A stretch of DNA of 64,000 bases from Bacillus sp. AFS006103 (GTDB lineage: Bacteria > Bacillota > Bacilli > Bacillales > Cytobacillaceae). Shown in pieces: positions 1 through 64,000 of this stretch. The stretch spans positions 1 through 64,000 of the forward strand of contig NTXX01000016.1 of NCBI GenBank assembly GCA_002559145.1. The letters are read 5' to 3'. The position numbers and the translations under genes were made by a program. Within the stretch, counting starts at the first letter, position 1, and each line of letters opens with the position of its first letter. The notes under the pieces were generated by a model. It made no database searches and had not been told where the DNA came from. It saw nothing but the letters and a program-made list of their open reading frames with translations.

Positions 1-132
1 ATTTTGTTACGTTGGCTTAGCTTCATTGCTAAAACTAATAATTTTTGTTTGTTTTGCACGATTTTGTTTGTTTAGTTTTCAAAGAACAATTCTATCATTC
101 TACTTCGTCAGCCAATCAAGTAATTAGCGACT
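1..132 (-). other. rRNA operon leader (5' external spacer), partial
   Basis: Read on the minus strand this stretch contains TGTTCTTTGAAAACTA (positions 73-88), the boxA-like antitermination segment found in Bacillus rrn leaders and 16S-23S spacers, followed by an A-rich tract with repeated AACAAACAAAA. It lies just downstream of two sigma-A promoters, which points to the leader of an rRNA operon and not to an internal spacer. The 16S 5' end (GAGTTTGATC) is not reached, so the rRNA genes lie beyond the left edge. Confidence 0.75.
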
Positions 133-138
133 TTTATT

Positions 139-167
139 ATTTTAACATAACGTTTTTTCGATGTCAA
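139..167 (-). promoter_or_regulatory. rrn P2 promoter
   Basis: TTGACA (167-162) and TAAAAT (144-139) on the minus strand are separated by exactly 17 bp. It is the promoter nearest the rRNA leader and fits the P2 position of Bacillus rrn operons. Confidence 0.8.
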
Positions 168-220
168 CTTCACCAGAAATAATTTTTAAATTACGTTATT
201 TCGTTTCAGCGACAAGGAAT

Positions 221-249
221 ATCATACTACCCTGACAACCATTCGTCAA
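221..249 (-). promoter_or_regulatory. rrn P1 promoter
   Basis: TTGACG (249-244) and TATGAT (226-221) on the minus strand with a 17-bp spacer, about 80 bp upstream of P2. Tandem P1/P2 spacing of this size is the usual Bacillus rrn arrangement, where P1 and P2 respond to the initiating nucleotide pool. Confidence 0.75.
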
Positions 250-423
250 CCCCTTCTTTTCATTTTTTTATAAATTGAATAGTACTATAATGAAGTTATT
301 TGGACTGGCAATAATCATATATAATTACATACCTATAGGTAAAGATAAGAAAATAGGTTTAGATTCCTTTTTAAGGGAAAAACTATTTCTGTAATTGTGT
401 TAGCAAAAAGGAGATGACCAGAT

Positions 424-561
424 ATGAGTATGTACTTCCAGAAAAAAGAGGATGAAAGTAGTTTAGTTACTCCTGTAGAACAAGAGCAATTGAATCCATC
501 AGTTTTTGAGGAAAAATCACCTGAATTTGATGTAATTGGAACGGCCTTAAACGATGTTTAA
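424..561 (+). CDS. 45-aa acidic small protein, unknown
   Basis: I do not recognise this protein. ATG 424 is preceded by AAAGGAGATGACCAGAT, a good ribosome binding site, and the stop is followed directly by a strong terminator at 571. The product is hydrophilic and acidic, starts MSMYFQKKEDES and ends VIGTALNDV, and has no membrane segment or cysteine. It stands alone, divergent from the rRNA operon and convergent with the methyltransferase. The ribosome binding site and terminator make a real gene likely; the promoter is unclear (TATAAT occurs at 286-291 but lacks a good -35). Confidence 0.6.
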   Translation: MSMYFQKKEDESSLVTPVEQEQLNPSVFEEKSPEFDVIGTALNDV

Positions 562-570
562 ATCACAAAA

Positions 571-617
571 AACCCTTTGCAAAAAGAGCAATCCTCTCTT
601 TGCAAAGGGTTTTTTTA
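571..617. terminator. bidirectional intrinsic terminator
   Basis: AACCCTTTGCAAA pairs with TTTGCAAAGGGTT, with a further AAGAG/CTCTC pairing near the loop and T/A runs on both sides. It ends the small plus-strand gene and, on the minus strand, the methyltransferase whose stop codon it overlaps. Confidence 0.85.
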
Positions 618-1385
618 CCTTTTTACCGCCTTTAAAAGGACTGCTTCCCCTTGGAAGGAGTTCACATGATCATCAACAATGGAAACCTTAAATTTTTCTT
701 TTACTTTTTGGGGTGCCTTGAGGATGTATTCAGTTAATTTATCTTTTTCACGTTCAGGTAAATTCATTCGGTTACACCATGACTCAAACTGAAATGATTT
801 ATCAAAACGATGCAATTCAGAAATTTCAAATCCATTCATTTCTAGCATCTTGATCCATTCACTCTTCTTCCAAGCTCGGAAATGACTGTAATCCCGCTGT
901 TTTTCAATCGTATTATAAAAAACATCACAGTCATCTTCTTCCGGAACGACATTATCGTCAAGTAAAAACTGGCCGGATGGCTTCAAGACGCGGTGGACTT
1001 CTTTCACAAATGTATCCACATCAGGGAAATGGTGGGGAGCTATCCGACAGGTAACTATATCAAAACTCCAATCAGAAAAAGGCATATTTTCGGCATCCCC
1101 TAATTTAAACATTACATTTTGATGCCCGTTACCCAGGATGAATTTTTCTGCTGCTTGTAACATTTCGGGTGTTAAATCCATTGCTGTGACAATTTTTACA
1201 GAGTTAGCAAACGCATTTGCCGTATGTCCGCCCCCGGTTGCAACGTCCAATAGTTCCTCTTCTCCGGTCATCGTTGCCATTTCCAAAAGCTTTAATAAGT
1301 CATTCCCTTTTTTGTGGATTGGACTACTAACATAGGAATCTGCACTTTTTCCAAACTGTTTTTGAACATCCTTCTTTATATCCAT
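615..1385 (-). CDS. class I SAM-dependent methyltransferase
   Basis: The 256-aa product has the Rossmann-type Methyltransf_11 fold. Motif I is LLDVATGGGHTA near residues 45-56, an acidic residue at the end of strand 2 (AMDLTPEM) should bind the SAM ribose, and VTCRIAPHHFPD with a following RVLKPSG segment are the post-motif regions of the UbiE/YcgJ group. The substrate is not deducible. The start is ATG 1385 behind GGGAGG seven bases upstream. It is a single-gene unit closed by the terminator at 571-617. Confidence 0.85.
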   Translation of the reverse strand: MDIKKDVQKQFGKSADSYVSSPIHKKGNDLLKLLEMATMTGEEELLDVATGGGHTANAFANSVKIVTAMDLTPEMLQAAEKFILGNGHQNVMFKLGDAENMPFSDWSFDIVTCRIAPHHFPDVDTFVKEVHRVLKPSGQFLLDDNVVPEEDDCDVFYNTIEKQRDYSHFRAWKKSEWIKMLEMNGFEISELHRFDKSFQFESWCNRMNLPEREKDKLTEYILKAPQKVKEKFKVSIVDDHVNSFQGEAVLLKAVKR

Positions 1386-1493
1386 ATCATTTCCTCCCCG
1401 AATACCACTTTATATTTACTATAATAGAAATTATTCATAAAGAAAATGACACGGATTTTATAATTTGTCATAAGAAAAACTAATGGCTAGAAA

Positions 1494-2246
1494 TTAATTA
1501 ATTTCAAGTATCACCGGACAATGATCACTCCCCATCACATGGCAATGAATATCAGCATTTATAAGGCGATCCCGCAATTTTTCGGAGACAATAAAGTAAT
1601 CGATTCGCCAACCTATATTCCTTTCTCGAACTTTAGCCATGTACGACCACCAACTGTAAGCACCAACCTGTTCCGGATAAAAATGACGATAGCTGTCAAC
1701 GAAGCCCGCTGCAAGTAATGAGGTCATTTTCCCTCGTTCTTCGTCCGTAAACCCGGAATTTCCTACATTAGACTTTGGATTCCGAAGGTCAATTTCCTGA
1801 TGGGCGACATTCAAATCTCCGCATAGGACAACTGGTTTCAGGTCATCTAATTCTTTCAAATACTGAAGGATACGGTCCTCCCAATCCAAACGGTAATTTA
1901 TTCTCGCTAAATCTCTTTGTGAATTAGGGGTATAGACATTGACTAGGAAAAAATTATCAAACTCTAAGGTTAGAATTCGACCTTCCTCTTCACTCTCATC
2001 TGTTCCTACACCATATCGAACAGAAAGTGGTTTTTCCTTAGTAAACACAGCGGTACCGGAATATCCTTTCTTTATCGCATAATTCCAGTATTGATGATAA
2101 CCTTCTAACTCAAGACTAATTTGCCCTTCTTGCAGCTTTGTTTCCTGCACACAGAAAATATCTGCTTCCACTTCTTGAAAGTATTCCAAGAAACCTTTTT
2201 TAACGCATGCCCTAAGGCCATTGACATTCCAAGAAACTAATTTCAT
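1494..2246 (-). CDS. exoA: exodeoxyribonuclease III (AP endonuclease)
   Basis: The 250-aa protein is a full-length member of the Xth/ExoA family, which cuts DNA 5' to abasic sites and has 3'-5' exonuclease activity in base excision repair. Family motifs are present in order: LVSWNVNGLRA at the N-terminus, QETKLQ with the metal-binding Glu, GDLNVAHQEIDL with the Asp/Asn catalytic pair, and GSDHCPV with the catalytic Asp-His near the C-terminus. Length matches Bacillus ExoA (about 252 aa). It appears monocistronic. Confidence 0.93.
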   Translation of the reverse strand: MKLVSWNVNGLRACVKKGFLEYFQEVEADIFCVQETKLQEGQISLELEGYHQYWNYAIKKGYSGTAVFTKEKPLSVRYGVGTDESEEEGRILTLEFDNFFLVNVYTPNSQRDLARINYRLDWEDRILQYLKELDDLKPVVLCGDLNVAHQEIDLRNPKSNVGNSGFTDEERGKMTSLLAAGFVDSYRHFYPEQVGAYSWWSYMAKVRERNIGWRIDYFIVSEKLRDRLINADIHCHVMGSDHCPVILEIN

Positions 2247-2351
2247 TTTAACTAATCCTTCTCCCTTGCTGAAAGTGAAATTATTTGTGATTGATAGGTG
2301 ACATTTTATCAGTTAAAGCGGATGAGTAAAAGTAATATGAAGATTTATCAA

Positions 2352-2384
2352 AGAAAAAAAGGCAGTTATTTGCTGCCTTTTTTG
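2352..2384 (-). terminator. terminator of the divergent deacetylase gene
   Basis: On the minus strand AAAAAAGGCAG pairs with CTGCCTTTTTTT, followed by TCTTT. The hairpin includes the stop codon of the deacetylase gene at 2366. Confidence 0.8.
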
Positions 2385-3169
2385 AAGGGGATAAAATACT
2401 TTTCAGATACCTTGTCGGAAAACAGTTTAGAAGCTGGGACTATTTTTATATTTCGTTTATTGAATTCGTCTATTGCTTGAAAGACCCCAATCGAACATAC
2501 CTTCCCAGTTATTCCGACATGCCCTATTGCAATTCCCGTGCCTTTAATTTCTGTAATCTTAGCCAGTCTTATCATTTGGTTTCGAACATGTGCTGACGAG
2601 GATATATCGTCTAAAAACATATCTCTTTTTAATATGGGGACGCCCAGTTCTTCAGCTATTTTCGGAAATTTTGTATTTGGACTTGTTGCACTGTCGATTA
2701 TAAATAATCTTCTTTCCTTTGCAACTTCAACGATTGCACGAACTATTTGTTCATTTTCAACAGCCAGGGAACCCATATGGTTATTTATACCTACCGCATA
2801 CGGAACATCTTTAATCGCATCCTCGACAATTCGCCTTACTTCTGCAGGTGAAAGATCATTTGTAATGGGTCTTGGTCCGAGCCATGATCTTTTTCCTCTT
2901 TTTGGTTCCATTGATAAATGAATCATCACTTCGATCCCATATTTATGAGCCCATTTTGCATGTTCTTTTGTGTGTTCTGTAAACGGCATAACGGCCGCAG
3001 TAATCGGTATGTCCCCTTCGAGAAATTCCCGTACTCCACCCGTACCACCACCGAAATCATCAATGATAACTGCTGCCTTTAATTCTTTGGATTCCATTTT
3101 TTCCGCTGAAGTCGGTTGTTGAAAAGTAAAAATTATTAACGGAAGCAGGATAAACACAAATTTTTTCAT
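2366..3169 (-). CDS. secreted divergent polysaccharide deacetylase (YibQ family)
   Basis: The start chosen is ATG 3169, giving 267 aa, because GGGGGT lies about eight bases upstream and the protein then begins MKKFVFILLPLIIFTF, a clean signal peptide ending near SAE. The mature part has AAVIIDDFGGGTGG, AAVMPFTEHTKEHA, MIHLSMEP and INNHMGS, the hallmarks of the divergent polysaccharide deacetylase (DUF610/YibQ) family, with the metal-type Asp and His positions kept. The family probably acts on cell-wall or exported glycans outside the membrane; the substrate is unknown. Single gene with its own terminator. Confidence 0.85.
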   Translation of the reverse strand: MKKFVFILLPLIIFTFQQPTSAEKMESKELKAAVIIDDFGGGTGGVREFLEGDIPITAAVMPFTEHTKEHAKWAHKYGIEVMIHLSMEPKRGKRSWLGPRPITNDLSPAEVRRIVEDAIKDVPYAVGINNHMGSLAVENEQIVRAIVEVAKERRLFIIDSATSPNTKFPKIAEELGVPILKRDMFLDDISSSAHVRNQMIRLAKITEIKGTGIAIGHVGITGKVCSIGVFQAIDEFNKRNIKIVPASKLFSDKVSEKYFIPFKKGSK

Positions 3170-3230
3170 AAATGACCCCCAATTATAGATTTTTGAGGTT
3201 AATTTACCCCATCCGATCATAAATTAGACC

Positions 3231-3260
3231 AAAAAAAAGAGAGCTAAAATAGCCCTCCTT
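3231..3260 (-). terminator. ppiB terminator
   Basis: On the minus strand GAGGGCTA, loop TTT, then TAGCTCTC followed by eight Ts; just downstream of the ppiB stop at 3268. Confidence 0.85.
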
Positions 3261-3267
3261 GTGTTAC

Positions 3268-3708
3268 CTATTCGGCATCAAATACTTTTACTTCTATCAT
3301 TTTGTCACCATTTCTCATATTAAGTGCAGTTTCTAGACCTGAAGTAACTTGTCCAAAAACAGTATGAACACCATTTAAATGAGGCTGTGGCTCATGAACA
3401 ATAAAGAACTGAGATGAGCCTGTATCTTTACCTGCATGAGCCATTGATAAAGAACCTGCTACATGCTTATGTGGATTTCCTTGAGTTTCACATTTAATAG
3501 TTGTTCCACTACCACCCATTCCTGTGCCAGTAGGATCTCCCCCTTGTGATACAAAGCCTGGGATTACTCTGTGAAAAATAACTCCATCATAAAAGCCCTC
3601 ATTAGCCAATTTCTCAAAGTTAGCTACTGTATTAGGCGCTTCATTCGGGTAGAATTCAAGCTCCATTTTCTCTCCATTTTCCATTACTATGTATCCTTTT
3701 TTAGCCAT
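3268..3708 (-). CDS. ppiB: peptidyl-prolyl cis-trans isomerase, cyclophilin type
   Basis: A cytoplasmic cyclophilin that isomerises Xaa-Pro bonds. From ATG 3708 (AAGGAG at an ideal distance; an ORF extension of 14 codons upstream has no site) the product is 146 aa, close to the 143 aa of B. subtilis PpiB. Active-site segments are visible: [19 protein letters not shown] (Arg and Phe of the catalytic pocket), [19 protein letters not shown] and [10 protein letters not shown]. No signal peptide. Monocistronic. Confidence 0.93.
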
Positions 3709-3824
3709 TAGAAAACACTCCTTTATGTAAAAATCACTTTTATCATACACTTTTCATTGAAGAAAAGAAAGTTTAGGAACCCATTTTTCTTCTATTGGTT
3801 ATATTTCTCCTTTGGTTGTGGTAC

Positions 3825-3946
3825 TATAATAGTACCCCTTCCGAACATTCGCTTGTTGCGGGACACTTAACCACTGTACGGACGGAAGGGGCAAGGTGTA
3901 ACTTAGGTTACATCGCAAAAGCCGAGATGTGAGTCTCGGCTTTTTG
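3825..3946 (+). ncRNA. candidate small RNA with own promoter and terminator
   Basis: A perfect TATAAT (3825-3830) on the plus strand is followed by about 110 nt that folds into three stems: CCCCTTCCG (3835-3843) with CGGAAGGGG (3883-3891), TGTAAC with GTTACA near 3898-3911, and the terminator GCCGAGA/TCTCGGC (3921-3940) with TTTTT. No plus-strand gene follows and no open frame with a ribosome site is inside, so it is not a leader. The C-rich 5' end resembles the target-pairing parts of Gram-positive sRNAs. I cannot assign it to a known family; the -35 box is weak. Confidence 0.55.
3917..3946. terminator. strong bidirectional terminator
   Basis: AAAAGCCGAGA, loop, TCTCGGCTTTTT: T runs on both strands. 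It closes the candidate small RNA on the plus strand and the membrane protein gene ending at 3951 on the minus strand. Confidence 0.85.
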
Positions 3947-3950
3947 TATG

Positions 3951-4403
3951 TTAACCTTTTCGTTTTTTCATCCATGTGTAAAATAAATAAATCAACGTTA
4001 AAAATAATAGATATCCAATAAACGTATAGAGGTGTTTCCAGTTCGCGGTATGCTCAAACCACCCCATCACTTCAGCAAACTTTTCAAAAATAGGCATCAA
4101 CAGGCTAATAAATAAGACAAGGCCCACTTTCCCCTGGCGATTAACCTGGTTCATCGCCTCAAGAAAGATAAAAACCAGCACTGGCAGTCCCCCCAGTGTA
4201 AACGCAATATTGATTGAGAAAGTATCCTTCATTGGCCTCATTGGAAATCGATAAATATCTTTTCCTACAAAAAATAGGTCTAAATATGTAGCCAGCAAAG
4301 TAGCTAAAAAAACTGCGGTAAGTGAAGGGTTAATCCAAAATCGATATCGCTTTTTTAGCGATCGCTGCGAGTTCGAGTCTTTCCAGTGTTTTACAGTATT
4401 CAT
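3951..4403 (-). CDS. CBO0543-type four-helix membrane protein
   Basis: The start is placed at ATG 4403 (GGGGAG seven bases upstream), giving 150 aa; the longer frame lacks a ribosome site. Four hydrophobic segments are visible: after WINPSLTAVFLATLLATYLDL, IAFTLGGLPVLVFIFLEAM, KVGLVLFISLLMPIFEKFAEV and LYTFIGYLLFLTLIYLFYTW. The pattern resembles the CBO0543 family of small integral membrane proteins; function unknown. The gene overlaps the 3' end of the upstream DUF2515 gene by 74 nt in another frame, so translation is probably coupled. Confidence 0.7.
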   Translation of the reverse strand: MNTVKHWKDSNSQRSLKKRYRFWINPSLTAVFLATLLATYLDLFFVGKDIYRFPMRPMKDTFSINIAFTLGGLPVLVFIFLEAMNQVNRQGKVGLVLFISLLMPIFEKFAEVMGWFEHTANWKHLYTFIGYLLFLTLIYLFYTWMKKRKG

Positions 4404-5412
4404 TTCTAATCTCCCCGTCAATTTTTTCATTGTCATCTAGTAAATATTCAACAACAAGAGGATCTTCAAACCAATCCCCTTTTTCGGCTTCCGACTGACT
4501 CCTATTCTTCCAAGCATTTTCAAGGACCGGACTATAAATTCTTCTTGCTTTTGGCCTCAATTGACAGGCTTTTAAACGAGTTTGGTAGGCAAAGCCGGGA
4601 ATTCCTTCATTGACGTTATTAAAAATATGCGGCCAGTAATCCTTCCTTGAGCCCGTATGCGGCTGTATTTTTGCCCACTCCAACACTTGTTTTAGACGCT
4701 CCTTGTTTTTAAAAAGGACATCATATAATCTTTTTCCAAGTAAAATCCGTTCATTCAATGATTCAAATTGATGAAGTGTTTGTCCGACAAGGTTTCTTTT
4801 TCCAAAAGGAAAGAGGATATGGTTAAAAGAAAACAAATCCTGGAGGAGAAATTCGAGTTTATTTATCACCCCTTTTTGGTAAATAGGATTTTGGACCACT
4901 CGCTTTTCCAAATAACTTTGTTCATTAATAATCAGCGCGATGGCGAGGATGTAGGTTTCTTGATTGCTCCAAAAGTGATTCCATATCGTTTCCATAAAGG
5001 TTGAAATGTTTAGATACGAACATAAATGAAACAGCGGTTTATTTTGCTTTAGGCCTTCCCTATACAACAAGAATTGCGGGTAAACATCTTGAAAGATCAA
5101 CCAATTTCCACGCTCCAAAAAGGCAAAAAAGGTCTCTCTCTCTTTTTTTGATAGTAAGCGGGTAAGGAATTCGCCTTTAAGGTCCGTCATATTCCAACCG
5201 CCATTCCGTGAGACCATATGCCCGAGAAAAGCCCAATGGATTTCCGGATGGTGAAGGTAAAATTCTAGGTAGGCCTTTGTTCTTGTGACATTATTTAAGT
5301 TATGTTCCTGTGTCTCCTTTTTTATTTGTTCTAAAAGTGTCCCTTCGCTTTTTGTAATCAATGGCGGCAAATATGATTGTTTGCTTTTCTTCTTTAATTC
5401 GTCTCTAATCAA
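4330..5412 (-). CDS. DUF2515 protein (YppC-like), start region irregular
   Basis: The 360-aa frame carries the conserved DUF2515 block (TRTKAYLEFYLHHPEIHWAFLGHMVSRNGG and LKGEFLTRLLSKKER) of the Bacillus YppC family, function unknown. The only standard in-frame start is TTG 5412, which has no ribosome site. Upstream, AAGGAGG is followed after two bases by ATG 5463, but that frame stops after 14 codons. Removing one T from the T6 run at 5444-5449 would join the ATG to the conserved frame and give a natural N-terminus (MCHIFTRNREKSP). Either a frameshift, a sequencing indel, or a non-canonical start (an ATA lies nine bases after AGGAGG). No signal peptide. Confidence 0.75.
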   Translation of the reverse strand: MIRDELKKKSKQSYLPPLITKSEGTLLEQIKKETQEHNLNNVTRTKAYLEFYLHHPEIHWAFLGHMVSRNGGWNMTDLKGEFLTRLLSKKERETFFAFLERGNWLIFQDVYPQFLLYREGLKQNKPLFHLCSYLNISTFMETIWNHFWSNQETYILAIALIINEQSYLEKRVVQNPIYQKGVINKLEFLLQDLFSFNHILFPFGKRNLVGQTLHQFESLNERILLGKRLYDVLFKNKERLKQVLEWAKIQPHTGSRKDYWPHIFNNVNEGIPGFAYQTRLKACQLRPKARRIYSPVLENAWKNRSQSEAEKGDWFEDPLVVEYLLDDNEKIDGEIRNEYCKTLERLELAAIAKKAISILD

Positions 5413-5541
5413 TTCAAGTGGTGACTTCTCGCGATTTCTCGTAAAAAATATGGCACATGGCCTCCTTTCGTAATTCTCCTTCCACTATCGGAATATGTAT
5501 GAAAGAGAATAATTTTCCGGGAGAGGAAGGAGTACTTAACT

Positions 5542-7407
5542 ATGATTAATACAAAAAAGGGCATCGATTGGATTATTGAAAGGCTACGGAAAGACCAATC
5601 TCCCGATGGATCTTGGAACTACCCCTTTGAAACAGGGCTGTCAACTGATGCTTATATGATCATTTTATTGCGGACATTGGAATTAAATGATGAAGAATTA
5701 ATTCAAGGCTTGGTTTCAAGGATCTTAAGTAAGCAAGAAAAAAACGGGGCATGGAAACTTTATTATGATGAAGGCGATGGAAACTTGAGTGCAACCGTGG
5801 AAGTTTATTACGCTTTATTGTATTCGGGATATACAAAGAAAGATGACAAACGCTTGCGTGCAGCAAAAAGGTTTATTTTATCCAAAGGGGGCTTAGAAGA
5901 AGTTAGCATATTTACAAAAGTGATGCTTTCTTTAACAGGGCAATATATTTGGCCGGATTTCTCCCCTCTCCCGATTGAATTCATACTCTTACCACACTAC
6001 TTTCCGATTAATTTCTACTCTTTATCCGTATTTGGCCGAGCCAATCTTACTCCAATTATTCTACTTGCTGACAAGAAATTTTTTATTAAGACAAAGAATA
6101 GCCCTAATCTTTCCGAACTGCATATACACCGTAATCAGGATAATTCTTGGTTTCGTTCTTCTGAATATCGCTCCTTATTTTCATTTATCGAGGATGGAGT
6201 GAAAAGATTAATGGGCTTACCCGAGCAGCTTCATCAGCTAGCGATAGAACGAGCCAAAAAGTATATGCTCGACCACCTAGAACCGGATGGCACCTTTTAT
6301 AGTTACTTCAGCAGTACCTTTTTACTGATCTTTGCGCTACTCTCATTAGGGTATAAGAAAACGGATCCTATCATTACAAAAGCCCTGAATGGATTGTTTG
6401 CGATGAAATGTGAAATTAATGGAACCCCTCATATGCAGTATACAACGGCTAATGTCTGGAACACTTCCTTGATTGGTTATTCCCTTCAAGCCGCTGGGGT
6501 TTCAACAGACGATTCAATTGTCGTAGAAGCCAATCGTTATCTGCTAGAGAAGCAGCAGCATAAATTCGGTGATTGGGTCATCCATAATCCAAAGACTTTA
6601 CCTGGAGGGTGGGGCTTTTCCGAGGTAAATACAATGAATCCCGATGTCGATGATACAACTGCCTCACTTCGCTCGCTCTCTAGACTCGTTCCACACGATA
6701 GACATGCCTGGGATCGGGGTCTGGAGTGGCTATTGTCGATGCAAAATGACGATGGCGGCTGGGCGGCGTTTGAAAAAAACACCGATACAAAGCTGTTTGA
6801 ATTCCTTCCACTTGAAAAAGGGGAATTTTTGCTAACTGATCCCTCCTGTGCAGATATTACAGGACGGACCCTGGAATTTTTGGGTAATTATACGAATCTA
6901 TCAAGAGACCACAAGGCCATCCAAAAAGGAGTCAATTGGCTGTTGAAAAATCAATTAATGAACGGTTCCTGGTATGGAAGATGGGGTGTTTGTTATCTAT
7001 ATGGAACGTGGGGAGCCGTAACCGGTTTAGTGGCAGCGGGAATACCTACTGGTCACTCTTCGATTCAAAGGGCTGTTAATTGGTTACTTAGTATTCAAAA
7101 TGGCGATGGCGGTTGGGGAGAGTCATGCCATAGCGATAGGAAAAAAACATACGTGCCCTTACAAGCAAGCACCTTAACCCATACGGGCTGGGCACTCGAT
7201 ACCCTGATATCTACTTCAGAGGAGCCCACTTCTCAAATTCGAAAAGGAATAACCTATTTATTAGATTCACTTGAAAAAGAAGATTGGACCACTGCTTATC
7301 CAAAGGGTCAAGGAATGGCTGGTGCTTTTTACATTCACTATCACAGTTATCGCTACATTTTCCCGCTCATCGCTTTGTCACACTATCAGAAAAAATTCGA
7401 ATCGTAA
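5542..7407 (+). CDS. sqhC: squalene-hopene / tetraprenyl-beta-curcumene cyclase
   Basis: The 621-aa class II terpene cyclase has the catalytic DVDDTTAS motif at residues 368-375 (the Asp acid that protonates the substrate), and several QW repeats that brace the barrel, such as QNDDGGWAAFE and QNGDGGWGES. Bacillus homologues (about 630 aa) make sporulenes or onoceroids from tetraprenyl-beta-curcumene or squalene, lipids that protect spores from oxidants. Sequence alone does not tell the two substrates apart. The start at ATG 5542 follows AAGGAGT. It is divergent from the DUF2515 gene and monocistronic. Confidence 0.88.
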   Translation: MINTKKGIDWIIERLRKDQSPDGSWNYPFETGLSTDAYMIILLRTLELNDEELIQGLVSRILSKQEKNGAWKLYYDEGDGNLSATVEVYYALLYSGYTKKDDKRLRAAKRFILSKGGLEEVSIFTKVMLSLTGQYIWPDFSPLPIEFILLPHYFPINFYSLSVFGRANLTPIILLADKKFFIKTKNSPNLSELHIHRNQDNSWFRSSEYRSLFSFIEDGVKRLMGLPEQLHQLAIERAKKYMLDHLEPDGTFYSYFSSTFLLIFALLSLGYKKTDPIITKALNGLFAMKCEINGTPHMQYTTANVWNTSLIGYSLQAAGVSTDDSIVVEANRYLLEKQQHKFGDWVIHNPKTLPGGWGFSEVNTMNPDVDDTTASLRSLSRLVPHDRHAWDRGLEWLLSMQNDDGGWAAFEKNTDTKLFEFLPLEKGEFLLTDPSCADITGRTLEFLGNYTNLSRDHKAIQKGVNWLLKNQLMNGSWYGRWGVCYLYGTWGAVTGLVAAGIPTGHSSIQRAVNWLLSIQNGDGGWGESCHSDRKKTYVPLQASTLTHTGWALDTLISTSEEPTSQIRKGITYLLDSLEKEDWTTAYPKGQGMAGAFYIHYHSYRYIFPLIALSHYQKKFES

Positions 7408-7413
7408 AAAATG

Positions 7414-7456
7414 AAAAACATCGACGGCAACTGTGTACGTACCGTCGATGTTTTTA
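7414..7456. terminator. bidirectional terminator
   Basis: AAACATCGACGG pairs with CCGTCGATGTTT, flanked by A and T runs; shared by the convergent cyclase and mug genes. Confidence 0.85.
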
Positions 7457-7960
7457 TTCTGCAAGTATTGGGACAAGTCCTCTATAGATATCAATAATCT
7501 CCTCCATCTTCATACGAACCAAACCACTAGAAGATGGTACCACGAAATCAATCACCCCTGGAACCAAGCCATTTATTTGCTTCCCCCACGAAATGACTTT
7601 TACACCACTGTATTGCTGGTAAACTCCTTTTCCAACAAAACAAACGACATTAGGCTTTAACCATTCGATCTTTTTCTTTAAAGTTTCTCTCCCCTCTTTG
7701 TACTCTTCTTTCGTGATCTCATTTGCTGCCTTCGTCGGCCGTGCAACGATATTTGTAAAGCCATATCCTAAATCTAACAGCTTTTCATCCTCACTTGCTT
7801 CAAACTTCCGTGGCGTTAACCCTGCTTCGTGTACTATTTTCCAAAAGCGGTTATTAGGATTGGCATAATGATGACCTACCTCACTCGAACGGATGCTGGG
7901 ATTAAAACCAACAAATAAGATTTTTAAGTTTTCCTTTAGATGGTCATTGATGGGATTCAT
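7454..7960 (-). CDS. mug: G/U(T) mismatch-specific uracil-DNA glycosylase
   Basis: The 168-aa product belongs to the Mug branch of the uracil-DNA glycosylase superfamily, which removes uracil and ethenocytosine opposite guanine. Visible are the motif-1 active-site segment LFVGFNPSIRSSEVGHHYA with Asn, the ANPNNRFWK strand and the second loop region near WGKQINGL and VPSSSGLVR. Length equals E. coli Mug (168 aa). Start ATG 7960 behind AAAAGGGG. Single gene. Confidence 0.87.
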   Translation of the reverse strand: MNPINDHLKENLKILFVGFNPSIRSSEVGHHYANPNNRFWKIVHEAGLTPRKFEASEDEKLLDLGYGFTNIVARPTKAANEITKEEYKEGRETLKKKIEWLKPNVVCFVGKGVYQQYSGVKVISWGKQINGLVPGVIDFVVPSSSGLVRMKMEEIIDIYRGLVPILAE

Positions 7961-8038
7961 AACTATTCCCCTTTTCTGTAAGCCTTCATACCTTTACCCA
8001 ATATAACATTTATTATGTTTTTTTATTATATCCTACTG

Positions 8039-8072
8039 TTTTCAGTTTTTTTTCAGATTAGTGGACTAAAAT
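8039..8072 (+). promoter_or_regulatory. response-regulator-type direct repeats and -10 box of the redox cassette
   Basis: TTTTCAG at 8039-8045 and again at 8050-8056 (11-bp centre distance), then 10 bp, then TAAAAT (8067-8072). There is no consensus -35; the second repeat sits where it would be. The same arrangement occurs before the response regulator gene at 12444-12477, which suggests that this regulator activates both. Confidence 0.6.
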
Positions 8073-8102
8073 GCTTAAAAAAGGTACAAGGAGGACAAAA
8101 AG

Positions 8103-8720
8103 GTGAACAAAAAATGGAAAAAGTTAATTTCGATGTTGGCTATCCTCATCACGGTAATTTCAATTGGAACCCGCGTGATAGCAGATGAAGGATACGACCG
8201 TGATGACGATGATGATGAAGGATCTGAATATTATCAAGAAGCAAATGAGGATGATGATGAAAACTGGCACGCGCCACAAAATCAAGTCACTAATCTACAA
8301 CCATCAGAATATTGGAATGTCTGGACTCGCGAGGCAAGGAACAACCCCGACAATCCTTTGCCAATTAATGAACCTACTGAGTTAACTGTTCTGGTGGAAG
8401 GTAACGAAACAAGTGTCTTCTTTATCCCAGGGGAAGGACAGTTACTTGTTTCTGTTTATCGTATTTCCGAACTCTTAGGTGCTCGAGTCAAGTTCTATCA
8501 GCAAAGTAAGATAGCAGTCTTACAAAAAGGAGATCTAGAATTAGCCATTAGAGCAGGATCAAACGCAGCGTTTGAAAATAAGATTAAAACACCGATGCCA
8601 ACTCAAGCAACCGCCTATGAGAATTCCATCTATCTCCCTATTTCAGTGGCTGCAAATGCACTTGGCTACCGAATTTCTTTCGATAACACAAAAAGGGCAC
8701 TGGTCTTTCAATCAATTTAA
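8103..8720 (+). CDS. secreted acidic stalk-domain (copper amine oxidase N-like) protein
   Basis: Starts at GTG 8103 behind AAGGAGG. The 205-aa protein has a signal peptide (KKLISMLAILITVISIG, cleavage near RVIADE), then a very acidic Asp/Glu-rich linker at about residues 28-55 (runs of DDDD), and a C-terminal segment from about residue 95 with LLVSVYRISELLGARVKFYQ and SIYLPISVAANALGYRISF, the pattern of the copper-amine-oxidase-like stalk domain. This domain is a structural binding module, not an oxidase. First gene of a four-gene plus-strand operon with the ApbE and cytochrome genes. Its role there is not known; the acidic tract could bind cations. Confidence 0.75.
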   Translation: MNKKWKKLISMLAILITVISIGTRVIADEGYDRDDDDDEGSEYYQEANEDDDENWHAPQNQVTNLQPSEYWNVWTREARNNPDNPLPINEPTELTVLVEGNETSVFFIPGEGQLLVSVYRISELLGARVKFYQQSKIAVLQKGDLELAIRAGSNAAFENKIKTPMPTQATAYENSIYLPISVAANALGYRISFDNTKRALVFQSI

Positions 8721-8735
8721 AGGAGTGTAAACATT

Positions 8736-8987
8736 ATGGCAAAATCTAAAAAATCAAAGTGGCTTATCGGGGTGACAGGTACTGCGCTTTCCGCATTTGT
8801 AATTAGTCAGGTTGGCACGAATCAACAGGGTCAGAACCTGACATCCGATCAATCCATCATTACAAATTCAATGAGCAAGGAGGAAAAGGATTTTGTTCAA
8901 CTAGATTGGTCAAATTATTCGATTTATGGGGATGATGTTGTAACGAAAGGTGTTGAACAAAGTGATCGACAAACAAGTAGATCCTGA
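8736..8987 (+). CDS. small membrane-anchored protein of the redox cassette
   Basis: An 83-aa protein with a lysine-rich N-terminus (MAKSKKSK) followed by one hydrophobic helix (WLIGVTGTALSAFVISQVG) and a hydrophilic tail ending DRQTSRS. No cysteine, so it is not a lipoprotein. It lies 15 nt after the stalk gene with AAAGGAGT before ATG, and its last 26 nt overlap the ApbE gene in another frame. Not recognised as a family. It could be a separate small partner, or the signal-anchor piece of an ApbE protein split by a frameshift, because the ApbE itself has no signal sequence. Confidence 0.65.
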   Translation: MAKSKKSKWLIGVTGTALSAFVISQVGTNQQGQNLTSDQSIITNSMSKEEKDFVQLDWSNYSIYGDDVVTKGVEQSDRQTSRS

Positions 8988-9909
8988 TACATTTGAAACA
9001 TTAACTTTTGACGCTATGAATACCACCTTTTATTTTGTTATTTCTAAATGTAAGATGTCGAATTGGAAAGATGTTATCGAAGGATGGGTCAGGTATGTTG
9101 AAATGGAGTGGTCTCGATTTCAAGGAGGAGACAATGAGTTAGGGCAATTAAATAATTTAGAAATAGGGCAAAAAATGAATTTATCACTGCCGCTTTACGA
9201 TGTCCTACAAAGAGCAGACGATTATCGCCAGAAAACAAACAGTTCGTTTTCGCCCTATTTACTATCACAAATCCAATATCATGGATATCAACTATCTTTT
9301 CCCTTCCCAATGAATGGATTCGTTAAGGAGGAGGTAATTCCTCCGTTGATTGACAGCAAAACCTCTCCCTTTTTGTTTGATCCAAAACAGATTACCGTCA
9401 CCCGGACGTCTGAAGGAAAGGTTGATTTAGGAGGAATCGGGAAAGGATATACCGTTCAAGCAGCTGCAAAATGGTTGAAGCATATTGGTGGGGCTTCAGC
9501 AGGGATGGTTGATGGAGGTGGTGACATGACGGTTTGGTCTGATGGATTAAAGGAATGGAAAATTGGTGTCGCCCATCCACTGCAAAAAAATAGAGAAATC
9601 GCCCAATTTCGCCTTAAAAATGGCAGTATCGCAACTTCAAATGTAATTTATCGGAGTTGGACCAAAGGAAATGAAGTGAAGCATCATATCTTAAATGGAA
9701 AGACTGGTTTTCCTGCTGAGAATCATATAATCCAAGCGACAGTCATTTCAGAAAATTGCCTGGATGCAGAAGTCGGAGCAAAACTTTGTCTCATCGAAGA
9801 AGTGAAAAATATAAAAAGCCAATTAAAAAAAATAAGTTCAGCGTTTACTTATCTTCTTGTAAATGATCAGGGGAAGGTTATCTCAGGTAGATTGGAGGAA
9901 TTGATGTGA
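8962..9909 (+). CDS. FAD:protein FMN transferase (ApbE family)
   Basis: ApbE proteins use FAD to attach FMN covalently to a Thr/Ser of extracytoplasmic redox proteins. Family signatures are present: FDAMNTTFYFV at the start, GKVDLGGIGKGYTVQAAA, GMVDGGGDMTVW, GSIATSNV and HHILNGKTGFPA. GTG 8962 (315 aa) is preferred, with AAAGG 11 bases upstream; GTG 8950 and TTG 8953 are alternatives. There is no signal peptide or lipobox, unusual for ApbE. Its stop overlaps the next start (GTGA), so translation is coupled. No obvious FMN acceptor with a D-x-x-[ST]-G-A-[ST] motif is encoded in the operon. Confidence 0.87.
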   Translation: MIDKQVDPDTFETLTFDAMNTTFYFVISKCKMSNWKDVIEGWVRYVEMEWSRFQGGDNELGQLNNLEIGQKMNLSLPLYDVLQRADDYRQKTNSSFSPYLLSQIQYHGYQLSFPFPMNGFVKEEVIPPLIDSKTSPFLFDPKQITVTRTSEGKVDLGGIGKGYTVQAAAKWLKHIGGASAGMVDGGGDMTVWSDGLKEWKIGVAHPLQKNREIAQFRLKNGSIATSNVIYRSWTKGNEVKHHILNGKTGFPAENHIIQATVISENCLDAEVGAKLCLIEEVKNIKSQLKKISSAFTYLLVNDQGKVISGRLEELM

Positions 9910-10469
9910 CCGAATTATTTTCTTCTTGGACATTAATCCGTACGTCAGGATTCTTGGGGTACTACTTCCTAACCCTATCCCTTTCTCTTGGATTAGTTCA
10001 ATCATTGTCAAAACTGAAGAAAAAGAAAGCAATGCTCCTTTCGTTACACCAGAAAAGCAGCTGGTATGGATTGCTTACGATCATCTTTCATATCATCTTA
10101 ATTTGGCAGGATCAATTTGTTCCCTACTCACTAGATGAGCTATTCATCCCTTTTCATGCCGAAAACGAATCGTTATTTTCCGCATTGGGAACACTCTCAT
10201 TTTATCTGTTTTTCCTTGTCGCACTATCCTCCGATTTTTTCATGAAGAAATTGGGGTTTAAGAAGTGGAAGTATATTCATTTTGCCGTGTTCCCTGCTTG
10301 GATTTTAATGCTTATCCATGGACTTGCGATTGGGACGGATTCAAGTGAACCGTGGGCGTTATTTATTTACTCTTTTTCGAGCCTTCTAATGATCGTCCTA
10401 TTGTTTATTAGGATCACCGATAATGCTGAGAAACATCAAAGCTCCAGCCGCAAAAATCTTAAATGTTAA
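9906..10469 (+). CDS. ferric-reductase-like transmembrane heme protein
   Basis: A 187-aa integral membrane protein with about five helices. Histidines fall in pairs at helix positions expected for heme ligands of the YedZ/ferric-reductase domain: LHQKSSWYGLLTIIFHIIL and YIHFAVFPAWILMLIHGLA. The family passes electrons across the membrane, in this context probably between the membrane pool and a flavinylated protein outside. GTG 9906 overlaps the ApbE stop by four bases (GTGA). Last gene of the cassette, followed by a terminator. No NAD- or FAD-binding domain is fused. Confidence 0.8.
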   Translation: MTELFSSWTLIRTSGFLGYYFLTLSLSLGLVQSLSKLKKKKAMLLSLHQKSSWYGLLTIIFHIILIWQDQFVPYSLDELFIPFHAENESLFSALGTLSFYLFFLVALSSDFFMKKLGFKKWKYIHFAVFPAWILMLIHGLAIGTDSSEPWALFIYSFSSLLMIVLLFIRITDNAEKHQSSSRKNLKC

Positions 10470-10470
10470 T

Positions 10471-10504
10471 AAACGTCAGCTCTGTAAGCTGGCGTTTATC
10501 TTTT
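10471..10504. terminator. bidirectional terminator
   Basis: AAACGTCAGCT pairs with AGCTGGCGTTT, then TATCTTTTAT; lies between the redox cassette and the convergent histidine kinase gene. Confidence 0.8.
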
Positions 10505-11734
10505 ATCCTTAAAAATCACCGTAAACACGGTCCCCTCTCCTTCATTACTGGCAGCATATATTTCACCGCCATGGGCCTTAACAATGGATTGAGCAATCGA
10601 AAGACCCAAACCTGACCCACCTTTTTCCCTTGACAAATCGGCACGATAAAACCGGTCGAAAATAAAAGGCAGGTCTTTGGATGAGATCCCGCAGCCTGTA
10701 TCACTAACAGTTAATATTTTCACCCCATTCTCTGAATGTAAAGATAGGATAACCTTACCTTCCGTTGTATACCTTATGGCATTATCTAGCAAAATATATA
10801 GTAATTGTTGAACTCTTACTTCATCACAGATAAAAGTGATATCCGTTTTGATATTTTGTTCAAATTGAATACTTTCCGGTGCAATCCTTGAGAACTTTTT
10901 AAAAACGATCATTAATAAGCCGGATAGGTTTACCTCTTTCATCTCCAAGCTTAATTGGTCATTATCACTTCTTGCTAAAAATAAAAGATTATTGATTAGA
11001 CTGCTCATAAGATATGCTTCTGTTTTGACATCTTCCAGAACCTCTTGTCCGTAAGAACTTAAATTTTCTTTTTCTTCCCTCATCAATACATCAACGGAGC
11101 TATAAAAAATACTTAGCGGAGTTCTTATTTCATGAGAAGCGTCTGAAACAAATTTTTCTTGTTTATGAAAGGCATTTGTGATTGGTTTCATTGCTTGCCC
11201 TGCAAAATAATAGCCTAAGCCTGCAAATAACAAGCTAAAAAGTAAGGTTAAGCCAATGAGAGTCCATGTGATATTTTGAATCAGGTGCTTTTCGCTTGAA
11301 ATATTCATCCCAAGAATAACAAAACCGTACCGGTTATCATCGAGTGACAGAGGTTGTTTAACTAAGAGAAGATGTTCCTGTTTCCACTCCACTCTTTCTG
11401 TAAATGACTTTCCTTTTGTCAGCATATTTTCTTCTATCCAACTAGAGAGGGATGGAAGTGATTCCTCTCCATAAATCAGTTCAGCCTGTCGATTGTATAC
11501 GTAATAAAATATCGCTCGGTTTGGATCATTCTCTAACCTATGATGTTTTTTTTCATAGAGCTCCTCGATAAAGTCCGATTTTTCTCTATTAAAATAAACA
11601 TTTATTTCATCTAATTCTTTTTCATTTATTTCATCTGAGATTAATAAATAAAGTAAGCCAATAAATGATACAAGTACACAAAGGAGCGATAAGGAATAGA
11701 GTATGGTTAACTTTGCTTTCACTTGGCTAAACAT
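10496..11734 (-). CDS. sensor histidine kinase of the redox-cassette two-component system
   Basis: 412 aa. TM1 is about residues 8-32, an extracytoplasmic sensor loop of about 120 residues follows, TM2 is about 152-177. The HisKA box FVSDASHEIRTPLS puts the phosphoacceptor at His201. The HATPase region has DNAIRYT, DTGCGIS, FDRFYRAD and GGSGLGLSIA (N, G1, F and G2 boxes). The sensor loop has no recognisable fold. The gene overlaps the upstream response regulator by 8 nt. It is convergent with the cassette at 8103-10469, and matching promoter repeats suggest that cassette is its target. Confidence 0.9.
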   Translation of the reverse strand: MFSQVKAKLTILYSLSLLCVLVSFIGLLYLLISDEINEKELDEINVYFNREKSDFIEELYEKKHHRLENDPNRAIFYYVYNRQAELIYGEESLPSLSSWIEENMLTKGKSFTERVEWKQEHLLLVKQPLSLDDNRYGFVILGMNISSEKHLIQNITWTLIGLTLLFSLLFAGLGYYFAGQAMKPITNAFHKQEKFVSDASHEIRTPLSIFYSSVDVLMREEKENLSSYGQEVLEDVKTEAYLMSSLINNLLFLARSDNDQLSLEMKEVNLSGLLMIVFKKFSRIAPESIQFEQNIKTDITFICDEVRVQQLLYILLDNAIRYTTEGKVILSLHSENGVKILTVSDTGCGISSKDLPFIFDRFYRADLSREKGGSGLGLSIAQSIVKAHGGEIYAASNEGEGTVFTVIFKDKR

Positions 11735-12404
11735 CGGAATGTCTCACTTTATAACCGATTCCGCGAATATTTTGAATTAACGATGGTCCCCCCGGCAAAT
11801 CTATCTTTTTTCGAACTAATTTTACCAATGCATCCAAGGCATTATCAGAGACTTCTGTATCATAGCCCCACAGTTTTTCAAACAATAGCTCTCTTGTCAG
11901 TACTTGATTATGGTTTCGAAATAATAGTTCTAAAAGATGGTATTCTTTTTTTGTTAATTCAATAATGGAATCGTTTCTTTTTAAGACATGCGTATTTAGG
12001 TTAAGAGTTAAATCAGCGAGAGTGATTACTTCTTCTAGTGGTTTTTCTTTTCTGCGGCTAATCGCTCTTATCCGTGCTAATAACTCATTCAATTCAAACG
12101 GTTTAACAATATAATCATCGGCACCTGAATCAAGACCTGCGATGATATCTTGATTGGCATCCTTCGCGGTTACAAATAATATTCCACTCTGGATTCCTTT
12201 TTGACGCAGTCTTTTACAAACGGTTAAACCATCTTGTCCCGGCATCATCCAATCCAAAATAATGACATCGTAAGTAAGAAGGCAGGCATTGTCATAAGCT
12301 TCCTTCCCACTCTTTACCCAATCAACGCGGTGAAATTCCTTTTGAAGTAAGTGGGCCACTAATTTCCCAAGTCGGACATCATCCTCAGCCAGTAATATAT
12401 TCAC
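11727..12404 (-). CDS. OmpR/PhoB-family response regulator
   Basis: Start GTG 12404 (AAGGGG with eight-base spacing; an earlier GTG overlaps the ribosome site), 225 aa. The receiver domain has the acidic pair AEDD, phospho-acceptor Asp51 in IILDWMMPG, and Lys in DDYIVKPFELNELL. The C-terminal winged helix has LTKKEYHLLELLF and VRKKIDLPGGPSLIQNIRGIGYKV. Members bind tandem repeats about 11 bp apart, which is what lies in front of this gene (12460-12477) and of the redox cassette. Autoregulation is therefore likely. Confidence 0.9.
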   Translation of the reverse strand: MNILLAEDDVRLGKLVAHLLQKEFHRVDWVKSGKEAYDNACLLTYDVIILDWMMPGQDGLTVCKRLRQKGIQSGILFVTAKDANQDIIAGLDSGADDYIVKPFELNELLARIRAISRRKEKPLEEVITLADLTLNLNTHVLKRNDSIIELTKKEYHLLELLFRNHNQVLTRELLFEKLWGYDTEVSDNALDALVKLVRKKIDLPGGPSLIQNIRGIGYKVRHSDV

Positions 12405-12443
12405 ACGCTCCACCCCTTTTTCAAAAAAATTCCTTTTGCTATT

Positions 12444-12477
12444 ATCATAGCAAGCTTTTCTGAAAAAAGAGTGAAAA
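12444..12477 (-). promoter_or_regulatory. response-regulator-type direct repeats and -10 box (autoregulation)
   Basis: On the minus strand TTTTCAC (12477-12471) and TTTTCAG (12466-12460), 11 bp apart, then exactly 10 bp, then TATGAT (12449-12444). Geometry is identical to that at 8039-8072. No good -35 hexamer. Confidence 0.6.
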
Positions 12478-12512
12478 ATCCATGAACGTATTGAGAGGAA
12501 AGAATAATTAAC

Positions 12513-13097
12513 CTAATCTATGTAAATTTGCTCTTTACGAAAAGAGGTAATCAGACTCGCTAATAGTCCCACAATCGCTACGATGATCAATGAATAAAAA
12601 AGCTTCACATCTTGAAGCAGATAGAGGCCAGTAATAATGTTCACGGCGTCCATCGCAAACATAATGATACCAACATTCACTTTTGACCATTTGGCAATGA
12701 TTAATGCAAGCAAGTCCATACCTCCAGGACTAATATGATGTCGGAGCATAACCCCAACCCCACTGCCAATAATCATCGCCCCAATAATCACACTGCTTAA
12801 AATCGGCAAATGGAACATTCCATTTAATGGAACCAACAATTCTATCATGAGTCCTGTACAGATTGCTCCAATTACACCGTTGAAAAAATAACCAGGATCT
12901 GATTTAAATGCGAACATATACACAGGGATATTAAGAAAAATAAAAGTAACTCCCGTTTTAAAACCAAATATATAGTTTAGCAATAAGCTGATGCCTAAAA
13001 ACCCTCCATTAATAATATTCAAAGGAAGAATAAACCCATTTATACCAATCCCAATCATGGTACTCCCAAACCCAATTATCAGCAATTTTTTTATCAT
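12513..13097 (-). CDS. YitT family membrane protein without DUF2179
   Basis: A 194-aa integral membrane protein starting at ATG 13097 (AAGGG eight bases upstream; ATG 13106 and TTG 13118 are alternatives). It has the YitT/DUF161 repeat pattern: GFILPLNIINGGFLGISLLLNY, then a second half with ISPGGMDLLALIIAKW. About six helices. It ends soon after the last helix and lacks the C-terminal DUF2179 domain that the other two YitT proteins in this window have (36401 and 44213). Transport function is suspected for the family but not known. Single gene. Confidence 0.82.
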   Translation of the reverse strand: MIKKLLIIGFGSTMIGIGINGFILPLNIINGGFLGISLLLNYIFGFKTGVTFIFLNIPVYMFAFKSDPGYFFNGVIGAICTGLMIELLVPLNGMFHLPILSSVIIGAMIIGSGVGVMLRHHISPGGMDLLALIIAKWSKVNVGIIMFAMDAVNIITGLYLLQDVKLFYSLIIVAIVGLLASLITSFRKEQIYID

Positions 13098-13182
13098 TTG
13101 ATTCATCCCTTGTCCCAATTCTTTATTACCACATATATGATAGAAAAAGGAACTTCATTCGAAAGGATTCATTTTAGATCGC

Positions 13183-13210
13183 AAAAAGGAGTCACAAAGG
13201 ACTCCTTTTA
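13183..13210 (-). terminator. terminator of the NhaC-family gene
   Basis: On the minus strand AAAAGGAGTC, loop, GACTCCTTTTT; overlaps the end of the transporter gene at 13208. Confidence 0.8.
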
Positions 13211-14533
13211 AACAATTGCTGTTTGTTTTTCTTTGGACTTTCGAGTCTGTTTAACCAAGGATACCAACATCGTTAAAATAGGTAAAATCCATAAAAAGAT
13301 TGCAAAGGGAAGATATTCGATGATTGGGATACCGACGATTGTACTGCACATAATGGCAAGGACACTCCATGGCACTACTCCCGGAAATAGCATCGTCGTA
13401 TCCCCCATGACTCTTGCTAACTCCTCTTTTCCATATTTCCTAGACCAATGTGGTAGGAAGGACCTTCCGGTAAGAATAATTGGCAGGGTTTGATTAGCCG
13501 CTATTAACGTAATCAAAAGGGTTGCCAGAAGTGTTTTAAAGGTATCGCCAGTTAGTGAACGAGATGATTGTAACCACTTATCTAAATAAGGCTGAATGAC
13601 ATTCATTTCTTCCAACAGGCCATTATACGCACCTGCCAATCCTAAAAACAGGAGCAATTCATACATATGAAGGAACCCGCCGCCCAGGCCCTCGATGCCA
13701 TGCCATAAAGAGAAGACGAATTTTGGTAAAGATGTTCCGCTGAAAAGTGCAATGACTGCAGCTGATATTATGCTAGTTAAAAAGGCATAAACAATGCTAA
13801 TTCTTAATAGAACAAACGTTATTAAGATGAGCGGCGGGATAAATCGTACAACTGATAGTTCATTCCAACTTACTTGTTGCTGATTAACAGCAGCTGTTTG
13901 TGAGACCAGATAATCCGCAACTCCATAAAAGCAAAAGCATAGAATAATAGCTGCTATGGTGGTTATAAACATCGCCTTCCATTGTCTTTTTACCGGTAAT
14001 TCCACCGTATGGGACAAAAGTTGATGCGCACTTGAAAACGGGGAAGTCCTGTCCCCTACAAACGCCCCCGATATCAGGGCTCCAGCCACTATTTCAACAG
14101 GAAGCTTAAGGACGATCGCTGTACCGATAATTGGGATGCCAATCGAACTTAATGTGCCGACCGTGGTGCCAAGCAGCATCGAAAATACCATTGCACTTAG
14201 AAACGATAAGAGAAGAAAATGATGTGGTGTAATAAAATGCAGAGCAATTTTCACCATTTGTTGAATAGTACCTGATAAGTACCATGACGGCAGTAAAAAA
14301 CTAACTAGGAATAGAATTAGAATCACGATTCTTGTCTTGTTAACACCCAATATACTAATATGCAGGATCTTTTTTATCGATAGATTTTTCCTTTTTGCTA
14401 ACCAAATGAGCAGGAGATAGCCTGGGAAAAATCCAACCACGAGGGGGCGATCAAAGATAACTGACCAAACCACCCCTGTTAAGGTGATGAGCAAAAGCAG
14501 CAAAACTTGTCTTAATGAAAACTTATCAATCAT
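13208..14533 (-). CDS. Na+/H+ antiporter, NhaC family
   Basis: The start is set at ATG 14533 (GGGTGG about eight bases upstream) for 441 aa; the frame extends 10 codons further without a ribosome site. About 11-12 hydrophobic helices are visible. Conserved NhaC features include GTTVGTLSSIGIPIIG, GALISGAFVGDRTSPFSSA (with the helix-breaking Asp) and GDTTMLFPGVVPWSV near the C-terminus. Family members exchange Na+ for protons, or malate/lactate in some Bacillus proteins. Substrate not determinable. Monocistronic. Confidence 0.87.
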   Translation of the reverse strand: MIDKFSLRQVLLLLLITLTGVVWSVIFDRPLVVGFFPGYLLLIWLAKRKNLSIKKILHISILGVNKTRIVILILFLVSFLLPSWYLSGTIQQMVKIALHFITPHHFLLLSFLSAMVFSMLLGTTVGTLSSIGIPIIGTAIVLKLPVEIVAGALISGAFVGDRTSPFSSAHQLLSHTVELPVKRQWKAMFITTIAAIILCFCFYGVADYLVSQTAAVNQQQVSWNELSVVRFIPPLILITFVLLRISIVYAFLTSIISAAVIALFSGTSLPKFVFSLWHGIEGLGGGFLHMYELLLFLGLAGAYNGLLEEMNVIQPYLDKWLQSSRSLTGDTFKTLLATLLITLIAANQTLPIILTGRSFLPHWSRKYGKEELARVMGDTTMLFPGVVPWSVLAIMCSTIVGIPIIEYLPFAIFLWILPILTMLVSLVKQTRKSKEKQTAIV

Positions 14534-14610
14534 AAATGAACCCACCCTTTGTTTACCAAACATCTTTTATTATAAGGAAAAGTTCGACTTCCGAATAGGA
14601 AAAATTTAAA

Positions 14611-14638
14611 CAAAAAGAGCCGCAAAACTGTCGGCTCC
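14611..14638 (-). terminator. terminator of the ABC-F gene
   Basis: On the minus strand GAGCCG, loop, CGGCTC followed by TTTTTG; about 50 nt past the ABC-F stop. Confidence 0.75.
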
Positions 14639-14684
14639 ATTATTCCTTAAAATGCATTAAAACAATTGGACATTCTTTCCTTTT

Positions 14685-16559
14685 TTAGATAATTTCCTCT
14701 AGCTGTTGATAGAGGCGGTCCCGGCTGCTTTCCCGCAACTCCAACTCATGATATATTTTTTGCAGTAACTCAAGCTCGCTTTCTACTCCAAGTTTTTGTT
14801 TTAGATCTTGAATTTCTGCCTCAATTTCCACAATTTTTTCTTCAAGTACGCCCGCCTCATCCTTTTCCACCTTCGATCCTTTTGGCAAAGAAGTTTTGCT
14901 CAACGCAGGCTTTTCCTGTGGTTGTTTGATCGTGATTGTTTCTTCCAGTTTACGCTTCGCCCAATCATAGTTTCCATCGAAAAAGCGAACAGTCCCATCC
15001 TGAAGCCAGTAGATTTTCTTAAATAATTTATTGAGGAAATAGCGATCATGGGACACAGCTAAAATCGTTCCGTTAAACTGTTCCAGTGCTTCCTCTAACA
15101 CCTCACAGGAATCAATATCGAGATGATTCGTCGGTTCATCCAGGACCAAAAGATTAATATCCTGGTACATTAACTGGGCCAATTTAAGTCTCATTCTTTC
15201 TCCACCGCTCAGTTGACTTACCTTGCGGAATACGGCTGGGCCGTAGAATAAAAACCGGGCTAAAATATGACGCGCTTCTCCTTCATTGACGACCACTTCA
15301 GACCGAAATACATCAATCAGCTGCTGATCGCCGATTTCCGTAAAGACATGTTGTGACAGATAACCTATTTTCACATTACTTCCAACCTTGACCACACCTT
15401 TATCCGGTTCCATTTCCTTTAGAATCATTTTTAACAGCGTAGATTTACCAGTGCCATTCTCCCCGACAATGGCGGTACGGTCCTTATATTGAACAAGCAG
15501 GTTCACGTGGTCAAACAGGGTCCTGCTTCCAAAACTCTTCGAAACGTCTTCCATTACGATCACATCTTTGCCGCTACGGTCAGCGGCTTCGAAATCAATC
15601 GCCATTTTTTTGACGTCTATCTTGGGACGCTCTAGTTTTTCAATCCGTTCCAGTGCCCTTTGCATATTAGTCGCTCGTTTATGAAGGGCTGCACTTGGTG
15701 GGTTGGAGCGGTTTGCCCACTCACGGAGACGCTTAATCGCCTCTTTCATTTTTTTTATTTTCTTCTGTTGTTCTTGATACTCCTGAAATTCTCTTAACAA
15801 TCGCTCTTCTTTCTCTTTCACATAGCCGCTGAAATTCGTATGGTAGAGTTCAATTTCTCCATCTTCCATTTCCAGCACCTTTGTGACAACCTCATCTAAA
15901 AAGTAACGGTCATGGGAGATGAGGATAATTGTTCCCGTGTATTCCTTTAGGAACGCCCCTAGCCATTCAATCGCCTTCAAATCTAGATGGTTGGTCGGTT
16001 CATCCAGCAACAAAAGTTCTGGATTTTTCAATAAACTCAAACCCAGTCCAACTTTGGTTTTCTCCCCTCCGCTTAATGATGAGAAGGTTTTTTCAAGCAG
16101 GTCGGTAATATTTAACCCGTTTGCAATCCGTTCCAATTGGGCATCCATTTCGTATCCGCCATTTAAAATAAACTCATCTTGTAGTTTCCCGTAGTAATCC
16201 ATTAATCTTTGGAGGTCACCAGGAGCAATTTCCTGCCCCATTTCAACCTCTAATTGCTGCAGCTTGGTTTCTGTTGCTGTTAATTTCTCAAAAGCTGTTT
16301 TTAACACTTCCTTACTTGTCAGCTCTTTAAAATCAGGAATCTGAGCTAGATAACCGATTTTGAGGCCCTTTTTCCAATGAATAACCCCTTCATCGACCGT
16401 TTCCTGATTGGCGAGTAATTTTAATAATGTTGTTTTGCCGCCGCCGTTTCGTCCGACAAGACCAATCCGGCTTCCTTCCTGAACTTCAAGGGATAAGTCT
16501 TTAAAAATTATATTTCCTCCAAATGATTTGGCTATATGATTAACGCTGCAAATTATCAT
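14685..16559 (-). CDS. ABC-F family ribosome-associated ATPase
   Basis: 624 aa from ATG 16559 (AAGGAG seven bases upstream; ATG 16565 is too close to it). Two ABC domains in tandem, no membrane part: Walker A GRNGGGKTTLL and GENGTGKSTLL, signatures LSGGEKTKVG and LSGGERMRLK, Walker B LLLLDEPTNHLD and LLVLDEPTNHLD. Between them lies the charged helical P-site-tRNA linker (KKIKKMKEAIKRLREWAN). The C-terminus is a coiled coil (EEKIVEIEAEIQDLKQKL). Such proteins act on stalled ribosomes or give antibiotic resistance; the layout is like the YfmR/YdiF housekeeping types. Single gene. Confidence 0.9.
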   Translation of the reverse strand: MIICSVNHIAKSFGGNIIFKDLSLEVQEGSRIGLVGRNGGGKTTLLKLLANQETVDEGVIHWKKGLKIGYLAQIPDFKELTSKEVLKTAFEKLTATETKLQQLEVEMGQEIAPGDLQRLMDYYGKLQDEFILNGGYEMDAQLERIANGLNITDLLEKTFSSLSGGEKTKVGLGLSLLKNPELLLLDEPTNHLDLKAIEWLGAFLKEYTGTIILISHDRYFLDEVVTKVLEMEDGEIELYHTNFSGYVKEKEERLLREFQEYQEQQKKIKKMKEAIKRLREWANRSNPPSAALHKRATNMQRALERIEKLERPKIDVKKMAIDFEAADRSGKDVIVMEDVSKSFGSRTLFDHVNLLVQYKDRTAIVGENGTGKSTLLKMILKEMEPDKGVVKVGSNVKIGYLSQHVFTEIGDQQLIDVFRSEVVVNEGEARHILARFLFYGPAVFRKVSQLSGGERMRLKLAQLMYQDINLLVLDEPTNHLDIDSCEVLEEALEQFNGTILAVSHDRYFLNKLFKKIYWLQDGTVRFFDGNYDWAKRKLEETITIKQPQEKPALSKTSLPKGSKVEKDEAGVLEEKIVEIEAEIQDLKQKLGVESELELLQKIYHELELRESSRDRLYQQLEEII

Positions 16560-16609
16560 GTTCATTCTCCTTATTCATATAAATTAAAGATGAACACTCT
16601 CTTTTTAAA

Positions 16610-16648
16610 TAAAAAAAAGCCGCGGCATCTTTTCGACCCGCAGCTTTT
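16610..16648 (-). terminator. GC-rich hairpin, second terminator
   Basis: On the minus strand GCTGCGG, loop, CCGCGGC followed by eight Ts. It lies behind the terminator of the 44-codon gene, so it may back it up. The stem sequence is nearly the same as the yclK terminator at 20171-20203. Confidence 0.65.
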
Positions 16649-16660
16649 AAATAAGGGCAT

Positions 16661-16693
16661 GAAAAAAGAGTGCGTCAAGAAGCACTCTTTTCC
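16661..16693 (-). terminator. terminator of the 44-codon gene
   Basis: On the minus strand AAAGAGTGC, loop TTCTTGAC, GCACTCTTTTTT; 30 nt past the stop at 16723. Confidence 0.8.
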
Positions 16694-16722
16694 TACCTAT
16701 TTTTGGTGGGTAAAGAGATGTG

Positions 16723-16857
16723 TTATCGTTCTATATTCATTTTGTTGTTTTGAAAAAAGGGCAGACTCCCCCCTTTGAAAACTACACCATGAAAAATTGC
16801 ACGATAAATATTAAGAGCTTCCAACCATAATAACCGTGCAAAAATAGAACGTTTCAT
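16723..16857 (-). CDS. 44-aa small protein, unknown, complete transcription unit
   Basis: I do not recognise this peptide. ATG 16857 follows GGAGGTGGAGAAG; a near-consensus sigma-A promoter (TTGCAA-17-TACAAT, 16894-16922) is about 35 bp upstream, and a terminator follows at 16661-16693. The product is basic with an amphipathic or hydrophobic middle: it begins MKRSIFARLLWLEALNIYR and continues AIFHGVVFKGGS. It could insert peripherally in the membrane. No cysteine pair or leader GG-cleavage context is clear. The complete set of signals makes a real gene likely. Confidence 0.65.
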   Translation of the reverse strand: MKRSIFARLLWLEALNIYRAIFHGVVFKGGSLPFFQNNKMNIER

Positions 16858-16893
16858 CTCTTCTCCACCTCCGTTTCTAATCAAGTTATTTTT

Positions 16894-16922
16894 ATTGTAA
16901 ATTTTTCTGATAACGATTGCAA
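16894..16922 (-). promoter_or_regulatory. sigma-A promoter of the 44-codon gene
   Basis: TTGCAA (16922-16917), 17-bp spacer, TACAAT (16899-16894), read on the minus strand. Confidence 0.75.
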
Positions 16923-16956
16923 GCCCATTTTTTCTGATTAATCTAAAGGTTGGGAA

Positions 16957-17081
16957 TTTGATTCCGCCTAATAGGGTGGTTATTCCGCGAACATTTGGGT
17001 GAATTCCGCTAACCCGAAAGATTATTCCGCCAAACTTCCAAGTTATTCCGCCAACTTAACCATTTATTCCGCCAACACGCT
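16957..17081. repeat. six-unit tandem array, exact 21-bp period, core ATTCCGCCAAC
   Basis: ATTCCGC begins at 16961, 16982, 17003, 17024, 17045 and 17066, each exactly 21 bp apart. The later units read TTATTCCGCCAAC followed by eight variable bases. The array ends at the stop codon of the 17082 gene and lies upstream of the promoter at 16922. Too short and regular in period for CRISPR. Confidence 0.85.
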
Positions 17082-17495
17082 TTAATGAAGGTACTTTTTA
17101 CGAGAACCCTGCCTTCTTCGGAAGACAAACTTTCGAAAATCATCTTCCTTTAAATTCCCATCGTAGCTTAAGAAGAGTAAGGATTGATATTCTGGATACC
17201 GTCCCTTGACAAAAAGGGCGAAATCCTTTCGTTCGCCCTTTTGTTTCATTTTAAACTCTTCCTGTCCAATGATTTCTTCAATTTTCTTCTCATAATAAGC
17301 CTTCGTATCTTCCCACTTTTCCTTGCGATTCACCAAAACATCTCTGGCATAGGCAGGTAATTTCTCAATCACAAGATCAATATAGCCTTCTGACCACATG
17401 ATCATTTTGTCCTTTTCAGGGAGTTCAAAGACCATATTCATCAACTCAAGATCATCGACTGTATCCATTGCTGCATATTTCCCGACCCGATTCAT
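17082..17495 (-). CDS. hypothetical protein downstream of prsA
   Basis: 137 aa from ATG 17495 (AGAGGTGA upstream). Soluble, rich in Lys and Glu, no signal peptide or membrane helix. A C-terminal block FALFVKGRYPEYQSLLFLSYDG followed by RKFVFRRRQGSRKKYLH is basic and could bind nucleic acid; I recall similar C-terminal ends in RNA-ligase-like proteins but cannot confirm this. It follows the PrsA-like gene by 27 nt on the same strand and is probably in its operon. Confidence 0.6.
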   Translation of the reverse strand: MNRVGKYAAMDTVDDLELMNMVFELPEKDKMIMWSEGYIDLVIEKLPAYARDVLVNRKEKWEDTKAYYEKKIEEIIGQEEFKMKQKGERKDFALFVKGRYPEYQSLLFLSYDGNLKEDDFRKFVFRRRQGSRKKYLH

Positions 17496-17522
17496 CTTGT
17501 TGTTCACCTCTTGATTGTAGGG

Positions 17523-18410
17523 TTAAGCTTCTTCTAGGGTATTCTCGATTTTATAGTTCTTTTTCTTAGCCTCTAGCCAGGTTGTATACTCAGATTCAAT
17601 TTTCTGATCAAGTAAAGTCGCTTTAATTTTATCTTTACTGTCATTATAATTTGCTTCTTGTGCTTCCTTTTTAGCCTCAACTTTAATAATATGGTATCCA
17701 TACTTTGTCTTTACTGGTTTACTTACTTGGTTTACGGCTAGTCCAAAGGCCGCATCGTCAAATTCTGCAACCATTGTCCCTTTTGCAAAATAACCAAGAT
17801 CCCCACCTGAATCCTTCGTACTATCATCGGTAGAATATTCTTTGGCTAACTTCGCAAAATTACCGCCATCGGTAAGCTTTTGTTGGACCTCATTCGCAGT
17901 CTTTTCATCTGGAACAAGAATATGACTAGCTTTTATTTGCTCCGCTTTTGCAAAGGAATCCTTGTTTTCATCAAAATAAGTCTTCATTTCCTCATCGGTA
18001 ATTGTAATTTCCGGCTCAAGCAATTTTTTAATCGTCAAATAGTTTTTTAAATCTTGTTTTAGAAATGCCAATGTAGTGTTGTTGCTTTCAAGTGCCTGAT
18101 TAAAGGCATCTTCGCCTCCATAAGATGCTTTAAGTTTTTCAATCTCATTAGTCAGTTCACTAGCTTTCACACTAACTTTTTGCTTTTTAGCTTCTGCAGC
18201 GACAATTTTATCGCTTATTATTTTATCAACAGTGGCTGCACCGTACTGCGCGACCATTTCACTGTATAACTCGTCTTTACTGATTGCCTCACCATTTAAC
18301 TTTGCGACCGTCTCATCCTTCTTTAGGGCGAAACTTAACGAGATACCCATCGTAATTAATAGCACTAATATTATTAGTACAGTCTTTTTATGTTGCTTTA
18401 ATAAGGACAT
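17523..18410 (-). CDS. PrsA-like membrane-anchored foldase (parvulin PPIase)
   Basis: 295 aa. One N-terminal membrane segment (TVLIILVLLITMGISLSFAL) without a lipobox cysteine, so it is anchored by the helix, unlike PrsA itself, which is a lipoprotein. A SurA_N-type helical region at about 30-140 is followed by a parvulin rotamase domain at about 150-245 (ASHILVPDEKTANEVQQKL, STDDSTKDSGGDLGYF, VKTKYGYHIIKV). It should assist folding of exported proteins at the outer membrane face. It is 20 nt from the HtrA-like protease gene upstream, so folding and quality control are linked. Confidence 0.87.
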   Translation of the reverse strand: MSLLKQHKKTVLIILVLLITMGISLSFALKKDETVAKLNGEAISKDELYSEMVAQYGAATVDKIISDKIVAAEAKKQKVSVKASELTNEIEKLKASYGGEDAFNQALESNNTTLAFLKQDLKNYLTIKKLLEPEITITDEEMKTYFDENKDSFAKAEQIKASHILVPDEKTANEVQQKLTDGGNFAKLAKEYSTDDSTKDSGGDLGYFAKGTMVAEFDDAAFGLAVNQVSKPVKTKYGYHIIKVEAKKEAQEANYNDSKDKIKATLLDQKIESEYTTWLEAKKKNYKIENTLEEA

Positions 18411-18430
18411 TTTTTAAGTTCTCCCTTTTG

Positions 18431-19876
18431 TTATTCTGAAAGTTTCACATTGACCGTCATTTGTTTTCCGTTACGGTAAACTCCAAATTTTATTTCATCA
18501 CCCTTGTTTACTTTTGTGTATAAATATTTCCTAAGTTCTGAAGAACTAGTAATTTCTTTTCCATTCATGGAGATAATAATATCCTTTACTTGCAGTCCAG
18601 CGCTTGCAGCTGCAGAATTAGGCTCAATGGTTGTAAGCATGACACCCTTAGTTGTGTTAGGGAGGTTTTGCCAGTACATTTGTGGAACTTGATCAAGGTC
18701 AGAAAGCCCTACCCCGAGATAAGGACGGTCAATTTTCCCGCTTTTTATTAATTGATTCACAATTGGAATCAGGTCATTACTTGGAATCGCAAAGCCTAAC
18801 CCTTCGACACCACTCTCAGAGATTTTTAAACTATTAATGCCAATCACTTGCCCTTGTGGGTTAATTAAGGCACCGCCGCTGTTCCCTGGGTTGATTGCTG
18901 CGTCCGTCTGGATTACATTGGTATCCCAATTTCCCGCTGAAGTGGTAATTGCAATGCTTCGATTCGTCGCACTAACAATCCCCTGCGTTACTGTTCTTGA
19001 TAGATCAAGGCCGAGCGGGTTTCCAATTGCATAGACCTGGTCGCCCGGGCGAAGTGTAGAGGAATCACCAAAATCAGCTGTTGCCGTCACGTATTTGGCA
19101 TCAATTTTTAATACAGCGAGATCCGTTAAGGCATCCGTACCAACCACTTCTGCGGTTGCCTTTTCACCGTCAAATAGAGATACTTCGAGTTTTGTGGCCC
19201 CTTCGACCACGTGGTTGTTGGTTACAATATAGGCTTTGCCATTATTTTTTTGAAAAATAACCCCAGAGCCTGATCCACTTTCCACACTTTGTGAAGAGTT
19301 AGGATCTCCATAAAAATTATTCTGTTGTTGTTGATAATTGACGATCCCGACAATGGCTTTTGATACCTTTTCGACCGTATCTGCAATTGAATTAGACGAT
19401 GCCGCTGTTGGCTGAGCCACAACTGCAGTTACCTGTCTACCTTGTTGAGAACTACTTGCCTCCTGATTCTCCACTTTCGGGAAATGATCATTGATATAGT
19501 TTGTATAAGGAAGAATGGCTAATGTCAAAACAGACCCAATTACTCCTGCTGCAAGTGTAGAAGCAAATCCTTTTGCGCTCCGTTTTTTCTTATTCTTTTG
19601 ATCAACCTGACTGAAAGTACGCGATTGCTCCATTTCCGGTGGTAATAATACTTCCTCCTTGGGTTTAAAATCTGTAGTTTCTTCTTGCTCCTCACGCTCC
19701 ATAAAATCGTTCACCTCAACTTTGTAAGTTGCATCGACTGCATATTTATTTTCTTCGGAATGATTGACATTGATTATATCTGTAATTGGTTCTTCTCTAA
19801 TTGTATTTCCAGTTTTCTCAGATGAATTTTGTTGACTTTTTTCAAATTCATTTTCATTTTCATTTTTAAATTCCAT
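18431..19876 (-). CDS. HtrA/DegP-like membrane-anchored serine protease
   Basis: 481 aa from ATG 19876 (AAGGAG 10 bases upstream; TTG 19885 is too close). Cytoplasmic acidic N-terminus of about 100 residues, one membrane helix at about 103-123, then an extracytoplasmic trypsin-like S1C domain with triad segments TNNHVVEG (His), LTDLAVLKID (Asp) and NPGNSGGALI (Ser), and one PDZ domain at the end (TIEPNSAAASAGLQVKDIII). It degrades misfolded exported proteins, as HtrA, HtrB and YyxA do in B. subtilis. Heads a likely operon with the PrsA-like gene. No CssR site could be identified by eye. Confidence 0.92.
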   Translation of the reverse strand: MEFKNENENEFEKSQQNSSEKTGNTIREEPITDIINVNHSEENKYAVDATYKVEVNDFMEREEQEETTDFKPKEEVLLPPEMEQSRTFSQVDQKNKKKRSAKGFASTLAAGVIGSVLTLAILPYTNYINDHFPKVENQEASSSQQGRQVTAVVAQPTAASSNSIADTVEKVSKAIVGIVNYQQQQNNFYGDPNSSQSVESGSGSGVIFQKNNGKAYIVTNNHVVEGATKLEVSLFDGEKATAEVVGTDALTDLAVLKIDAKYVTATADFGDSSTLRPGDQVYAIGNPLGLDLSRTVTQGIVSATNRSIAITTSAGNWDTNVIQTDAAINPGNSGGALINPQGQVIGINSLKISESGVEGLGFAIPSNDLIPIVNQLIKSGKIDRPYLGVGLSDLDQVPQMYWQNLPNTTKGVMLTTIEPNSAAASAGLQVKDIIISMNGKEITSSSELRKYLYTKVNKGDEIKFGVYRNGKQMTVNVKLSE

Positions 19877-20064
19877 CTTACTCAATCTCCTTCAAAGATT
19901 TTCTATCTTATCTATACTTTAACTAACAAATCTTAAGAAATTATTAACAAACTATAACGGCTTTTGGAAAAAACTAAGAAGTTTTATCGTTTATTAGAAA
20001 ACTCACCAGTCCCGATGGGCGAAGAAAGCACTTAAGCCTGCGTTGAAAGTTAGATTTTGCAATA

Positions 20065-20170
20065 TATCAGCGAAAAATAGAGTTTTATCAGCGATAACGA
20101 ACCATTTATCAGCGATAAATTCAATATATCAGCGATAATCAATTTTTATCAGCGATACGAATTATCAGCC
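20065..20170. repeat. six-unit array, about 20-21-bp period, core TTATCAGCGATAA
   Basis: TATCAGC begins at 20065, 20086, 20107, 20127, 20147 and 20163. The core TTATC-AGC-GATAA is an imperfect palindrome; spacers are A/T-rich. It lies between the yclK terminator and the HtrA promoter region. Confidence 0.85.
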
Positions 20171-20204
20171 AAAAAAAGCTGCGGGCATCGACCCGCAGCT
20201 TCTT
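20171..20204 (-). terminator. yclK terminator
   Basis: On the minus strand AGCTGCGGG, loop TCGATG, CCCGCAGCT followed by a T run. Confidence 0.85.
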
Positions 20205-20218
20205 TATTGCTATTAATA

Positions 20219-21619
20219 CTATATTTTAATCACGAATTTTGTCCCTTTTCCCGCTTCACTGAAAACATTGATTTCGCCATTATGAAGGAGAACCAATTGC
20301 TTTACAATCGACAGACCTAACCCAAATTCACCATATGGATTACTGGTCCTGGAAATATCAGCCTTATAGAAACGACGCCAAATATTTTCGATGTCACTCG
20401 GATTGATGCCAATCCCTGTATCTTCCACTTCAATAATAGTCGACTTGCCGTCCGTTCTCCCGCGCAGCCAAATCGTTCCGTCCGAGGTAAACTGTATGCT
20501 ATTTTTGGTGATGTTTATTAATATTTGAATCAAACGATCGTAATCCGCATTAACCATGACATCTGGATTAGCTTCAATCACAATTTGATTATTTTTATCC
20601 TCTGCTTGAGGCTGTAGTTGTTCCTGAATAATTTCAAGTAACTCGAAGAGCTGAAAATCTTCTCTGTATAATTGGATTTGATTGGAGCGAATTTTGTCAA
20701 AATCCAAATTTTCATTGACTAGACGAATCAGTCTTTTGGCTTCTTGACTGACTAGATTAATGCCACGTTCTTTATCTTCTTCTGGGATCATGTCGTTTTT
20801 CAATCCTTCGATAACGCCGCTAATGGTCGTCAATGGCGTACGCATTTCATGGGAAACATCAGACAAAAATTGTCTTCGTCTATTTTCAAGACTTTCAATC
20901 TCCTCCATGGAGGTATTAATTTTGTCGACCATATGATTAAAATCGTTTGCTAATTCACCAATTTCATCAAAATTAGCAGATGTTACATGGACATGATAAT
21001 TCCCAGCAGAGACGAGGGAGGTTGCTTCACGAAGACGTTTAATCCTGTTCACATGAATCCTTGATAGAAACCAACTAAGCAGAAATGACACAACAAGTGC
21101 AATAATAATGGCATACAAGATAAACTGATTAACGCGATGAATCATGGCACTTGAGCCGCTAATCGGTGAGGTTAATAAAATTCCACCAATAAAGGTTCCG
21201 TTATTAAGATACGGTAAAACAACAAAAGTAACCCCTTCTTGGCCAAACCTTTTATAATCACTATTCACCACAAGAGTTTGACCATTTGAAATCCGATCCC
21301 AATCTTTGTCAGATAACCCCCCAGGGGCTGGACCCTGTTTTCCAACAGCGTATAGTTTTCCGTCTTGGTCAAACAAACTAAAGCTCATTTTTCTTGTTGA
21401 TAACACAGAACTATAACGATTAATAACTTGGCCCGCCGCTTGCGGAGTTTCATCAATCTCAGATAGTATAGACTTCCCGTAAGAAATGAGTTCGTCTGCT
21501 TTGTTCTCATAGACCAGATTTTCTACATAATGGGCAAATAAAAGACTTAATACTAAAAAGGCAACAATGATAATACTGATGTGGCTAAAGAATTGTTGGT
21601 AAATATACCTAAACTTCAT
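20219..21619 (-). CDS. yclK: sensor histidine kinase YclK
   Basis: 466 aa from ATG 21619, which aligns with the start of B. subtilis YclK (MKxRYxYQ). TM1 about 9-31, extracytoplasmic sensor about 32-164, TM2 about 166-186, then HAMP (about 190-245), HisKA with FLSDVSHEMRTPLTT (His257), and HATPase with NITKNSIQFT, DTGIGI, WRRFYKADISR and GEFGLGLSIVKQL. Overlaps yclJ by 11 nt. Signal unknown; the B. subtilis pair is reported to respond to oxygen limitation. Confidence 0.88.
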   Translation of the reverse strand: MKFRYIYQQFFSHISIIIVAFLVLSLLFAHYVENLVYENKADELISYGKSILSEIDETPQAAGQVINRYSSVLSTRKMSFSLFDQDGKLYAVGKQGPAPGGLSDKDWDRISNGQTLVVNSDYKRFGQEGVTFVVLPYLNNGTFIGGILLTSPISGSSAMIHRVNQFILYAIIIALVVSFLLSWFLSRIHVNRIKRLREATSLVSAGNYHVHVTSANFDEIGELANDFNHMVDKINTSMEEIESLENRRRQFLSDVSHEMRTPLTTISGVIEGLKNDMIPEEDKERGINLVSQEAKRLIRLVNENLDFDKIRSNQIQLYREDFQLFELLEIIQEQLQPQAEDKNNQIVIEANPDVMVNADYDRLIQILINITKNSIQFTSDGTIWLRGRTDGKSTIIEVEDTGIGINPSDIENIWRRFYKADISRTSNPYGEFGLGLSIVKQLVLLHNGEINVFSEAGKGTKFVIKI

Positions 21620-22310
21620 CCGCTTTGATGGATTCATCAAACTTATATCCTACCCCCCACACCGTATGGAAGAATGGTTGTGAACTTGTTTCCACTTTCT
21701 TACGCAGTCGTTTGATATGAACATCGACAGTTCGTTCATCCCCATAAAACTGATAGCCCCAAACACGTTCAAGCAGCTGTTCTCTTGAAAATACCTGGCG
21801 GGGATGTTCCACCATATAATAAAGTAAATCAAACTCTTTTGGGGTTAGATTGGTAACCGGTGTTCCATCGACAATCACTTCACGCGTATTTTTACTTATT
21901 TTAAAATGGTCTGTTTGGAGGAAATCGTCGGCCTCCTTAGGCACTTGGGTTTGGAACCTGCGCGTAACCGCCTTAATTCTCGCCATCAATGTCAGTGGAC
22001 TAAATGGCTTCGTCACATAATCATCCGCTCCCATTTCCAGCCCAAGTACCTGGTCTGACTCACTGTCTTTTGCGGTTAACATAATAATTGGAACCGTATA
22101 CGCTTCTTGACGGATTTTACGGCAAATCGTTACCCCGTCCATTCCAGGCAGCATCCAGTCAATAATGAGAGCATCCCATGTACCTTCTTTTATACGGTTG
22201 TATCCGACAAGGCCATCATTGACAAACTCCCCATCAATACCTTCTTTGGCAAAAAACATTTCAATCATGGAACACACACTTTTATTATCTTCAATCACTA
22301 AAATCCTCAA
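21609..22310 (-). CDS. yclJ: OmpR-family response regulator YclJ
   Basis: 233 aa, TTG start at 22310 with AGGAG upstream. Receiver domain with IEDN, Asp51 (LIIDWMLPGMDG) and DDYVTKPFSPLTL; winged helix with LTPKEFDLLYYMVEHPRQVFSREQLL and GDERTVDVHIKRLRKK. The wording of these blocks is very close to what I know of B. subtilis YclJ. Overlaps yclK. The unit precedes the HtrA/PrsA cluster on the same strand but is separated from it by a terminator and repeat array. Confidence 0.9.
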   Translation of the reverse strand: MRILVIEDNKSVCSMIEMFFAKEGIDGEFVNDGLVGYNRIKEGTWDALIIDWMLPGMDGVTICRKIRQEAYTVPIIMLTAKDSESDQVLGLEMGADDYVTKPFSPLTLMARIKAVTRRFQTQVPKEADDFLQTDHFKISKNTREVIVDGTPVTNLTPKEFDLLYYMVEHPRQVFSREQLLERVWGYQFYGDERTVDVHIKRLRKKVETSSQPFFHTVWGVGYKFDESIKADEV

Positions 22311-22479
22311 TATCGATCCACTCCTACTACAACTTAAAGTGTTCTTTTTATTAAGTTTATCTCAAATTTTAGGCATATCAACAATAAATACAATTCTTCC
22401 CTACTATTTAATAGTTTGTTCATAGTTTATTAATAAAAAAGACGGTGTGAGCAGAGCCAAATGTCACTTTTCCAATAGA

Positions 22480-22511
22480 AAAGAGGCTTGAATCACTTCA
22501 AGACCTCTTTC
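22480..22511 (-). terminator. terminator of the fatty-acid regulon
   Basis: On the minus strand AAAGAGGTCTTGAA, loop GTGA, TTCAAGCCTCTTTTC; 17 nt past the last gene of the operon. Confidence 0.8.
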
Positions 22512-22526
22512 ATACATTATTTATTA

Positions 22527-23504
22527 TTACGGTTCTAGAATTAATTTACCATGTGTTTTTCGCGATTGCAGCAAGATGTGGACCTTTGCTGCATCCTCTA
22601 ATGGGAATACCCCGCCAATGGTGAGCTTTAATTTTCCTTCAGCGAGGTATGTAAGTAACTCAACCAAACTCGGTTGAAGCAATTCAGGTTTTCTCATAAT
22701 CTGTGGCAGGAAAAAGCCAATTACTGATTGGTTTCTGGCCATTAGTGATGACGGATAGAAGCGGGCTTGTTCACCACTTGCAGCGCCAAACACAACAAGG
22801 CGGCCAAACGTGGCAAGACATTTGACGGTTTTATTAAAAACCTCACCGCCCACCATTTCAAGCGCCACGTTTACCCCTTTGCCGCCAGTTGCCTCAAGAA
22901 CCTGTTGTTCCCAGTCCGGCTCCGTATAGTTGATGAGCACATCTGCACCCATTTCACTTGCTAACGCCAACTTTTCATCCGAGCTTGCGGTTGCGATTAC
23001 TTTGCCAGCCCCAAATAATTTGGCGAGCTGAACCGCTATAGTTCCCACACCACCTGCAGCAGCATGCACAAGGACACTTTCTCCTTTTTCTAACCGTCCC
23101 ATTGTTTTTAAAATATGGTACGCACTTAAGCCTTGAAGCGGTAGTGCGACAGCCGTATGGAAATCTAAATGCTCCGGAATTGGAATCAGTGCACGCTCAT
23201 CGGCTAACGCATATTCCGCATAGCCTCCTGATTCTATTAAAGTGACAATTCTTGTCCCCGGCTTAACTTTCGTCACCTGGTCGCCCACGGCAGCGACGAC
23301 TCCGGCTATTTCTGCACCGGGAATAAAAGGCAGCGGTGTCTTGACAACGTACTGCCCTTCTCTCCTTGCGGTATCTGCGTAGTTTACACCAATTGCTTTG
23401 ATTTCAATTAATACTTCATGGCCAGTTGGGGCCGGCTTGTCAATTTCCACTAAATTTAATACTTCTGGTCCGCCATACTCTGTTAATCGAACTGCTTTCA
23501 TCAT
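22527..23504 (-). CDS. NAD(P)H:quinone oxidoreductase / zinc-independent MDR dehydrogenase
   Basis: 325 aa, medium-chain dehydrogenase of the quinone oxidoreductase group. N-terminal GroES-like domain (VGVNYAD-type INYADTARREG, FIPGAEIAGVV) without the zinc-ligand cysteines of alcohol dehydrogenases. Cofactor domain with VLVHAAAGGVGTIAVQLAK and ATASSDEKLALA, where a non-acidic residue after the glycine loop suggests NADPH. Last gene of the TetR-controlled unit, 10 nt after the enoyl-CoA hydratase; in this context it could reduce an enoyl-CoA or quinone-like intermediate. Confidence 0.85.
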   Translation of the reverse strand: MMKAVRLTEYGGPEVLNLVEIDKPAPTGHEVLIEIKAIGVNYADTARREGQYVVKTPLPFIPGAEIAGVVAAVGDQVTKVKPGTRIVTLIESGGYAEYALADERALIPIPEHLDFHTAVALPLQGLSAYHILKTMGRLEKGESVLVHAAAGGVGTIAVQLAKLFGAGKVIATASSDEKLALASEMGADVLINYTEPDWEQQVLEATGGKGVNVALEMVGGEVFNKTVKCLATFGRLVVFGAASGEQARFYPSSLMARNQSVIGFFLPQIMRKPELLQPSLVELLTYLAEGKLKLTIGGVFPLEDAAKVHILLQSRKTHGKLILEP

Positions 23505-23514
23505 TTGTCATCCC

Positions 23515-24294
23515 CTATTTTCCTTTAAATGCTGGTTTTCTCTTTTCCTTAAATGCTGTAATACCTTCTGTGTGATCCGCCGTTTGCACCATTAATGTCT
23601 GAATCAGCCGTTCCTGCTCAAGGATATCCTCAAGTGTTGAGGTAAATGACTGATCAATTAATTTCTTTTGTTTTCCAAAAGCTTTTCCGGGACCATGAGC
23701 CAATTTTAAAGCAAACTTTGTTGTTTCTTCCTGGAGTTTTTCCAATGGCACTAGATAATTAATTACCCCCAGTTGATAGAGGCGCTCAGCAGGGACCGGC
23801 TCTGCCGTAAAGAAGAATTGTTTTGCTAAATGAGGGCCAATCAGTCTTGGAAGCAAATAAGAGCCGCCGCCATCGGATATTAAGCCCACCTGTGAAAAAC
23901 TAAGGGCAAACTTGCTTCCCTCTGCTGCTACAATTAAATCACAGGCAAGAGCTAAATTGAACCCTGCCCCAGCTGCAAACCCGTGGACAGCTGCAATGAT
24001 TGGCTTTTCTGTTTCTTTCATTAATAAAATGAGTTCATTAAGTTTCCCGATATGGTCGTAAACTTGCACAGAATCTGCCTGCCCCATTGTTTTCACGTCA
24101 CCACCCGCACTAAAGGAACGCCCAGCTCCTGATAACACAATCACCTGGATGTCTTCATCATTTTGGGCATTTGTAAGTGCATCCTTTAACCCTAAAATCA
24201 TCTCGGGGCTAAACGCATTTAGACTTTCCGGACGGTTTAATGTTAATGACAAGACTGGACCTAATTTTTCAACTATTAAATCTCCTTGGCTCAT
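23515..24294 (-). CDS. enoyl-CoA hydratase/isomerase family protein
   Basis: 259 aa from ATG 24294 (GGA eight bases upstream). Crotonase fold: LTLNRPESLNAFSPEM, oxyanion-hole segments SGAGRSFSAGGDVK and AAVHGFAAGAGFNLALACDLIVAA, and SQVGLISDGGGSYLLPR. The last places Asp/Gly where classic hydratases have Glu, as in PaaG-like isomerases, so isomerase or hydratase activity is open. It sits in the acyl-CoA catabolic operon between the SDR and the quinone oxidoreductase. Confidence 0.88.
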   Translation of the reverse strand: MSQGDLIVEKLGPVLSLTLNRPESLNAFSPEMILGLKDALTNAQNDEDIQVIVLSGAGRSFSAGGDVKTMGQADSVQVYDHIGKLNELILLMKETEKPIIAAVHGFAAGAGFNLALACDLIVAAEGSKFALSFSQVGLISDGGGSYLLPRLIGPHLAKQFFFTAEPVPAERLYQLGVINYLVPLEKLQEETTKFALKLAHGPGKAFGKQKKLIDQSFTSTLEDILEQERLIQTLMVQTADHTEGITAFKEKRKPAFKGK

Positions 24295-24342
24295 TTTCAT
24301 CTTCCTTTCGGTTTAAGTTGGAAACCTTTCATTCAAAAAGCT

Positions 24343-25113
24343 TTATTTTATCAGCCAGCCGCCATCAACAAGTAAATCCGAACCAGTCATATAAGAGGCA
24401 TCACTTGAAGCCGCAAATGCTATGACACTTGCAATTTCTTCGGGATTTCCTACTCTTTGTAAGGCCGTGTTTTTTTGAATGGCTCTTACAAAACGGTCAT
24501 TTTTTAAGCCTTGCTCGGTTAAAGGTGTCTCCACAAATCCAGGGGATACGGAGTTGACACGGATCTCATAGGGTGCTAATTCTTGGGCAAGTGACCTCGT
24601 CAAATTAATCACTCCTGCTTTCGCTGCACTGTAATGTGGTATTTCCGCACCTGCCTGATGACCTGACAAGGAGGCAATATTGACAATTGCCCTGTTATGC
24701 ACCTGTCGCTGGGCACCATCAACCATGATTTTTCCAAGCGCTTTTGAAACTAAAAACACACTCTTCAAATTAACATCTTGCACATCGTCCCATTCTTGTT
24801 CGGACATTTCCAATAGTCTTGAGTTCCTAGATCCCCCGGCATTATTGATTAAAACGTGTAAATCGCCGTAATAACGCTCTACATATTCTGCTAATTCTGC
24901 GACATCCTCAGCATCAGTACAATCTGCAGCGAAGATTTCTGCTAATGGAATTCTACTTTTTTTATTAATCTCGTCTGCCGTTTCTTTGAGCTTTTGTTTC
25001 GTTCTGCCTACTAAGATTACCTTTGCACCCTCACTAGAAAGGCGAAGAGCTGTCGCCCTGCCTATTCCACTGCCTGCTCCTGTTATTACTGCAATCGTTT
25101 GTGCAAACCTCAT
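24343..25113 (-). CDS. short-chain dehydrogenase/reductase
   Basis: 256 aa from ATG 25113 (AAGGTGG eight bases upstream). Classical SDR: TGAGSGIGRATAL cofactor loop followed by LVGRTKQK (Arg suggests NADP preference), NNAGGS, catalytic Ser in NIASLSGHQAG, YSAAKAG with Tyr and Lys, and GFVETPLTEQG. Probably oxidises a hydroxyacyl-CoA in the catabolic operon. It follows the ComB-family gene by 15 nt. Confidence 0.87.
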   Translation of the reverse strand: MRFAQTIAVITGAGSGIGRATALRLSSEGAKVILVGRTKQKLKETADEINKKSRIPLAEIFAADCTDAEDVAELAEYVERYYGDLHVLINNAGGSRNSRLLEMSEQEWDDVQDVNLKSVFLVSKALGKIMVDGAQRQVHNRAIVNIASLSGHQAGAEIPHYSAAKAGVINLTRSLAQELAPYEIRVNSVSPGFVETPLTEQGLKNDRFVRAIQKNTALQRVGNPEEIASVIAFAASSDASYMTGSDLLVDGGWLIK

Positions 25114-25128
25114 CAATGCCACCACCTT

Positions 25129-25866
25129 CTATAGAGAGTAGATTGTTTCGACCACAACTCTTCCGTTCTTTAAAATAGGGACAATCGATGTTATACCTTT
25201 GGATGCAGCTAACCTTAAGTCTGGCTGTTGATCATATTTATCAAGCAGTTTTCCAACATAGGAATCTAGTAAAACTTCGTAGGCATCCTCTCGACTCCTG
25301 TAGAAATATAGGGCCGTTTTCGCTGCATCCGTTAATTCATATTTACTAATATTCATCAGACAGTGAATTAAATGACCTGCTCCATAAAAATCTTCTAAAC
25401 TAGTTTCACCCGAATTTCCTGAACAAATGATTAGAACAGTGTCGTCCTTTGCCGCTTTTTGAATGGCAGCGGCGATGGCCGGGTTATTGAGCATTGATGC
25501 AATATAGACCTTTTTTGCCGAGGACGATTTTCTCAATGCAACTGTACCATTTGTTGTTGACAGTATTAATATTTTTCCGTTGATGGATTCTCTGATTAAC
25601 GTTGGACTAGGATAAACAAACCCATCAATTGGTTTAGCATCTAGTTCCCCAGCCAGGATATATTCACCCTGTTGGTACATTTTCGTTTGTTCAATCGCAT
25701 CCTTGCTGTGCAAAACCGGAACCACTTCTTTTGCGCCATCCGTTAATGCCGATACAATCGTGGTCGTGGCTAACAGGACGTCTAAAACAACTGCGAGTTT
25801 ATTTCCATTCGTTAGTTTCTCTTCTCGGATGTCTTCTTTCTTCATGAGAAGGTGAATCTTTGTCAT
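25129..25866 (-). CDS. ComB (2-phosphosulfolactate phosphatase) family protein
   Basis: 245 aa from ATG 25866 (GTG 25872 possible). Matches the ComB family in VVLDVLLATTTIVSALTDGAKEV, LAGELDAKPIDGF, LSTTNGTVAL and ICSGNSGETSLEDFYGAG. ComB removes phosphate from 2-phosphosulfolactate in sulfolactate/coenzyme M synthesis, but no ComA or sulfolactate gene is near. Here it lies 12 nt after a kinase-fold gene in a fatty-acid operon, so its natural substrate may be a phosphorylated acyl or hydroxy-acid intermediate (inference). Confidence 0.82.
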   Translation of the reverse strand: MTKIHLLMKKEDIREEKLTNGNKLAVVLDVLLATTTIVSALTDGAKEVVPVLHSKDAIEQTKMYQQGEYILAGELDAKPIDGFVYPSPTLIRESINGKILILSTTNGTVALRKSSSAKKVYIASMLNNPAIAAAIQKAAKDDTVLIICSGNSGETSLEDFYGAGHLIHCLMNISKYELTDAAKTALYFYRSREDAYEVLLDSYVGKLLDKYDQQPDLRLAASKGITSIVPILKNGRVVVETIYSL

Positions 25867-25883
25867 TCCCACCCATCTCCCCT

Positions 25884-26948
25884 TTAGACCCGTTCATCTG
25901 CAACATTCGCAGCATGCAGAATTAAATTTTTTACGAAGTAATTAAAATTAGCAAAACGTGTGTCCGTGGTTTGCCCTTTTTTATAGCGGTAATAAATTTG
26001 TTGACCAATAACCGCCAGTTTAAAATAGGCAAAAGTTAAATAAAAGTTTAAATTAGAAACATCGCGGCCGCTTTTTTTCGCATAAAGCTCAATAAATTCA
26101 TTCCTTGATAAAAATCCTTCATGGACAGCTGTAATCGGGGCCTTACCTAAACCATTAATCAAAAGCTCCGAATCATCGCTTTGATTCCAATAACTCATGG
26201 CGACACCAAGGTCTGCAAGTGGGTCGCCAACAGTGGTCATTTCCCAATCAAACAGTCCTACCATATCCGTTAAATCCCCATTAAACATGGCGTTATTAAA
26301 CTTATAGTCATAATGAATGATAGTTGCTTCGTGTCTTTTCGGCGTATGGTCTGCCAGCCAACGCTTTAACTGTTCAAGACCATCGATTTCATCGGTTTTT
26401 ACCCTTTCATACCTCCCAATCCATCCATGGACCTGCCTCTCCATAAAACCATCTGGCTTGCTTATTTCAGCAAGACCCGTCTCTCTATAGTCAATAGCAT
26501 GTAATTCAACAAGTCGATTAACCATAACCTCCGATAGGTTCCGACAGACATCATCAGTTACTGTCATTCCATCAGGGAAGGATGTGTCGATTACAAGACC
26601 CTTTTTTCTTTCCATCAGGAAAAAAGGACTGCCAACGATCGTCTCATTATTAGAAAATAGGAGAGGCTTCGGGGCAACATGAAATATAGGATGTAGATCG
26701 GATAGAATTTTATATTCTCTTTCCATATCGTGAGCTTTCGGTGCGACGGGACCAAGGGGAGGCCGTCTAAGTACAGCTTCCCAACTTCCCTTTTTGATTT
26801 GATAAGTTAAATTCGAATGCCCCGCAAAAAATTGTAAGATTTCAAGTGGACCACCCGGCAAGTTTTCAAAGTGATCTTGTAAAAACTTTTCAAGGGCAGG
26901 AAGGTTCAATTCCTCTCCTTTTCGGACAGGGATTGTATCATTACTCAT
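25884..26948 (-). CDS. APH-fold acyl-CoA kinase, ACAD10/11 kinase-domain type
   Basis: 354 aa. Aminoglycoside-phosphotransferase fold of the kind fused to dehydrogenase in human ACAD10/ACAD11: LPGGPLEILQFFAGHSNLTYQI, VLRRPPLG, MEREYKIL, catalytic IHYDYKFNNAMFNG (Asp and Asn of the Brenner motif) and LFDWEMTTVGDPLADLGV (metal-binding Asp). In the mammalian and Pseudomonas LvaA systems such kinases phosphorylate 4-hydroxyacyl-CoA. First gene of the second transcription unit, behind a palindromic operator (26995-27014) and an AAGGAGG site. Confidence 0.85.
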   Translation of the reverse strand: MSNDTIPVRKGEELNLPALEKFLQDHFENLPGGPLEILQFFAGHSNLTYQIKKGSWEAVLRRPPLGPVAPKAHDMEREYKILSDLHPIFHVAPKPLLFSNNETIVGSPFFLMERKKGLVIDTSFPDGMTVTDDVCRNLSEVMVNRLVELHAIDYRETGLAEISKPDGFMERQVHGWIGRYERVKTDEIDGLEQLKRWLADHTPKRHEATIIHYDYKFNNAMFNGDLTDMVGLFDWEMTTVGDPLADLGVAMSYWNQSDDSELLINGLGKAPITAVHEGFLSRNEFIELYAKKSGRDVSNLNFYLTFAYFKLAVIGQQIYYRYKKGQTTDTRFANFNYFVKNLILHAANVADERV

Positions 26949-26994
26949 CTGGAGATTCCTCCTTGCAATTTGGAATTTTCATACTCCCAAAACC

Positions 26995-27014
26995 AATACT
27001 AACCGGTTGGTATT
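26995..27014. promoter_or_regulatory. TetR-type operator before the kinase gene
   Basis: AATACTAACC-GGTTGGTATT, an inverted repeat with one mismatch pair. The same motif occurs at 31449-31468. It is the only such element between the tetR gene and the kinase gene, and fits ACC-N-GGT type operators of TetR fatty-acid regulators. Confidence 0.75.
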
Positions 27015-27021
27015 TTTATTG

Positions 27022-27058
27022 AAAAAAAAGAGAGTAATTTCCACAAAACCCTCTCTCA
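27022..27058 (-). terminator. tetR terminator
   Basis: On the minus strand GAGAG, an 18-nt loop region, CTCTC followed by eight Ts. Modest stem but good T tract. Confidence 0.55.
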
Positions 27059-27066
27059 ACTTTTCT

Positions 27067-27633
27067 TCAATTGACTTGGATTCCCTTTAAAATCATTTCG
27101 ACAAAAATTTCTGCTACTTCCCGGTCCGTTACCCTTCCACTCGGATTAAACCATTGATAGCTCCAGTTGGTAATTCCTAGAATCGCCATTGTTATGATTA
27201 AAACATCTAACTCGGGACGGAACTCACCATTTTCAACCCCGGTCCGTATCAATTCTTCTATATTGAGACGGAACTGGTCTCTTTTTGGCACAATTAGTTC
27301 AACATGCTCAGAACTCAAATTATTAATTTCTCTAAAGAAAATTTTTGCAGCCGCTCCTTGACTGGATATACTTGTGATTAACATCGTAACAATCTCAAAT
27401 AATTTTTCTTTACAAGACTTCGAAACATCTTTTAATATTTGCTCCTGATATAAAAGTAAACCATCTATATATCCGAGGTGGATATCCATTAGCAATTCTT
27501 CCTTACTTGAAAAGTAATAGTAGAATGTACCCTTGGTCACTCCTAGCGAATCCACAACATCTTGAATGGAAGTTTCGGTAAATCCTTTTTTTTCAAATAG
27601 ACGGATGCTTTGTGCAGTAATTTTTTCCTTCAC
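27067..27633 (-). CDS. TetR-family regulator of the fatty/hydroxy-acid regulon
   Basis: 188 aa from GTG 27633 (AGGA six bases upstream; the ATG at 27648 has no site). N-terminal HTH: KITAQSIRLFEKKGFTETSIQDVVDSLGVTKGTFYYYFSSKEELL. The C-terminal all-helical part should bind an acyl-CoA or similar ligand. Placed between the two structural units whose promoters carry the ATACTAACC/GGTTGGTAT palindromes, so it is the likely repressor of both. No copy of the palindrome was seen before its own start. Confidence 0.88.
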   Translation of the reverse strand: MKEKITAQSIRLFEKKGFTETSIQDVVDSLGVTKGTFYYYFSSKEELLMDIHLGYIDGLLLYQEQILKDVSKSCKEKLFEIVTMLITSISSQGAAAKIFFREINNLSSEHVELIVPKRDQFRLNIEELIRTGVENGEFRPELDVLIITMAILGITNWSYQWFNPSGRVTDREVAEIFVEMILKGIQVN

Positions 27634-27764
27634 ATTATGTCCTCGCATTCTGTAAAAATCTCTATTGAGAATTATATCATAATCTATAATGCCCCTTTAA
27701 GCACAAACGAGGATATATTCTAACTTCCTTATTGTTCAGAGTTCGTACAATCTTCTAAAGGCCT

Positions 27765-29378
27765 TTATTTATTTTTCACTTCGTCCCTCAGGGCACGGCG
27801 AAGTATTTTTCCAACATTTGTTTTCGGAAGTTGTTTCCGGAATTCAACATGACGTGGAACTTTATATGCTGCCATATTTTCTTTGCAATACCGAATCATT
27901 TCTTCCTCTGTTGCCGACTTTCCGGCTTTTAATACAATGACGGCTTTCACATCTTCTCCCCTGTAGGGATCTGGAACACCAATACACACCGCCTCTTGAA
28001 CAGCTGGGTGTTCGTAAAGTACTTCTTCAATATCTCGAGGATAGATATTAAATCCACTGGCAATAATCAAATCCTTCTTCCGGTCAACGATGTATAAATA
28101 ACCATCCTCGTCAACCTTTGCGATATCACCTGTGTAAAGCCATCCATCACGGAGGGTATTAGCCGTTTCTTCGGGCATGTTCCAGTACCCTTTCATTACT
28201 TGCGGACCCTTAATAATCACTTCTCCCAACTCACCTGTCGGCACCTCCACTGTACCGGTTGCCAAATCCACGATTTTATATTCAGTTGAAGGCATACCTA
28301 TCCCAACACTGCCTGTTTTCCTGTCGGCAAATGGTGGGTTACAATGTGTGGTTGGTGATGCCTCTGATAATCCATACCCCTCTAAAATTTTCGCACCCGT
28401 TTTCCCTTCAAACTCACGCAGCAACTCAACTGGCATTGGTGCACTTCCGCTATTGCAGGACTTAATACTATTAATTCCATAATCCTCCGCATGTGGATGA
28501 TTCGTAATCGCTACATACATGGTAGGCACACCCGGGAAGAAGGTCGGCTGTTCCGTTTTAATAGTGGTTAAAACTTCTTCTAATTCAAACCTTGGCAACA
28601 GGATTGATTCCGCTGCAATATATATCGATAGATTCATGCAAGAAGTCATCCCAAACACATGAAAAAGGGGAATGACCGTTAAACAACGTTCTTTTCCAAC
28701 CTCCAATTCATGTTTAAAAAATTCGTGGGACTGAAGGACATTTGCCAAAACATTGCGGTGTGTTAACATCGCACCCTTGGACCGCCCTGTCGTTCCTCCT
28801 GTGTATTGAAGGACAGCAATATCGTTCTCAGGGTCCATAGCAATAGGAAGGACATTCCCATTCCCTTCAGTAAGGAAGGTCTCAAAGCTTCTGTCAGGAG
28901 AAAAGTCATTTCCGGATGGCTGCAAACTGACAACTATGATATTTTTTAAATTCGATTGTGCTTGAACACTTTTAACTCGTGGATAAAAAGCATCTAAGAC
29001 AACCATTGTTTCTGCTCCTGAATCTTTGAGAATATATTCAATTTCCCGTTCAACCAACATTGGATTCACCTGAGTAACGATGGCTCCAGCCGTGAGAATT
29101 CCATAATAAGAAATGACATACTGTGGACAGTTCGGCAGCATAATTGCTACTCTGTCCCCTTTTTGAACTTGATTTTGCTGAAGGGCTGAAGTGAAAGCAA
29201 GGGCAAGTCCGTTTAATTCCTGATAACTAATCTTCCTTCCAAAAAAAGACAAAGCATTATGAGTCGGATATTTCTCGACCGTTTCTTTCAGAATATGTCC
29301 TAAGGGTTTATTTGGAATATCAAGTTCTTTGGAAATTGATTCTGGGTAGCGAGTTAACCAGGCTTTCTTTTCACTCAT
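27765..29378 (-). CDS. long-chain fatty-acid--CoA ligase
   Basis: 537 aa from ATG 29378 (GGAGGGG upstream; nine further codons in the frame lack a site). AMP-forming ligase: P-loop YTGGTTGRSKGAMLTH, EGYGLSEASPTTHCNP, hinge YTGDIAKVDEDGYLYIVDRKKDLIIASGFNIYPRDIEE, and the catalytic Lys in LPKTNVGKILRRALR. It activates a carboxylic acid to acyl-CoA, first step of the pathway encoded here. The chain-length preference cannot be read. Third gene of the first unit, 60 nt after the SDR gene. Confidence 0.92.
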   Translation of the reverse strand: MSEKKAWLTRYPESISKELDIPNKPLGHILKETVEKYPTHNALSFFGRKISYQELNGLALAFTSALQQNQVQKGDRVAIMLPNCPQYVISYYGILTAGAIVTQVNPMLVEREIEYILKDSGAETMVVLDAFYPRVKSVQAQSNLKNIIVVSLQPSGNDFSPDRSFETFLTEGNGNVLPIAMDPENDIAVLQYTGGTTGRSKGAMLTHRNVLANVLQSHEFFKHELEVGKERCLTVIPLFHVFGMTSCMNLSIYIAAESILLPRFELEEVLTTIKTEQPTFFPGVPTMYVAITNHPHAEDYGINSIKSCNSGSAPMPVELLREFEGKTGAKILEGYGLSEASPTTHCNPPFADRKTGSVGIGMPSTEYKIVDLATGTVEVPTGELGEVIIKGPQVMKGYWNMPEETANTLRDGWLYTGDIAKVDEDGYLYIVDRKKDLIIASGFNIYPRDIEEVLYEHPAVQEAVCIGVPDPYRGEDVKAVIVLKAGKSATEEEMIRYCKENMAAYKVPRHVEFRKQLPKTNVGKILRRALRDEVKNK

Positions 29379-29438
29379 GTGTTCCCCTCCACAAGGTATT
29401 TTCACTGATTTGATTAAAAAAAAGGATTATTCAAGCGA

Positions 29439-30191
29439 CTAAAAAGCTAGTCCGCCGCCATCAACTGATAGTGTGGTACCAGTAATAAACGAAGCTTCAT
29501 CAGAAGCTAAAAATAACACCGCATGTGCAACTTCATCTGGAGTTCCAATTCTTCTTAGCGCGTTTGCACGTGATATAATCGTCCATTTCCGCTCATCCTG
29601 CTTCCATTGGTCAATGATCGGAGTGTCAATTACACCAGGTGCAATGGCATTGACTCTTATATTGTATTTCCCATATTCAAGGGATGCATTTTGTGTCAGC
29701 ATGACAACTCCAGCCTTAGAGGCATTATAAGCAGACACATATTTCTGTCCTTTTAAGCCGAGCAGGCTAGATGTGTTAATGATTGCTCCACCCCCTGCTT
29801 TAATTAATTCAGGGACTGCGTATTTTATTCCAAGGAAGACTCCCTTCAAATTAATGTCAATGACCCGATCCCATTCTTCTTCAGATAAATCAATACTACA
29901 TACTTCGGAATTCCCAACACCTGCGTTGTTGAACAAGATATGTAAAGCGCCGTAAGTGCTGGTGGTGGTGTTAATTAATACTTTAATTTGTTCAGAATCC
30001 GTTACATCGGTTTTGACAAATATTGCTTCACCGCCCTCTTCTTTTATTAAAGAAACGGTTTCTTCGCCAATAGCGGAATCGATATCTGCTACAACGACCT
30101 TTGCTCCTTCTTGGGCAAATCGGATTGCAGTTGAGCGGCCAATCCCACCTCCGCCGCCTGTAATGATCGCTGTTTTTCCTAGTAATCTCAT
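29439..30191 (-). CDS. short-chain dehydrogenase/reductase
   Basis: 250 aa. TGGGGGIGRSTAIRFAQEG with VADIDS after strand 2 (Asp suggests NAD), NNAGVGN, catalytic Ser in NTSSLLGLKG, YNASKAG, and SVDGGGLAF at the end. Probably a 3-hydroxyacyl-CoA or secondary alcohol dehydrogenase in the acyl-CoA pathway. It is 32 nt after the acyl-CoA dehydrogenase gene. A second SDR occurs at 24343; sequences differ enough for different steps. Confidence 0.87.
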   Translation of the reverse strand: MRLLGKTAIITGGGGGIGRSTAIRFAQEGAKVVVADIDSAIGEETVSLIKEEGGEAIFVKTDVTDSEQIKVLINTTTSTYGALHILFNNAGVGNSEVCSIDLSEEEWDRVIDINLKGVFLGIKYAVPELIKAGGGAIINTSSLLGLKGQKYVSAYNASKAGVVMLTQNASLEYGKYNIRVNAIAPGVIDTPIIDQWKQDERKWTIISRANALRRIGTPDEVAHAVLFLASDEASFITGTTLSVDGGGLAF

Positions 30192-30223
30192 AAACCTTCC
30201 AACCCTTCTTCATGTCTAAAAAT

Positions 30224-31432
30224 CTATTGATATTTTCTCAGTTCAAGTTTAGCCACCTGAGCTCGATGGACTTCATCGGGACCATCCGCTAATCTTAATG
30301 TTCTTGCGTTCGCCCATTGAGCAGCAAGGGTAAAATCATTTGAGACTCCCGCTGCACCAAGGGCTTGAATGGCGCGGTCAAGGACACGTAAGGCCATTGA
30401 CGGAGCGACCACTTTAATCATCGCAATCTCTGCCTTCGCTTCTTTATTGCCAACAGTGTCCATCATATAGGCAGCTTTTAACGTAAGCAGTCTTGCTTGT
30501 TCTATTTCAATTCTTGAATCTGCAATCCATTCACCAATAACCCCTTGCCTTGCTAACGGTTTCCCGAAAGCGGTCCGGCTCTGAACACGCTTACATAGTT
30601 CTTCAAGCGCCCGTTCAGCTGCGCCAATTAATCTCATACAATGATGTATTCTTCCCGGCCCTAGTCTGCCTTGAGCAATGGCGAACCCTTTTCCTTCTCC
30701 CCAGAGGATATTTCCAACTGGTACGCGGACATTTTCATAGGTGATTTCTCCGTGTCCATGCGGGGCATGATCATAGCCGAAGACAGGAAGCATCCGTTCA
30801 ATTTTCACACCTGGTGAATCTAATGGGACAAGAATCATTGATTGTTGCTCATGACGGTTGGCCGATGGATCTGTTTTTCCCATAACAATCGCAATCTTAC
30901 AGCGTGGATCACCAGCACCTGATGACCACCACTTCCGGCCATTTATGACATACTCGTCGCCATCTCTATCAATTCTGGCCTCAATATTCGTCGCGTCAGC
31001 AGAAGCCACAGCCGGCTCTGTCATCGAAAAGCACGATCGAATTTCTCCTGCTAACAACGGCCTTAGCCATTGCTCTTTATGCCTGTCTGTTCCATAACGT
31101 ACGATGACTTCCATATTACCTGTGTCAGGAGCACCGCAATTAAATACCTCTGGTCCGATTAAAGACCATCCCATAATTTCACATAAAGGAGCATATTCCT
31201 GATTGGTTAATCCGGCACCAAATTCACTTTCCGGCAGAAATAAGTTCCAGAGCCCTTCCACTTTTGCTTTTTGTTTTAGTTCCTCCATAATCGGTGGAAC
31301 GGCACTCCAACGGCTTTCTTGTTCGTTTAATTGCTGCTCATAAATTCGCTCATTCGGATAAACATTTGCTTCCATAAAGGCTGTTAATTTTTCCTGCAAC
31401 TCTTTCACTTTTTGAGAATATGAAAAATCCAA
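30224..31432 (-). CDS. acyl-CoA dehydrogenase, ACAD11-like
   Basis: 402 aa. The start is TTG 31432 (GGGAG eight bases upstream); GTG 31441 would overlap the ribosome site. FAD-dependent acyl-CoA dehydrogenase fold with unusually close wording to the dehydrogenase domain of human ACAD11: [67 protein letters not shown]. In ACAD10/11 the enzyme works with the attached kinase on 4-hydroxyacyl-CoA. Here the kinase is a separate gene at 25884. First gene of the TetR-controlled unit. Confidence 0.88.
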
Positions 31433-31448
31433 CTTTTCCACTCCCTTT

Positions 31449-31507
31449 CATACTAACCAGTTGGTATGTTATAAACATAATTATACCTGTAATTATTAAA
31501 TATTCAA
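31449..31507 (-). promoter_or_regulatory. promoter and TetR-type operator of the acyl-CoA dehydrogenase unit
   Basis: On the minus strand TTGAAT (31507-31502), 16 bp, TATAAT (31485-31480); then CATACCAACT-GGTTAGTATG (31468-31449), placed from about +4 on. The operator has eight of ten paired positions and matches the one at 26995. Confidence 0.75.
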
Positions 31508-31538
31508 ATTAAATTCTAAATATTCTATTAAAATAAGC

Positions 31539-31592
31539 AGGTCAAGAAAGGGCAAACCCATTTCATCATTCTCTAAAGACATTTCCTGACCT
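31539..31592 (-). terminator. possible terminator or hairpin after the RHH gene
   Basis: AGGTCA...GAAA pairs with TTTC...TGACCT across a 35-nt loop region; T tract weak. Could alternatively be a processing hairpin. Confidence 0.35.
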
Positions 31593-31599
31593 TAGTTCC

Positions 31600-31797
31600 T
31601 TAAAACCTTTTCGTAAATGATCGCTTTTGTTTATTCATTACTTCATGTGATTTTTCAATAATATCTGTAAGTACATCTCCTTTATAAATTCTTCCTAGTT
31701 TCAATCCTTGCTGGTAATACTCAACGATTTCATCCAGAAGCAGGGATGTTTCCTTCGTAATTCTTACATTTAATTGAATTCTTTCGTTTTCAGCCAA
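31600..31797 (-). CDS. small ribbon-helix-helix-like protein
   Basis: 65 aa from TTG 31797, chosen because AGGAG stands eight bases upstream while the GTG at 31806 overlaps it. The sequence ERIQLNVRITKETSLLLDEIVEYYQ has the beta strand plus helix pattern of ribbon-helix-helix DNA-binding proteins, with a second helix (YKGDVLTDIIEKSHEVM). Probably a small dimeric regulator; target unknown. Monocistronic. Confidence 0.65.
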   Translation of the reverse strand: MAENERIQLNVRITKETSLLLDEIVEYYQQGLKLGRIYKGDVLTDIIEKSHEVMNKQKRSFTKRF

Positions 31798-31900
31798 GAT
31801 AAACACTCCTATTTGTCCGCTATCAAACAGCTAGCACTTTTCTATTCTATTGTTATCATCTATTAATATACTATATTTCTACATTTTTTTCAGTAAAACC

Positions 31901-31936
31901 AAAAAAAATTGGCCATCATTTTGAGGACCAATTTTA
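31901..31936 (-). terminator. terminator of the hydrolase-regulator unit
   Basis: On the minus strand AAAATTGG, loop, CCAATTTTTTTT; 27 nt past the hydrolase stop. Confidence 0.75.
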
Positions 31937-31962
31937 GTATAGCTCCGATTGAATCAAACTTT

Positions 31963-32940
31963 TTAGCTGATAACCGACTCTTTTTGAGAATTGCTAACAA
32001 AGTGTCCTTGCAGCCAATTTTCGAGTAACTTTTCTAATTCCGGATGAATAGGTAATTTTGATTCAGCAATAATATCCTTTTTTACCGTTAACATTGTCGA
32101 AGTGTGTGAAATATACTTACAGGAATGACCCATATTTTCCACTACATGAAACTCGGCATCACCTTTTACAAATAAAGGGAGATCTTTTAGAACCTCAGGA
32201 TTGGCTTGTATATCTCGCTCCCCTGTTATTGCAAGGACAGGGCAGATAACTTTGGCTAAATCTTCCCTTACATCATAGCTGAAATGCTCCCGCATCCACT
32301 TTGCATTGGTTTTGATTAGACTAACTTTTATCACATCTTTAGCTGAGTTCATAACTTTATCAATATATTTTTGTGCCTGCTTTTCCACTTTGTTTTGGAC
32401 ACCTAATAAACGCAGTAACTGACCTTGAAAACCCTTGGCGTGGATAATGTCCTCTTTTGCAATATCTCTTTGCCGCTTTGTAGCTTCACTTAATCTTTCA
32501 ACTGCACCAGAGAGCAAAACTAATCCTCCAAGTTCTTCTCTGACAGCAACTGCTGTTCCAATCGTGCAGCCTTCACTATGTCCAAGGACAATGACTTTTT
32601 CCGGATCCACTTCAGGAAGACCTTTTAAAAATTGGACAGCAGTTTGGGCGTCATCTACTAAGTCCCATAGCCCTGTTGATAAAAAATCCCCCTCACTTGC
32701 TGCTACCCCACGCTTATCATATCTAAGATTAATAAATCCTAACGTGGTTAAATATTCAGCAATTTGACCGTAAAGCTTTAAATCAATCCTTTTATTTACT
32801 TTTCCGTTCCGGTCTAATTTGCCGGACCCCGAAATGATCAGTATGGCCGGTGCTTTTTCTTCACTATTTTCCGGTATGCTTAATGTCCCCTTTAATGCTC
32901 CTTTACTTTGAATCGTAACTTCCTTCTCCCTAAACGTCAT
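31963..32940 (-). CDS. alpha/beta hydrolase
   Basis: 325 aa, cytoplasmic. ILIISGSGKLDRNG forms the oxyanion-hole strand, nucleophile elbow GHSEG (Ser), acid region TGERDIQANP, and catalytic His in VENMGHSCKY. It resembles serine aminopeptidase S33/esterase types; substrate unknown. It is 11 nt downstream of an ArsR-type regulator gene, so they form an operon and the regulator probably responds to its substrate. Confidence 0.85.
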   Translation of the reverse strand: MTFREKEVTIQSKGALKGTLSIPENSEEKAPAILIISGSGKLDRNGKVNKRIDLKLYGQIAEYLTTLGFINLRYDKRGVAASEGDFLSTGLWDLVDDAQTAVQFLKGLPEVDPEKVIVLGHSEGCTIGTAVAVREELGGLVLLSGAVERLSEATKRQRDIAKEDIIHAKGFQGQLLRLLGVQNKVEKQAQKYIDKVMNSAKDVIKVSLIKTNAKWMREHFSYDVREDLAKVICPVLAITGERDIQANPEVLKDLPLFVKGDAEFHVVENMGHSCKYISHTSTMLTVKKDIIAESKLPIHPELEKLLENWLQGHFVSNSQKESVIS

Positions 32941-32951
32941 CTCTATTCCCC

Positions 32952-33497
32952 CTATTGTTCTTCCAATTGTTCAGGAATAATAATCGTAGCTATTGTCCTT
33001 CTTCGTCTGCCCTTTTGGAGCTTATTGTTTATTACTTTTGAATAAACAACTGTAAGCGCGTTTATTAAATCGGCATACTCGACTTCAGAAAGGTACATGG
33101 ATGCTTGACGGAAGGTAACTCCATCTGCAACTAAGTCAATGTGATCCTGATTTAAATATCGTTCATATTCCCCCATTAAGTTGGCCATAAATTTGATAAA
33201 AAGACCTAAATGATCATCCTTTGAAAGCTTGTTAAGGTCTTCAGGTCCAATAGATGCTTTACTCGGATTTTCTATTGAATATACTTTTTCAATTGTTCCT
33301 CGATTAGGAATTTCATCAACAATATGAATAACCCCCGTTTCAACCAATTTTTTTAAGTTACGATACAAAGAGGCTTGCGGGATATCGGGCAGCAATTCTT
33401 TTAATTGTTGGGCAGTAAGCCTCTGATTAATTAAAAACTGGATAATCCTCATACGAACGGGGTGTAAAATAACGTCTACTGCTGATTCCTTTGTCAT
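32952..33497 (-). CDS. ArsR-like winged-helix regulator
   Basis: 181 aa. N-terminal winged helix (VILHPVRMRIIQFLINQRLTAQQLKELLPDIPQASLYRNLKKLVETGVIHIV) of the HTH_20/ArsR-like group, followed by a helical effector region without a cysteine metal site. It heads an operon with the alpha/beta hydrolase. A perfect 11-bp inverted repeat overlaps its -10 box, suggesting autorepression. Confidence 0.83.
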   Translation of the reverse strand: MTKESAVDVILHPVRMRIIQFLINQRLTAQQLKELLPDIPQASLYRNLKKLVETGVIHIVDEIPNRGTIEKVYSIENPSKASIGPEDLNKLSKDDHLGLFIKFMANLMGEYERYLNQDHIDLVADGVTFRQASMYLSEVEYADLINALTVVYSKVINNKLQKGRRRRTIATIIIPEQLEEQ

Positions 33498-33521
33498 ATC
33501 AATAATTGCTCCTAAATTTTT

Positions 33522-33569
33522 ATTATCATTATCAATAATGATAATAATATGATTTTCTAGTTTTGTAAA
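33522..33569 (-). promoter_or_regulatory. promoter overlapped by a perfect 11-bp palindrome
   Basis: TTTACA (33569-33564), 17 bp, TATTAT (33546-33541) on the minus strand. ATTATCATTAT-CA-ATAATGATAAT (33522-33545) covers the -10 and start site. Half-sites face opposite to those of the classical Fur box, so it is read as the operator of the adjacent ArsR-like regulator. Confidence 0.65.
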
Positions 33570-33678
33570 GCCCGGATTGGAAAATACTTATACTTTTTCC
33601 TCATTCATTTGAATTTGTATTGTAGTTACATGAATTAGCAAACTTTTACCAATATTATAGTCAGGGGGTTTGCTGATT

Positions 33679-34563
33679 ATGATTTTTTCATTAATATTGG
33701 GGTATTTCCTATTAACCCAGCCGAGTACAACAGCTACAGATCATTTAATTATTACAAAGGATGGTCAGACCGTGACTATTATTAATCGAGAGGAATTTAC
33801 TTTCCCTCAAACGGGCTTGCCGCTCATTAATACAAGTAAGTACCATAGTTTTTTGGACAAACTAGATAATCAAATTTCTATAGCACCAGAAAATGCAAGT
33901 TTGGACCCGAATGGGATGATCATTCCCGAACGAACAGGCTCTCGAATCCATCGTCAGGCTTTTACGGAACAATTCTATTCATACTTTTTTAGCCCTCAAA
34001 AGGCAAAAATGGAAATACCCATCCTTAAAGTCTATCCACCGGTTGATAGTGAATTGCTGAGTGATATCCGCAGCATGAGAATCGGGCGCTATGTTACTTC
34101 TTTTAATCCGCAAAACAAAAAAAGATCCAACAATATTCAGTTAGCAACAAAGGCAATTAACAATCATGTAGTTTTCCCTGGAGAAACATTTTCTTTTAAT
34201 AAAGTTGTTGGTAAACGAACGGTTACAAAGGGTTATCTGCGAGCCCCAGTGATTGTAAGGGGGGAGTTTTCTGAAGATATTGGCGGAGGAATTTGCCAGG
34301 TATCATCTACGCTATACAATGCTATCGACAATGCCGGGCTCAAAATTGTCGAGCGTTTTTCTCATTCAAGAAAGGTTCCCTATATTCCTCCAGGAAGAGA
34401 CGCAACAGTCAGTTGGTATGGTCCTGATTTTGAATTTAAAAATAACTACAATCAGCCAATATTAATCAGATCAAGAACTTTAGGACATCTGTTAATCATC
34501 AAAGTTTATTCGTCTGAAAATATTAATTACTTGCCACGAAAGGTTCCATATCTCCCATATTAA
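33679..34563 (+). CDS. VanW family protein, membrane anchored
   Basis: 294 aa from ATG 33679 (GGGGG 10 bases upstream; TTG 33670 is too near). One N-terminal hydrophobic helix (IFSLILGYFLLTQ) places the rest outside. The VanW-like domain covers about 130-280: HVVFPGETFSFNKVVGKRT, VRGEFSEDIGGGICQVSSTLYNA, FSHSRKVPYIPPGRDATVSW and NNYNQPILIRS. Molecular function of VanW is unknown; it occurs in cell-wall and vancomycin-resistance contexts, but no van genes are near. Confidence 0.87.
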   Translation: MIFSLILGYFLLTQPSTTATDHLIITKDGQTVTIINREEFTFPQTGLPLINTSKYHSFLDKLDNQISIAPENASLDPNGMIIPERTGSRIHRQAFTEQFYSYFFSPQKAKMEIPILKVYPPVDSELLSDIRSMRIGRYVTSFNPQNKKRSNNIQLATKAINNHVVFPGETFSFNKVVGKRTVTKGYLRAPVIVRGEFSEDIGGGICQVSSTLYNAIDNAGLKIVERFSHSRKVPYIPPGRDATVSWYGPDFEFKNNYNQPILIRSRTLGHLLIIKVYSSENINYLPRKVPYLPY

Positions 34564-34594
34564 AAAAGTCCGCATCAATATGCGGACTTTCTTC
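34564..34594. terminator. bidirectional terminator
   Basis: AGTCCGCAT, loop CAAT, ATGCGGACT with A/T runs; between convergent vanW-type gene and the 34595 gene. Confidence 0.85.
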
Positions 34595-34861
34595 TTACCG
34601 TTTTTTATTCAGTGCACTCATTAAAAGTTCTTCTGAAAACTCTGTTATTGCAGCATTATCCATCAGATTTAGATTTGTTTTAGGTGAAAAGTTCTTTACC
34701 ACGTTTTGAAAAGGAAGTGCAAGGTCTTTTCGTTTTCCCTTTGTCACTCCAAAAACGGCAGCACTTATACCTATGCCTAAGAGAGATGCCCACATAGCTC
34801 CCCTACTTTTTCGTTTTCTCGCAAACGTATTGAGAAACGGTTGAACTTTTATTTTTTTCAT
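34595..34861 (-). CDS. small basic membrane-associated protein (DUF3918-like)
   Basis: 88 aa from ATG 34861 (AAGGAG eight bases upstream). Basic N-terminus (FARKRKSRG) then one short hydrophobic segment AMWASLLGIGISAAVFGVTKGKRK, and an acidic-to-neutral tail. The hydrophobic segment resembles small Bacillus YrzQ/DUF3918 proteins, but I am not certain. An AAATGGAAGGG/CCTTTCCATTT hairpin lies in its leader (about 34883-34915). Confidence 0.6.
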   Translation of the reverse strand: MKKIKVQPFLNTFARKRKSRGAMWASLLGIGISAAVFGVTKGKRKDLALPFQNVVKNFSPKTNLNLMDNAAITEFSEELLMSALNKKR

Positions 34862-35058
34862 CCGAAGCACTCCTTCAAATTAAAATGGAAAGGAATATAA
34901 CTACCCTTCCATTTATTTAATTTGTGCGGAATGACATAAAAGTATTAGATAGAAACTAAACAAATTTGTTATTTGCTGGTAGTTACCATTTTATAAAGAA
35001 CCTCTCTCCACTAGTTATCATAGTATGAAAAAAGATAAATGAGGTGGTGTCTTTATTT

Positions 35059-35772
35059 ATGGGGGGTTTAACTTATTTTGACTTTTTGGCCAAATTTGGT
35101 GTGGGTGGAGCCCATCCAGGTGGTATCCCTTTAACAAAAAACATTCTTTCTGGTGAAAACATTACTAACAAAACCCAAATTTTAGATGCTGGCTGCGGGA
35201 CTGGACAAACAGCCGCATTTTTATATCAACAATATAAGGCCAAGGTAGTAGGACTTGAAATCAATCCAATCATGATCAAAAAGGCAAGAAAGCGCTTTCA
35301 ATCTTTACATTTACCCATTCAATTAATCCAAGGATCCGTTGAAAAACTTCCCTTTCCAGACAATAGCTTTGATTTTCTATTATCTGAATCCGTATTAGCT
35401 TTTGTAAATAAACCAATTGCACTTAGAGAATTTTTTAGAGTACTAAAAAAAGGTGGACGTTTGATTGCGAATGAGATGACCATAAATACCAAACTCAGTC
35501 CATCTGAAGAAATGGAAATAATGAAATTTTACGCATTGGATTCTTTATTAATGGAGAAGGATTGGAGAAGTTTATTAGAGCAGACAGGATTCCAAGAAAT
35601 TGTGATAAAAGTGGAAAACATAGCAACTAGTCAAGAGAATAACACGACTGAATTTAATTTTTCAAAAAACTTTGAACCTGAACTTTTCCAAATTTTAAAT
35701 GAACATGGGAATATGGTCTTAAAGTATCAAGGAATTTTAAGTCATCGAATTATTACTTGTTCAAAAGTTTAA
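35059..35772 (+). CDS. class I SAM-dependent methyltransferase
   Basis: 237 aa from ATG 35059 (GAGGTGG upstream; GTG 35044/35047 overlap it). Motif I ILDAGCGTGQTAAFL, acidic VVGLEINPIMIKKA, motif near KLPFPDNSFDFLLSES and RVLKKGGRLIANEM. Preceded by GGAHPGGIPLTKNIL, a block common in Firmicutes methyltransferases of the UbiE type. Substrate unknown. Single gene. Confidence 0.85.
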   Translation: MGGLTYFDFLAKFGVGGAHPGGIPLTKNILSGENITNKTQILDAGCGTGQTAAFLYQQYKAKVVGLEINPIMIKKARKRFQSLHLPIQLIQGSVEKLPFPDNSFDFLLSESVLAFVNKPIALREFFRVLKKGGRLIANEMTINTKLSPSEEMEIMKFYALDSLLMEKDWRSLLEQTGFQEIVIKVENIATSQENNTTEFNFSKNFEPELFQILNEHGNMVLKYQGILSHRIITCSKV

Positions 35773-35866
35773 ACTCATGAAAAAGGTTTAATTATTTCTA
35801 ATCCTTCCGCACGTATATAAATATCATCTCGATGAAAAATATGAGGTGAAAGGAAGGGTGAAAAAC

Positions 35867-36118
35867 ATGGATCAAACATTGGGTTACCTGAGAGAAACTT
35901 TATCAAATTACACAGACGACCATTCCAATGGAAAGAATATTTATCGAAAATTAATGGAAGGTCAGTATTCTTCCGAAGGAGAGTTTGTCCGTCAGTTGGA
36001 CCAAAAAGAAATTAATTTTTTGAATAAAATGCTTCCGGAGGAAATAAAGTACGCAAAAGATGAAAAAGATGAAAAAAGGGCTCACGAACTGAATGAAGTG
36101 TTTGAACTTTTGTTCTGA
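35867..36118 (+). CDS. csgA: sporulation-specific SASP-like protein CsgA
   Basis: 83 aa from ATG 35867 (GGAAGGGTG upstream). DQTLGYLRETLSNY near the start, then FVRQLDQKEINFLNKMLPEEIKYAKDEKDEKRAHELNEVFELLF, matching B. subtilis CsgA (82 aa), a forespore protein made under sigma-G. Very charged and helical. A clear sigma-G promoter was not found by eye. Ends with a terminator at 36137. Confidence 0.85.
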   Translation: MDQTLGYLRETLSNYTDDHSNGKNIYRKLMEGQYSSEGEFVRQLDQKEINFLNKMLPEEIKYAKDEKDEKRAHELNEVFELLF

Positions 36119-36136
36119 ATAATCTATAATATCAAA

Positions 36137-36167
36137 GGGTGGCAGAGTAATCCTGCCATCTTTTTTG
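36137..36167 (+). terminator. csgA terminator
   Basis: GGTGGCAG, loop AGTAATC, CTGCCATC then TTTTTT. Confidence 0.8.
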
Positions 36168-36169
36168 GA

Positions 36170-36372
36170 AATAATTCATTTTTCGCAAAAATATTTCCGA
36201 GGCAAGCGCAAGGTACGACAAAAACAACTTCAATCAAATTGGGAATTTCAGCAATAACCGACAATTACATACAAGAATCCCGCACTTATTCTTATCGATT
36301 ATCCTACGAATAGCCCTATAACGACAATTTGTCAATTTCTCACTTATTTCTTCTGTTATGACATAATCCCGC
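36170..36372. other. intergenic stretch between two terminators
   Basis: About 200 bp without an open frame of note. Loosely similar pieces (CAATAACCGACAATT, CTATAACGACAATTT) occur but not with a fixed period. I see no promoter, RNA or repeat that I can support. Confidence 0.4.
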
Positions 36373-36403
36373 AAAAAAGAAGCCTTCTCTTTCCAGGCTT
36401 CTA
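36373..36403 (-). terminator. terminator of YitT-type gene
   Basis: On the minus strand AGAAGCCT, loop, AGGCTTCT then TTTTT; overlaps the stop at 36401. Confidence 0.8.
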
Positions 36404-37318
36404 ATGAATGTCCCTTTTCTTAAATCTCCCACCACGAACTTCTGCGATATCCGCAACTGCCAAAAAGGCACTATCATCACTTTCAGTGACAATTTCCTTC
36501 AATTTTGCTTCTTCAAGACGATTGATTACACAAAAGATGACTTTTTTATCATCACCTGAATATGCGCCCTCCCCATTGATATATGTGACACCCCGACCCA
36601 GACGATTCATAATAGCATCCCCAATCTGCTTAGCATTGTCACTAATGATCCAAACGGATTTAGATTCATCAAGGCCGGTTATCGTAATATCAATTGTTTT
36701 ATAAGCAACAAAATACGCAATAAGCGAATACATGGCGCGATCCCATGAGAATACAAAACCGGCACACCCAAGAATGAAAAGATTAAAGAACATAATAATT
36801 TCACCGACGGAAAAAGGAAGTTTGTTATTAAATAGAATCGCTAAAATTTCAGTACCATCTAATGACCCGCCATAACGAATGACTAAACCCACCCCTATAC
36901 CAAGCACTACTCCCCCAAATACAGTTGCAAGCAGAATATCCTGGGTAAAAGCCGGTACGGGATGTAAAAGCGTGGTTCCAATTGAAAGAATAATGATTCC
37001 ATAAAGAGTGGATAATGCGAAGGTTTTCCCTATTTGTTTATAACCAATAAAGAAAAAAGGTATATTAAGAATAAAGAGGAACATTCCTAATTTCCAACCC
37101 GTAATATACGAGAGCATAATGGATATACCAGTTATCCCGCCATCAATAACGTTATTCGGGACGAGGAATATCTCTAATCCGACAGCCATCATGGCAGCAC
37201 CAAGTGTTATTAATAAAATGCGTTGAAAAATCTTTCTCTTTGTTAATTTTCGATGTTGAAATTTCGCCATAATGGCTTCTTGCTGTTCGATTAAATTCAA
37301 TTCTTGTATTCCTGACAT
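36401..37318 (-). CDS. YitT family membrane protein with DUF2179
   Basis: 305 aa. N-terminal hydrophilic stretch, then six helices with the YitT pattern (VPNNVIDGGITGISIMLSYITGW and RYGGSLDGTEILAILF). C-terminal cytoplasmic DUF2179 domain at about 220-300 (VWIISDNAKQIGDAIMNRLGRGVTYINGEGAYSGDDKKVIFCVI). Start ATG 37318 behind AAGGGG. Second of three YitT paralogues in this window. Function of the family is unresolved. Confidence 0.87.
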   Translation of the reverse strand: MSGIQELNLIEQQEAIMAKFQHRKLTKRKIFQRILLITLGAAMMAVGLEIFLVPNNVIDGGITGISIMLSYITGWKLGMFLFILNIPFFFIGYKQIGKTFALSTLYGIIILSIGTTLLHPVPAFTQDILLATVFGGVVLGIGVGLVIRYGGSLDGTEILAILFNNKLPFSVGEIIMFFNLFILGCAGFVFSWDRAMYSLIAYFVAYKTIDITITGLDESKSVWIISDNAKQIGDAIMNRLGRGVTYINGEGAYSGDDKKVIFCVINRLEEAKLKEIVTESDDSAFLAVADIAEVRGGRFKKRDIH

Positions 37319-38323
37319 TATCTTGCCCCTTTCAAAAAAATTCCTTAACTTTATTATAACGAATTATTTGTTCATTTTATAATATAATGCTTCTTAATTA
37401 TTTACTCCATTAAATGAAAAAGAAGCTACCTCAAATAATATGAAGTAACTCCTTAATTTTATTAACACCTTAGGAGACCCAACCATGACATCAGCTGATA
37501 GATGTTCTAATAACATTTCCTTTTAGCTGTCTTATCAATCTAAATGGAAACTTTAATCCATCTGCCAATGAGTGTTTGTTCCGTTGAAGGAATTAATTCG
37601 CATGTTATTGGAATTCAAATTCCTTTAAGAAACAAATCCTCGGTTTGACACCGATTGAGACTCTTTTTTATTCCATCATTTAGAAGTTCGGCTTCTTGGC
37701 AATGTAATTTTTGGAGAAGTTAATATCCTGTAAATCTTTTCTTTTACATTTTCCTTATTAGGTTGTGAGTACCATTATCATTTTGATCTCAAATAGTTTT
37801 TTTATACTACTTGATTTAATGTTATTAATTTTTTATGACTCCATTTTTCAGAAGAATCATTTGGGTTATGATCAATTTTTCTACGTATTGAGTAATAGGT
37901 AGAAAAATATTTTTCAGTCCCAACAAAACCATAACATCTGATCATTAAATTGATTTTTGGAAACTTTCTCTTCTCCTAATAAGTTTAATGTTTTCCTTTT
38001 TTAATTTTTCTATAGAATACATAGAATAAATCATGAAAGGAATCAGTTAAGAGTTACACTCTTTCCAATGATTAACATCGCTCCACCTACCAAATGATTA
38101 TTGAGGAATATCCTTACTACTCGTTCACAAACGGAACGAACACGTATGGTTGAGCCTCCTAAGATGTTAACTTTATTTCTCTTCTTTACAATTGAATTAT
38201 AACACGGAATTTTTAGAATTTACGCAATACTTGTGTCAAAAATGTGAATTATTGGATATTTAGATTTCAGATAAATGGGGATATTATCTGAAACTTAGTC
38301 CGTATGGAAAGGATGCTCTACCT
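37319..38323. other. 1-kb gene-poor gap
   Basis: No frame of 60 codons. The base composition is A/T-rich. The part 37440-38040 shows no recognisable gene remains or RNA. The only coding-like signal is the short minus-strand frame at 38043-38147, preceded by AGGAGG and a TGTTATAAT promoter element (about 38197-38205). The stretch may be decayed sequence. Confidence 0.5.
38043..38147 (-). CDS. possible 34-codon frame with non-standard ATA start
   Basis: On the minus strand AGGAGG (38160-38155) is followed after seven bases by ATA and an open frame reading IRVRSVCERVVRIFLNNHL, then VGGAMLIIGKSVTLN and stop. Composition looks like a real amphipathic peptide, and the frame stays open upstream of the ATA, but no ATG, GTG or TTG exists in it. 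It may be a decayed gene, or use a rare start. An extended -10 promoter (TGTTATAAT) lies upstream. Confidence 0.3.
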   Translation of the reverse strand: MRVRSVCERVVRIFLNNHLVGGAMLIIGKSVTLN

Positions 38324-39577
38324 TTGATTAAAGCCATTCATAAATATGCTAAGCCTTTTGAAACCGTTGATGATCTTGACCCATTAATAGCAGCTATAGG
38401 TGATTCAAAAATAGTGCTGCTTGGTGAATCATCCCACGGAACATCAGAATACTATTCACTGCGTGCAGAGTTATCTAAAAGATTAATTAAAGAAAAAGGT
38501 TTTTCATTTATCGCAGTTGAAGGTGATTGGCCTTCCTGTCAAAGTATCAATCGATACATTAAAGGATTTAACCACTCAACAAACGATGTAAGAATGGTAC
38601 TCGAGGATTTTAACAGATGGCCCACCTGGATGTGGGCTAACCAGGAAATCATTGATCTTGTCGAATGGTTAAAAAATTATAATCAGCAAAATAAATCCGC
38701 TCAAAAGGTTGGATTTTATGGATTAGATGTATATAGTCTTTGGGAAAGTATGGATGAAATCATTCGTTATTTAAAAAAGACCAATTCTCCTAGTCTTAAG
38801 GAGGCAATAAAGGCGTTTTCTTGTTTTGAGCCATTTAACCGCAATCATGAATCTTATGCTGTTTCTGCTGGATATCTTTCTGAAGACTGTACAAAAGAAG
38901 CACTTGAACTGCTTGCATCGATTCGGAAAAATAAATGGAAATTTGATGACAATCAAGAAAGCAGCTTAAACATGGAAGTAAATGCGATTGTTACTGCAAA
39001 CGCCGAAGAATATTATCGGACCATGGTCACTAGTGATTCAAAATCATGGAATGTCCGTGACCAACACATGGTTGAAGCACTTAATGCCGTGCGAAGATTT
39101 TATGGAGAGGATACAAAGGTAATCATATGGGAGCATAATACCCATGTTGGGGATGCCCGGGCAACAGACATGAAGTCTGAAGGAATGGTGAATGTCGGCC
39201 AACTCATCAGAGAGGAAAACGGCGCTGAAAATGTATTTATTGTTGGATTTGGTACTTATAGCGGGACCGTGATTGCCGCCACTGAATGGGGAGCGAACTT
39301 CCAAATCATGAAGGTACCTCCTGCCGGGTTTGGAAGTTGGGAATCACTCATGCATAAATCAGGGGCGGTCAATAAATATATAATCTTTACTGACGGGAAT
39401 CGCCATGAATTTTCAACTACGATAGGACATCGAGCAATTGGTGTTGTTTACCGGCCGGAATACGAACATTTCGGTAATTATGTCCCATCTATTATGGGGC
39501 ATCGGTATGATGGATTTATTTTTATTGATAAAACAAATGCCCTACATCCACTTGTTCTTGAAAATATTCTTGTCTAA
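38324..39577 (+). CDS. erythromycin esterase-like family protein
   Basis: 417 aa, TTG start with AAAGGA upstream. Conserved blocks of the Ere-like family: LLGESSHGTSEYYSLRAEL (catalytic His), FIAVEGDWPSC, WEHNTHVGDARATDM (Glu-His pair) and VGFGTYSGTV. Related B. cereus proteins are of uncertain substrate and often do not hydrolyse macrolides, so a resistance role should not be assumed. Single gene with a terminator. Confidence 0.87.
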   Translation: MIKAIHKYAKPFETVDDLDPLIAAIGDSKIVLLGESSHGTSEYYSLRAELSKRLIKEKGFSFIAVEGDWPSCQSINRYIKGFNHSTNDVRMVLEDFNRWPTWMWANQEIIDLVEWLKNYNQQNKSAQKVGFYGLDVYSLWESMDEIIRYLKKTNSPSLKEAIKAFSCFEPFNRNHESYAVSAGYLSEDCTKEALELLASIRKNKWKFDDNQESSLNMEVNAIVTANAEEYYRTMVTSDSKSWNVRDQHMVEALNAVRRFYGEDTKVIIWEHNTHVGDARATDMKSEGMVNVGQLIREENGAENVFIVGFGTYSGTVIAATEWGANFQIMKVPPAGFGSWESLMHKSGAVNKYIIFTDGNRHEFSTTIGHRAIGVVYRPEYEHFGNYVPSIMGHRYDGFIFIDKTNALHPLVLENILV

Positions 39578-39579
39578 AG

Positions 39580-39622
39580 GAAAGTCTTCCCTGTTACCTA
39601 AAAAGGGAAGACTTTGTTTTTA
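39580..39622 (+). terminator. terminator of the Ere-like gene
   Basis: AAGTCTTCCCT, loop, AGGGAAGACTT followed by TGTTTTTATT. Confidence 0.85.
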
Positions 39623-39649
39623 TTCCGTAAAAATAGTTCTGTTCATAAT

Positions 39650-39678
39650 ACATAACCAAATAGATATTCCACATACTA
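39650..39678 (+). promoter_or_regulatory. sigma-G-like promoter of the 2Duf cassette
   Basis: CATACTA (39672-39678) is the exact -10 consensus of the forespore factor sigma-G; ACATAA (39650-39655) 16 bp upstream is an acceptable -35. It fits a spore-protein operon. Confidence 0.6.
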
Positions 39679-39720
39679 TTTTTGTAATTTCATTTTGTAC
39701 CAAGAAAGAAGGATTTAGTT

Positions 39721-39924
39721 ATGACAGTTGGAACACAGGTAAAACAGGCATTAGCAGGACTAAAAAGCGCTCAGGCAAGTTTTGAAGGGTTCGCATTAGC
39801 AACTGATAACCAAAATGCAAAACAGCTCTATCAACAAGCGGCCCAACAAACCCAATCTGTTCTTGATAGCCTAGAACCACGTCTTCAAGAAATTATGAGT
39901 GAAGAACCACAATATAAGCAATAA
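39721..39924 (+). CDS. DUF1657 protein
   Basis: 67 aa. TVGTQVKQALAGLKSAQASFEGFALAT and LDSLEPRLQEIMSEEPQYK are the typical DUF1657 start and EPQYK-type end. Soluble two-helix protein. DUF1657 genes accompany spoVA2mob and 2Duf genes in high-resistance spores. First gene of a three-gene unit; AAGAAGG ribosome site before ATG. Confidence 0.88.
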   Translation: MTVGTQVKQALAGLKSAQASFEGFALATDNQNAKQLYQQAAQQTQSVLDSLEPRLQEIMSEEPQYKQ

Positions 39925-39999
39925 TTACCGGTTTAGGTTGGCGATTAAGCCAACCCCTTTTTGATTTTTTTGAATCCCTGATGAAAGGAAGTTTAATTT

Positions 40000-40206
40000 G
40001 TGACAATCGCTTCAAATGTTAAGCAATGCCTCTCAACCATGAAAGGAATCGAAGCACAATTGTCTTCCTTCGCCCTTAATTCACTGGATAAGGATGCACA
40101 AGTTACTTTTAATGAAGCCATGTTAGCGGTCGGAGAAATTAAAAAGGATCTTCAATACCGCGTCTTGGAGCTTGAACGACATGAACCCCAATATATGGGT
40201 TCATAA
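40000..40206 (+). CDS. DUF1657 protein
   Basis: 68 aa, GTG start behind AAAGGAAG. TIASNVKQCLSTMKGIEAQLSSFAL and LERHEPQYMGS mark it as a second DUF1657 copy, about half identical by eye to the first. It has a Cys at residue 9. It sits between the first copy and the 2Duf gene, 20 nt before the latter. Confidence 0.87.
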   Translation: MTIASNVKQCLSTMKGIEAQLSSFALNSLDKDAQVTFNEAMLAVGEIKKDLQYRVLELERHEPQYMGS

Positions 40207-40226
40207 ATTTTTGAGGTGAGAAATTA

Positions 40227-41087
40227 ATGCCAGATTGGATTTTTATCATAAGTCGTTCATTAATTTTTTTGGGACTCTTATTTATTACCACAAAAGTACT
40301 AGGAAAGAAGCAAATCTCAGAGCTTTCTTTCTTTGAATACGTGGCTGGAATTACAATCGGAAGTATTGCGGGTGAAGTAGTCACTGGACTTGAAGGTAAC
40401 TTGTCACATGGAATCTTAGCTCTCGTTGTATTTGGATTTGTTACTTTTCTGGTGAACTACATAGCCATAAAAAGTAAAAAGTTTAGTGATTTCGCAGAAG
40501 GGAAAAGTACCGTCGTTATTAAGGACGGGAAAATACTAGAAGAAAACTTGAAAAAAGAAAAATATACAATTGATGAATTATCTGCTCTTCTTAGACAGAA
40601 GAATATATTCAAGTTCGCTGATGTGGAATTTGCCGTTTTGGAACCGCGAGGAACTTTAAGTGCTTTATTAAAAAGAGAAAATCAGCCGCTAACCCCAAAA
40701 GATTTACAAATGAAAATGCCGAATGAGAAAGAACCCCAAACCGTTATCATGGATGGGAATATCATTGATGAATCATTAAGATGTGCAGGGAAAGGCAGAG
40801 GCTGGCTTTATACAGAATTAGAAAAACTAGGTGTCACGCTTGATAATGTTTTTCTCGGCCAAGTAGATTCATACGGTGAAATGACTGTAGATCTTTATGA
40901 TGATAAAATACAAGTGCCAGCACCCGCTCAACGTCCATTACTCTTGGCAACGCTAAAAAAGGTTCAGGCTGATTTGGAAATTTTTTCACTTGAAACCGAA
41001 TGTGAGAAATCAAAAGCGATGTATAAGAAAAATTCAATAAAGCTACAAGAAACAATCGACAAGCTTAGTCCTTATTTAAACGGTTAA
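40227..41087 (+). CDS. 2Duf-type spore membrane protein (DUF421 + DUF1657)
   Basis: 286 aa. Three N-terminal helices (SLIFLGLLFITTKVLG, AGITIGSIAGEVVTGLEG, ILALVVFGFVTFLVNYIAI) then the DUF421/YetF soluble region (STVVIKDGKILEENLKKEKYTIDELSALLRQKNIF, DVEFAVLEPRGTLSAL). The last 55 residues (LLATLKKVQADLEIFSLETECEKSKAMYKKNSIKLQETIDKL) are a DUF1657 domain. This fusion is the architecture of 2Duf, reported to raise spore heat and chemical resistance from the inner membrane. Unlike spoVA2mob operons no spoVAC/AD/AEb genes accompany it. Confidence 0.87.
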   Translation: MPDWIFIISRSLIFLGLLFITTKVLGKKQISELSFFEYVAGITIGSIAGEVVTGLEGNLSHGILALVVFGFVTFLVNYIAIKSKKFSDFAEGKSTVVIKDGKILEENLKKEKYTIDELSALLRQKNIFKFADVEFAVLEPRGTLSALLKRENQPLTPKDLQMKMPNEKEPQTVIMDGNIIDESLRCAGKGRGWLYTELEKLGVTLDNVFLGQVDSYGEMTVDLYDDKIQVPAPAQRPLLLATLKKVQADLEIFSLETECEKSKAMYKKNSIKLQETIDKLSPYLNG

Positions 41088-41100
41088 ATGAGTGAAATGA

Positions 41101-41137
41101 AAAAAACAATCCTTATCAATCTGAATTGATAAGGATT
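41101..41137 (-). terminator. terminator (minus strand)
   Basis: AATCCTTATCAA, loop, TTGATAAGGATT; on the minus strand followed by GTTTTTTT. Ends the transporter gene at 41136; it probably also acts on the plus strand weakly. Confidence 0.8.
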
Positions 41138-42128
41138 AAACATTTCTAGGAAAAGTTTTTCCATGGCTTTGTTTCCGATGCTCTTTAAGGTTACTTTTAT
41201 GCGAAAAGAAGCTGTGTAGGATCATTCCGACCATGACCAATACCATCCCACTCCAGGAAAGTGCGGATGGCATGAGACTGTTTAGAAGTAACAATTCTCC
41301 TATTACCGCAAATAAGACTTCCACAGATTGTGTTGCCTCCACTGCAGCAAGCTTTTGCATATTCCCTCTTACAAGATCCGTTGCTTTAAAAAACAAAATG
41401 GTGGCAATAACCCCCGAGGTAACAGCAACAAGACCTGATTGGATTATTTGTCCTTTGCTTGGTGTTCCCACAGTAAATAGGCCAAAAATAGATAAAACCA
41501 CCCACACCGGCAGACTTGCTAAGGTCATCCCTAATACACGTTGGAAAACATCGAGACGCCCCCCGCAAATATCCATCATTTTTCTATTTCCAAGCGGATA
41601 AGCAAAAGAGGCAATTAATACTGGAAGAACGCCTAAGGATATGGACACAATCGAAATACGATTGGCCTGTTCCGCTTGCATTAATATAATTCCTAGCAAG
41701 ATGATTAATGACATGCCTAATCCTTTAAAAGGAATTTTCCCCTTCTGTTGGATGGCTCCCTTTTCAGTTATAACCCTTTCATAAAAAAATGGTGCCAGCA
41801 AGGATCCGGAGATGATCGTTACCTGCCATGTAGCTGCGATGAGCCAGCCAGGTGCATAGGCAGCCGATAAACAGATCGGTCCATAAAATAGACCAAAGCC
41901 AACGGTACTCCATAATAACCAGGCACCAGGCTTATATTTCATTTCAACAAGCAAAGGTTTTAGACTTTTTCTTCCCAAGACAATCATGAAAAGAAATGGA
42001 ACCATAAAGAAATACCTTAAGGATGCACTCCAAATCCAGCTTCCCCCTGCCTGATCCATGGATCTGTTAAGGATAAATGTAAATGCAAAAAAGAATGCCG
42101 CTAGGATGCCCAAAATGATTGGCCGCAT
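41136..42128 (-). CDS. DMT-superfamily (multidrug-efflux-like) transporter
   Basis: 330 aa with about ten helices in the two-fold EamA-like arrangement. Distinct segments: FILNRSMDQAGGSWIWSASLRYFFMVPFLF, GPICLSAAYAPGWLIAATWQVTI and KATDLVRGNMQKLAAVEATQSVEVLFAVIGELLLL. These match the long DMT group annotated as multidrug resistance efflux. Substrate unknown. A strong hairpin lies 57 nt upstream of its start (42185-42222). Confidence 0.83.
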   Translation of the reverse strand: MRPIILGILAAFFFAFTFILNRSMDQAGGSWIWSASLRYFFMVPFLFMIVLGRKSLKPLLVEMKYKPGAWLLWSTVGFGLFYGPICLSAAYAPGWLIAATWQVTIISGSLLAPFFYERVITEKGAIQQKGKIPFKGLGMSLIILLGIILMQAEQANRISIVSISLGVLPVLIASFAYPLGNRKMMDICGGRLDVFQRVLGMTLASLPVWVVLSIFGLFTVGTPSKGQIIQSGLVAVTSGVIATILFFKATDLVRGNMQKLAAVEATQSVEVLFAVIGELLLLNSLMPSALSWSGMVLVMVGMILHSFFSHKSNLKEHRKQSHGKTFPRNV

Positions 42129-42184
42129 TGTTCTCTATCCCCTCTGTTTCAATATTTTTTAATATGTATATAGTGTATTTTCCA

Positions 42185-42224
42185 TTAAAAGAGGGAAACC
42201 ATCAAGTAGTTTCCCTCTTTTAAT
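42185..42224. terminator. strong hairpin between divergent genes
   Basis: TTAAAAGAGGGAAAC, loop CATCAAGTA, GTTTCCCTCTTTTAA: 15 paired bases, followed by TTAGTT on plus and TGG on minus. Both neighbouring genes start away from it, so it ends neither. It may be an attenuator in the transporter leader or the end of a short unseen transcript. Confidence 0.5.
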
Positions 42225-42364
42225 TAGTTGTTTGTTTATGGTTTTTAGAAAAAAAGCATACAACCATTTTTTAAAACATAAAATTCTTTGGATACTAGTG
42301 AAACTTTCTTGTCCTCCAATCGTAAACACTGATGGAATGATTTTATAAAAGTGAGGTTGATACT

Positions 42365-42979
42365 ATGTTTGGTAAGGTAGCTGCGGATATTTTAGGATTA
42401 AGTGATGTGGGTTCAGTTATTAAGCCGGAGAATTATGATAAGGTCGATGCTGATGATTATGTCATGCATGAAGATAATGAAAAAATTTATTTTCTAATTA
42501 AATCAAAGTCTGATGAATACTGTTTTACAAACAACGCCCTTATCCATTTAGATGGTACAAGCGCAACTAGCAAAAAACGGATGCTGCACCGTTATAGTTA
42601 TGCAACAAATCGAATCTCTGACGTAAAACTTGAAACCGCAGGAACAGTTGACCTTGATGTAGAAATTAAGTTTAAAATCGGCTCAGAACCCTTCTCTATC
42701 GACGTTCATAAGAAACATATTGAAGAAGTTAAGGATTTGTATAAAGCTTTAATAAAAATCTCAGAAATCTCTCATGAAAATGAAATTTCCCTTCAGTTTG
42801 CTAAACAAAGCATTGAGGTGGCATCCACCACATTAGGCCGTGTAACAAGTCCGGACAGCAACTTGGTTGTCCAATTTAAAATGCTTAATCAAGCAGCCTT
42901 TCAGTGGTTAGAAGATAGCAAAAAGCAATACATTGTAAAAGATTTTGGCTATGTTTTTGAGAAATATATTAATAACTAA
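42365..42979 (+). CDS. PH-domain protein (YvbH-like)
   Basis: 204 aa, same length as B. subtilis YvbH. Bacterial PH domain (about 30-125: YFLIKSKSDEYCFTNNALIHLDG, KRMLHRYSYATNRISDVKLETAG, KFKIGSEPFSIDVHKK) and a helical C-terminus. Soluble, no signal. Function unknown. Ribosome site GTGAGG before ATG. Ends at the bidirectional terminator at 42987. Confidence 0.82.
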   Translation: MFGKVAADILGLSDVGSVIKPENYDKVDADDYVMHEDNEKIYFLIKSKSDEYCFTNNALIHLDGTSATSKKRMLHRYSYATNRISDVKLETAGTVDLDVEIKFKIGSEPFSIDVHKKHIEEVKDLYKALIKISEISHENEISLQFAKQSIEVASTTLGRVTSPDSNLVVQFKMLNQAAFQWLEDSKKQYIVKDFGYVFEKYINN

Positions 42980-42986
42980 AATAATG

Positions 42987-43026
42987 AAGCAGGTGCATGA
43001 AAAATTTTCATGCACCTGCTTTTTTA
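42987..43026. terminator. bidirectional terminator
   Basis: AAGCAGGTGCATGAAAA and TTTTCATGCACCTGCTT pair perfectly around one base, flanked by A/T runs. It overlaps the end of the convergent nitroreductase gene. Confidence 0.9.
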
Positions 43027-43656
43027 TCTATATTCTATTAAAACATCCTCCAATGGTAAACGTGTTGTATTGAAAGCAGGTGCTGCCGCCTTCCCTACTG
43101 AAATCAACACAATTGGGAAAAGACGATCGGAGACATTGAACATTTTCACGAATTTTTCTTTATCAAAGCCACCCATTGGAACCGTGTCATAGCCTTTGTC
43201 TTTAGCAATTAACATCAACTGCATCGATACTAAACCAGCATCAAATGAGGCAATATTTTTCAAGACCTCTTCTGGAGCAAATGGGTATGTTTTATTTGTA
43301 CCTTCTATTAATCGATTCATATTAGCTTCGTCCATAAAACCAGCCTCGTATGCACTTCGATAGACATTTTCTACACTTTTATACATTTCCTTATCGCCTA
43401 ATACGGCAATAACGGCAGACGCAGTTTCTACTTGCTCTTGATTGTTGGCGATTGCTCTTAGTTCCTTTTTCGCCTCCTGATCTTGAATCACAATAAAACG
43501 CCAAGGTTGCAGATTACTAGAGGATGGTGCTTGTGTAGCTTCTTTTAGCATATCTTTAATTTCTTCCTGAGAAATAATGTATGTTGAATCATATTTTCTG
43601 ACTGAATGACGTTCTTTTATTATTTCAGATAAACTTTTTATCAATGTGGTTTCCAT
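43024..43656 (-). CDS. NAD(P)H nitroreductase (YodC/YdgI-like)
   Basis: 210 aa, FMN-dependent nitroreductase. RHSVRKYDS (FMN phosphate contact), APSSSNLQPWRFIVI, GLVSMQLMLIAKDKGYDTVPMGGFD and PIVLISVGKA are family blocks. In B. subtilis the YodC enzyme is encoded beside its HxlR-type repressor YodB and induced by quinones and diamide; here an HxlR gene is divergent at 43792 with palindromes between, so the same thiol/quinone stress logic is likely. Confidence 0.87.
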   Translation of the reverse strand: METTLIKSLSEIIKERHSVRKYDSTYIISQEEIKDMLKEATQAPSSSNLQPWRFIVIQDQEAKKELRAIANNQEQVETASAVIAVLGDKEMYKSVENVYRSAYEAGFMDEANMNRLIEGTNKTYPFAPEEVLKNIASFDAGLVSMQLMLIAKDKGYDTVPMGGFDKEKFVKMFNVSDRLFPIVLISVGKAAAPAFNTTRLPLEDVLIEYR

Positions 43657-43682
43657 GAGAGATTTCCCCCTGTGAATTTTTT

Positions 43683-43745
43683 AACTTACTAAAAATAAGT
43701 TCTAAAACATCTTACTATTAGTAAGTACCTATCGTCAAGAAATTA
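43683..43745. promoter_or_regulatory. HxlR-type operators in the divergent promoter
   Basis: CTTACTA-T-TAGTAAG (43711-43725) is a perfect inverted repeat; AACTTACTAAAAATAAGTT (43683-43701) is a second, imperfect one. On the minus strand TTGACG (near 43732) and TAAGAT, 18 bp apart, flank the perfect copy, so a bound repressor would block the nitroreductase promoter. The motif resembles the TTACTA-N-TAGTAA sites of YodB. Confidence 0.7.
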
Positions 43746-43791
43746 AAATATGGTATGATACAATTAGAAAAGTAAAAAAGAGGGATTTTAT

Positions 43792-44151
43792 ATGAGTGAA
43801 CCTAACCACCAAGATTGCATGACCCATTCTGCAGAAGAAATAAAACATATATGTACTAACTTTCATAAGGCAATCGAATTTATCGGTAAACGCTGGATGG
43901 GCACTGTGATATATACGCTTATGGAAGGACCGAAGCGGTACCATGAAATTATATCATCCATTCCAGGAATATCTGATCGGCTCTTAACCGAACGCTTACG
44001 TGATTTAGAAAATGAGGGATTAATTGTCAAAAACGTCATTACTACCGCCCCCAAAAAAGTGGAATATGAATTGACTCCAACTGGTAAAGAACTTGATGAG
44101 GTTATTCATGTCCTAATGAAATGGGTAAAAAATCGCGGGGAATCCCTGTGA
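43792..44151 (+). CDS. HxlR-family (YodB/CatR-like) redox regulator
   Basis: 119 aa. Winged helix IEFIGKRWMGTVIYTLMEGPKRYHEIISSIPGISDRLLTERLRDLENEGLI and ELTPTGKELDEVIHVL. Cysteines at residues 9 and 21 lie before the winged helix; in YodB and CatR a Cys near the N-terminus senses quinones and disulfide stress. Divergent from the nitroreductase gene with palindromic sites between. Confidence 0.85.
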   Translation: MSEPNHQDCMTHSAEEIKHICTNFHKAIEFIGKRWMGTVIYTLMEGPKRYHEIISSIPGISDRLLTERLRDLENEGLIVKNVITTAPKKVEYELTPTGKELDEVIHVLMKWVKNRGESL

Positions 44152-44171
44152 CGTTGGATAACGATCTCACA

Positions 44172-44214
44172 CAAAAAAGGCTTGCACTATTTAGATAGAT
44201 GCAAGCCTTTTTTT
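44172..44214. terminator. bidirectional terminator
   Basis: AAAGGCTTGCA, loop, TGCAAGCCTTT with A6 and T7 runs; between the convergent hxlR and yitT-type genes. Confidence 0.85.
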
Positions 44215-45025
44215 ATGGACTTGGTCGATGAAACAGCCCTATAACCTCAATTGTTTCTGTGATATTCACGAAGGCACTTGAATCAACTTCTGAAATCAAG
44301 TTTTTAACTTCATTTAATTCATATCTAGAAATTACTGAAATCAAAACGTTCCGCTGGTTATTTGAGTACCCACCCACACCATCCATTACAGTTAGGCCAC
44401 GATACAAATTCTTCAGTAAATGATTTCTCATCTCTTCGCCCTTTTCTGTAATGATCATTAACGTTAATTTAGCATGATCAGTATAGATTGCATCGACTAC
44501 TTTCCCTGTCACAAATATGGACACTAAGGTATATAGTGCAGAATCCCAATCAAACATAAAACCACTAATCAATATAACTACAGCATTCATACCCGAAAGT
44601 AAAAGGCCAATCGGAAAATCTCTTTTTCTTGCTACAATCATGCCAATAATATCAAATCCCCCGGTTGATCCAGAACAACGAAAAACAATACCTACCCCTA
44701 AACCGGTTAAGGCACCACCAAAAATAGAAGAAAGAATCCTATCATCGGCGATTGCGTATTGGGGAACGATGTAAAGGCCTATCGAGATCACAATGACCGA
44801 AAAAATCGAATTCACGATAAATTTTTTCCCTAACATTTTATAACCTATAATTAATAAGGGAAAATTCAGCAGGAAATTCGCCACCCCTGTATTAACCGGT
44901 GAAATCATCCCTAATATCATTGAAATTCCGCTCAACCCGCTGCTTAACACTTCATGTGGTATTAAGAAAAGGTTAAAGGCAACCACAATAATTAGAGACC
45001 CCAGTAACATTCCAACAATTTGCAT
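44213..45025 (-). CDS. YitT family membrane protein with DUF2179
   Basis: 270 aa. Helical YitT repeats (FLIPHEVLSSGLSGISMILG and RCSGSTGGFDIIGMIVARKR) and a C-terminal DUF2179 domain (LMIITEKGEEMRNHLLKNLYRGLTVMDGVGGYSNNQRNVLISVI). Start ATG 45025 behind AGGAGG. Third YitT paralogue here. Divergent from the lysine riboswitch unit. Confidence 0.87.
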   Translation of the reverse strand: MQIVGMLLGSLIIVVAFNLFLIPHEVLSSGLSGISMILGMISPVNTGVANFLLNFPLLIIGYKMLGKKFIVNSIFSVIVISIGLYIVPQYAIADDRILSSIFGGALTGLGVGIVFRCSGSTGGFDIIGMIVARKRDFPIGLLLSGMNAVVILISGFMFDWDSALYTLVSIFVTGKVVDAIYTDHAKLTLMIITEKGEEMRNHLLKNLYRGLTVMDGVGGYSNNQRNVLISVISRYELNEVKNLISEVDSSAFVNITETIEVIGLFHRPSP

Positions 45026-45182
45026 GGTACAATTCCTCCTAATACAGGTAGTTAATTCTATTTAAAAATAATAACCGATTCTCTCATTTAAAGTAAATTA
45101 AATAATGAATTAAAAAGAAACTTAATTATCTTTCAATTCTAAACTGATAAGTTAAACATCTCATTTTTGGAAAAATATATTA

Positions 45183-45210
45183 TTGACAATTTGAAAATAA
45201 TATTTATACT
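45183..45210 (+). promoter_or_regulatory. lysP promoter
   Basis: TTGACA (45183-45188), 16 bp, TATACT (45205-45210), about 40 bp upstream of the riboswitch. Confidence 0.75.
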
Positions 45211-45249
45211 TTAGTAATATATTAACTTCATATGTTAAATCCTCATCAA

Positions 45250-45503
45250 ACCGATGAGGTAGAGGTCGCAGATTTTATTAGTAAACCGGACGAGATGTAA
45301 GAGACATCATTGACTCCGTTTGAAAGGAAAAGCTGCCGAAGTATGCTTTTATCTCTATAAAAAGCATGCTGGGGCTGTCTCCGAATAGGAACAGAACTGT
45401 CATGTTTAGTCCTACCAGCTAAGCGTGTTGAGCTATCTTTCGGAAGGTATGATGCGGGGTATTAATAATGCCATCGATTATTCCTCGATGGCATTTTTTA
45501 TTC
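45250..45503 (+). ncRNA. lysine riboswitch (L box) with terminator
   Basis: The leader begins GATGAGGTAGAGGTCGCAG, the L-box 5' signature (AGAGGxxGC), and has the later conserved pieces GAAAGG, GCTGCCGAAG, CTGGGGCTGT and GAGCTATCTTTCGG in the right order. The terminator ATGCCATCGA/TCGATGGCAT with TTTTTT is at 45468-45503, 40 nt before lysP. High lysine should stabilise the aptamer and cause termination, turning the permease off. Exact P1 boundaries are not certain. Confidence 0.88.
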
Positions 45504-45545
45504 CAAACTCCTTCTCGAAAAAATTAAAAAAGAGGAGTCAAGTCT

Positions 45546-47027
45546 ATGCAAACTGCAAAAGTTTTAAAAGAGAGTGAATACACTAGTGATTTAACACTAC
45601 AACAGGAACCAACGGAATTAAAACGCAGCTTAAAATCTCGTCACCTAACGATGATTTCCCTCGGTGGAACGATTGGAACGGGGCTTTTTCTAGCAAGTGG
45701 CGGCGCAATCCATTCTGCGGGACCAGGCGGTGCAATCCTTTCCTACCTCGTTATTGGTGTCATGGTATACTTTTTGATGCAAGGTTTAGCAGAAATGGGT
45801 GCTTATATGCCTGTTGCCGGCAGCTTTAGTACGTATGCAACGAAATTTGTTGATCCTTCCCTTGGTTTTGCCCTAGGTTGGAACTATTGGTATAACTGGG
45901 CCATTACAATTGCAGCAGAATTAGCTGCGGTTACGATGATAATGAAATTTTGGTTTCCAAATACACCTTCATTCATTTGGAGCGGTATCTTTTTAGTGAT
46001 CATGTTTCTCTTAAATTATCTTTCTGTTAAAGGCTTTGGCGAAGCAGAATATTGGTTTTCCTTAATTAAAGTAGTCACTGTCATTATTTTTGTCATTACT
46101 GGTACATTAATGATTTTTGGAATTATGGGTAATGAAGCGGTTGGCTTTAAAAACTTTACGATTGGTGATGCTCCCTTCCACGGCGGCTTTTTATCGATGT
46201 TAGGTATCTTTATGGCTGCAGGCTTCTCCTTCCAAGGAACCGAATTATTAGGGGTTGCTGCTGGGGAAACGGAAGATCCGAAGAAAGCCATTCCACATGC
46301 AGTGAAACAGGTTTTCTGGCGTATTCTGTTGTTCTATGTATTAGCTATATTTGTAATCGGATTACTTATTCCATATACCAACGGGAATTTAGCCAATGGT
46401 GATATAACCGTTAGCCCATTTACGTTAGTGTTTCAAAAAGCAGGGATAGCTTTCGCGGCTTCCATTATGAATGCTGTTATTCTTACGGCCGTATTATCAG
46501 CCGGAAATTCAGGAATGTATGCGTCCACCCGGATGCTTTGGGATTTGGCCCGTCAAGGTAAAGCTCCGAAATTCCTTGGTAAATTAAACAAAAAAGGTGT
46601 TCCTGTTAATGCTTTAATTGCAACTACCTTAGTTGGAACACTCGCTTTCCTTGCTTCCTTCTTTGGAGATGGAACCGTTTATATTTGGTTGTTAAATGCT
46701 TCAGGGATGTCTGGTTTTATTGCATGGCTAGGTATTGCTATTTGCCATTATCGTTTTCGCAAGGCATTTATTGCTCAGGGCAAAGACCTTAGCTCGTTAC
46801 CTTATAAATCGAAATTCTTCCCATTTGGTCCGATTTTCGCCTTTCTAGTCTGTGGATTTGTTGTTTTAGGACAAAATTATTCTGCTTTCATGGGTGACCA
46901 CATCGATTGGAATGGTGTACTAGTTTCATATGTCGGACTGCCATTATTCCTTATTGTATGGTTAGGATATAAATTCACTAAGAAAACGAAAGTTATTCCT
47001 TTAGATAAATGTGATCTAAGAAATTAA
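45546..47027 (+). CDS. lysP: lysine-specific amino acid permease
   Basis: 493 aa with 12 helices, amino acid-polyamine-organocation family. LKSRHLTMISLGGTIGTGLFLASG is the helix-1 substrate loop, ELLGVAAGETEDPKKAIPHAV the helix 6-7 signature. Lysine specificity is inferred from the riboswitch in its leader and similarity to LysP. Start ATG 45546 behind GAGGAG. Ended by the terminator at 47035. Confidence 0.9.
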   Translation: MQTAKVLKESEYTSDLTLQQEPTELKRSLKSRHLTMISLGGTIGTGLFLASGGAIHSAGPGGAILSYLVIGVMVYFLMQGLAEMGAYMPVAGSFSTYATKFVDPSLGFALGWNYWYNWAITIAAELAAVTMIMKFWFPNTPSFIWSGIFLVIMFLLNYLSVKGFGEAEYWFSLIKVVTVIIFVITGTLMIFGIMGNEAVGFKNFTIGDAPFHGGFLSMLGIFMAAGFSFQGTELLGVAAGETEDPKKAIPHAVKQVFWRILLFYVLAIFVIGLLIPYTNGNLANGDITVSPFTLVFQKAGIAFAASIMNAVILTAVLSAGNSGMYASTRMLWDLARQGKAPKFLGKLNKKGVPVNALIATTLVGTLAFLASFFGDGTVYIWLLNASGMSGFIAWLGIAICHYRFRKAFIAQGKDLSSLPYKSKFFPFGPIFAFLVCGFVVLGQNYSAFMGDHIDWNGVLVSYVGLPLFLIVWLGYKFTKKTKVIPLDKCDLRN

Positions 47028-47034
47028 TTGGTAA

Positions 47035-47070
47035 AAATAGCACGCGAAAAATTTCGCGTGCTACTTTTTC
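47035..47070 (+). terminator. lysP terminator
   Basis: TAGCACGCGAAA, loop, TTTCGCGTGCTA followed by CTTTTTC. Confidence 0.85.
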
Positions 47071-47077
47071 ACCTAAA

Positions 47078-47109
47078 TAAAAAAACAGACTCCATTGAAG
47101 AGTCTGTTA
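47078..47109 (-). terminator. terminator of the small XRE regulator
   Basis: On the minus strand AACAGACTC, loop TTCAATG, GAGTCTGTT then TTTTT. Confidence 0.8.
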
Positions 47110-47116
47110 TTACGTA

Positions 47117-47341
47117 TTACGCTTTCTTTTCCTCTGATGACCAAATGTATAAGTCTTCAATAGAGCAATTTAATTCTCTTGAAATTGTCATTGCCGTATT
47201 TAAATTCATCACTTTTTTGGACAAGTAGTCGTTGAGTTGAGTTTGAGGAATACTTGTATTCCTTTCTAAACTTTCCAGGTCCATGCCCTTTTTTGATAAT
47301 AGCGCTTTGAGGTTACTCTTTTTTGCTTTATAATTTGTCAA
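47117..47341 (-). CDS. small Cro/CI-type HTH regulator
   Basis: 74 aa, TTG start with GAGGTG upstream. Helix-turn-helix of the XRE type: LKALLSKKGMDLESLERNTSIPQTQLNDYLSKKVMNLNTAMTISRELNCSIEDLYIW. No extra domain; probably binds as a dimer. Divergent from the 57-aa gene at 47466, with the shared region of about 125 bp holding TGTTATACT on the plus strand. Confidence 0.82.
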   Translation of the reverse strand: MTNYKAKKSNLKALLSKKGMDLESLERNTSIPQTQLNDYLSKKVMNLNTAMTISRELNCSIEDLYIWSSEEKKA

Positions 47342-47465
47342 AATGACACCTCACTTTTTTAAAAGTATAACACAATTAGTTCGTAATTGAAAGGAAGAAC
47401 GGTTTACCCTTTCCTCCTTGGCTTATGTTATACTTAATATTGAATAGGCAAAGGAGTTGTTAATC

Positions 47466-47639
47466 ATGAAAAGCTCAAACAATCAATTTAAAAACGGACA
47501 GTCAGTTAACATTAAAGAAACTGGCGAGGTCGTCACCATTTTAAAATCACAATATGTTAAAAACATGAAAAGATATTCTTATATCGTTAAGGAACATCCA
47601 GAAACTTTCTTTTTCGAAGAGGAATTAAAGGTTCTATAA
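47466..47639 (+). CDS. 57-aa small protein, beta-rich
   Basis: ATG 47466 (AAGGAG nine bases upstream) is preferred to TTG 47457. The sequence FKNGQSVNIKETGEVVTILKSQYVKNMKRYSYIVKEHPETFFFEEELKVL reads like a small SH3/KOW-type barrel. Not assigned to a named family. Single gene with terminator at 47652. Confidence 0.65.
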   Translation: MKSSNNQFKNGQSVNIKETGEVVTILKSQYVKNMKRYSYIVKEHPETFFFEEELKVL

Positions 47640-47648
47640 TAAATGAAA

Positions 47649-47691
47649 AAAAGAGAAGGTCGATTCCCTGAATCGGCCTTCTCCTTTTTTA
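47649..47691. terminator. bidirectional terminator
   Basis: GAGAAGGTCGATT, loop CCCTG, AATCGGCCTTCTC with A/T runs; shared with convergent asnS. Confidence 0.85.
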
Positions 47692-49083
47692 TTAAAATTC
47701 AGCGTTCCCAGTTGTTCTTGGGAATGGAATAACGTCTCTAATATTAGTCATTCCAGTTAAGTACATAATTAAACGTTCAAACCCAATACCATAGCCGGAA
47801 TGTTTTGTTCCACCATATTTTCTTAATTCTAGGTACCACCAATAATCTTCTTCATTCATTCCAAGTTCATTAATTTTCCCAGCCAAAATCTCTTCACGTT
47901 CTTCACGCTGACTGCCGCCAATCAATTCACCAATACCAGGTACAAGTAAATCTGTTGCTGCTACTGTTTTGTTGTCCTCATTTAATCTCATATAGAAGGC
48001 TTTGATTTCTTTTGGATAGTCCGTAACAAATACTGGACGCTTGAAAACTTTTTCACTTAAATAACGTTCATGTTCAGTTTGCAGATCAAGACCCCATTCG
48101 ACCGGATAACCAAAGGATTCTCCAGACTCCTTTAAAATCTCAATCGCTTCCGTATACGTCACACGGCCAAAGTCTGCTGTATAGGCATTATTTAGACGAT
48201 CTAATAGGCCTTTCTCAATAAAACTGTTAAAGAAGTTCATTTCTTCAGGCGCTTGTTCAAGTACATAACCGATCACATATTTCACCATTTCTTCAGCTAA
48301 GTCCATAACATCTGGAAGTTCAGCAAAGGCAAGTTCCGGTTCTACCATCCAAAATTCGGCTGCATGTCGGGCTGTATTGGAATTCTCTGCTCTAAACGTT
48401 GGGCCGAAGGTATAGACATTCCGGAATGCCAACGCAAACGCCTCAGCCGAAAGCTGTCCGCTCACAGTTAGATTTGTTTCTTTATTAAAGAAATCCTTGG
48501 TTAAATCCGTTTTACCCTCTTCATTTTTTGGAAGATTGTCCATATCCAGAGTAGTTACTCGGAACATTTCACCTGCACCTTCTGTATCACTGCCAGTGAT
48601 AATTGGTGAGTGAACATACACAAACCCTTTATCTTGGAAAAATTTATGAAGTGCATAAGAAGCAATAGATCTCACACGGAAAACAGCTGAAAACGTATTG
48701 GTCCTCGGGCGTAAATGGGCTATCGTTCTTAAATATTCAAACGAATGCTTTTTCTTTTGTAAAGGATAATCGACATTTGACGAACCTTCAATCACAATGT
48801 CAGTTGCTTTAATTTCAAAAGGCTGTTTCGCTTGAGGAGTATGAATAAAATCTCCTACAACCCTAATGGATGAGCTAATTGGAAGCTTCGCAATTTCCTT
48901 AAAGTTCTCTAATTGCTCATCAAATACAATCTGCACCCCTTTAAAAAAGCTGCCATCATTGAGTTCAATGAAACCAAAAGTTTTGGAATCACGAATGGTA
49001 CGGATCCATCCGGATAACTGTATTTTTTGTTCAATATAGCTTTCCGTATTTCTGTACAAATCCTTGATTAAGGCTTGTTTCAT
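47692..49083 (-). CDS. asnS: asparaginyl-tRNA synthetase
   Basis: 463 aa, class II aminoacyl-tRNA synthetase. OB-fold anticodon-binding domain at the start ([25 protein letters not shown]), motif 2 with [21 protein letters not shown], and motif 3 with [16 protein letters not shown]. The length fits the longer AsnRS type (E. coli and B. cereus about 463-466 aa) and not the 430-aa B. subtilis form. Start ATG 49083 behind AGGAGG. A short leader with a terminator-like hairpin precedes it (49116-49146). Confidence 0.93.
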
Positions 49084-49109
49084 TGGTTTTCCTCCTAGAT
49101 CTTATGTAA

Positions 49110-49220
49110 AAAAGCAAAAACCTTCCATCCTTTTGGGACGAAAGGTAAAATTCCACAGTACTATCATCGTTTTTCTTTTATCCCTTCAACATTATATAAA
49201 ATACCATATCAAGTAAGCAA
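49110..49220 (-). promoter_or_regulatory. asnS promoter and attenuator-like leader
   Basis: TTGCTT (49220-49215), 18 bp, TATAAT (49196-49191) on the minus strand; then, about 40 nt into the transcript, ACCTTTCGTCC and GGATGGAAGGT (49146-49120) form an 11-bp stem followed by TTTTTGCTTTTTT. CTTTCGTCCC is typical of T-box terminators, and TGTGGAATTTTACC just before it vaguely resembles a T-box sequence, but the leader is far too short for stem I. Confidence 0.6.
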
Positions 49221-49256
49221 TATTCAACAAATTTTCCCGTTTGGAAACGATTTATT

Positions 49257-50138
49257 TTAGTTTTTTGTCGATTCTTTTGATAAAATGTCATCTTGTAACC
49301 AAAAATGCTCAGAAAGCCATTTTTGGCGATCCAGTATAGCTGATTTACAATTGGTAAAAAGGTGATCGGTATCATACCATATGATTTTTTTGGGAGAACT
49401 TGCAGCAGCATAAAAAGTAACAGAATGGTCTCGTTCAATAAACTTGTCATTTGTGGCGAATTGGAAGAGTATCGATGCCGGTGCGGCATTTTTTACAAAG
49501 TTAATTGCATCTAATTTTCTTAAGCTTGAAACATAATATTCAAATCGTTCAGTTGGTAAAAAACTACGAATGATTGCTGCCATTGGATGTTCACTTGTCA
49601 ATTGCCATTCCGAAGTTTGCCCATATCCGGATATCAAGACAAAAGTATTAATTCGCGAATCAATTCCTGCTATGACGCCGCCCATGGCCGCTCCAAAACC
49701 ATGTCCAATAAATGCAATCCGTGCTTCATCCACGATCGACAGCTTACAGAGTAGAGTAATTCCCCTCCTTATATCCATTACTGAATGAATATATTTTTGG
49801 ATATCCGCTAAGAATTCAACACTTTTTATGAACTCTTTCCTTTCTTCAAACACCTGCCCCCCATCCCCTTCGAAGTACGGTGTTTCGATTAAGAGTGAAA
49901 TATAGCCCTTTGTTACAAGCATTTGAGCTTCGTGAAGAAATGTTTTTCTATTTCCTTGACTAGGGTGCATAAAAATTACAGCAGGAAACGGCCCTCCATT
50001 ATCTGGAATTAATAGAAAAGCAGATACTTGTCCACTGAAAGGGCTTTCAAATTTAACATCGGTAATAGAATAACCTTCTTCTGTACTAGTACCAATCACC
50101 TCAAATTCTGCTTGTGTTTCTTCTTCGTAATCAAACAT
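49257..50138 (-). CDS. alpha/beta hydrolase, nucleophile residue missing
   Basis: 293 aa, dienelactone-hydrolase/acetyl-xylan-esterase-like fold: PFPAVIFMHPSQGNRKTFLHEA with the oxyanion-hole HP, the central strand RIAFIGHGFGAAMGG, acid region FATNDKFIERDH, and His in DTDHLFTNC. The elbow that should read G-x-S-x-G (or Cys) is GHGFG, so Gly replaces the nucleophile; the codon is GGT. It may be inactive, use another residue, or bind only. Upstream of asnS but separated by the asnS promoter. Confidence 0.78.
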   Translation of the reverse strand: MFDYEEETQAEFEVIGTSTEEGYSITDVKFESPFSGQVSAFLLIPDNGGPFPAVIFMHPSQGNRKTFLHEAQMLVTKGYISLLIETPYFEGDGGQVFEERKEFIKSVEFLADIQKYIHSVMDIRRGITLLCKLSIVDEARIAFIGHGFGAAMGGVIAGIDSRINTFVLISGYGQTSEWQLTSEHPMAAIIRSFLPTERFEYYVSSLRKLDAINFVKNAAPASILFQFATNDKFIERDHSVTFYAAASSPKKIIWYDTDHLFTNCKSAILDRQKWLSEHFWLQDDILSKESTKN

Positions 50139-50341
50139 TCCTTACCGCCCCCACGAAGATTCTTTTTAATAATTTATTTGAATTTTCTGAATAACAGAAT
50201 ATAAAAATCTATAAATCTCAATTCCTTGCTTACAATTTCTCCGAAGTTTTTTAAAATTATCAGAATATTAGCAGGAAAAGCGTTGCTAATCGTCGAAATA
50301 ATAAAATATCGTTAATACTTGATGTAAGAGGAGTGTTTGAT

Positions 50342-50572
50342 GTGGACAAGATTACATGTATTGCCTACCTTTTATACAAGTCATCTAAGAATCAAGGCAT
50401 TAGGGAAAAAGCGATTCAATTATTGAATGGCGATGTGTCCATTCGCGATTTAAAAAGAAATGTATCTATTCAAGCCAATGTAATGATTGCAGAATCGTTG
50501 CTGAAAAAAAATAAAATCGATAAAGATCAAGTCCAGCTGTTCGCCGAGCAATTTATGTATCAAGAAATCTAA
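50342..50572 (+). CDS. 76-aa hypothetical protein
   Basis: GTG 50342 lies eight bases after AGGAG and is preferred to GTG 50333. Soluble and helical: KITCIAYLLYKSSKNQGIREKAIQLL, then SIRDLKRNVSIQANVMIAESLLKKNKIDKDQVQLFAEQFMYQEI. One Cys. Family not recognised. Single gene between a divergent hydrolase and a convergent acetyltransferase gene. Confidence 0.65.
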   Translation: MDKITCIAYLLYKSSKNQGIREKAIQLLNGDVSIRDLKRNVSIQANVMIAESLLKKNKIDKDQVQLFAEQFMYQEI

Positions 50573-50591
50573 TGGATGGATTTTGGAACCT

Positions 50592-51053
50592 TTATCCAAT
50601 TTGTTTTTGATAACAAAAAATACCACTACCTTTTTGGGTTGTTGCAGTATTATAATAGATGAATCCTAACGATTCCCAGAAGCGTTTAGCCTTTACATTC
50701 TCTTTTAACACACCAATCCTAATACTCTTCTCACCTCGTTTGAGCATCTCACTTTCGTATATTGCAAATGCCTGTGCACCGAAACCATAACCTTGATAAT
50801 CACCATGTAGCAGTAACAAACCAAGCCAAGGGTAATGGTCCTTTGGATTCTCTAATAAGTAATCAATTAATCCAATATAGGTGTCATCAAGCTTTATAAA
50901 TGCGCTGATTGAATTCGGATTTAAGAATTCTTCTTCCATGTCAGCTAGTGTTCTCTCCTCTTTGCCATTTTCAAAAATATTATATTCTGGATTTGAGTTT
51001 ATCATTTCGAGTGCAATATACAACGTTTCTTTTTTTACCACTTCAAAATACAT
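50592..51053 (-). CDS. GNAT-family N-acetyltransferase
   Basis: 153 aa. GNAT fold with acetyl-CoA loop LLLHGDYQGYGFGAQAFAIYE (QGYGFG stands for Q/R-x-x-G-x-G/A) and the C-terminal strand IRIGVLKENVKAKRFWESLGFIYY. Substrate unknown. ATG 51053 with GGGAGG 12 bases upstream. Confidence 0.83.
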   Translation of the reverse strand: MYFEVVKKETLYIALEMINSNPEYNIFENGKEERTLADMEEEFLNPNSISAFIKLDDTYIGLIDYLLENPKDHYPWLGLLLLHGDYQGYGFGAQAFAIYESEMLKRGEKSIRIGVLKENVKAKRFWESLGFIYYNTATTQKGSGIFCYQKQIG

Positions 51054-51234
51054 GGAGAATGTTTGCCTCCCTATTGTTTTTTCTAAAACAATTATATCAA
51101 ACCTGTATATTTTAGTAACCTTTGTCGAACAATTATCGTCATAATTATTTAATTAACCTACTACACTTAATTGTTGTGTAATTTTTTGATTACACTTTTT
51201 AACCTACAATTTAAATTAAAAAGGAGATTTTATT

Positions 51235-51369
51235 ATGGTACAAGTAGAAGTAACAGTAACTTTTGAAGGAAAAAGCTATTTAACGAACGTCATTGCCAAT
51301 CGGGAAACATCCGAGGACGAAATATTCCAACTTGCCTTGGAACAAGTTCAAAAACAATGGAAAAAATAA
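51235..51369 (+). CDS. BA3454-type small stress response protein
   Basis: 44 aa; ATG 51235 behind AAAAAGGAG. VQVEVTVTFEGKSYLTNVIAN, then ETSEDEIFQLALEQVQKQWKK, closely fits the short BA3454 family of Bacillus (a beta hairpin plus a helix), annotated as stress response; molecular role unknown. Its own terminator follows at once, so it is a complete small gene. Confidence 0.78.
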   Translation: MVQVEVTVTFEGKSYLTNVIANRETSEDEIFQLALEQVQKQWKK

Positions 51370-51375
51370 CATATC

Positions 51376-51414
51376 AAAAACCAGTAGAAATCGATTCTGC
51401 TGGTTTTTATTTTC
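51376..51414 (+). terminator. terminator of the BA3454-type gene
   Basis: AAAACCAGTAGAA, loop ATCGA, TTCTGCTGGTTTT followed by TATTTT. Confidence 0.85.
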
Positions 51415-51469
51415 GATTAAAGTTATCCATTTCGTGCGAATGGGATGGTGTATAGATTGATATAGGAGA

Positions 51470-53806
51470 TTAATTATTACTTTCTAGTGAGTAAGTATCT
51501 CTAGGTGCAACCTCCATTAGCGGACTTATCCCTGCTGTCGTAATCATGTGTAGTTCATGCATCGCCCTTGTGCAGACAGTATAAAATAATTTCCGTTCAC
51601 TTTCTTTTTTATATTGAGAACAATCATACAAAACAACGGCATCGAATTCAATTCCTTTAGCAAGATAGGACGGGATGACGAGAATACCTTTTTCATAGGA
51701 AATTGTCCCCTTCTCAATTAGATGAAGCGGAATATCCGTTTTGAGTGCTTCAAAAGCCCTTTTACTTTCTTCTGCTGTCCTGCAGATTATGGCTATGGTT
51801 CGATGGCCTTCATTTTGAAAATCTTTAATTTTCTTAATTACTTGTTCAATTATTTCATTAGGTCTGACAATGGTTACTAACGGCTTTCTGCCTGGACGGT
51901 TAAAGGGGACAATATTTCCCCCACCCTCAATCAACGAACTGGTAAAGTTTACAATCTCTTTTGTTGATCGATAGGTTTTGGTAAGGACAAACGATTCGAT
52001 TGTCTCTCCTGAGATATTTAGGTCTGATAATACGGTTTCCGCACCAGTGGCACCAGAAAATATCGCTTGATTAAAATCACCGAGTAATGTCATTTTGCTA
52101 AATGGAAATAACTTTTGGATGAAAGCAAACTGTAATGGAGAGTAATCCTGCGCTTCATCAATAAAAATATGACGAATGGCAGATTTGTTCTTCCGACCTT
52201 CAATCAAATCCTGGAGATACACATATGGTGTAGCATCTTCATAAGGAATTTCCATCTCCTTAAGTTTTCCAACTGTCTGAATGCTAATTTGCTCCCAATC
52301 TATAGGTAAGCGTTCATCCATATATTCAGCATACTTAAAAAGCTTACGATAAATCTTAGGTGTATCAATAAACCGCAAACTTTTTACTCGCACAAATAAT
52401 GGTTTGAATTTTTCTTTCACGATCATTTCTGCAAGGAGTTTCTGCTCCTGTTCAAAATCATCAAAGGTATTTTCAGAAAACTGATTTTTTTCCTGCAGCT
52501 TTTTAAATACCTCCATAAAATCCTCTTTATCAAGATATTGGACTTCCTCCTCCACCCAACTTCTCGACCGTTCTTGTCTAACCTTTCGCTTTAAATCTCT
52601 TAAAAGCCATTCCTTAACAAGCTGCATCCGGTTTGGGATGCTAATGCCTTCTTCCAGTGAATAAAAATAGTCATGAATTTCCTTTTTAGAAATTAATACA
52701 TCTCCCCTAAATGATAAATCCCTAAAAATTAGTCCTTTTTTCACTAAACCTTGTGTATATCGATCAATGATACTTTTAAAATCAAGGCTTGCTTTAAAAC
52801 GAATTCCTTCAACTCTTATATGATATTCCTTTTCTTGATCATCCCCACTTAACAAATATTCCATTTGCGTAAAGGGATCTTCAATATGAAATTCTCTTCC
52901 TAATCGAGAATTTAAATATTCCTGGAAAGTGGATTGCTGCATATTTTCTTCACCCAACTCAGGTAATACTGTTGCTACATAGCTATTAAACAACGGGTTC
53001 GGCGAAAATAGCATAATGTTTTCCGAATTTAATGTTCCGCGATAACGATAGAGCAAGTAGGCAACACGTTGCAGCGCAGCTGATGTTTTACCACTTCCAG
53101 CTACCCCTTGGACGATCAGTATTTTCGCGCGTTCATTACGAATAATTTCATTTTGTTCTCGTTGAATGGTGGCAACAATACTCTTCATTTGAGTACTCGC
53201 ATTATTTCCAAGTACCTCCTGCAGCATTTCATCGCCAATAGTTACTCCGGTATCAAACATTCCTTTAATTTCTGAAGCTCTAATAATAAATTGACGTTTT
53301 AAGTTCATTTCCCCTTCAATCGTTCCTTCAGGGGTTTTATATTGGGCAGGTCCAGGAGAGTAGTCATAATAAATGCTTGATATAGGTGCACGCCAGTCAT
53401 AAATCAAGAAGTTTTCATCATGCTCATCCATTAACGATGCAATTCCTAGGTATACTTGATCGCCAGATTCTTCACCTTTTTCTAAAAAATCAATCCGCCC
53501 GAAGTAAGGGGAATACTTTAACCTTGATAAGGTTTTGAGATGTTTATCTAAATGTTTATGGGTCCTCTCCCGTTCAGAGAGCAACTCGGCCTGTTGTTTG
53601 ATACTTGCTGCCGTTTCTATCATATCATCTGGTTCATCCATATTGACCGTTACGTCTTCCCAAAAATCTTTTCGAATTTCAAGAACATCAGAGCCTACTT
53701 TCCCGGCATTTATCTTTAACTTATTTATCTTTTTATCGATTTCAGTTACAACCACGGTCACTCTTCTTTGTTCCATTTGCCAGTCTTTGCTCTGTAAATC
53801 GCTCAT
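51470..53806 (-). CDS. helD: RNA polymerase recycling motor HelD
   Basis: 778 aa, UvrD/Rep-like superfamily 1 ATPase (B. subtilis HelD is 774 aa). The N-terminal coiled-coil arm (residues 1-100, EMEQRRVTVVVTEIDKKINKL) reaches into the RNA polymerase secondary channel. Walker A is GVAGSGKTSAAL, Walker B HIFIDEAQDYSPLQ, then GDFNQAIF, TKTYRSTKEIV and late motif VVLYDCSQ. It removes stalled RNA polymerase from DNA. Start ATG 53806 behind GGAGAG. Single gene. Confidence 0.93.
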   Translation of the reverse strand: MSDLQSKDWQMEQRRVTVVVTEIDKKINKLKINAGKVGSDVLEIRKDFWEDVTVNMDEPDDMIETAASIKQQAELLSERERTHKHLDKHLKTLSRLKYSPYFGRIDFLEKGEESGDQVYLGIASLMDEHDENFLIYDWRAPISSIYYDYSPGPAQYKTPEGTIEGEMNLKRQFIIRASEIKGMFDTGVTIGDEMLQEVLGNNASTQMKSIVATIQREQNEIIRNERAKILIVQGVAGSGKTSAALQRVAYLLYRYRGTLNSENIMLFSPNPLFNSYVATVLPELGEENMQQSTFQEYLNSRLGREFHIEDPFTQMEYLLSGDDQEKEYHIRVEGIRFKASLDFKSIIDRYTQGLVKKGLIFRDLSFRGDVLISKKEIHDYFYSLEEGISIPNRMQLVKEWLLRDLKRKVRQERSRSWVEEEVQYLDKEDFMEVFKKLQEKNQFSENTFDDFEQEQKLLAEMIVKEKFKPLFVRVKSLRFIDTPKIYRKLFKYAEYMDERLPIDWEQISIQTVGKLKEMEIPYEDATPYVYLQDLIEGRKNKSAIRHIFIDEAQDYSPLQFAFIQKLFPFSKMTLLGDFNQAIFSGATGAETVLSDLNISGETIESFVLTKTYRSTKEIVNFTSSLIEGGGNIVPFNRPGRKPLVTIVRPNEIIEQVIKKIKDFQNEGHRTIAIICRTAEESKRAFEALKTDIPLHLIEKGTISYEKGILVIPSYLAKGIEFDAVVLYDCSQYKKESERKLFYTVCTRAMHELHMITTAGISPLMEVAPRDTYSLESNN

Positions 53807-53840
53807 CCAACCACTCTCCAGATAAAGTTTTGGTCATTTG

Positions 53841-54003
53841 TTGACAATCGAATCATTTTGTGATAATGTTATAATAGGTATTTTATCAGTAAATTACCTT
53901 TAAATTTTTATGCCAATAGTCATTTTATCATGCTCCTTCTACATTATCAAGGAGTTTTTTGCATGTAATTAACAAACGCCTTATGGGCGTTTGTTTATTT
54001 TCC
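53841..54003 (+). ncRNA. candidate small RNA between helD and yceI
   Basis: TTGACA (53841) and an extended -10 TGTTATAAT (53867-53875) are followed about 95 nt later by the terminator ACAAACGCC/GGCGTTTGT with TTTATTTT (53970-54001). The interval has an inner CTCCTT/AAGGAG stem and a 20-codon frame starting ATG 53910 without ribosome site. The CTCCTT segment is anti-Shine-Dalgarno-like, a feature of regulatory RNAs. The -35/-10 spacing is off for TATAAT, but TAATGT at 53864 is 17 bp away. Confidence 0.42.
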
Positions 54004-54065
54004 ATCTAAATTCATTTAGTCCTCTAGAGATAGTATTCGTGAAAATTCAAAAAAAATTTATATAA

Positions 54066-54137
54066 ACTAATTGACAATTAGTTGGCCAACAACATATAAT
54101 TTATCTTGAATTAAGTTATTTCAGTTTCAAGATAAAT
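54066..54137 (+). promoter_or_regulatory. yceI promoter with three inverted repeats
   Basis: TTGACA (54071-54076), 18 bp, TATAAT (54095-54100). ACTAATTG-A-CAATTAGT (54066-54082) covers the -35, GTTGGCCAAC (54081-54090) fills the spacer, and ATTTATCTTGAA (54099-54110) pairs with TTCAAGATAAAT (54126-54137) around the start site. At least one is probably a repressor site; the last may also act as an RNA stem. Confidence 0.7.
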
Positions 54138-54171
54138 AAATTAAAAACAAGCATATTGGAGGAAAATTAAA

Positions 54172-54705
54172 ATGACAAATACTAAATGGGCTTTAGATGC
54201 ATCACACAGCAGTGTAGATTTTTCCGTACGTCACATGATGATTGCAAATGTAAAAGGTACTTTCAACAAGTTTAATGCCACAATTGAAGCAGATCCAACC
54301 GATTTAACAACTGCAAGCATTGAATTTTCAATTGATACGGCAAGTGTAGACACTCGTAATCAAGATCGCGATGCACACTTGGTTTCAGCAGATTTCTTTG
54401 ATGTTGAAAATCACCCAGCCATGACTTTTAAAGCAACTGCTATCGAAAAAACAGATGGGGGAGAATATAATGTAACTGGTGATTTAACACTTCGCGGCGT
54501 AACTAAACCAGAAACTTTCGCAGTTACATTTGAAGGCCAAGGAAAAGATCCATGGGGTAATGAAAAAGTTGGCTTCAGTGCAGAAGGCACAATAAGTCGT
54601 TCCCAATATGGTCTAGTATGGAATGCAGCCCTTGAAACTGGCGGAGTCCTTGTAGCTGACAAAGTGAAAATCAGCTTACAAATTCAAGCAGCTAAAGCAG
54701 AATAA
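54172..54705 (+). CDS. YceI-family lipid-binding protein, cytoplasmic
   Basis: 177 aa. TKWALDASHSSVDFSVRHMMIANVKGTFNKF, SIDTASVDTRNQDRDAHLVSADFFDVENHPAMTFK and GTISRSQYGLVWN are the standard YceI lipocalin-like blocks; family members bind isoprenoid chains in an extended beta barrel. No signal peptide, in contrast to the periplasmic Gram-negative forms. Strong promoter with operator-like palindromes and an AGGAGG-like site (GGAGGAAAATTAAAATG). Terminator at 54728. Confidence 0.88.
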   Translation: MTNTKWALDASHSSVDFSVRHMMIANVKGTFNKFNATIEADPTDLTTASIEFSIDTASVDTRNQDRDAHLVSADFFDVENHPAMTFKATAIEKTDGGEYNVTGDLTLRGVTKPETFAVTFEGQGKDPWGNEKVGFSAEGTISRSQYGLVWNAALETGGVLVADKVKISLQIQAAKAE

Positions 54706-54727
54706 TTAAGGCAAAGCACATTAACAT

Positions 54728-54779
54728 AACAACAGCAAAAAGCCAGTCCAATATTAGCGACTGGCTTTTTGCTGTTGTA
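54728..54779. terminator. bidirectional terminator
   Basis: ACAACAGCAAAAAGCCAGTC pairs with GACTGGCTTTTTGCTGTTGT, a 20-bp stem. Shared by yceI and the convergent ATP-grasp gene. Confidence 0.9.
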
Positions 54780-54783
54780 TTTA

Positions 54784-55725
54784 TTACCCAATCAATCGGT
54801 CAAGTTCCACTTTTAAATACTTTGCAAGTTCTAACATACCAAATTTCCCAGCTATTTCTTCTGCCTCAGAATTATAATTCGTATTGGTATTGATATCATA
54901 GGTATAAATATCTCCTGCTGTATCACGAATAAATTCGATTCCAGCTACTTGAATGTGGTTGGCTGTGAGTACCTGTTCATACTTTTTAATTATCGGGTCT
55001 GAAAAACCATCAATGATTTCAAACTTTGGTTTCGATTCCTTTTCTTCACCCACTGGACAGAATAAATCACCAATCTGGCAGGCATCAGCCGGACATAATT
55101 GAAATCCTTCCGTTGTATCTACTTTGACTGCATACACGAATTTCCCGCCGATAAATTCGCAGCGAGTTATAAAACTCTCCGGTGCTTGTATGTAATCTTG
55201 AATTAAGGTAACCCCATCCACTGGTTCTTCAAATGCTGGCCCGTCTACATAGTTTTTTAATCCATTTAACGATTGAAAAAGCTGCACCCCTAGACCTTTC
55301 CCTGCCCGGTTGTGTTTTGTAATAAAGGGTTTGTCGATAAATTCCGTTGCTGCCTCAAGGATTTGGCCCTTCCCGACAGCTGCAATGGTCCGAGGTGTTT
55401 GAATCCCAAATTTATTTAATTCTAAGTATTGGATAACTTTACTAACTTCCAGCTGAAGCGCCCGTGAACCATTAAATACCCTTCGACCATAGGTTTCAAG
55501 CCAAGCAAGTACTTGTCCAGCAAATTCTGGTGCAAAACGGTGCCCTCTCGTATGTGAGGAGGCACTCATCCGGTTATAAAAAACTCCTTCTGGAGGTTCT
55601 TTTGATAGATCAAGACGTCCGTTGTCCAGATGCCATTCTTCATAGGGCACTTCTAGTTCGTCTAAACGTTTAGTTAGATGAATGGTCCAGTCGTTATTTT
55701 CATGGATGATATAAACTTTTTTCAA
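54784..55725 (-). CDS. RimK-like ATP-grasp ligase
   Basis: 313 aa, TTG start behind GGGGG. ATP-grasp features: KPFITKHNRAGKGLGVQLF (ATP-binding Lys and glycine loop), DGVTLIQDYIQAP, RCEFIGGKFVYAVKV, and Mg-binding IEFIRDTAGDIYTYDINTNTNYN. The order RNGSRALQLEVSK resembles alpha-L-glutamate ligases (RimK group), which join an amino acid to a peptide or cofactor. Acceptor unknown. Single gene. Confidence 0.82.
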   Translation of the reverse strand: MKKVYIIHENNDWTIHLTKRLDELEVPYEEWHLDNGRLDLSKEPPEGVFYNRMSASSHTRGHRFAPEFAGQVLAWLETYGRRVFNGSRALQLEVSKVIQYLELNKFGIQTPRTIAAVGKGQILEAATEFIDKPFITKHNRAGKGLGVQLFQSLNGLKNYVDGPAFEEPVDGVTLIQDYIQAPESFITRCEFIGGKFVYAVKVDTTEGFQLCPADACQIGDLFCPVGEEKESKPKFEIIDGFSDPIIKKYEQVLTANHIQVAGIEFIRDTAGDIYTYDINTNTNYNSEAEEIAGKFGMLELAKYLKVELDRLIG

Positions 55726-55905
55726 ATGATTAGTCCCCCTTTATGCTGTTCACAATTTAAATTCTATCACTTTTATATATTTTTTTGTAAATATTAAATT
55801 ATTATTTTCCGTCGGAATATCGGTAACTTCGGACTTAAAGTTCGTGTAAATGGGCAATCCAAAGACAAATCGGTTGGTTCAATTAAAATCTATAAATAAG
55901 TAAAT
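55726..55905. other. A/T-rich spacer
   Basis: About 180 bp between the TTG start of the ATP-grasp gene and the ykuD terminator. Contains short GC islands (TCGGAATATCGG, CTTCGGACTTAAAGTTCG) but I see no gene, promoter or stable hairpin that can be supported. Confidence 0.4.
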
Positions 55906-55940
55906 AAATCCCACCTTCTACCTTTAGAAGGTGGGACTTT
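55906..55940 (-). terminator. ykuD terminator
   Basis: On the minus strand TCCCACCTTCTA, loop AAGG, TAGAAGGTGGGA then TTTATTTA. Confidence 0.8.
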
Positions 55941-56429
55941 TTAGGGACGGATAGTAACTCTCGTTCCATTGGGAACCATATCAGCCAGTTGAAGAACATC
56001 CCGATTATACATTCTCACACAACCATGGGAGACCGCTTTTCCTATCGAACTAGGATCGTTGGTGCCGTGAATCCCATAGCCCTGTTTTGACAAGGAAAGC
56101 CACAATACTCCGAATGGCCCCCCAGGATGATACTGTCGATTGACAATCACGAAATCCCCCGTCGGTGTATTGGTCAGCATCTTTCCCACAGCAATCGGAA
56201 AAATTTTCACTAGCCTGCCATTGTTATATAATGTAAGTCTTCGTTTTCCAACAGATATTTGAATGGAATAAGGAATGGTATTGGGCTCTGGTAAACCAGG
56301 AATCTGGATTCTTTGGCCGACTTGTAAATGCCCGACCCCGGGATTTGCTGCATAAAGATGTTGAAGGCTTACGCGATAATTAGCAGAAATAATATTCAAC
56401 GTTTCACCACGTTTAACAATATGAATCAT
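55941..56429 (-). CDS. ykuD: L,D-transpeptidase YkuD with LysM
   Basis: 162 aa (B. subtilis YkuD 164 aa). N-terminal LysM peptidoglycan-binding repeat ([28 protein letters not shown]), then the YkuD catalytic domain with [20 protein letters not shown] containing the His-x14-17-S-H-G-C-R active site. It makes or remodels meso-DAP 3-3 crosslinks in the cell wall, possibly in spores. As in B. subtilis no signal peptide is visible. Confidence 0.92.
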
Positions 56430-56529
56430 GCGAACCCACCTTTCATCTGATATCTTATGCCTATACTAGTTTGTGGTTGCTTTATTTAAAAAGGTACAGA
56501 TAGCTACCATCCTTTGTTGCATCGACCGT

Positions 56530-58032
56530 TTATTCAAACCGAAATAGTGGAGCCATATCCTCTCTTACGTGGTTCACGAAAAAGTAATCATTACTTGCTT
56601 TATCATATCGATAATCAATTTTCCATTCATTTATATTAAAGGCGATATCTCTTATGGCATTTACAAACAACAGGATTTCTTTGTTAGTCATAATCGGATG
56701 CAACGAGAAACGCACCCACCCCGGTTTCTTCGACAGATCTCCCTGATTAATTTTTTCGGAAATTTCCATAGAGGATTGTTTATTAATATGGAGAAGATAG
56801 TGTCCATAGGTACCTGCACAGGAACATCCCCCTCTAACCTGAATCCCAAACCGGTCATTAAGCAAGCGGACGATAAGATTATAATGGATATTCTCAATAT
56901 AAAAAGAGACGATACCCAAACGATCTGTTTTATGTCCATCTAATAAATGAAGACCTGGAATCTCTACTAAGCCAGGTAACAAAATACCTAACTGTTCCTT
57001 CTCTCTTTTTAAGATATTTTCCGCACCCATTTGGTCTTTCAAATTCAAACAGAGAGCTGTTCGAATGGCTTGTAATATTCCCGGTGTCCCACCATCTTCA
57101 CGCAGTTCGATGTTTAGATGATATTGGTGCTCGCCCCATGGATTCGTCCAGGTCACAGTCCCGCCCCCTGGATGGTCGGGTACATGATTGGTATATAATC
57201 TACTATCAAAAACCATGACACCGCTAGTTCCCGGTCCCCCTAAAAACTTATGAGGGGAGAAAAAGATGGCATCAAGTTTTTCCAAGGGATCCTCAGGGTG
57301 CATGTTGATGGTTACATATGGAGCTGCAGCCGCAAAATCCACTAAACAGATACCGCCATGCTGGTGCATGATTTTCGCTAATTGATGATATGGGGTTTGA
57401 ATCCCTGTTACATTGGAGCATGCAGTAAATGAGCCAATCTTCATGCGTCTGTTTTTATAACGATGAAGCAGTTGTTCCAGCTGGTTAATGTCGACGTCTC
57501 CATTTTCATCAGGACTTAATACAACTACTTCCCCCAGAGTCTCGAGCCAGGATGTTTGGTTAGAATGATGTTCCATATGTGTTAAAAAAATAACCGGGCG
57601 CTCAATTTCGGAAAGCTGCATACGACCTTTCCACTGTTCATGGACCCTGATTCCAATCATCCGCTGAAACTTATTCATGACAGAGGTCATTCCAAAACCA
57701 TCCAGAATCAAAGCATCATGCTCGTCAGCATTGACATGATCCTTAATGATTTTTCTGGATTGATTATAGATTCCCGTCATCATCAAACTGGTTATATTCG
57801 ATTCAGTATGAGTATTTGCCATAAAAGGACCAAATACCTCAGAAATCTTCTGTTCGATGGGTCGATAAAGTCGTCCGCTTGCTGTCCAGTCCGCATAGAT
57901 TATTGTCTTTCTTCCATAGGGGGAAGCAAATTCTTGGTTCATCCCAATCACTTGTGAGCGAAATGGTTGAAAATATTCCTCAAGGTTATCCGGGATTCGG
58001 TAGGTTTTACTGCCAATATTAGCGGTGATCAT
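56530..58032 (-). CDS. class V PLP-dependent aminotransferase / desulfurase-like
   Basis: 500 aa from ATG 58032 (GAGGTG eight bases upstream). Fold type I: TNTHTESNITSLMMT, HMEHHSNQTSWLETLG, LVDFAAAAPYVTINMHP, PLP lysine in FFSPHKFLGGPGTSGVMVF, and the NifS-like RGGCSCAGTYGHYLL near the end, which gives a Cys in the position used by cysteine desulfurases. About 100 residues longer than typical IscS/SufS, with an extended C-terminus. The exact substrate is open. Single gene. Confidence 0.82.
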   Translation of the reverse strand: MITANIGSKTYRIPDNLEEYFQPFRSQVIGMNQEFASPYGRKTIIYADWTASGRLYRPIEQKISEVFGPFMANTHTESNITSLMMTGIYNQSRKIIKDHVNADEHDALILDGFGMTSVMNKFQRMIGIRVHEQWKGRMQLSEIERPVIFLTHMEHHSNQTSWLETLGEVVVLSPDENGDVDINQLEQLLHRYKNRRMKIGSFTACSNVTGIQTPYHQLAKIMHQHGGICLVDFAAAAPYVTINMHPEDPLEKLDAIFFSPHKFLGGPGTSGVMVFDSRLYTNHVPDHPGGGTVTWTNPWGEHQYHLNIELREDGGTPGILQAIRTALCLNLKDQMGAENILKREKEQLGILLPGLVEIPGLHLLDGHKTDRLGIVSFYIENIHYNLIVRLLNDRFGIQVRGGCSCAGTYGHYLLHINKQSSMEISEKINQGDLSKKPGWVRFSLHPIMTNKEILLFVNAIRDIAFNINEWKIDYRYDKASNDYFFVNHVREDMAPLFRFE

Positions 58033-58111
58033 GTGTTTCACACCTCACAATTTATATCTGTAATTACTATATGCAAGATACTTAAGCTCTGGTTCTTTAA
58101 CTGGAGTCAAA

Positions 58112-58147
58112 TAAAAAGCAGCCTAATCGATTGATCAGGCTGTTTCT
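58112..58147 (-). terminator. terminator of the 115-aa gene
   Basis: On the minus strand CAGCCTGATC and its partner GATTAGGCTG, then CTTTTTATTT. Confidence 0.75.
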
Positions 58148-58174
58148 GAGTTATAGGGGGATGAAGTTCGTTCC

Positions 58175-58522
58175 TTAATAAGTAGTAATTTTCGCCGATT
58201 CTTTCCTTGTGACTTCATCAATCTTTTGGATAAACATCTGGAAAACACGCCTTTTTTCCTCGAGATCCTTTATGTATTCTTTCAGTTGGTTATAGCTTTC
58301 TTCAAATGGTTTATGGTACAAGTCACGAATTTTTTCGATAATTTCTTCGTTTACCGTCGATTGAATCACTTGCTTTGTTATTCCATATTTATAGGAATAA
58401 ACTTTTAGTTCCTGTGCTACTTCATCATATTCATTTGCAATTTCTGTTAAAACTAGTGATATATCATCCTTCCACTCATCTAGTGATTTTTGTAAGTAGG
58501 ATTTTGCCATTGTTTCTTCCAT
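58175..58522 (-). CDS. 115-aa coiled-coil protein
   Basis: ATG 58522 behind AGGGCGG. Strongly charged and helical throughout; LKEYIKDLEEKRRVFQMFIQKIDEVTR has heptad character. No signal, membrane helix or cysteine. Family not recognised; possibly a spore or DNA-associated structural protein, but nothing here proves it. Monocistronic. Confidence 0.65.
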   Translation of the reverse strand: MEETMAKSYLQKSLDEWKDDISLVLTEIANEYDEVAQELKVYSYKYGITKQVIQSTVNEEIIEKIRDLYHKPFEESYNQLKEYIKDLEEKRRVFQMFIQKIDEVTRKESAKITTY

Positions 58523-58631
58523 AAAAACACCCGCCCTAATAGAGTCTCGATTATATTTACACTATTATAACGTTGTTTGATTACATAGAAGTTTCGGGCA
58601 GTTTACATTGTCTTTTCATTTTCTAATTCGT

Positions 58632-59360
58632 CTACCTCAACGCTTTTTCAAACTCATCAAGTGTCATTGAATATTTGATATAAATTCGAGGTAAATAGTA
58701 GAGTTCGTTTTTTAAGCCTGTCATCGAGAATGGACCTGGCGTTGTCGTCAGCCCATACCGATAATACTTTTTCGTTTCCCCCACCACATGTTCATTGGTA
58801 TTTCCATAGGGGTAAGCGAGAGCAATCACTGGTTTCCCGGTTATTTGCTGAATTTTTTCTTTTGATTCTTTTAGCTCATAGTTTAGATTTTCCGATTTGG
58901 TTAAATCAGGATGTGTAGCTGTATGTGACTGAATCGAGATGAATCCTGAATCTGCTAGCATTTTTAGATCTGATTTAGATAGGCGGTTTGCTCTTCCTAT
59001 GAAATCAGATATTACAAAAAAGGTACCGGCTGGACGAAAATTTCCTGTTGTGAGCTTTTGAAAAATCGAATAGGCATTAAGATTGTTTTTGTAACCATCA
59101 TCAAATGTGATAAAAATCGGCTTCTTTACAGAATTACTATCCTGCCAACGCTCAAAGGTTAATAAGGTATACCCATGGTCTCTTAAATAGATCATTTGTT
59201 TCTCAAAATTCTCCGGTGTTACAAATAACTCCTTGGAACCAATACCGTTAAATTTATCAATGGAATGATAAATTAAAATAGGAATCTTTTGCTGCGCATC
59301 AGCGCTTTTTGGATATCCTAAAATGTGAAAAAATAAGAATAGTATTAAAATCTTTTTCAT
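58632..59360 (-). CDS. secreted polysaccharide deacetylase
   Basis: 242 aa from ATG 59360 (GGTGAGG upstream), which gives a signal peptide MKKILILFLFFHILG with cleavage near ADA. The longer frame upstream has no ribosome site. NodB homology: IPILIYHSID, FITFDDGYKNN (catalytic and metal-binding Asp pair), SIQSHTATHPDLT (metal-binding His-x3-x-His), IALAYPYGN. It probably removes acetyl groups from peptidoglycan or exopolysaccharide outside the cell. Confidence 0.88.
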   Translation of the reverse strand: MKKILILFLFFHILGYPKSADAQQKIPILIYHSIDKFNGIGSKELFVTPENFEKQMIYLRDHGYTLLTFERWQDSNSVKKPIFITFDDGYKNNLNAYSIFQKLTTGNFRPAGTFFVISDFIGRANRLSKSDLKMLADSGFISIQSHTATHPDLTKSENLNYELKESKEKIQQITGKPVIALAYPYGNTNEHVVGETKKYYRYGLTTTPGPFSMTGLKNELYYLPRIYIKYSMTLDEFEKALR

Positions 59361-59590
59361 AAATTCCTCACCTTTTGAGTTTTTGTATATTGCACACTCT
59401 ATTATTCCTCCAAATATCGATTCAATTAAAAAAAAACTGCATGTCTGCAGCTGTACCGACGATCGGTTTGTCAATGGGCGTATTTACTTTTTTTACCTTT
59501 CAGTACATTTAATCGGCCCTCTTTGATGTGACTTTGCTTTCCAAATCGTGGTAGACTAAAAGTAATATTTGCGGAGAAGGAGCATCATTC

Positions 59591-60379
59591 ATGACCAATT
59601 ACAAAGTTTTATTTTTAGATATTGATGGCACCTTAGTGAGGCCCGATGATACGATTGAGGATTCCACAAAAGAGGCCATTTCACAGGTACAGGCAAAGGG
59701 CATCGAGGTTTTCTTAGCAACAGGCAGGCCGCTTCATGAATTAAAGGAACTTGCAAAAGAATTGAATATACACTCATTCATAGGTTATAACGGTGCCTAT
59801 GCCATATATAAAGGTGAAGATTTATTCCAGGAACCGATGAAAAGCTCAACTGTTCAGAGTTTCTTGGAAATTGCAAAGGATAACAAACATGAAGTGGTAC
59901 TATATACGAATAGTAAGAACGTCTTTACCAATTTAACGTCTGAGATCATTACTGAATTCATGCAAAAGTTCCACTTACATAAAAATGAAGCATATTCTCC
60001 TTCAATTAAAAACACTGTTTTAGGGATGACGCTTGTTAATTTAAAAAAAGAAGACCCTGCCCTTTACAACAAGGAAGATGATATCCATTTATCCCAAATC
60101 AATGTAGAGGGAATGCGTCATTGCTATGATGTTATTAGAGATAGTGTGAATAAAGGCTATGGAATTCAAGTAGTTTTGAAGAGGCTTGGCATCAACAAAG
60201 AAAGCTCCATTGCCTTTGGAGATGGGATGAATGATAAGGAAATGCTTCAACAGGTTGGCGAGAGCTTTGCGATGGGAAATGGTCATTCCGACCTATTTCA
60301 ATACGCAAAGCATAAAACTACCGAAGTCACTGATTCCGGGATTTATAATGGGTTAAAAATGCTGGGGTTGGTGAAATAA
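59591..60379 (+). CDS. Cof-type HAD phosphatase
   Basis: 262 aa. HAD motif I FLDIDGTLVRPDD (nucleophile Asp), motif II ATGRPLHELKEL, C2 cap with FIGYNGAYAIYKG, Lys in VLKRLGINKESSIAFGDGMNDKEMLQ (motif III/IV). Type IIB cap, as in Cof/YkrA sugar-phosphate phosphatases. Substrate unknown. Good AAGGAG before ATG; single gene. Confidence 0.9.
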   Translation: MTNYKVLFLDIDGTLVRPDDTIEDSTKEAISQVQAKGIEVFLATGRPLHELKELAKELNIHSFIGYNGAYAIYKGEDLFQEPMKSSTVQSFLEIAKDNKHEVVLYTNSKNVFTNLTSEIITEFMQKFHLHKNEAYSPSIKNTVLGMTLVNLKKEDPALYNKEDDIHLSQINVEGMRHCYDVIRDSVNKGYGIQVVLKRLGINKESSIAFGDGMNDKEMLQQVGESFAMGNGHSDLFQYAKHKTTEVTDSGIYNGLKMLGLVK

Positions 60380-60412
60380 ACGAGCTGGGAATAAAATAAA
60401 TACAAGTCAAAA

Positions 60413-60458
60413 TAAAAGTGCAGAGTATTTCAATCAAATTGAAACATTCTGCACTTCT
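60413..60458. terminator. bidirectional terminator
   Basis: AAGTGCAGA-TTTCAAT pairs with ATTGAAA-TTCTGCACTT with small mismatches; between HAD and convergent EamA genes. Confidence 0.8.
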
Positions 60459-60465
60459 TTGCGCT

Positions 60466-61302
60466 TTAAATTTTCGTGAAAATAATTCCAAGCAGAGCAG
60501 TAAGGACACCAATCAGTTGATATCTTTTTAGCTTTTCTTTATAAAGAAGGACCCCCGCCAGAACAACGACAAGACAATTCAAACTAACAATTGGAAACAC
60601 GATACTTGCTGTTCCAGTCTTAAGGGCATAGAAATAGCTGCTATATCCCAAAATGCTAATTAACCCAACAATGGAACCAACATTGGCCTCTGACCGCTGC
60701 CACTTTTCCTTTTTATACATACTGCAAATGGCTAAATAGATACTCCCCCCGCCATACATGGCAATAAGGATATCTAATGAATTAATTTGTAAATAGGATG
60801 AAGTTTTCATTAAGATCCCTAGTAAACCAAATGAAAATATTGCAAGACCCACACGCATCATCCAAGGATAATAATTGATTCTTCCTTTATTATCAGATGA
60901 ATACTGAATGGCCATGGCTGAGCCAAGCATAATTAAGATTCCAACCCACTGAATCAGTGAGATATGTTCATGGAAAACAACGCCGGCACAAAGGATAGGA
61001 AATATTGTATTTGTTCCCACTAATGGCGATGTCAAGCTAGCTGGTCCCTTTTCAAAGGCCATTGACATTTGGATATTACCGTTTGCATTTAATATGCCAA
61101 TAAAGGCTCCGAGCAAAATGGTGATTAGATTGAGGTGAACCGTTCCTGCTACTATTGCAAATCCGAATGTTAAAAGGAATGCGACAAAATAGAAGTAGAA
61201 CTGAATATGTACTTTCGACACTTTCCTCTGCGTACTCCACTTGAAAATCGTATTATTAGTCCCGAAGCAAACCATTGTAACAAAGGCTGCCGCAATCCAC
61301 AT
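60466..61302 (-). CDS. EamA-family (DMT) transporter
   Basis: 278 aa, ten helices in two EamA repeats: MWIAAAFVTMVCFGTNNTIFKW, ANGNIQMSMAFEKGPASLTSPLVGTNTIFPIL and the second copy SSYFYALKTGTASIVFPIVSLNCLVVVLAG. Family exports or imports metabolites; substrate unknown. Distinct from the longer DMT protein at 41136. Confidence 0.87.
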   Translation of the reverse strand: MWIAAAFVTMVCFGTNNTIFKWSTQRKVSKVHIQFYFYFVAFLLTFGFAIVAGTVHLNLITILLGAFIGILNANGNIQMSMAFEKGPASLTSPLVGTNTIFPILCAGVVFHEHISLIQWVGILIMLGSAMAIQYSSDNKGRINYYPWMMRVGLAIFSFGLLGILMKTSSYLQINSLDILIAMYGGGSIYLAICSMYKKEKWQRSEANVGSIVGLISILGYSSYFYALKTGTASIVFPIVSLNCLVVVLAGVLLYKEKLKRYQLIGVLTALLGIIFTKI

Positions 61303-61462
61303 GTTGAGATCCTTCTTTCTTCATCATTTCACTCCCTATGATAAACCTCAATTCTACTTTGCTCAATCGTTTTTTCGTGGTTTTTCTTATTAAGTGCTCA
61401 ATTTGCAAAAAAATGTTGTTATTTCAGGCTTTCCGTCTTGTTTTGATAGCTTTTGTCATCTA

Positions 61463-61491
61463 GCAGGAAAAAGTAATAGTGAATGGTGAAT
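61463..61491 (+). promoter_or_regulatory. sigma-H-like promoter of the merR-racA pair
   Basis: GCAGGAAAA (61463-61471), 13 bp, GGTGAAT (61485-61491) followed by AA; matches RnAGGAwww and RnnGAATww of the sporulation factor sigma-H. B. subtilis racA is under sigma-H and Spo0A, so a promoter of this type ahead of the pair fits. Confidence 0.6.
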
Positions 61492-61545
61492 AACTAACCT
61501 AACGATGAATTATTTCCTAGATAAATAGAAAGGAATGTTTTTAAC

Positions 61546-62508
61546 ATGAAAACTTATACCTTAAAAGAGGTAGCTAAAATATTAAATACAACACCAGGCA
61601 CCCTTCGTCACTGGGAGAAAGATTTAGTTGATTTACTAGAAATTCCTCGTTCAAAACAAGGGGCGAGGATATATACAGATTTGGAAATTGAACAACTTAA
61701 AGAAATTAAACAACTATACGATAAAAAATTAACTAAGGTATCCATTAGGGAATCGATGCAGAAAAAACTTCATCCTGAAAGTCAGGATGTTTATGAACTA
61801 CCCCACTTTTCACAAGAGGCCTATGGAAGTGAGGAAATACCAGATTCATCTGAAAGTTCACTAGAAATCTTTGAAAATGAGGATGTGTCCGAATCACCAA
61901 TCGTCTCATTAGAGGTTCTAACCGACACGGTCAAACCGATCACCATCCAAGATGCTATCGAGGCACATCAGTTATTCGAGGCAATAGCCACATTAAAGCA
62001 AAATTTCCTGAGCGAAGTTAAAGACGAAATCAGAACTGTAGTTCGAAAAGAAGTACTTGAAGAGGTAAAAAAGGAAATAAGGAATGGAACATATACAACT
62101 GTTAAGTCCTTATCTGACTCTATTTATAAATCGTCCGCTAACACAAAAGCTGAAATTCATGAGTTATCAGAGACACTCGAGAAAGCCTCTGAACTATCTG
62201 CTGACTCGTTACAGCACCTTTCCAACAACATTGCTAACGTTTCGATAGAGACTTCTCAAGAAATTTATACCCTTTCCAAGCAGTTGTCAGAAACTACCGA
62301 GGAATTATCCCACTATGTGGATGTTACGAATAACGAAATCTCAAGTCTAACTGAAGCAATGTCAAAAGAACGTGAATTTTTTATTGAAGAGCGGAATCAA
62401 TACCGACAAGAAATTACTCAAAGAGAGATCGCTTTTCAACAAATGTTAAATAGTTATCGAGATGTGGCTGCTACAAAAGAAAAGAAATGGTGGAAATTCT
62501 GGACTTAA
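61546..62508 (+). CDS. MerR-type HTH protein with long coiled coil (DUF3967-like)
   Basis: 320 aa. N-terminal MerR-like winged helix (YTLKEVAKILNTTPGTLRHWEKDLVDLLEIPRSKQGARIYTDLEIEQLKEIKQLY), an acidic linker at about 80-130, then a long helical region (about 140-300) with Ser/Glu/Leu heptads and a basic aromatic end KKWWKFWT. The design parallels RacA, encoded directly downstream, but is longer. Possibly a chromosome-organising or regulatory protein. Start ATG 61546 with AAAGGA upstream. Confidence 0.78.
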   Translation: MKTYTLKEVAKILNTTPGTLRHWEKDLVDLLEIPRSKQGARIYTDLEIEQLKEIKQLYDKKLTKVSIRESMQKKLHPESQDVYELPHFSQEAYGSEEIPDSSESSLEIFENEDVSESPIVSLEVLTDTVKPITIQDAIEAHQLFEAIATLKQNFLSEVKDEIRTVVRKEVLEEVKKEIRNGTYTTVKSLSDSIYKSSANTKAEIHELSETLEKASELSADSLQHLSNNIANVSIETSQEIYTLSKQLSETTEELSHYVDVTNNEISSLTEAMSKEREFFIEERNQYRQEITQREIAFQQMLNSYRDVAATKEKKWWKFWT

Positions 62509-62610
62509 AACGAAAGAGGCCATCGATAGAACGACTCCCTGTTTAAAAAAATAAAACAATATTTCATCACTCGTGGATTGGGGTTTATTTTATCAATGGA
62601 GGGATTCGAA

Positions 62611-63132
62611 ATGAATACAAGTGAAGTAGCAAAATTAATCGGTGTTTCTACAAGTACTATTCAGCGCTGGGTAAAACAGCTCGATCTACCCATGGAAAGA
62701 AACGAGCGTGGACATTACTATTTTAGCAGCAAGGATATTGAATTATTAAAAGAAATACATGAAAAGCTCCAAAACGGGACATTAATTCAGGAAATAGTGC
62801 CATTAAAGAAGGAAAAAATTCCACGAAAAGGGATTGCTAAGGCGGTAGAAGACAATCAAGTTTTAGAAAAGTTACTGACAAAAGTCAGTGAGTTAGAAAA
62901 TAATCTAAACTCAAAAGCAGATTCGGTTGCTTCCTATCAACTCCTTCAACATCGTCGTGAACTTGAGGATTTGCAACATCTTGTAAAAGATTTAACACAG
63001 CAAGTGGAACAACTACAAAAACAGATGAATGACTTGCAAATGGCCTCAAAAATTGATGAACCACTTGTTTTTGATCACAAAAAAGTCAAAAGGAAAAAGA
63101 AAAATATAGTTAGCTCTTTATTCGGTTTTTAG
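62611..63132 (+). CDS. racA: chromosome-anchoring protein RacA
   Basis: 173 aa from ATG 62611 (GGAGGG upstream; the frame extends 11 codons further). MerR-like HTH NTSEVAKLIGVSTSTIQRWVKQLDLPMERNERGHYYFSSKDIELLKEIHE, then a coiled coil (LEDLQHLVKDLTQQVEQLQKQMNDLQ) and a basic end (KKVKRKKKN). The HTH wording is close to B. subtilis RacA (184 aa), which binds near the origin and tethers it to DivIVA at the pole during sporulation. It follows the other MerR-type gene by 100 nt with no terminator between, so co-transcription is likely. Confidence 0.87.
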   Translation: MNTSEVAKLIGVSTSTIQRWVKQLDLPMERNERGHYYFSSKDIELLKEIHEKLQNGTLIQEIVPLKKEKIPRKGIAKAVEDNQVLEKLLTKVSELENNLNSKADSVASYQLLQHRRELEDLQHLVKDLTQQVEQLQKQMNDLQMASKIDEPLVFDHKKVKRKKKNIVSSLFGF

Positions 63133-63163
63133 TTCATTTCAATTTATTCATAATTTTGATACA

Positions 63164-63204
63164 CAAAATAGCCGAACTGGTTACAACCAGTTCGGCTATT
63201 TTAG
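63164..63204. terminator. bidirectional terminator
   Basis: AAAATAGCCGAACTGGTT, loop ACA(A), AACCAGTTCGGCTATTTT; between racA and the convergent acyltransferase gene. Confidence 0.9.
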
Positions 63205-63218
63205 TAAATCCATTCCAA

Positions 63219-64000
63219 TTAAACTTTCAATTCAACTAGTGGCTGGGTATATTTTTTTATTAAATAACTTCCAAGAATGATACAAATCATTAAGGAAAGA
63301 ACCAAAAGTAAGAGGTAATTTCCTGAAAATGAGATGATACTTTCGTTAGGAAGAACCACTTGAAGTGATTTAATAATAAATCCATGAAGCAAATAGACAT
63401 ATAACGTTCTTTCACCTATTTGAGTCACTATAAACTGGTTAGAAGGAATTAATGCTAAAAAACAAAAGACAACAATTAAGGTCAGCCCATATTGAAGTCC
63501 TCGAGTAAGGCCATCGGTCAATTCTTCTCCTCCCATATTTGCATAAGAGGTATCACCTAAAAGCCAAGACACCGCATCCTGCGGGAAACTTAAGCTAAAG
63601 AAAACACAGGTCCCAATAATAATTGCAATTCCTACGGGAAGTGAATATCTGGCCCGAATAATTTTCTTTAACTGATCACCATTTAGTAAAAACCCCATGA
63701 GAAAATAAGGGAAGAATACAAAAGTTCTTGATAAGCTTAAAAAACTCCCCGCTTGATCAACAAAACCAATCAAAATTCCCAAAATAATGGAAATAATAAA
63801 GCCCAACCATTTTAACCTTGCAAAAAGATAGAGCAATAAATTCCAAAAAAACAAACTCAACAAAAACCAGAGCGACCAATGAGGATGTAAAAAATCGAAA
63901 TCAAGCTTTTCTTCCTGACCATTCAAAAAATAATAAATGGAATAGATGATTTGAAAAATAAAATAAGGCAGTAAAATCTTCTTTATCGACTTGATAAAGT
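63219..64000 (-). CDS. acyltransferase 3 family membrane protein, partial at window edge
   Basis: The frame stays open to the right edge (reading FIKSIKKILLPYF before the first TTG at 63926), so the N-terminus lies outside the window. The visible part has HPHWSLWFLLSLFFWNLLLY, SRTFVFFPYFLMGFLL and TLYVYLLHGFIIKSLQ, the pattern of OafA/fucose-4-O-acetylase-like acyltransferases. These move acetyl or other acyl groups onto surface sugars. At least seven helices visible. The TTG at 63926 is unlikely to be the true start. Confidence 0.82.
   Translation of the reverse strand, partial: FIKSIKKILLPYFIFQIIYSIYYFLNGQEEKLDFDFLHPHWSLWFLLSLFFWNLLLYLFARLKWLGFIISIILGILIGFVDQAGSFLSLSRTFVFFPYFLMGFLLNGDQLKKIIRARYSLPVGIAIIIGTCVFFSLSFPQDAVSWLLGDTSYANMGGEELTDGLTRGLQYGLTLIVVFCFLALIPSNQFIVTQIGERTLYVYLLHGFIIKSLQVVLPNESIISFSGNYLLLLVLSLMICIILGSYLIKKYTQPLVELKV

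Follow-up and report, generated by a model that had tools for sequence, protein, structure and literature searches.

A candidate membrane electron outlet of a new kind in a soil Bacillus relative, probably under the control of its own two-component sensor

Two convergent operons in Bacillus sp. AFS006103 raise the question of what a small membrane redox cassette might do, and whether it is switched on by the two-component system that faces it. We analysed positions 1-64,000 of the forward strand of contig NTXX01000016.1 (assembly GCA_002559145.1), a 64,000-nucleotide stretch referred to here as the window; all the evidence on the locus, its regulation and the proposed flavin tail was taken from sequence. 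The cassette comprises four plus-strand genes. The first (8103..8720, GTG start) encodes an Asp-rich stalk protein, supported by orthologs, with a Cu_amine_oxidN1 domain (PF07833, E 9.3e-16) and judged by eye to be exported. It is followed by genes for an 83-residue small protein (8736..8987), an ApbE-family protein (8962..9909; PF02424, E 7.3e-38, above the cut-off) and a Ferric_reduct/MsrQ-like membrane protein, FRD (9906..10469; PF01794, E 1.1e-8, above the cut-off). A terminator-like hairpin (10469..10499) separates this operon from the minus-strand one, which encodes a sensor histidine kinase (10496..11734; HisKA and HATPase_c in a Pfam domain search; on visual inspection, two membrane segments with a loop outside) and an OmpR/PhoB-type response regulator (11727..12413). 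The latter has both the receiver (PF00072) and the winged-helix domain (PF00486), and its assignment also rests on orthologs and on comparison of recognition helices.

The small protein had no match in Pfam or NCBIfam. It has a single N-terminal membrane segment, and its alignment showed conserved KW..G and LDW and a C-terminal [T/S]-x-R-[S/T]; it is a candidate ApbE substrate. The C-terminus was predicted to lie outside, more K/R being found before the helix than after it in 23 of 28 cases (4 ties, 1 reversed). The final seven residues are D-R-Q-T-S-R-S (codons 8964..8984, plus strand), i.e. D-x-x-[S/T]-x-x-[S/T], and D/E-x-x-T-R-R-S/T in its kin. The target of ApbE is a 7-residue D-x-x-[S/T]-G-A-[S/T] which suffices for labelling and works well when placed at a terminus (PMC12052999). 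The tail of the small protein resembles this target shifted to the extreme C-terminus: the spacing and the Asp agree, while the G-A do not. Across loci the middle residues of the tag are RR, RA, HA or HS, and not the GA of the tested motif, in which G-to-A and A-to-V changes cut labelling to about 50% and the first-place Asp has a minor effect (PMC12052999).

The cassette ApbE was the only PF02424 match in a profile search of the window's genome, which gave no match to the FMN_bind, DUF2271, DUF3570 and NqrB/RnfD families. Its preferred start is GTG 8962, kept in 16 of 16 aligned rows and often preceded by AGGTG/AGGAG-like letters (GGAGGTG in L101 and L102 only); 8950 is a possible start. As judged by eye, the linked ApbEs have no hydrophobic segment or signal peptide at their N-terminus. 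With the tail of the small protein predicted to end up outside, its modification would have to precede translocation, a demand that counts against the flavin-tail reading. The gene overlap and the missing signal peptide also led us to consider a programmed frameshift that would fuse the small protein to ApbE as an anchor. This was rejected, as GTG 8962 is kept in all 16 rows and the two genes abut or stand apart in other families.

For wider comparisons we used a discovery set, made of the 80 top-ranked loci out of 543 candidates and including the Neobacillus loci already in hand, and a later set of 28 of the 30 loci fetched, the query itself (L222) and the window (L228) being left out. In the ApbE alignment H242 and S226 were invariant, and the catalytic His region and the GGD motifs were kept. 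E. coli ApbE is Mg-dependent and binds the metal of site 1 through D280 and T284 (PMC4767422). At our locus, the D-x-x-x-T spacing and the alignment indicated that these ligands are replaced by E270 (Asp in some kin) and K274. The Lys was found in 42 of 45 readable cassette-type rows; of 8 ApbEs picked by hand that have no FRD after them, 7 carry a Thr. This count left out the mis-picked L160 and L181 among 28 discovery rows and took in 18 of the 28 later loci, L245 having no FRD in view. Because the Thr metal ligand is missing, this ApbE may be slow, use another metal or act otherwise.

FRD is encoded within the apbE cluster. Of the 19 rows aligned, 18 keep its two His pairs (H-x13-H and H-x12-H), the exception being the interrupted L107; this supports the proposed electron path. 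FRD has no FAD/NAD domain of its own, which, with the Thr-to-Lys change and the missing signal peptide, fits a reading in which the regulation described below holds but the ApbE-like protein is no transferase: it would bind FAD in the cytosol and supply the hemes with electrons as their flavin subunit, and the small protein would be a structural partner whose tail docks on it. We regard this as unlikely, since the catalytic His region and GGD motifs are retained, and since the Lys is shared by five actinobacterial members whose partners have a canonical TGAS near the protein end, which is hard to explain without transfer. Flavinylation of the tail by the cassette ApbE is the reading that we favour.

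As to regulation, the preliminary description had claimed that the two promoters share an identical architecture and lack a -35 box. Direct reading, a pattern search and comparison with relatives found TTTTCAG-N4-TTTTCAG-N10-TAAAAT before the stalk gene (8039..8072, plus strand) and TTTTCAC-N4-TTTTCAG-N10-TATGAT before the regulator gene (12477..12444, minus strand). The geometry, heptamer-N4-heptamer-N10-(-10), is correct to the base at both, while some letters differ, so that "identical" applies to the spacing. Neither -10 hexamer was part of a sigma-70-type -35/-10 pair in the promoter list, as had been claimed; TATGAT is preceded by TGC, making it an extended -10. Most relatives have a third, weaker heptamer 11 bp further up, TGTTCAC-like before the regulator and TTACCAT-like before the stalk gene; in the window the one before the regulator reads CGTTCAT (12482..12488, minus strand; TGTTCAC in several relatives). 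In the E. coli phoA promoter two heptamers separated by 4 bp are followed by 10 bp to the -10, and the locus agrees with this geometry. The likeness to the pho box lies in 11-bp direct repeats covering the -35 region, as described for PhoB-type sites (PMC3978041, PMC3348028). The differences are the TTTTCA-type letters, another regulator and a regulon dedicated, in the genus, to two promoters.

Absence of the repeats before orthologous operons had been named as what would speak against the proposal; they were present throughout a Neobacillus clade, before both genes. With at most one mismatch to TTTTCA-N5-TTTTCA, they were found in 19 of 20 stalk-gene upstreams (two mismatches in the remaining one) and 16 of 19 regulator upstreams; in two of the three misses the regulator lies inside the cassette operon, and the third (L103) has a poor site with 3 mismatches. 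The pattern TTTTCAN5TTTTCAGN10TANNNT gave 24 matches in 60 congeneric genomes (G000-G058 and G100). Twenty of them belonged to this locus, as assessed by coordinates (a spacing of 4.4 kb placed the two of G100 there), and 4 lay elsewhere, the same number as was obtained with a reversed-pattern control in the same genomes; no further regulon member was thus detected above background in these 60. DUF2231 is one candidate for an additional member.

The sites could also be followed beyond the genus. A matrix built from Neobacillus sites only was applied to 24 of the 28 later loci, four Exiguobacterium-type ones being left out. It reached at least 12 bits in 16 of these distant loci, which represent 8 of 13 other Bacilli families, and 15 loci scored 14 bits or more; the null fractions (of 960) were 0.002 and 0, respectively. 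The other 8 of the 24 had no matrix site of at least 12 bits, and Exiguobacterium-type loci have a diverged version. A letter-free scan for the geometry, covering 23 of the 28 later loci (five left out), gave 15 matches against 1.15 expected, with TTTTCA-type repeats in 11 loci.

Linkage of the two operons, which had been proposed as a check, was also conserved: an uninterrupted regulator ortholog adjoined the cassette in 15 of 60 congeneric genomes (G000-G059), and in three more (G012, G014, G020) two-component system and cassette were both broken, truncated or deleted. In two other families (G099, G075) the stalk, small-protein, ApbE, FRD, regulator and kinase genes form a single run, with the operator only at its head. 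Among the discovery loci, a two-component system was adjacent in 13 of 34 with FRD following versus 5 of 46 without, and 3 of those 5 have FRD elsewhere. A recognition helix N-x-[LVI]-[DE]-A-x-[VI]-[KR] was common to 16 of the 19 cassette-adjacent regulators read (all except L113, L154 and L157).

The conserved sites, linkage and joint decay support regulation of both promoters by the neighbouring two-component system, with putative binding of the regulator at each. An alternative is that the repeats are bound by another OmpR-family regulator, either a 52%-identical paralog (G000:C31) or one of PhoP/ResD type, the neighbouring system being merely one target. The paralog has a related helix (IDATVKLIRKK), and one genome (G068) keeps a variant operator before a cassette without an adjoining two-component system. 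We consider this very unlikely, because the operator is essentially confined to this locus in the genus, genomes with the paralog but without this system (G001, G016 and G032, for example) had no operator match, and the repeats were absent before the three paralogs whose upstream region was read on the correct strand. In the favoured reading, the kinase and the regulator would control their own promoter and the facing cassette promoter, the regulator binding the two tandem heptamers, 11 bp apart, in place of a -35 element, as PhoB does at the pho box, and probably the third heptamer too; we infer that it activates at both promoters. A TTTTCA-like repeat ascribed to CssR led us to consider a CssR/CutR-type secretion-stress regulon. 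Among the papers listed in our literature search none supported such a repeat for CssR; the published CutR site, TAWATAAA, differs (PMC12802291) and the outside loop of the kinase is acidic and has no Cys, as read from the sequence, and this candidate was rejected.

We then return to the tag and its spread. A regular expression written after viewing the discovery set matched 27 of 33 discovery loci versus 33 of 736 control ORFs. In the later set, the ORF ahead of ApbE ended in [S/T]-x-[AGSRH]-[S/T] in 27 of 28 loci from 13 families; the tag was thus absent from 6 of the 33 and 1 of the 28. The ORF scored was the membrane ORF ending at ApbE, which ranked second after the stalk ORF in L226, L230 and L243. 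The later set is partly dependent, L250 being the G073 locus seen before, with a DUF2271 ORF; without it the tag was found in 26 of 27 loci from 12 families. It also includes kin of known loci: 7 of the 28 resemble L146 in being Exiguobacterium-type, L223 is related to the query, and L229 and L237 are related to L156. The first-position D/E was found in 15 of 15 aligned close kin and in only 4 of 19 exactly terminal tags of the later set, so that it is a feature of close kin and is lacking in most other families; the 7 Exiguobacterium-type tags have one extra residue, with the Asp present. The C-terminal [S/T]xx[S/T] might instead be no modification site and merely reflect S/T-rich disordered tails or overlap with the ApbE start codon, which we consider very unlikely. 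Many tails are of low complexity, the tag codons overlap the ApbE start in Neobacillus (GTG in every row), and ATGA overlaps are found elsewhere. Against this, composition-matched shuffled tails gave 2.96 expected tags against the 27 of 28 observed, the last codons vary (TCA, TCT, TCC, TCG, ACA), and overlap is absent from several loci.

Taken together, FRD, as a diheme protein, would pass electrons over the membrane, and the 83-residue protein would be a one-helix anchor with FMN on its C-terminal Ser. The cassette's ApbE, lacking a signal peptide, would attach this flavin at the tag D-x-x-T-x-R-S, probably while the tail is still in the cytosol, and the exported stalk protein would hold or present an outside acceptor, probably a metal ion. 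We infer the flavinylation of the tag, the direction of the electrons and the role of the stalk. The explanation as a whole, a regulon under the two-component system and a membrane electron outlet with a C-terminal flavin tail, appears to us reasonably probable. We lean, a little less firmly, to its extension to an unlisted class of ApbE substrates widespread in Bacillota, Chloroflexota and Actinobacteriota. Its members would be membrane anchors of one helix and a disordered tether, bearing FMN on a Ser/Thr that is the final residue or its neighbour; a Lys-type ApbE would modify them in the cytosol, an MsrQ-like heme protein would accompany them and, in many Bacilli, an OmpR-type two-component system would control them through an ancient operator, TTTTCA-N5-TTTTCA. 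The candidate class has a short end signature and stands next to ApbE in all 13 Bacilli families of the later sample (12 without the locus seen before). If this is right, nothing more than a helix, a flexible tether and a tag on the final residue would be needed to make a flavin electron carrier, and labelling of some extracytosolic flavoproteins would take place prior to export. The operator, with one regulator, two promoters and a site recognisable across families, would offer a handle on how such systems are switched.

The preliminary description knew of no described system with this gene set. This holds in detail, but the set resembles the known MsrQ-like flavinylation systems (PMC8238504, PMC11334425). 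Among the papers listed in our search of the open-access literature (most subscription papers lay outside it), none described the set or a C-terminal-tail ApbE substrate, judging by titles, abstracts and passages. In the MsrQ-like systems, too, ApbE adjoins a PF01794 diheme membrane protein, and electrons are proposed to cross the membrane to an extracytosolic partner that ApbE has flavinylated. Unlike them, our locus has no FMN_bind, DUF2271 or DUF3570 partner, its place being taken by a one-helix protein with a terminal tag; its ApbE has no visible signal peptide, and a stalk protein and a facing two-component system are present. To be retained in the 2021 survey, a cluster had to encode a signal peptide or a lipidation site in at least one of four target genes (PMC8238504). 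Here the ApbE N-terminus has no hydrophobic segment (by eye) and the genome gave no partner of the three families, and because of that rule the cassette should fall outside the survey. The G073 cassette (L116/L250) has the same gene order, DUF2271-ApbE-FRD, the position of the small protein being occupied by a member of DUF2271, a family of known ApbE substrates; it differs in that the DUF2271 protein has no [S/T]GA[S/T] and ends in SSQGS, and no TTTTCA-type site was found there. Finally, the artificial flavin-tag (PMC12052999) is likewise a short terminal motif modified by ApbE, as is proposed here. The difference is that the tags described here are natural, stand at or next to the last residue, and have R/H/K and A/G/S/R in place of G-A.

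The cassette comprises four plus-strand genes. The first (8103-8720) encodes an Asp-rich stalk-domain protein of export-like look and the second (8736-8987) a one-helix protein of 83 residues; these are followed by genes for an ApbE-family protein (8962-9909) and for a membrane protein of the Ferric_reduct/MsrQ-like kind (FRD, 9906-10469). A hairpin (10469-10499) lies between the cassette and the convergent two-component system (TCS), made up of a kinase (10496-11734) and a regulator (11727-12413). Upstream of the cassette are a large plus-strand ORF (5542-7407), read by eye alone as a squalene-hopene cyclase, and a diverging gene for a Mug-like uracil/thymine DNA glycosylase (PF03167, 7454-7960); such ORFs adjoin the cassette in most Neobacillus loci. 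The genome measures 5.17 Mb; Neobacillus rhizosphaerae and N. mesonae are among its congeners, and we take the genus to be Neobacillus.

Direct reading and a pattern search found both operators exactly as in the preliminary description: TTTTCAG-N4-TTTTCAG-N10-TAAAAT (8039-8072, plus strand) before the cassette and TTTTCAC-N4-TTTTCAG-N10-TATGAT (12477-12444, minus strand) before the regulator. The absence of a -35 box was borne out as well, no -35/-10 pair in a promoter scan using the -10 of either site. Both promoters have the layout heptamer-N4-heptamer-N10-(-10), and in most relatives a third, weaker heptamer lies a further 11 bp upstream. The 7-4-7-10 spacing is presumably that of E. coli phoA. 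According to passages of two papers (PMC3978041, PMC3348028), PhoB binds two 11-bp direct repeats overlapping the -35 region; the pho box and our operator are alike in geometry only. In a Bacillota MAG, ATTTCAG-N4-ATTTCAG-N10-TATAGT precedes small-ApbE-FRD-regulator-kinase (L150:226-259), with both half-sites altered in step and the geometry unchanged.

The repeats and the linkage, whose conservation had been proposed as a check, were kept in the genus. The cassette adjoined an uninterrupted regulator ortholog (66-100% identity) in 15 of the 60 genomes (G000-G059), and in 42 others neither a regulator nor a cassette ortholog was found. Cassette and TCS decay jointly in the last three (loci L107, L109 and L110): G012 has interruptions in regulator, kinase and FRD alike, G014 lacks the cassette and has a truncated regulator and kinase, and in G020 all these genes are degenerate. 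In G052 (L100), the ApbE frame alone is interrupted and the other genes look whole. Allowing at most one mismatch, and taking in three outgroup loci and degenerate G020, we found the site in 19/20 stalk upstreams (L112 had two mismatches) and 16/19 regulator upstreams, the misses being L103 and two loci with the regulator inside the cassette run. As a pattern, the site is specific to the locus: 60 congeneric genomes (G000-G058 and G100) held 24 matches, 20 at the locus and 4 elsewhere, and the control gave 4.

The third genome match of a looser operator pattern (G000:C5:56205-56238 and L115:5662-6144, both minus strand) is followed after about 60 bp by a gene for a DUF2231 membrane protein (PF09990, E 2e-17). 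G048 and G053 also have an operator match ahead of it, and in an Exiguobacterium TCS operon a DUF2231 gene follows the kinase (L146:2217-2630). It is possibly a third regulon member; an ortholog occurs in only 3/24 genomes.

Outside the genus, G099 and G075 have the order stalk-small-ApbE-FRD-regulator-kinase-cytochrome-like, with a single site at the head. For a wider test we drew on 299 genomes of the class and took 30 ApbE loci from them, 28 of which were neither query nor window. Scanning 23 loci for two similar heptamers 11 bp apart with TAnnnT 10 bp on, the letters not being preset, gave 15 hits (1.15 expected); the repeats were TTTTCA-type in 11 loci and TTTCAG-type in one further. A matrix trained on 26 Neobacillus sites reached at least 12 bits in 16/24 loci, from 8 of 13 families, and in 2/960 resampled sequences. 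In 10 of these 16, 25-42 bases separate the end of the site from the first start codon in the leading cassette ORF; in three others the site touches or overlaps a start picked mechanically, and the final three have no fixed start. The matrix found no good site in L231, L233, L234, L235, L238, L242, L248 and L250; a diverged TCATCAG-N4-TTGTCAG-N10-TACAGT stands in L233 and L238, and more weakly in L248. A helix of type N-x-[LVI]-[DE]-A-x-[VI]-[KR] was present in 16/19 cassette-adjacent regulators (not L113, L154, L157), an agreement that is supportive only, because a paralog has part of the same type. A TCS occurred in the fetched flanks of 13/34 loci with FRD after ApbE, versus 5/46 without; in the later set of 28 loci, a regulator lay within 1.5 kb in 15, 7 of these Exiguobacterium-type. 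In two outgroup families a His-paired cytochrome-b-like membrane protein, with sub-threshold Pfam matches only, follows the kinase (L111:3227-3766 and L113:2865-3332, both minus strand), and one lies beside the degenerate G020 cassette (L110, about 7023-7571); none of the remaining Neobacillus cassette loci that were searched showed one.

The 83-residue protein had no match among Pfam and NCBIfam models. An alignment of 15 sequences showed a KW..G helix at the N-terminus, LDW as a conserved motif and, kept even at 20% overall identity, a C-terminal [T/S]-x-R-[S/T]. In the window the tail reads D-R-Q-T-S-R-S, and its kin have D/E-x-x-[T/S]-R-R-[S/T]. Portions of eLife and JBC papers (PMC8238504, PMC12052999) give the ApbE target as [S/T]GA[S/T] and D-x-x-[S/T]-G-A-[S/T], seven residues being enough (PMC12052999). 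The tail resembles it in length, in Ser/Thr at place four and at the end, and in the initial Asp/Glu (15/15), but has other residues in place of G-A. Beyond close kin this Asp/Glu is mostly absent (4/19 exactly terminal tags, later set). Counting [ST]-x-[AGSRH]-[ST] at most four residues from the end, we found the tag in 27/33 upstream ORFs from 34 discovery loci of named genomes with FRD after ApbE (untagged: L159, L161, L167, L168, L171, L185), with canonical TGAS in five actinobacterial loci, and in 33/736 mechanical control ORFs. In the later set it was present in 27/28, covering all 13 families (miss, L231), while shuffled tails predict 2.96. Endings included TRAS, TRRS, TRGS, SRAS, THAS, THGS, SRHS and SHSK. 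In G073 (L250) the small protein is replaced by a DUF2271 protein without [S/T]GA[S/T]; DUF2271 is described in part of PMC8238504 as a proven substrate family. Neobacillus sp. OS1-33 carries a second ApbE-FRD cassette type (L155, 4588-6410), with an ApbE about 29% identical and a small protein ending in D-T-T-T-G-G-T; no operator of the cassette geometry was found there.

The cassette ApbE retains the His/Ser region. At metal site 1, which in E. coli Ftp comprises D280 and T284 (PMC4767422), alignment and the D-x-x-x-T spacing place Glu and Lys. This Lys was found in 42/45 readable cassette-type rows, three Chloroflexi having Thr, and Thr stood there in 7/8 hand-picked ApbEs without a following FRD; the exception, L182, has an FRD just upstream. 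By eye, no N-terminal hydrophobic segment was seen in the window's ApbE or in most cassette-type ApbEs. The window's ApbE is the sole PF02424 match in its genome, where a search confined to FMN_bind, DUF2271, DUF3570 and NqrB/RnfD gave no match for any of these families. An FMN_bind protein occurs in 7/19 cassette-bearing genomes, each about 1 kb or less from a second ApbE.

Sequence evidence shows the site to be conserved and specific to the locus, and cassette and TCS to be linked and to decay together; it also shows the tag and the Lys variant of ApbE. The best-supported reading is that the locus would be an MsrQ-like flavin/heme electron outlet under the control of the TCS, with an anchor that carries a flavin tag at its C-terminus. 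The regulator would bind the sites and activate both promoters, and ApbE would flavinylate the small-protein tail before export; we infer both electron direction and acceptor. The chief grounds for doubt are an enzyme inside and a tail outside, the absent metal ligand and the changed G-A. The putative outlet is like the MsrQ-like flavinylation systems, as set out in part of PMC8238504, in its working, and is related to them through FRD and ApbE. It differs in falling outside that survey's signal-peptide rule and in having no known substrate domain, and we therefore regard the cassette as a probable variant of these systems rather than a member.
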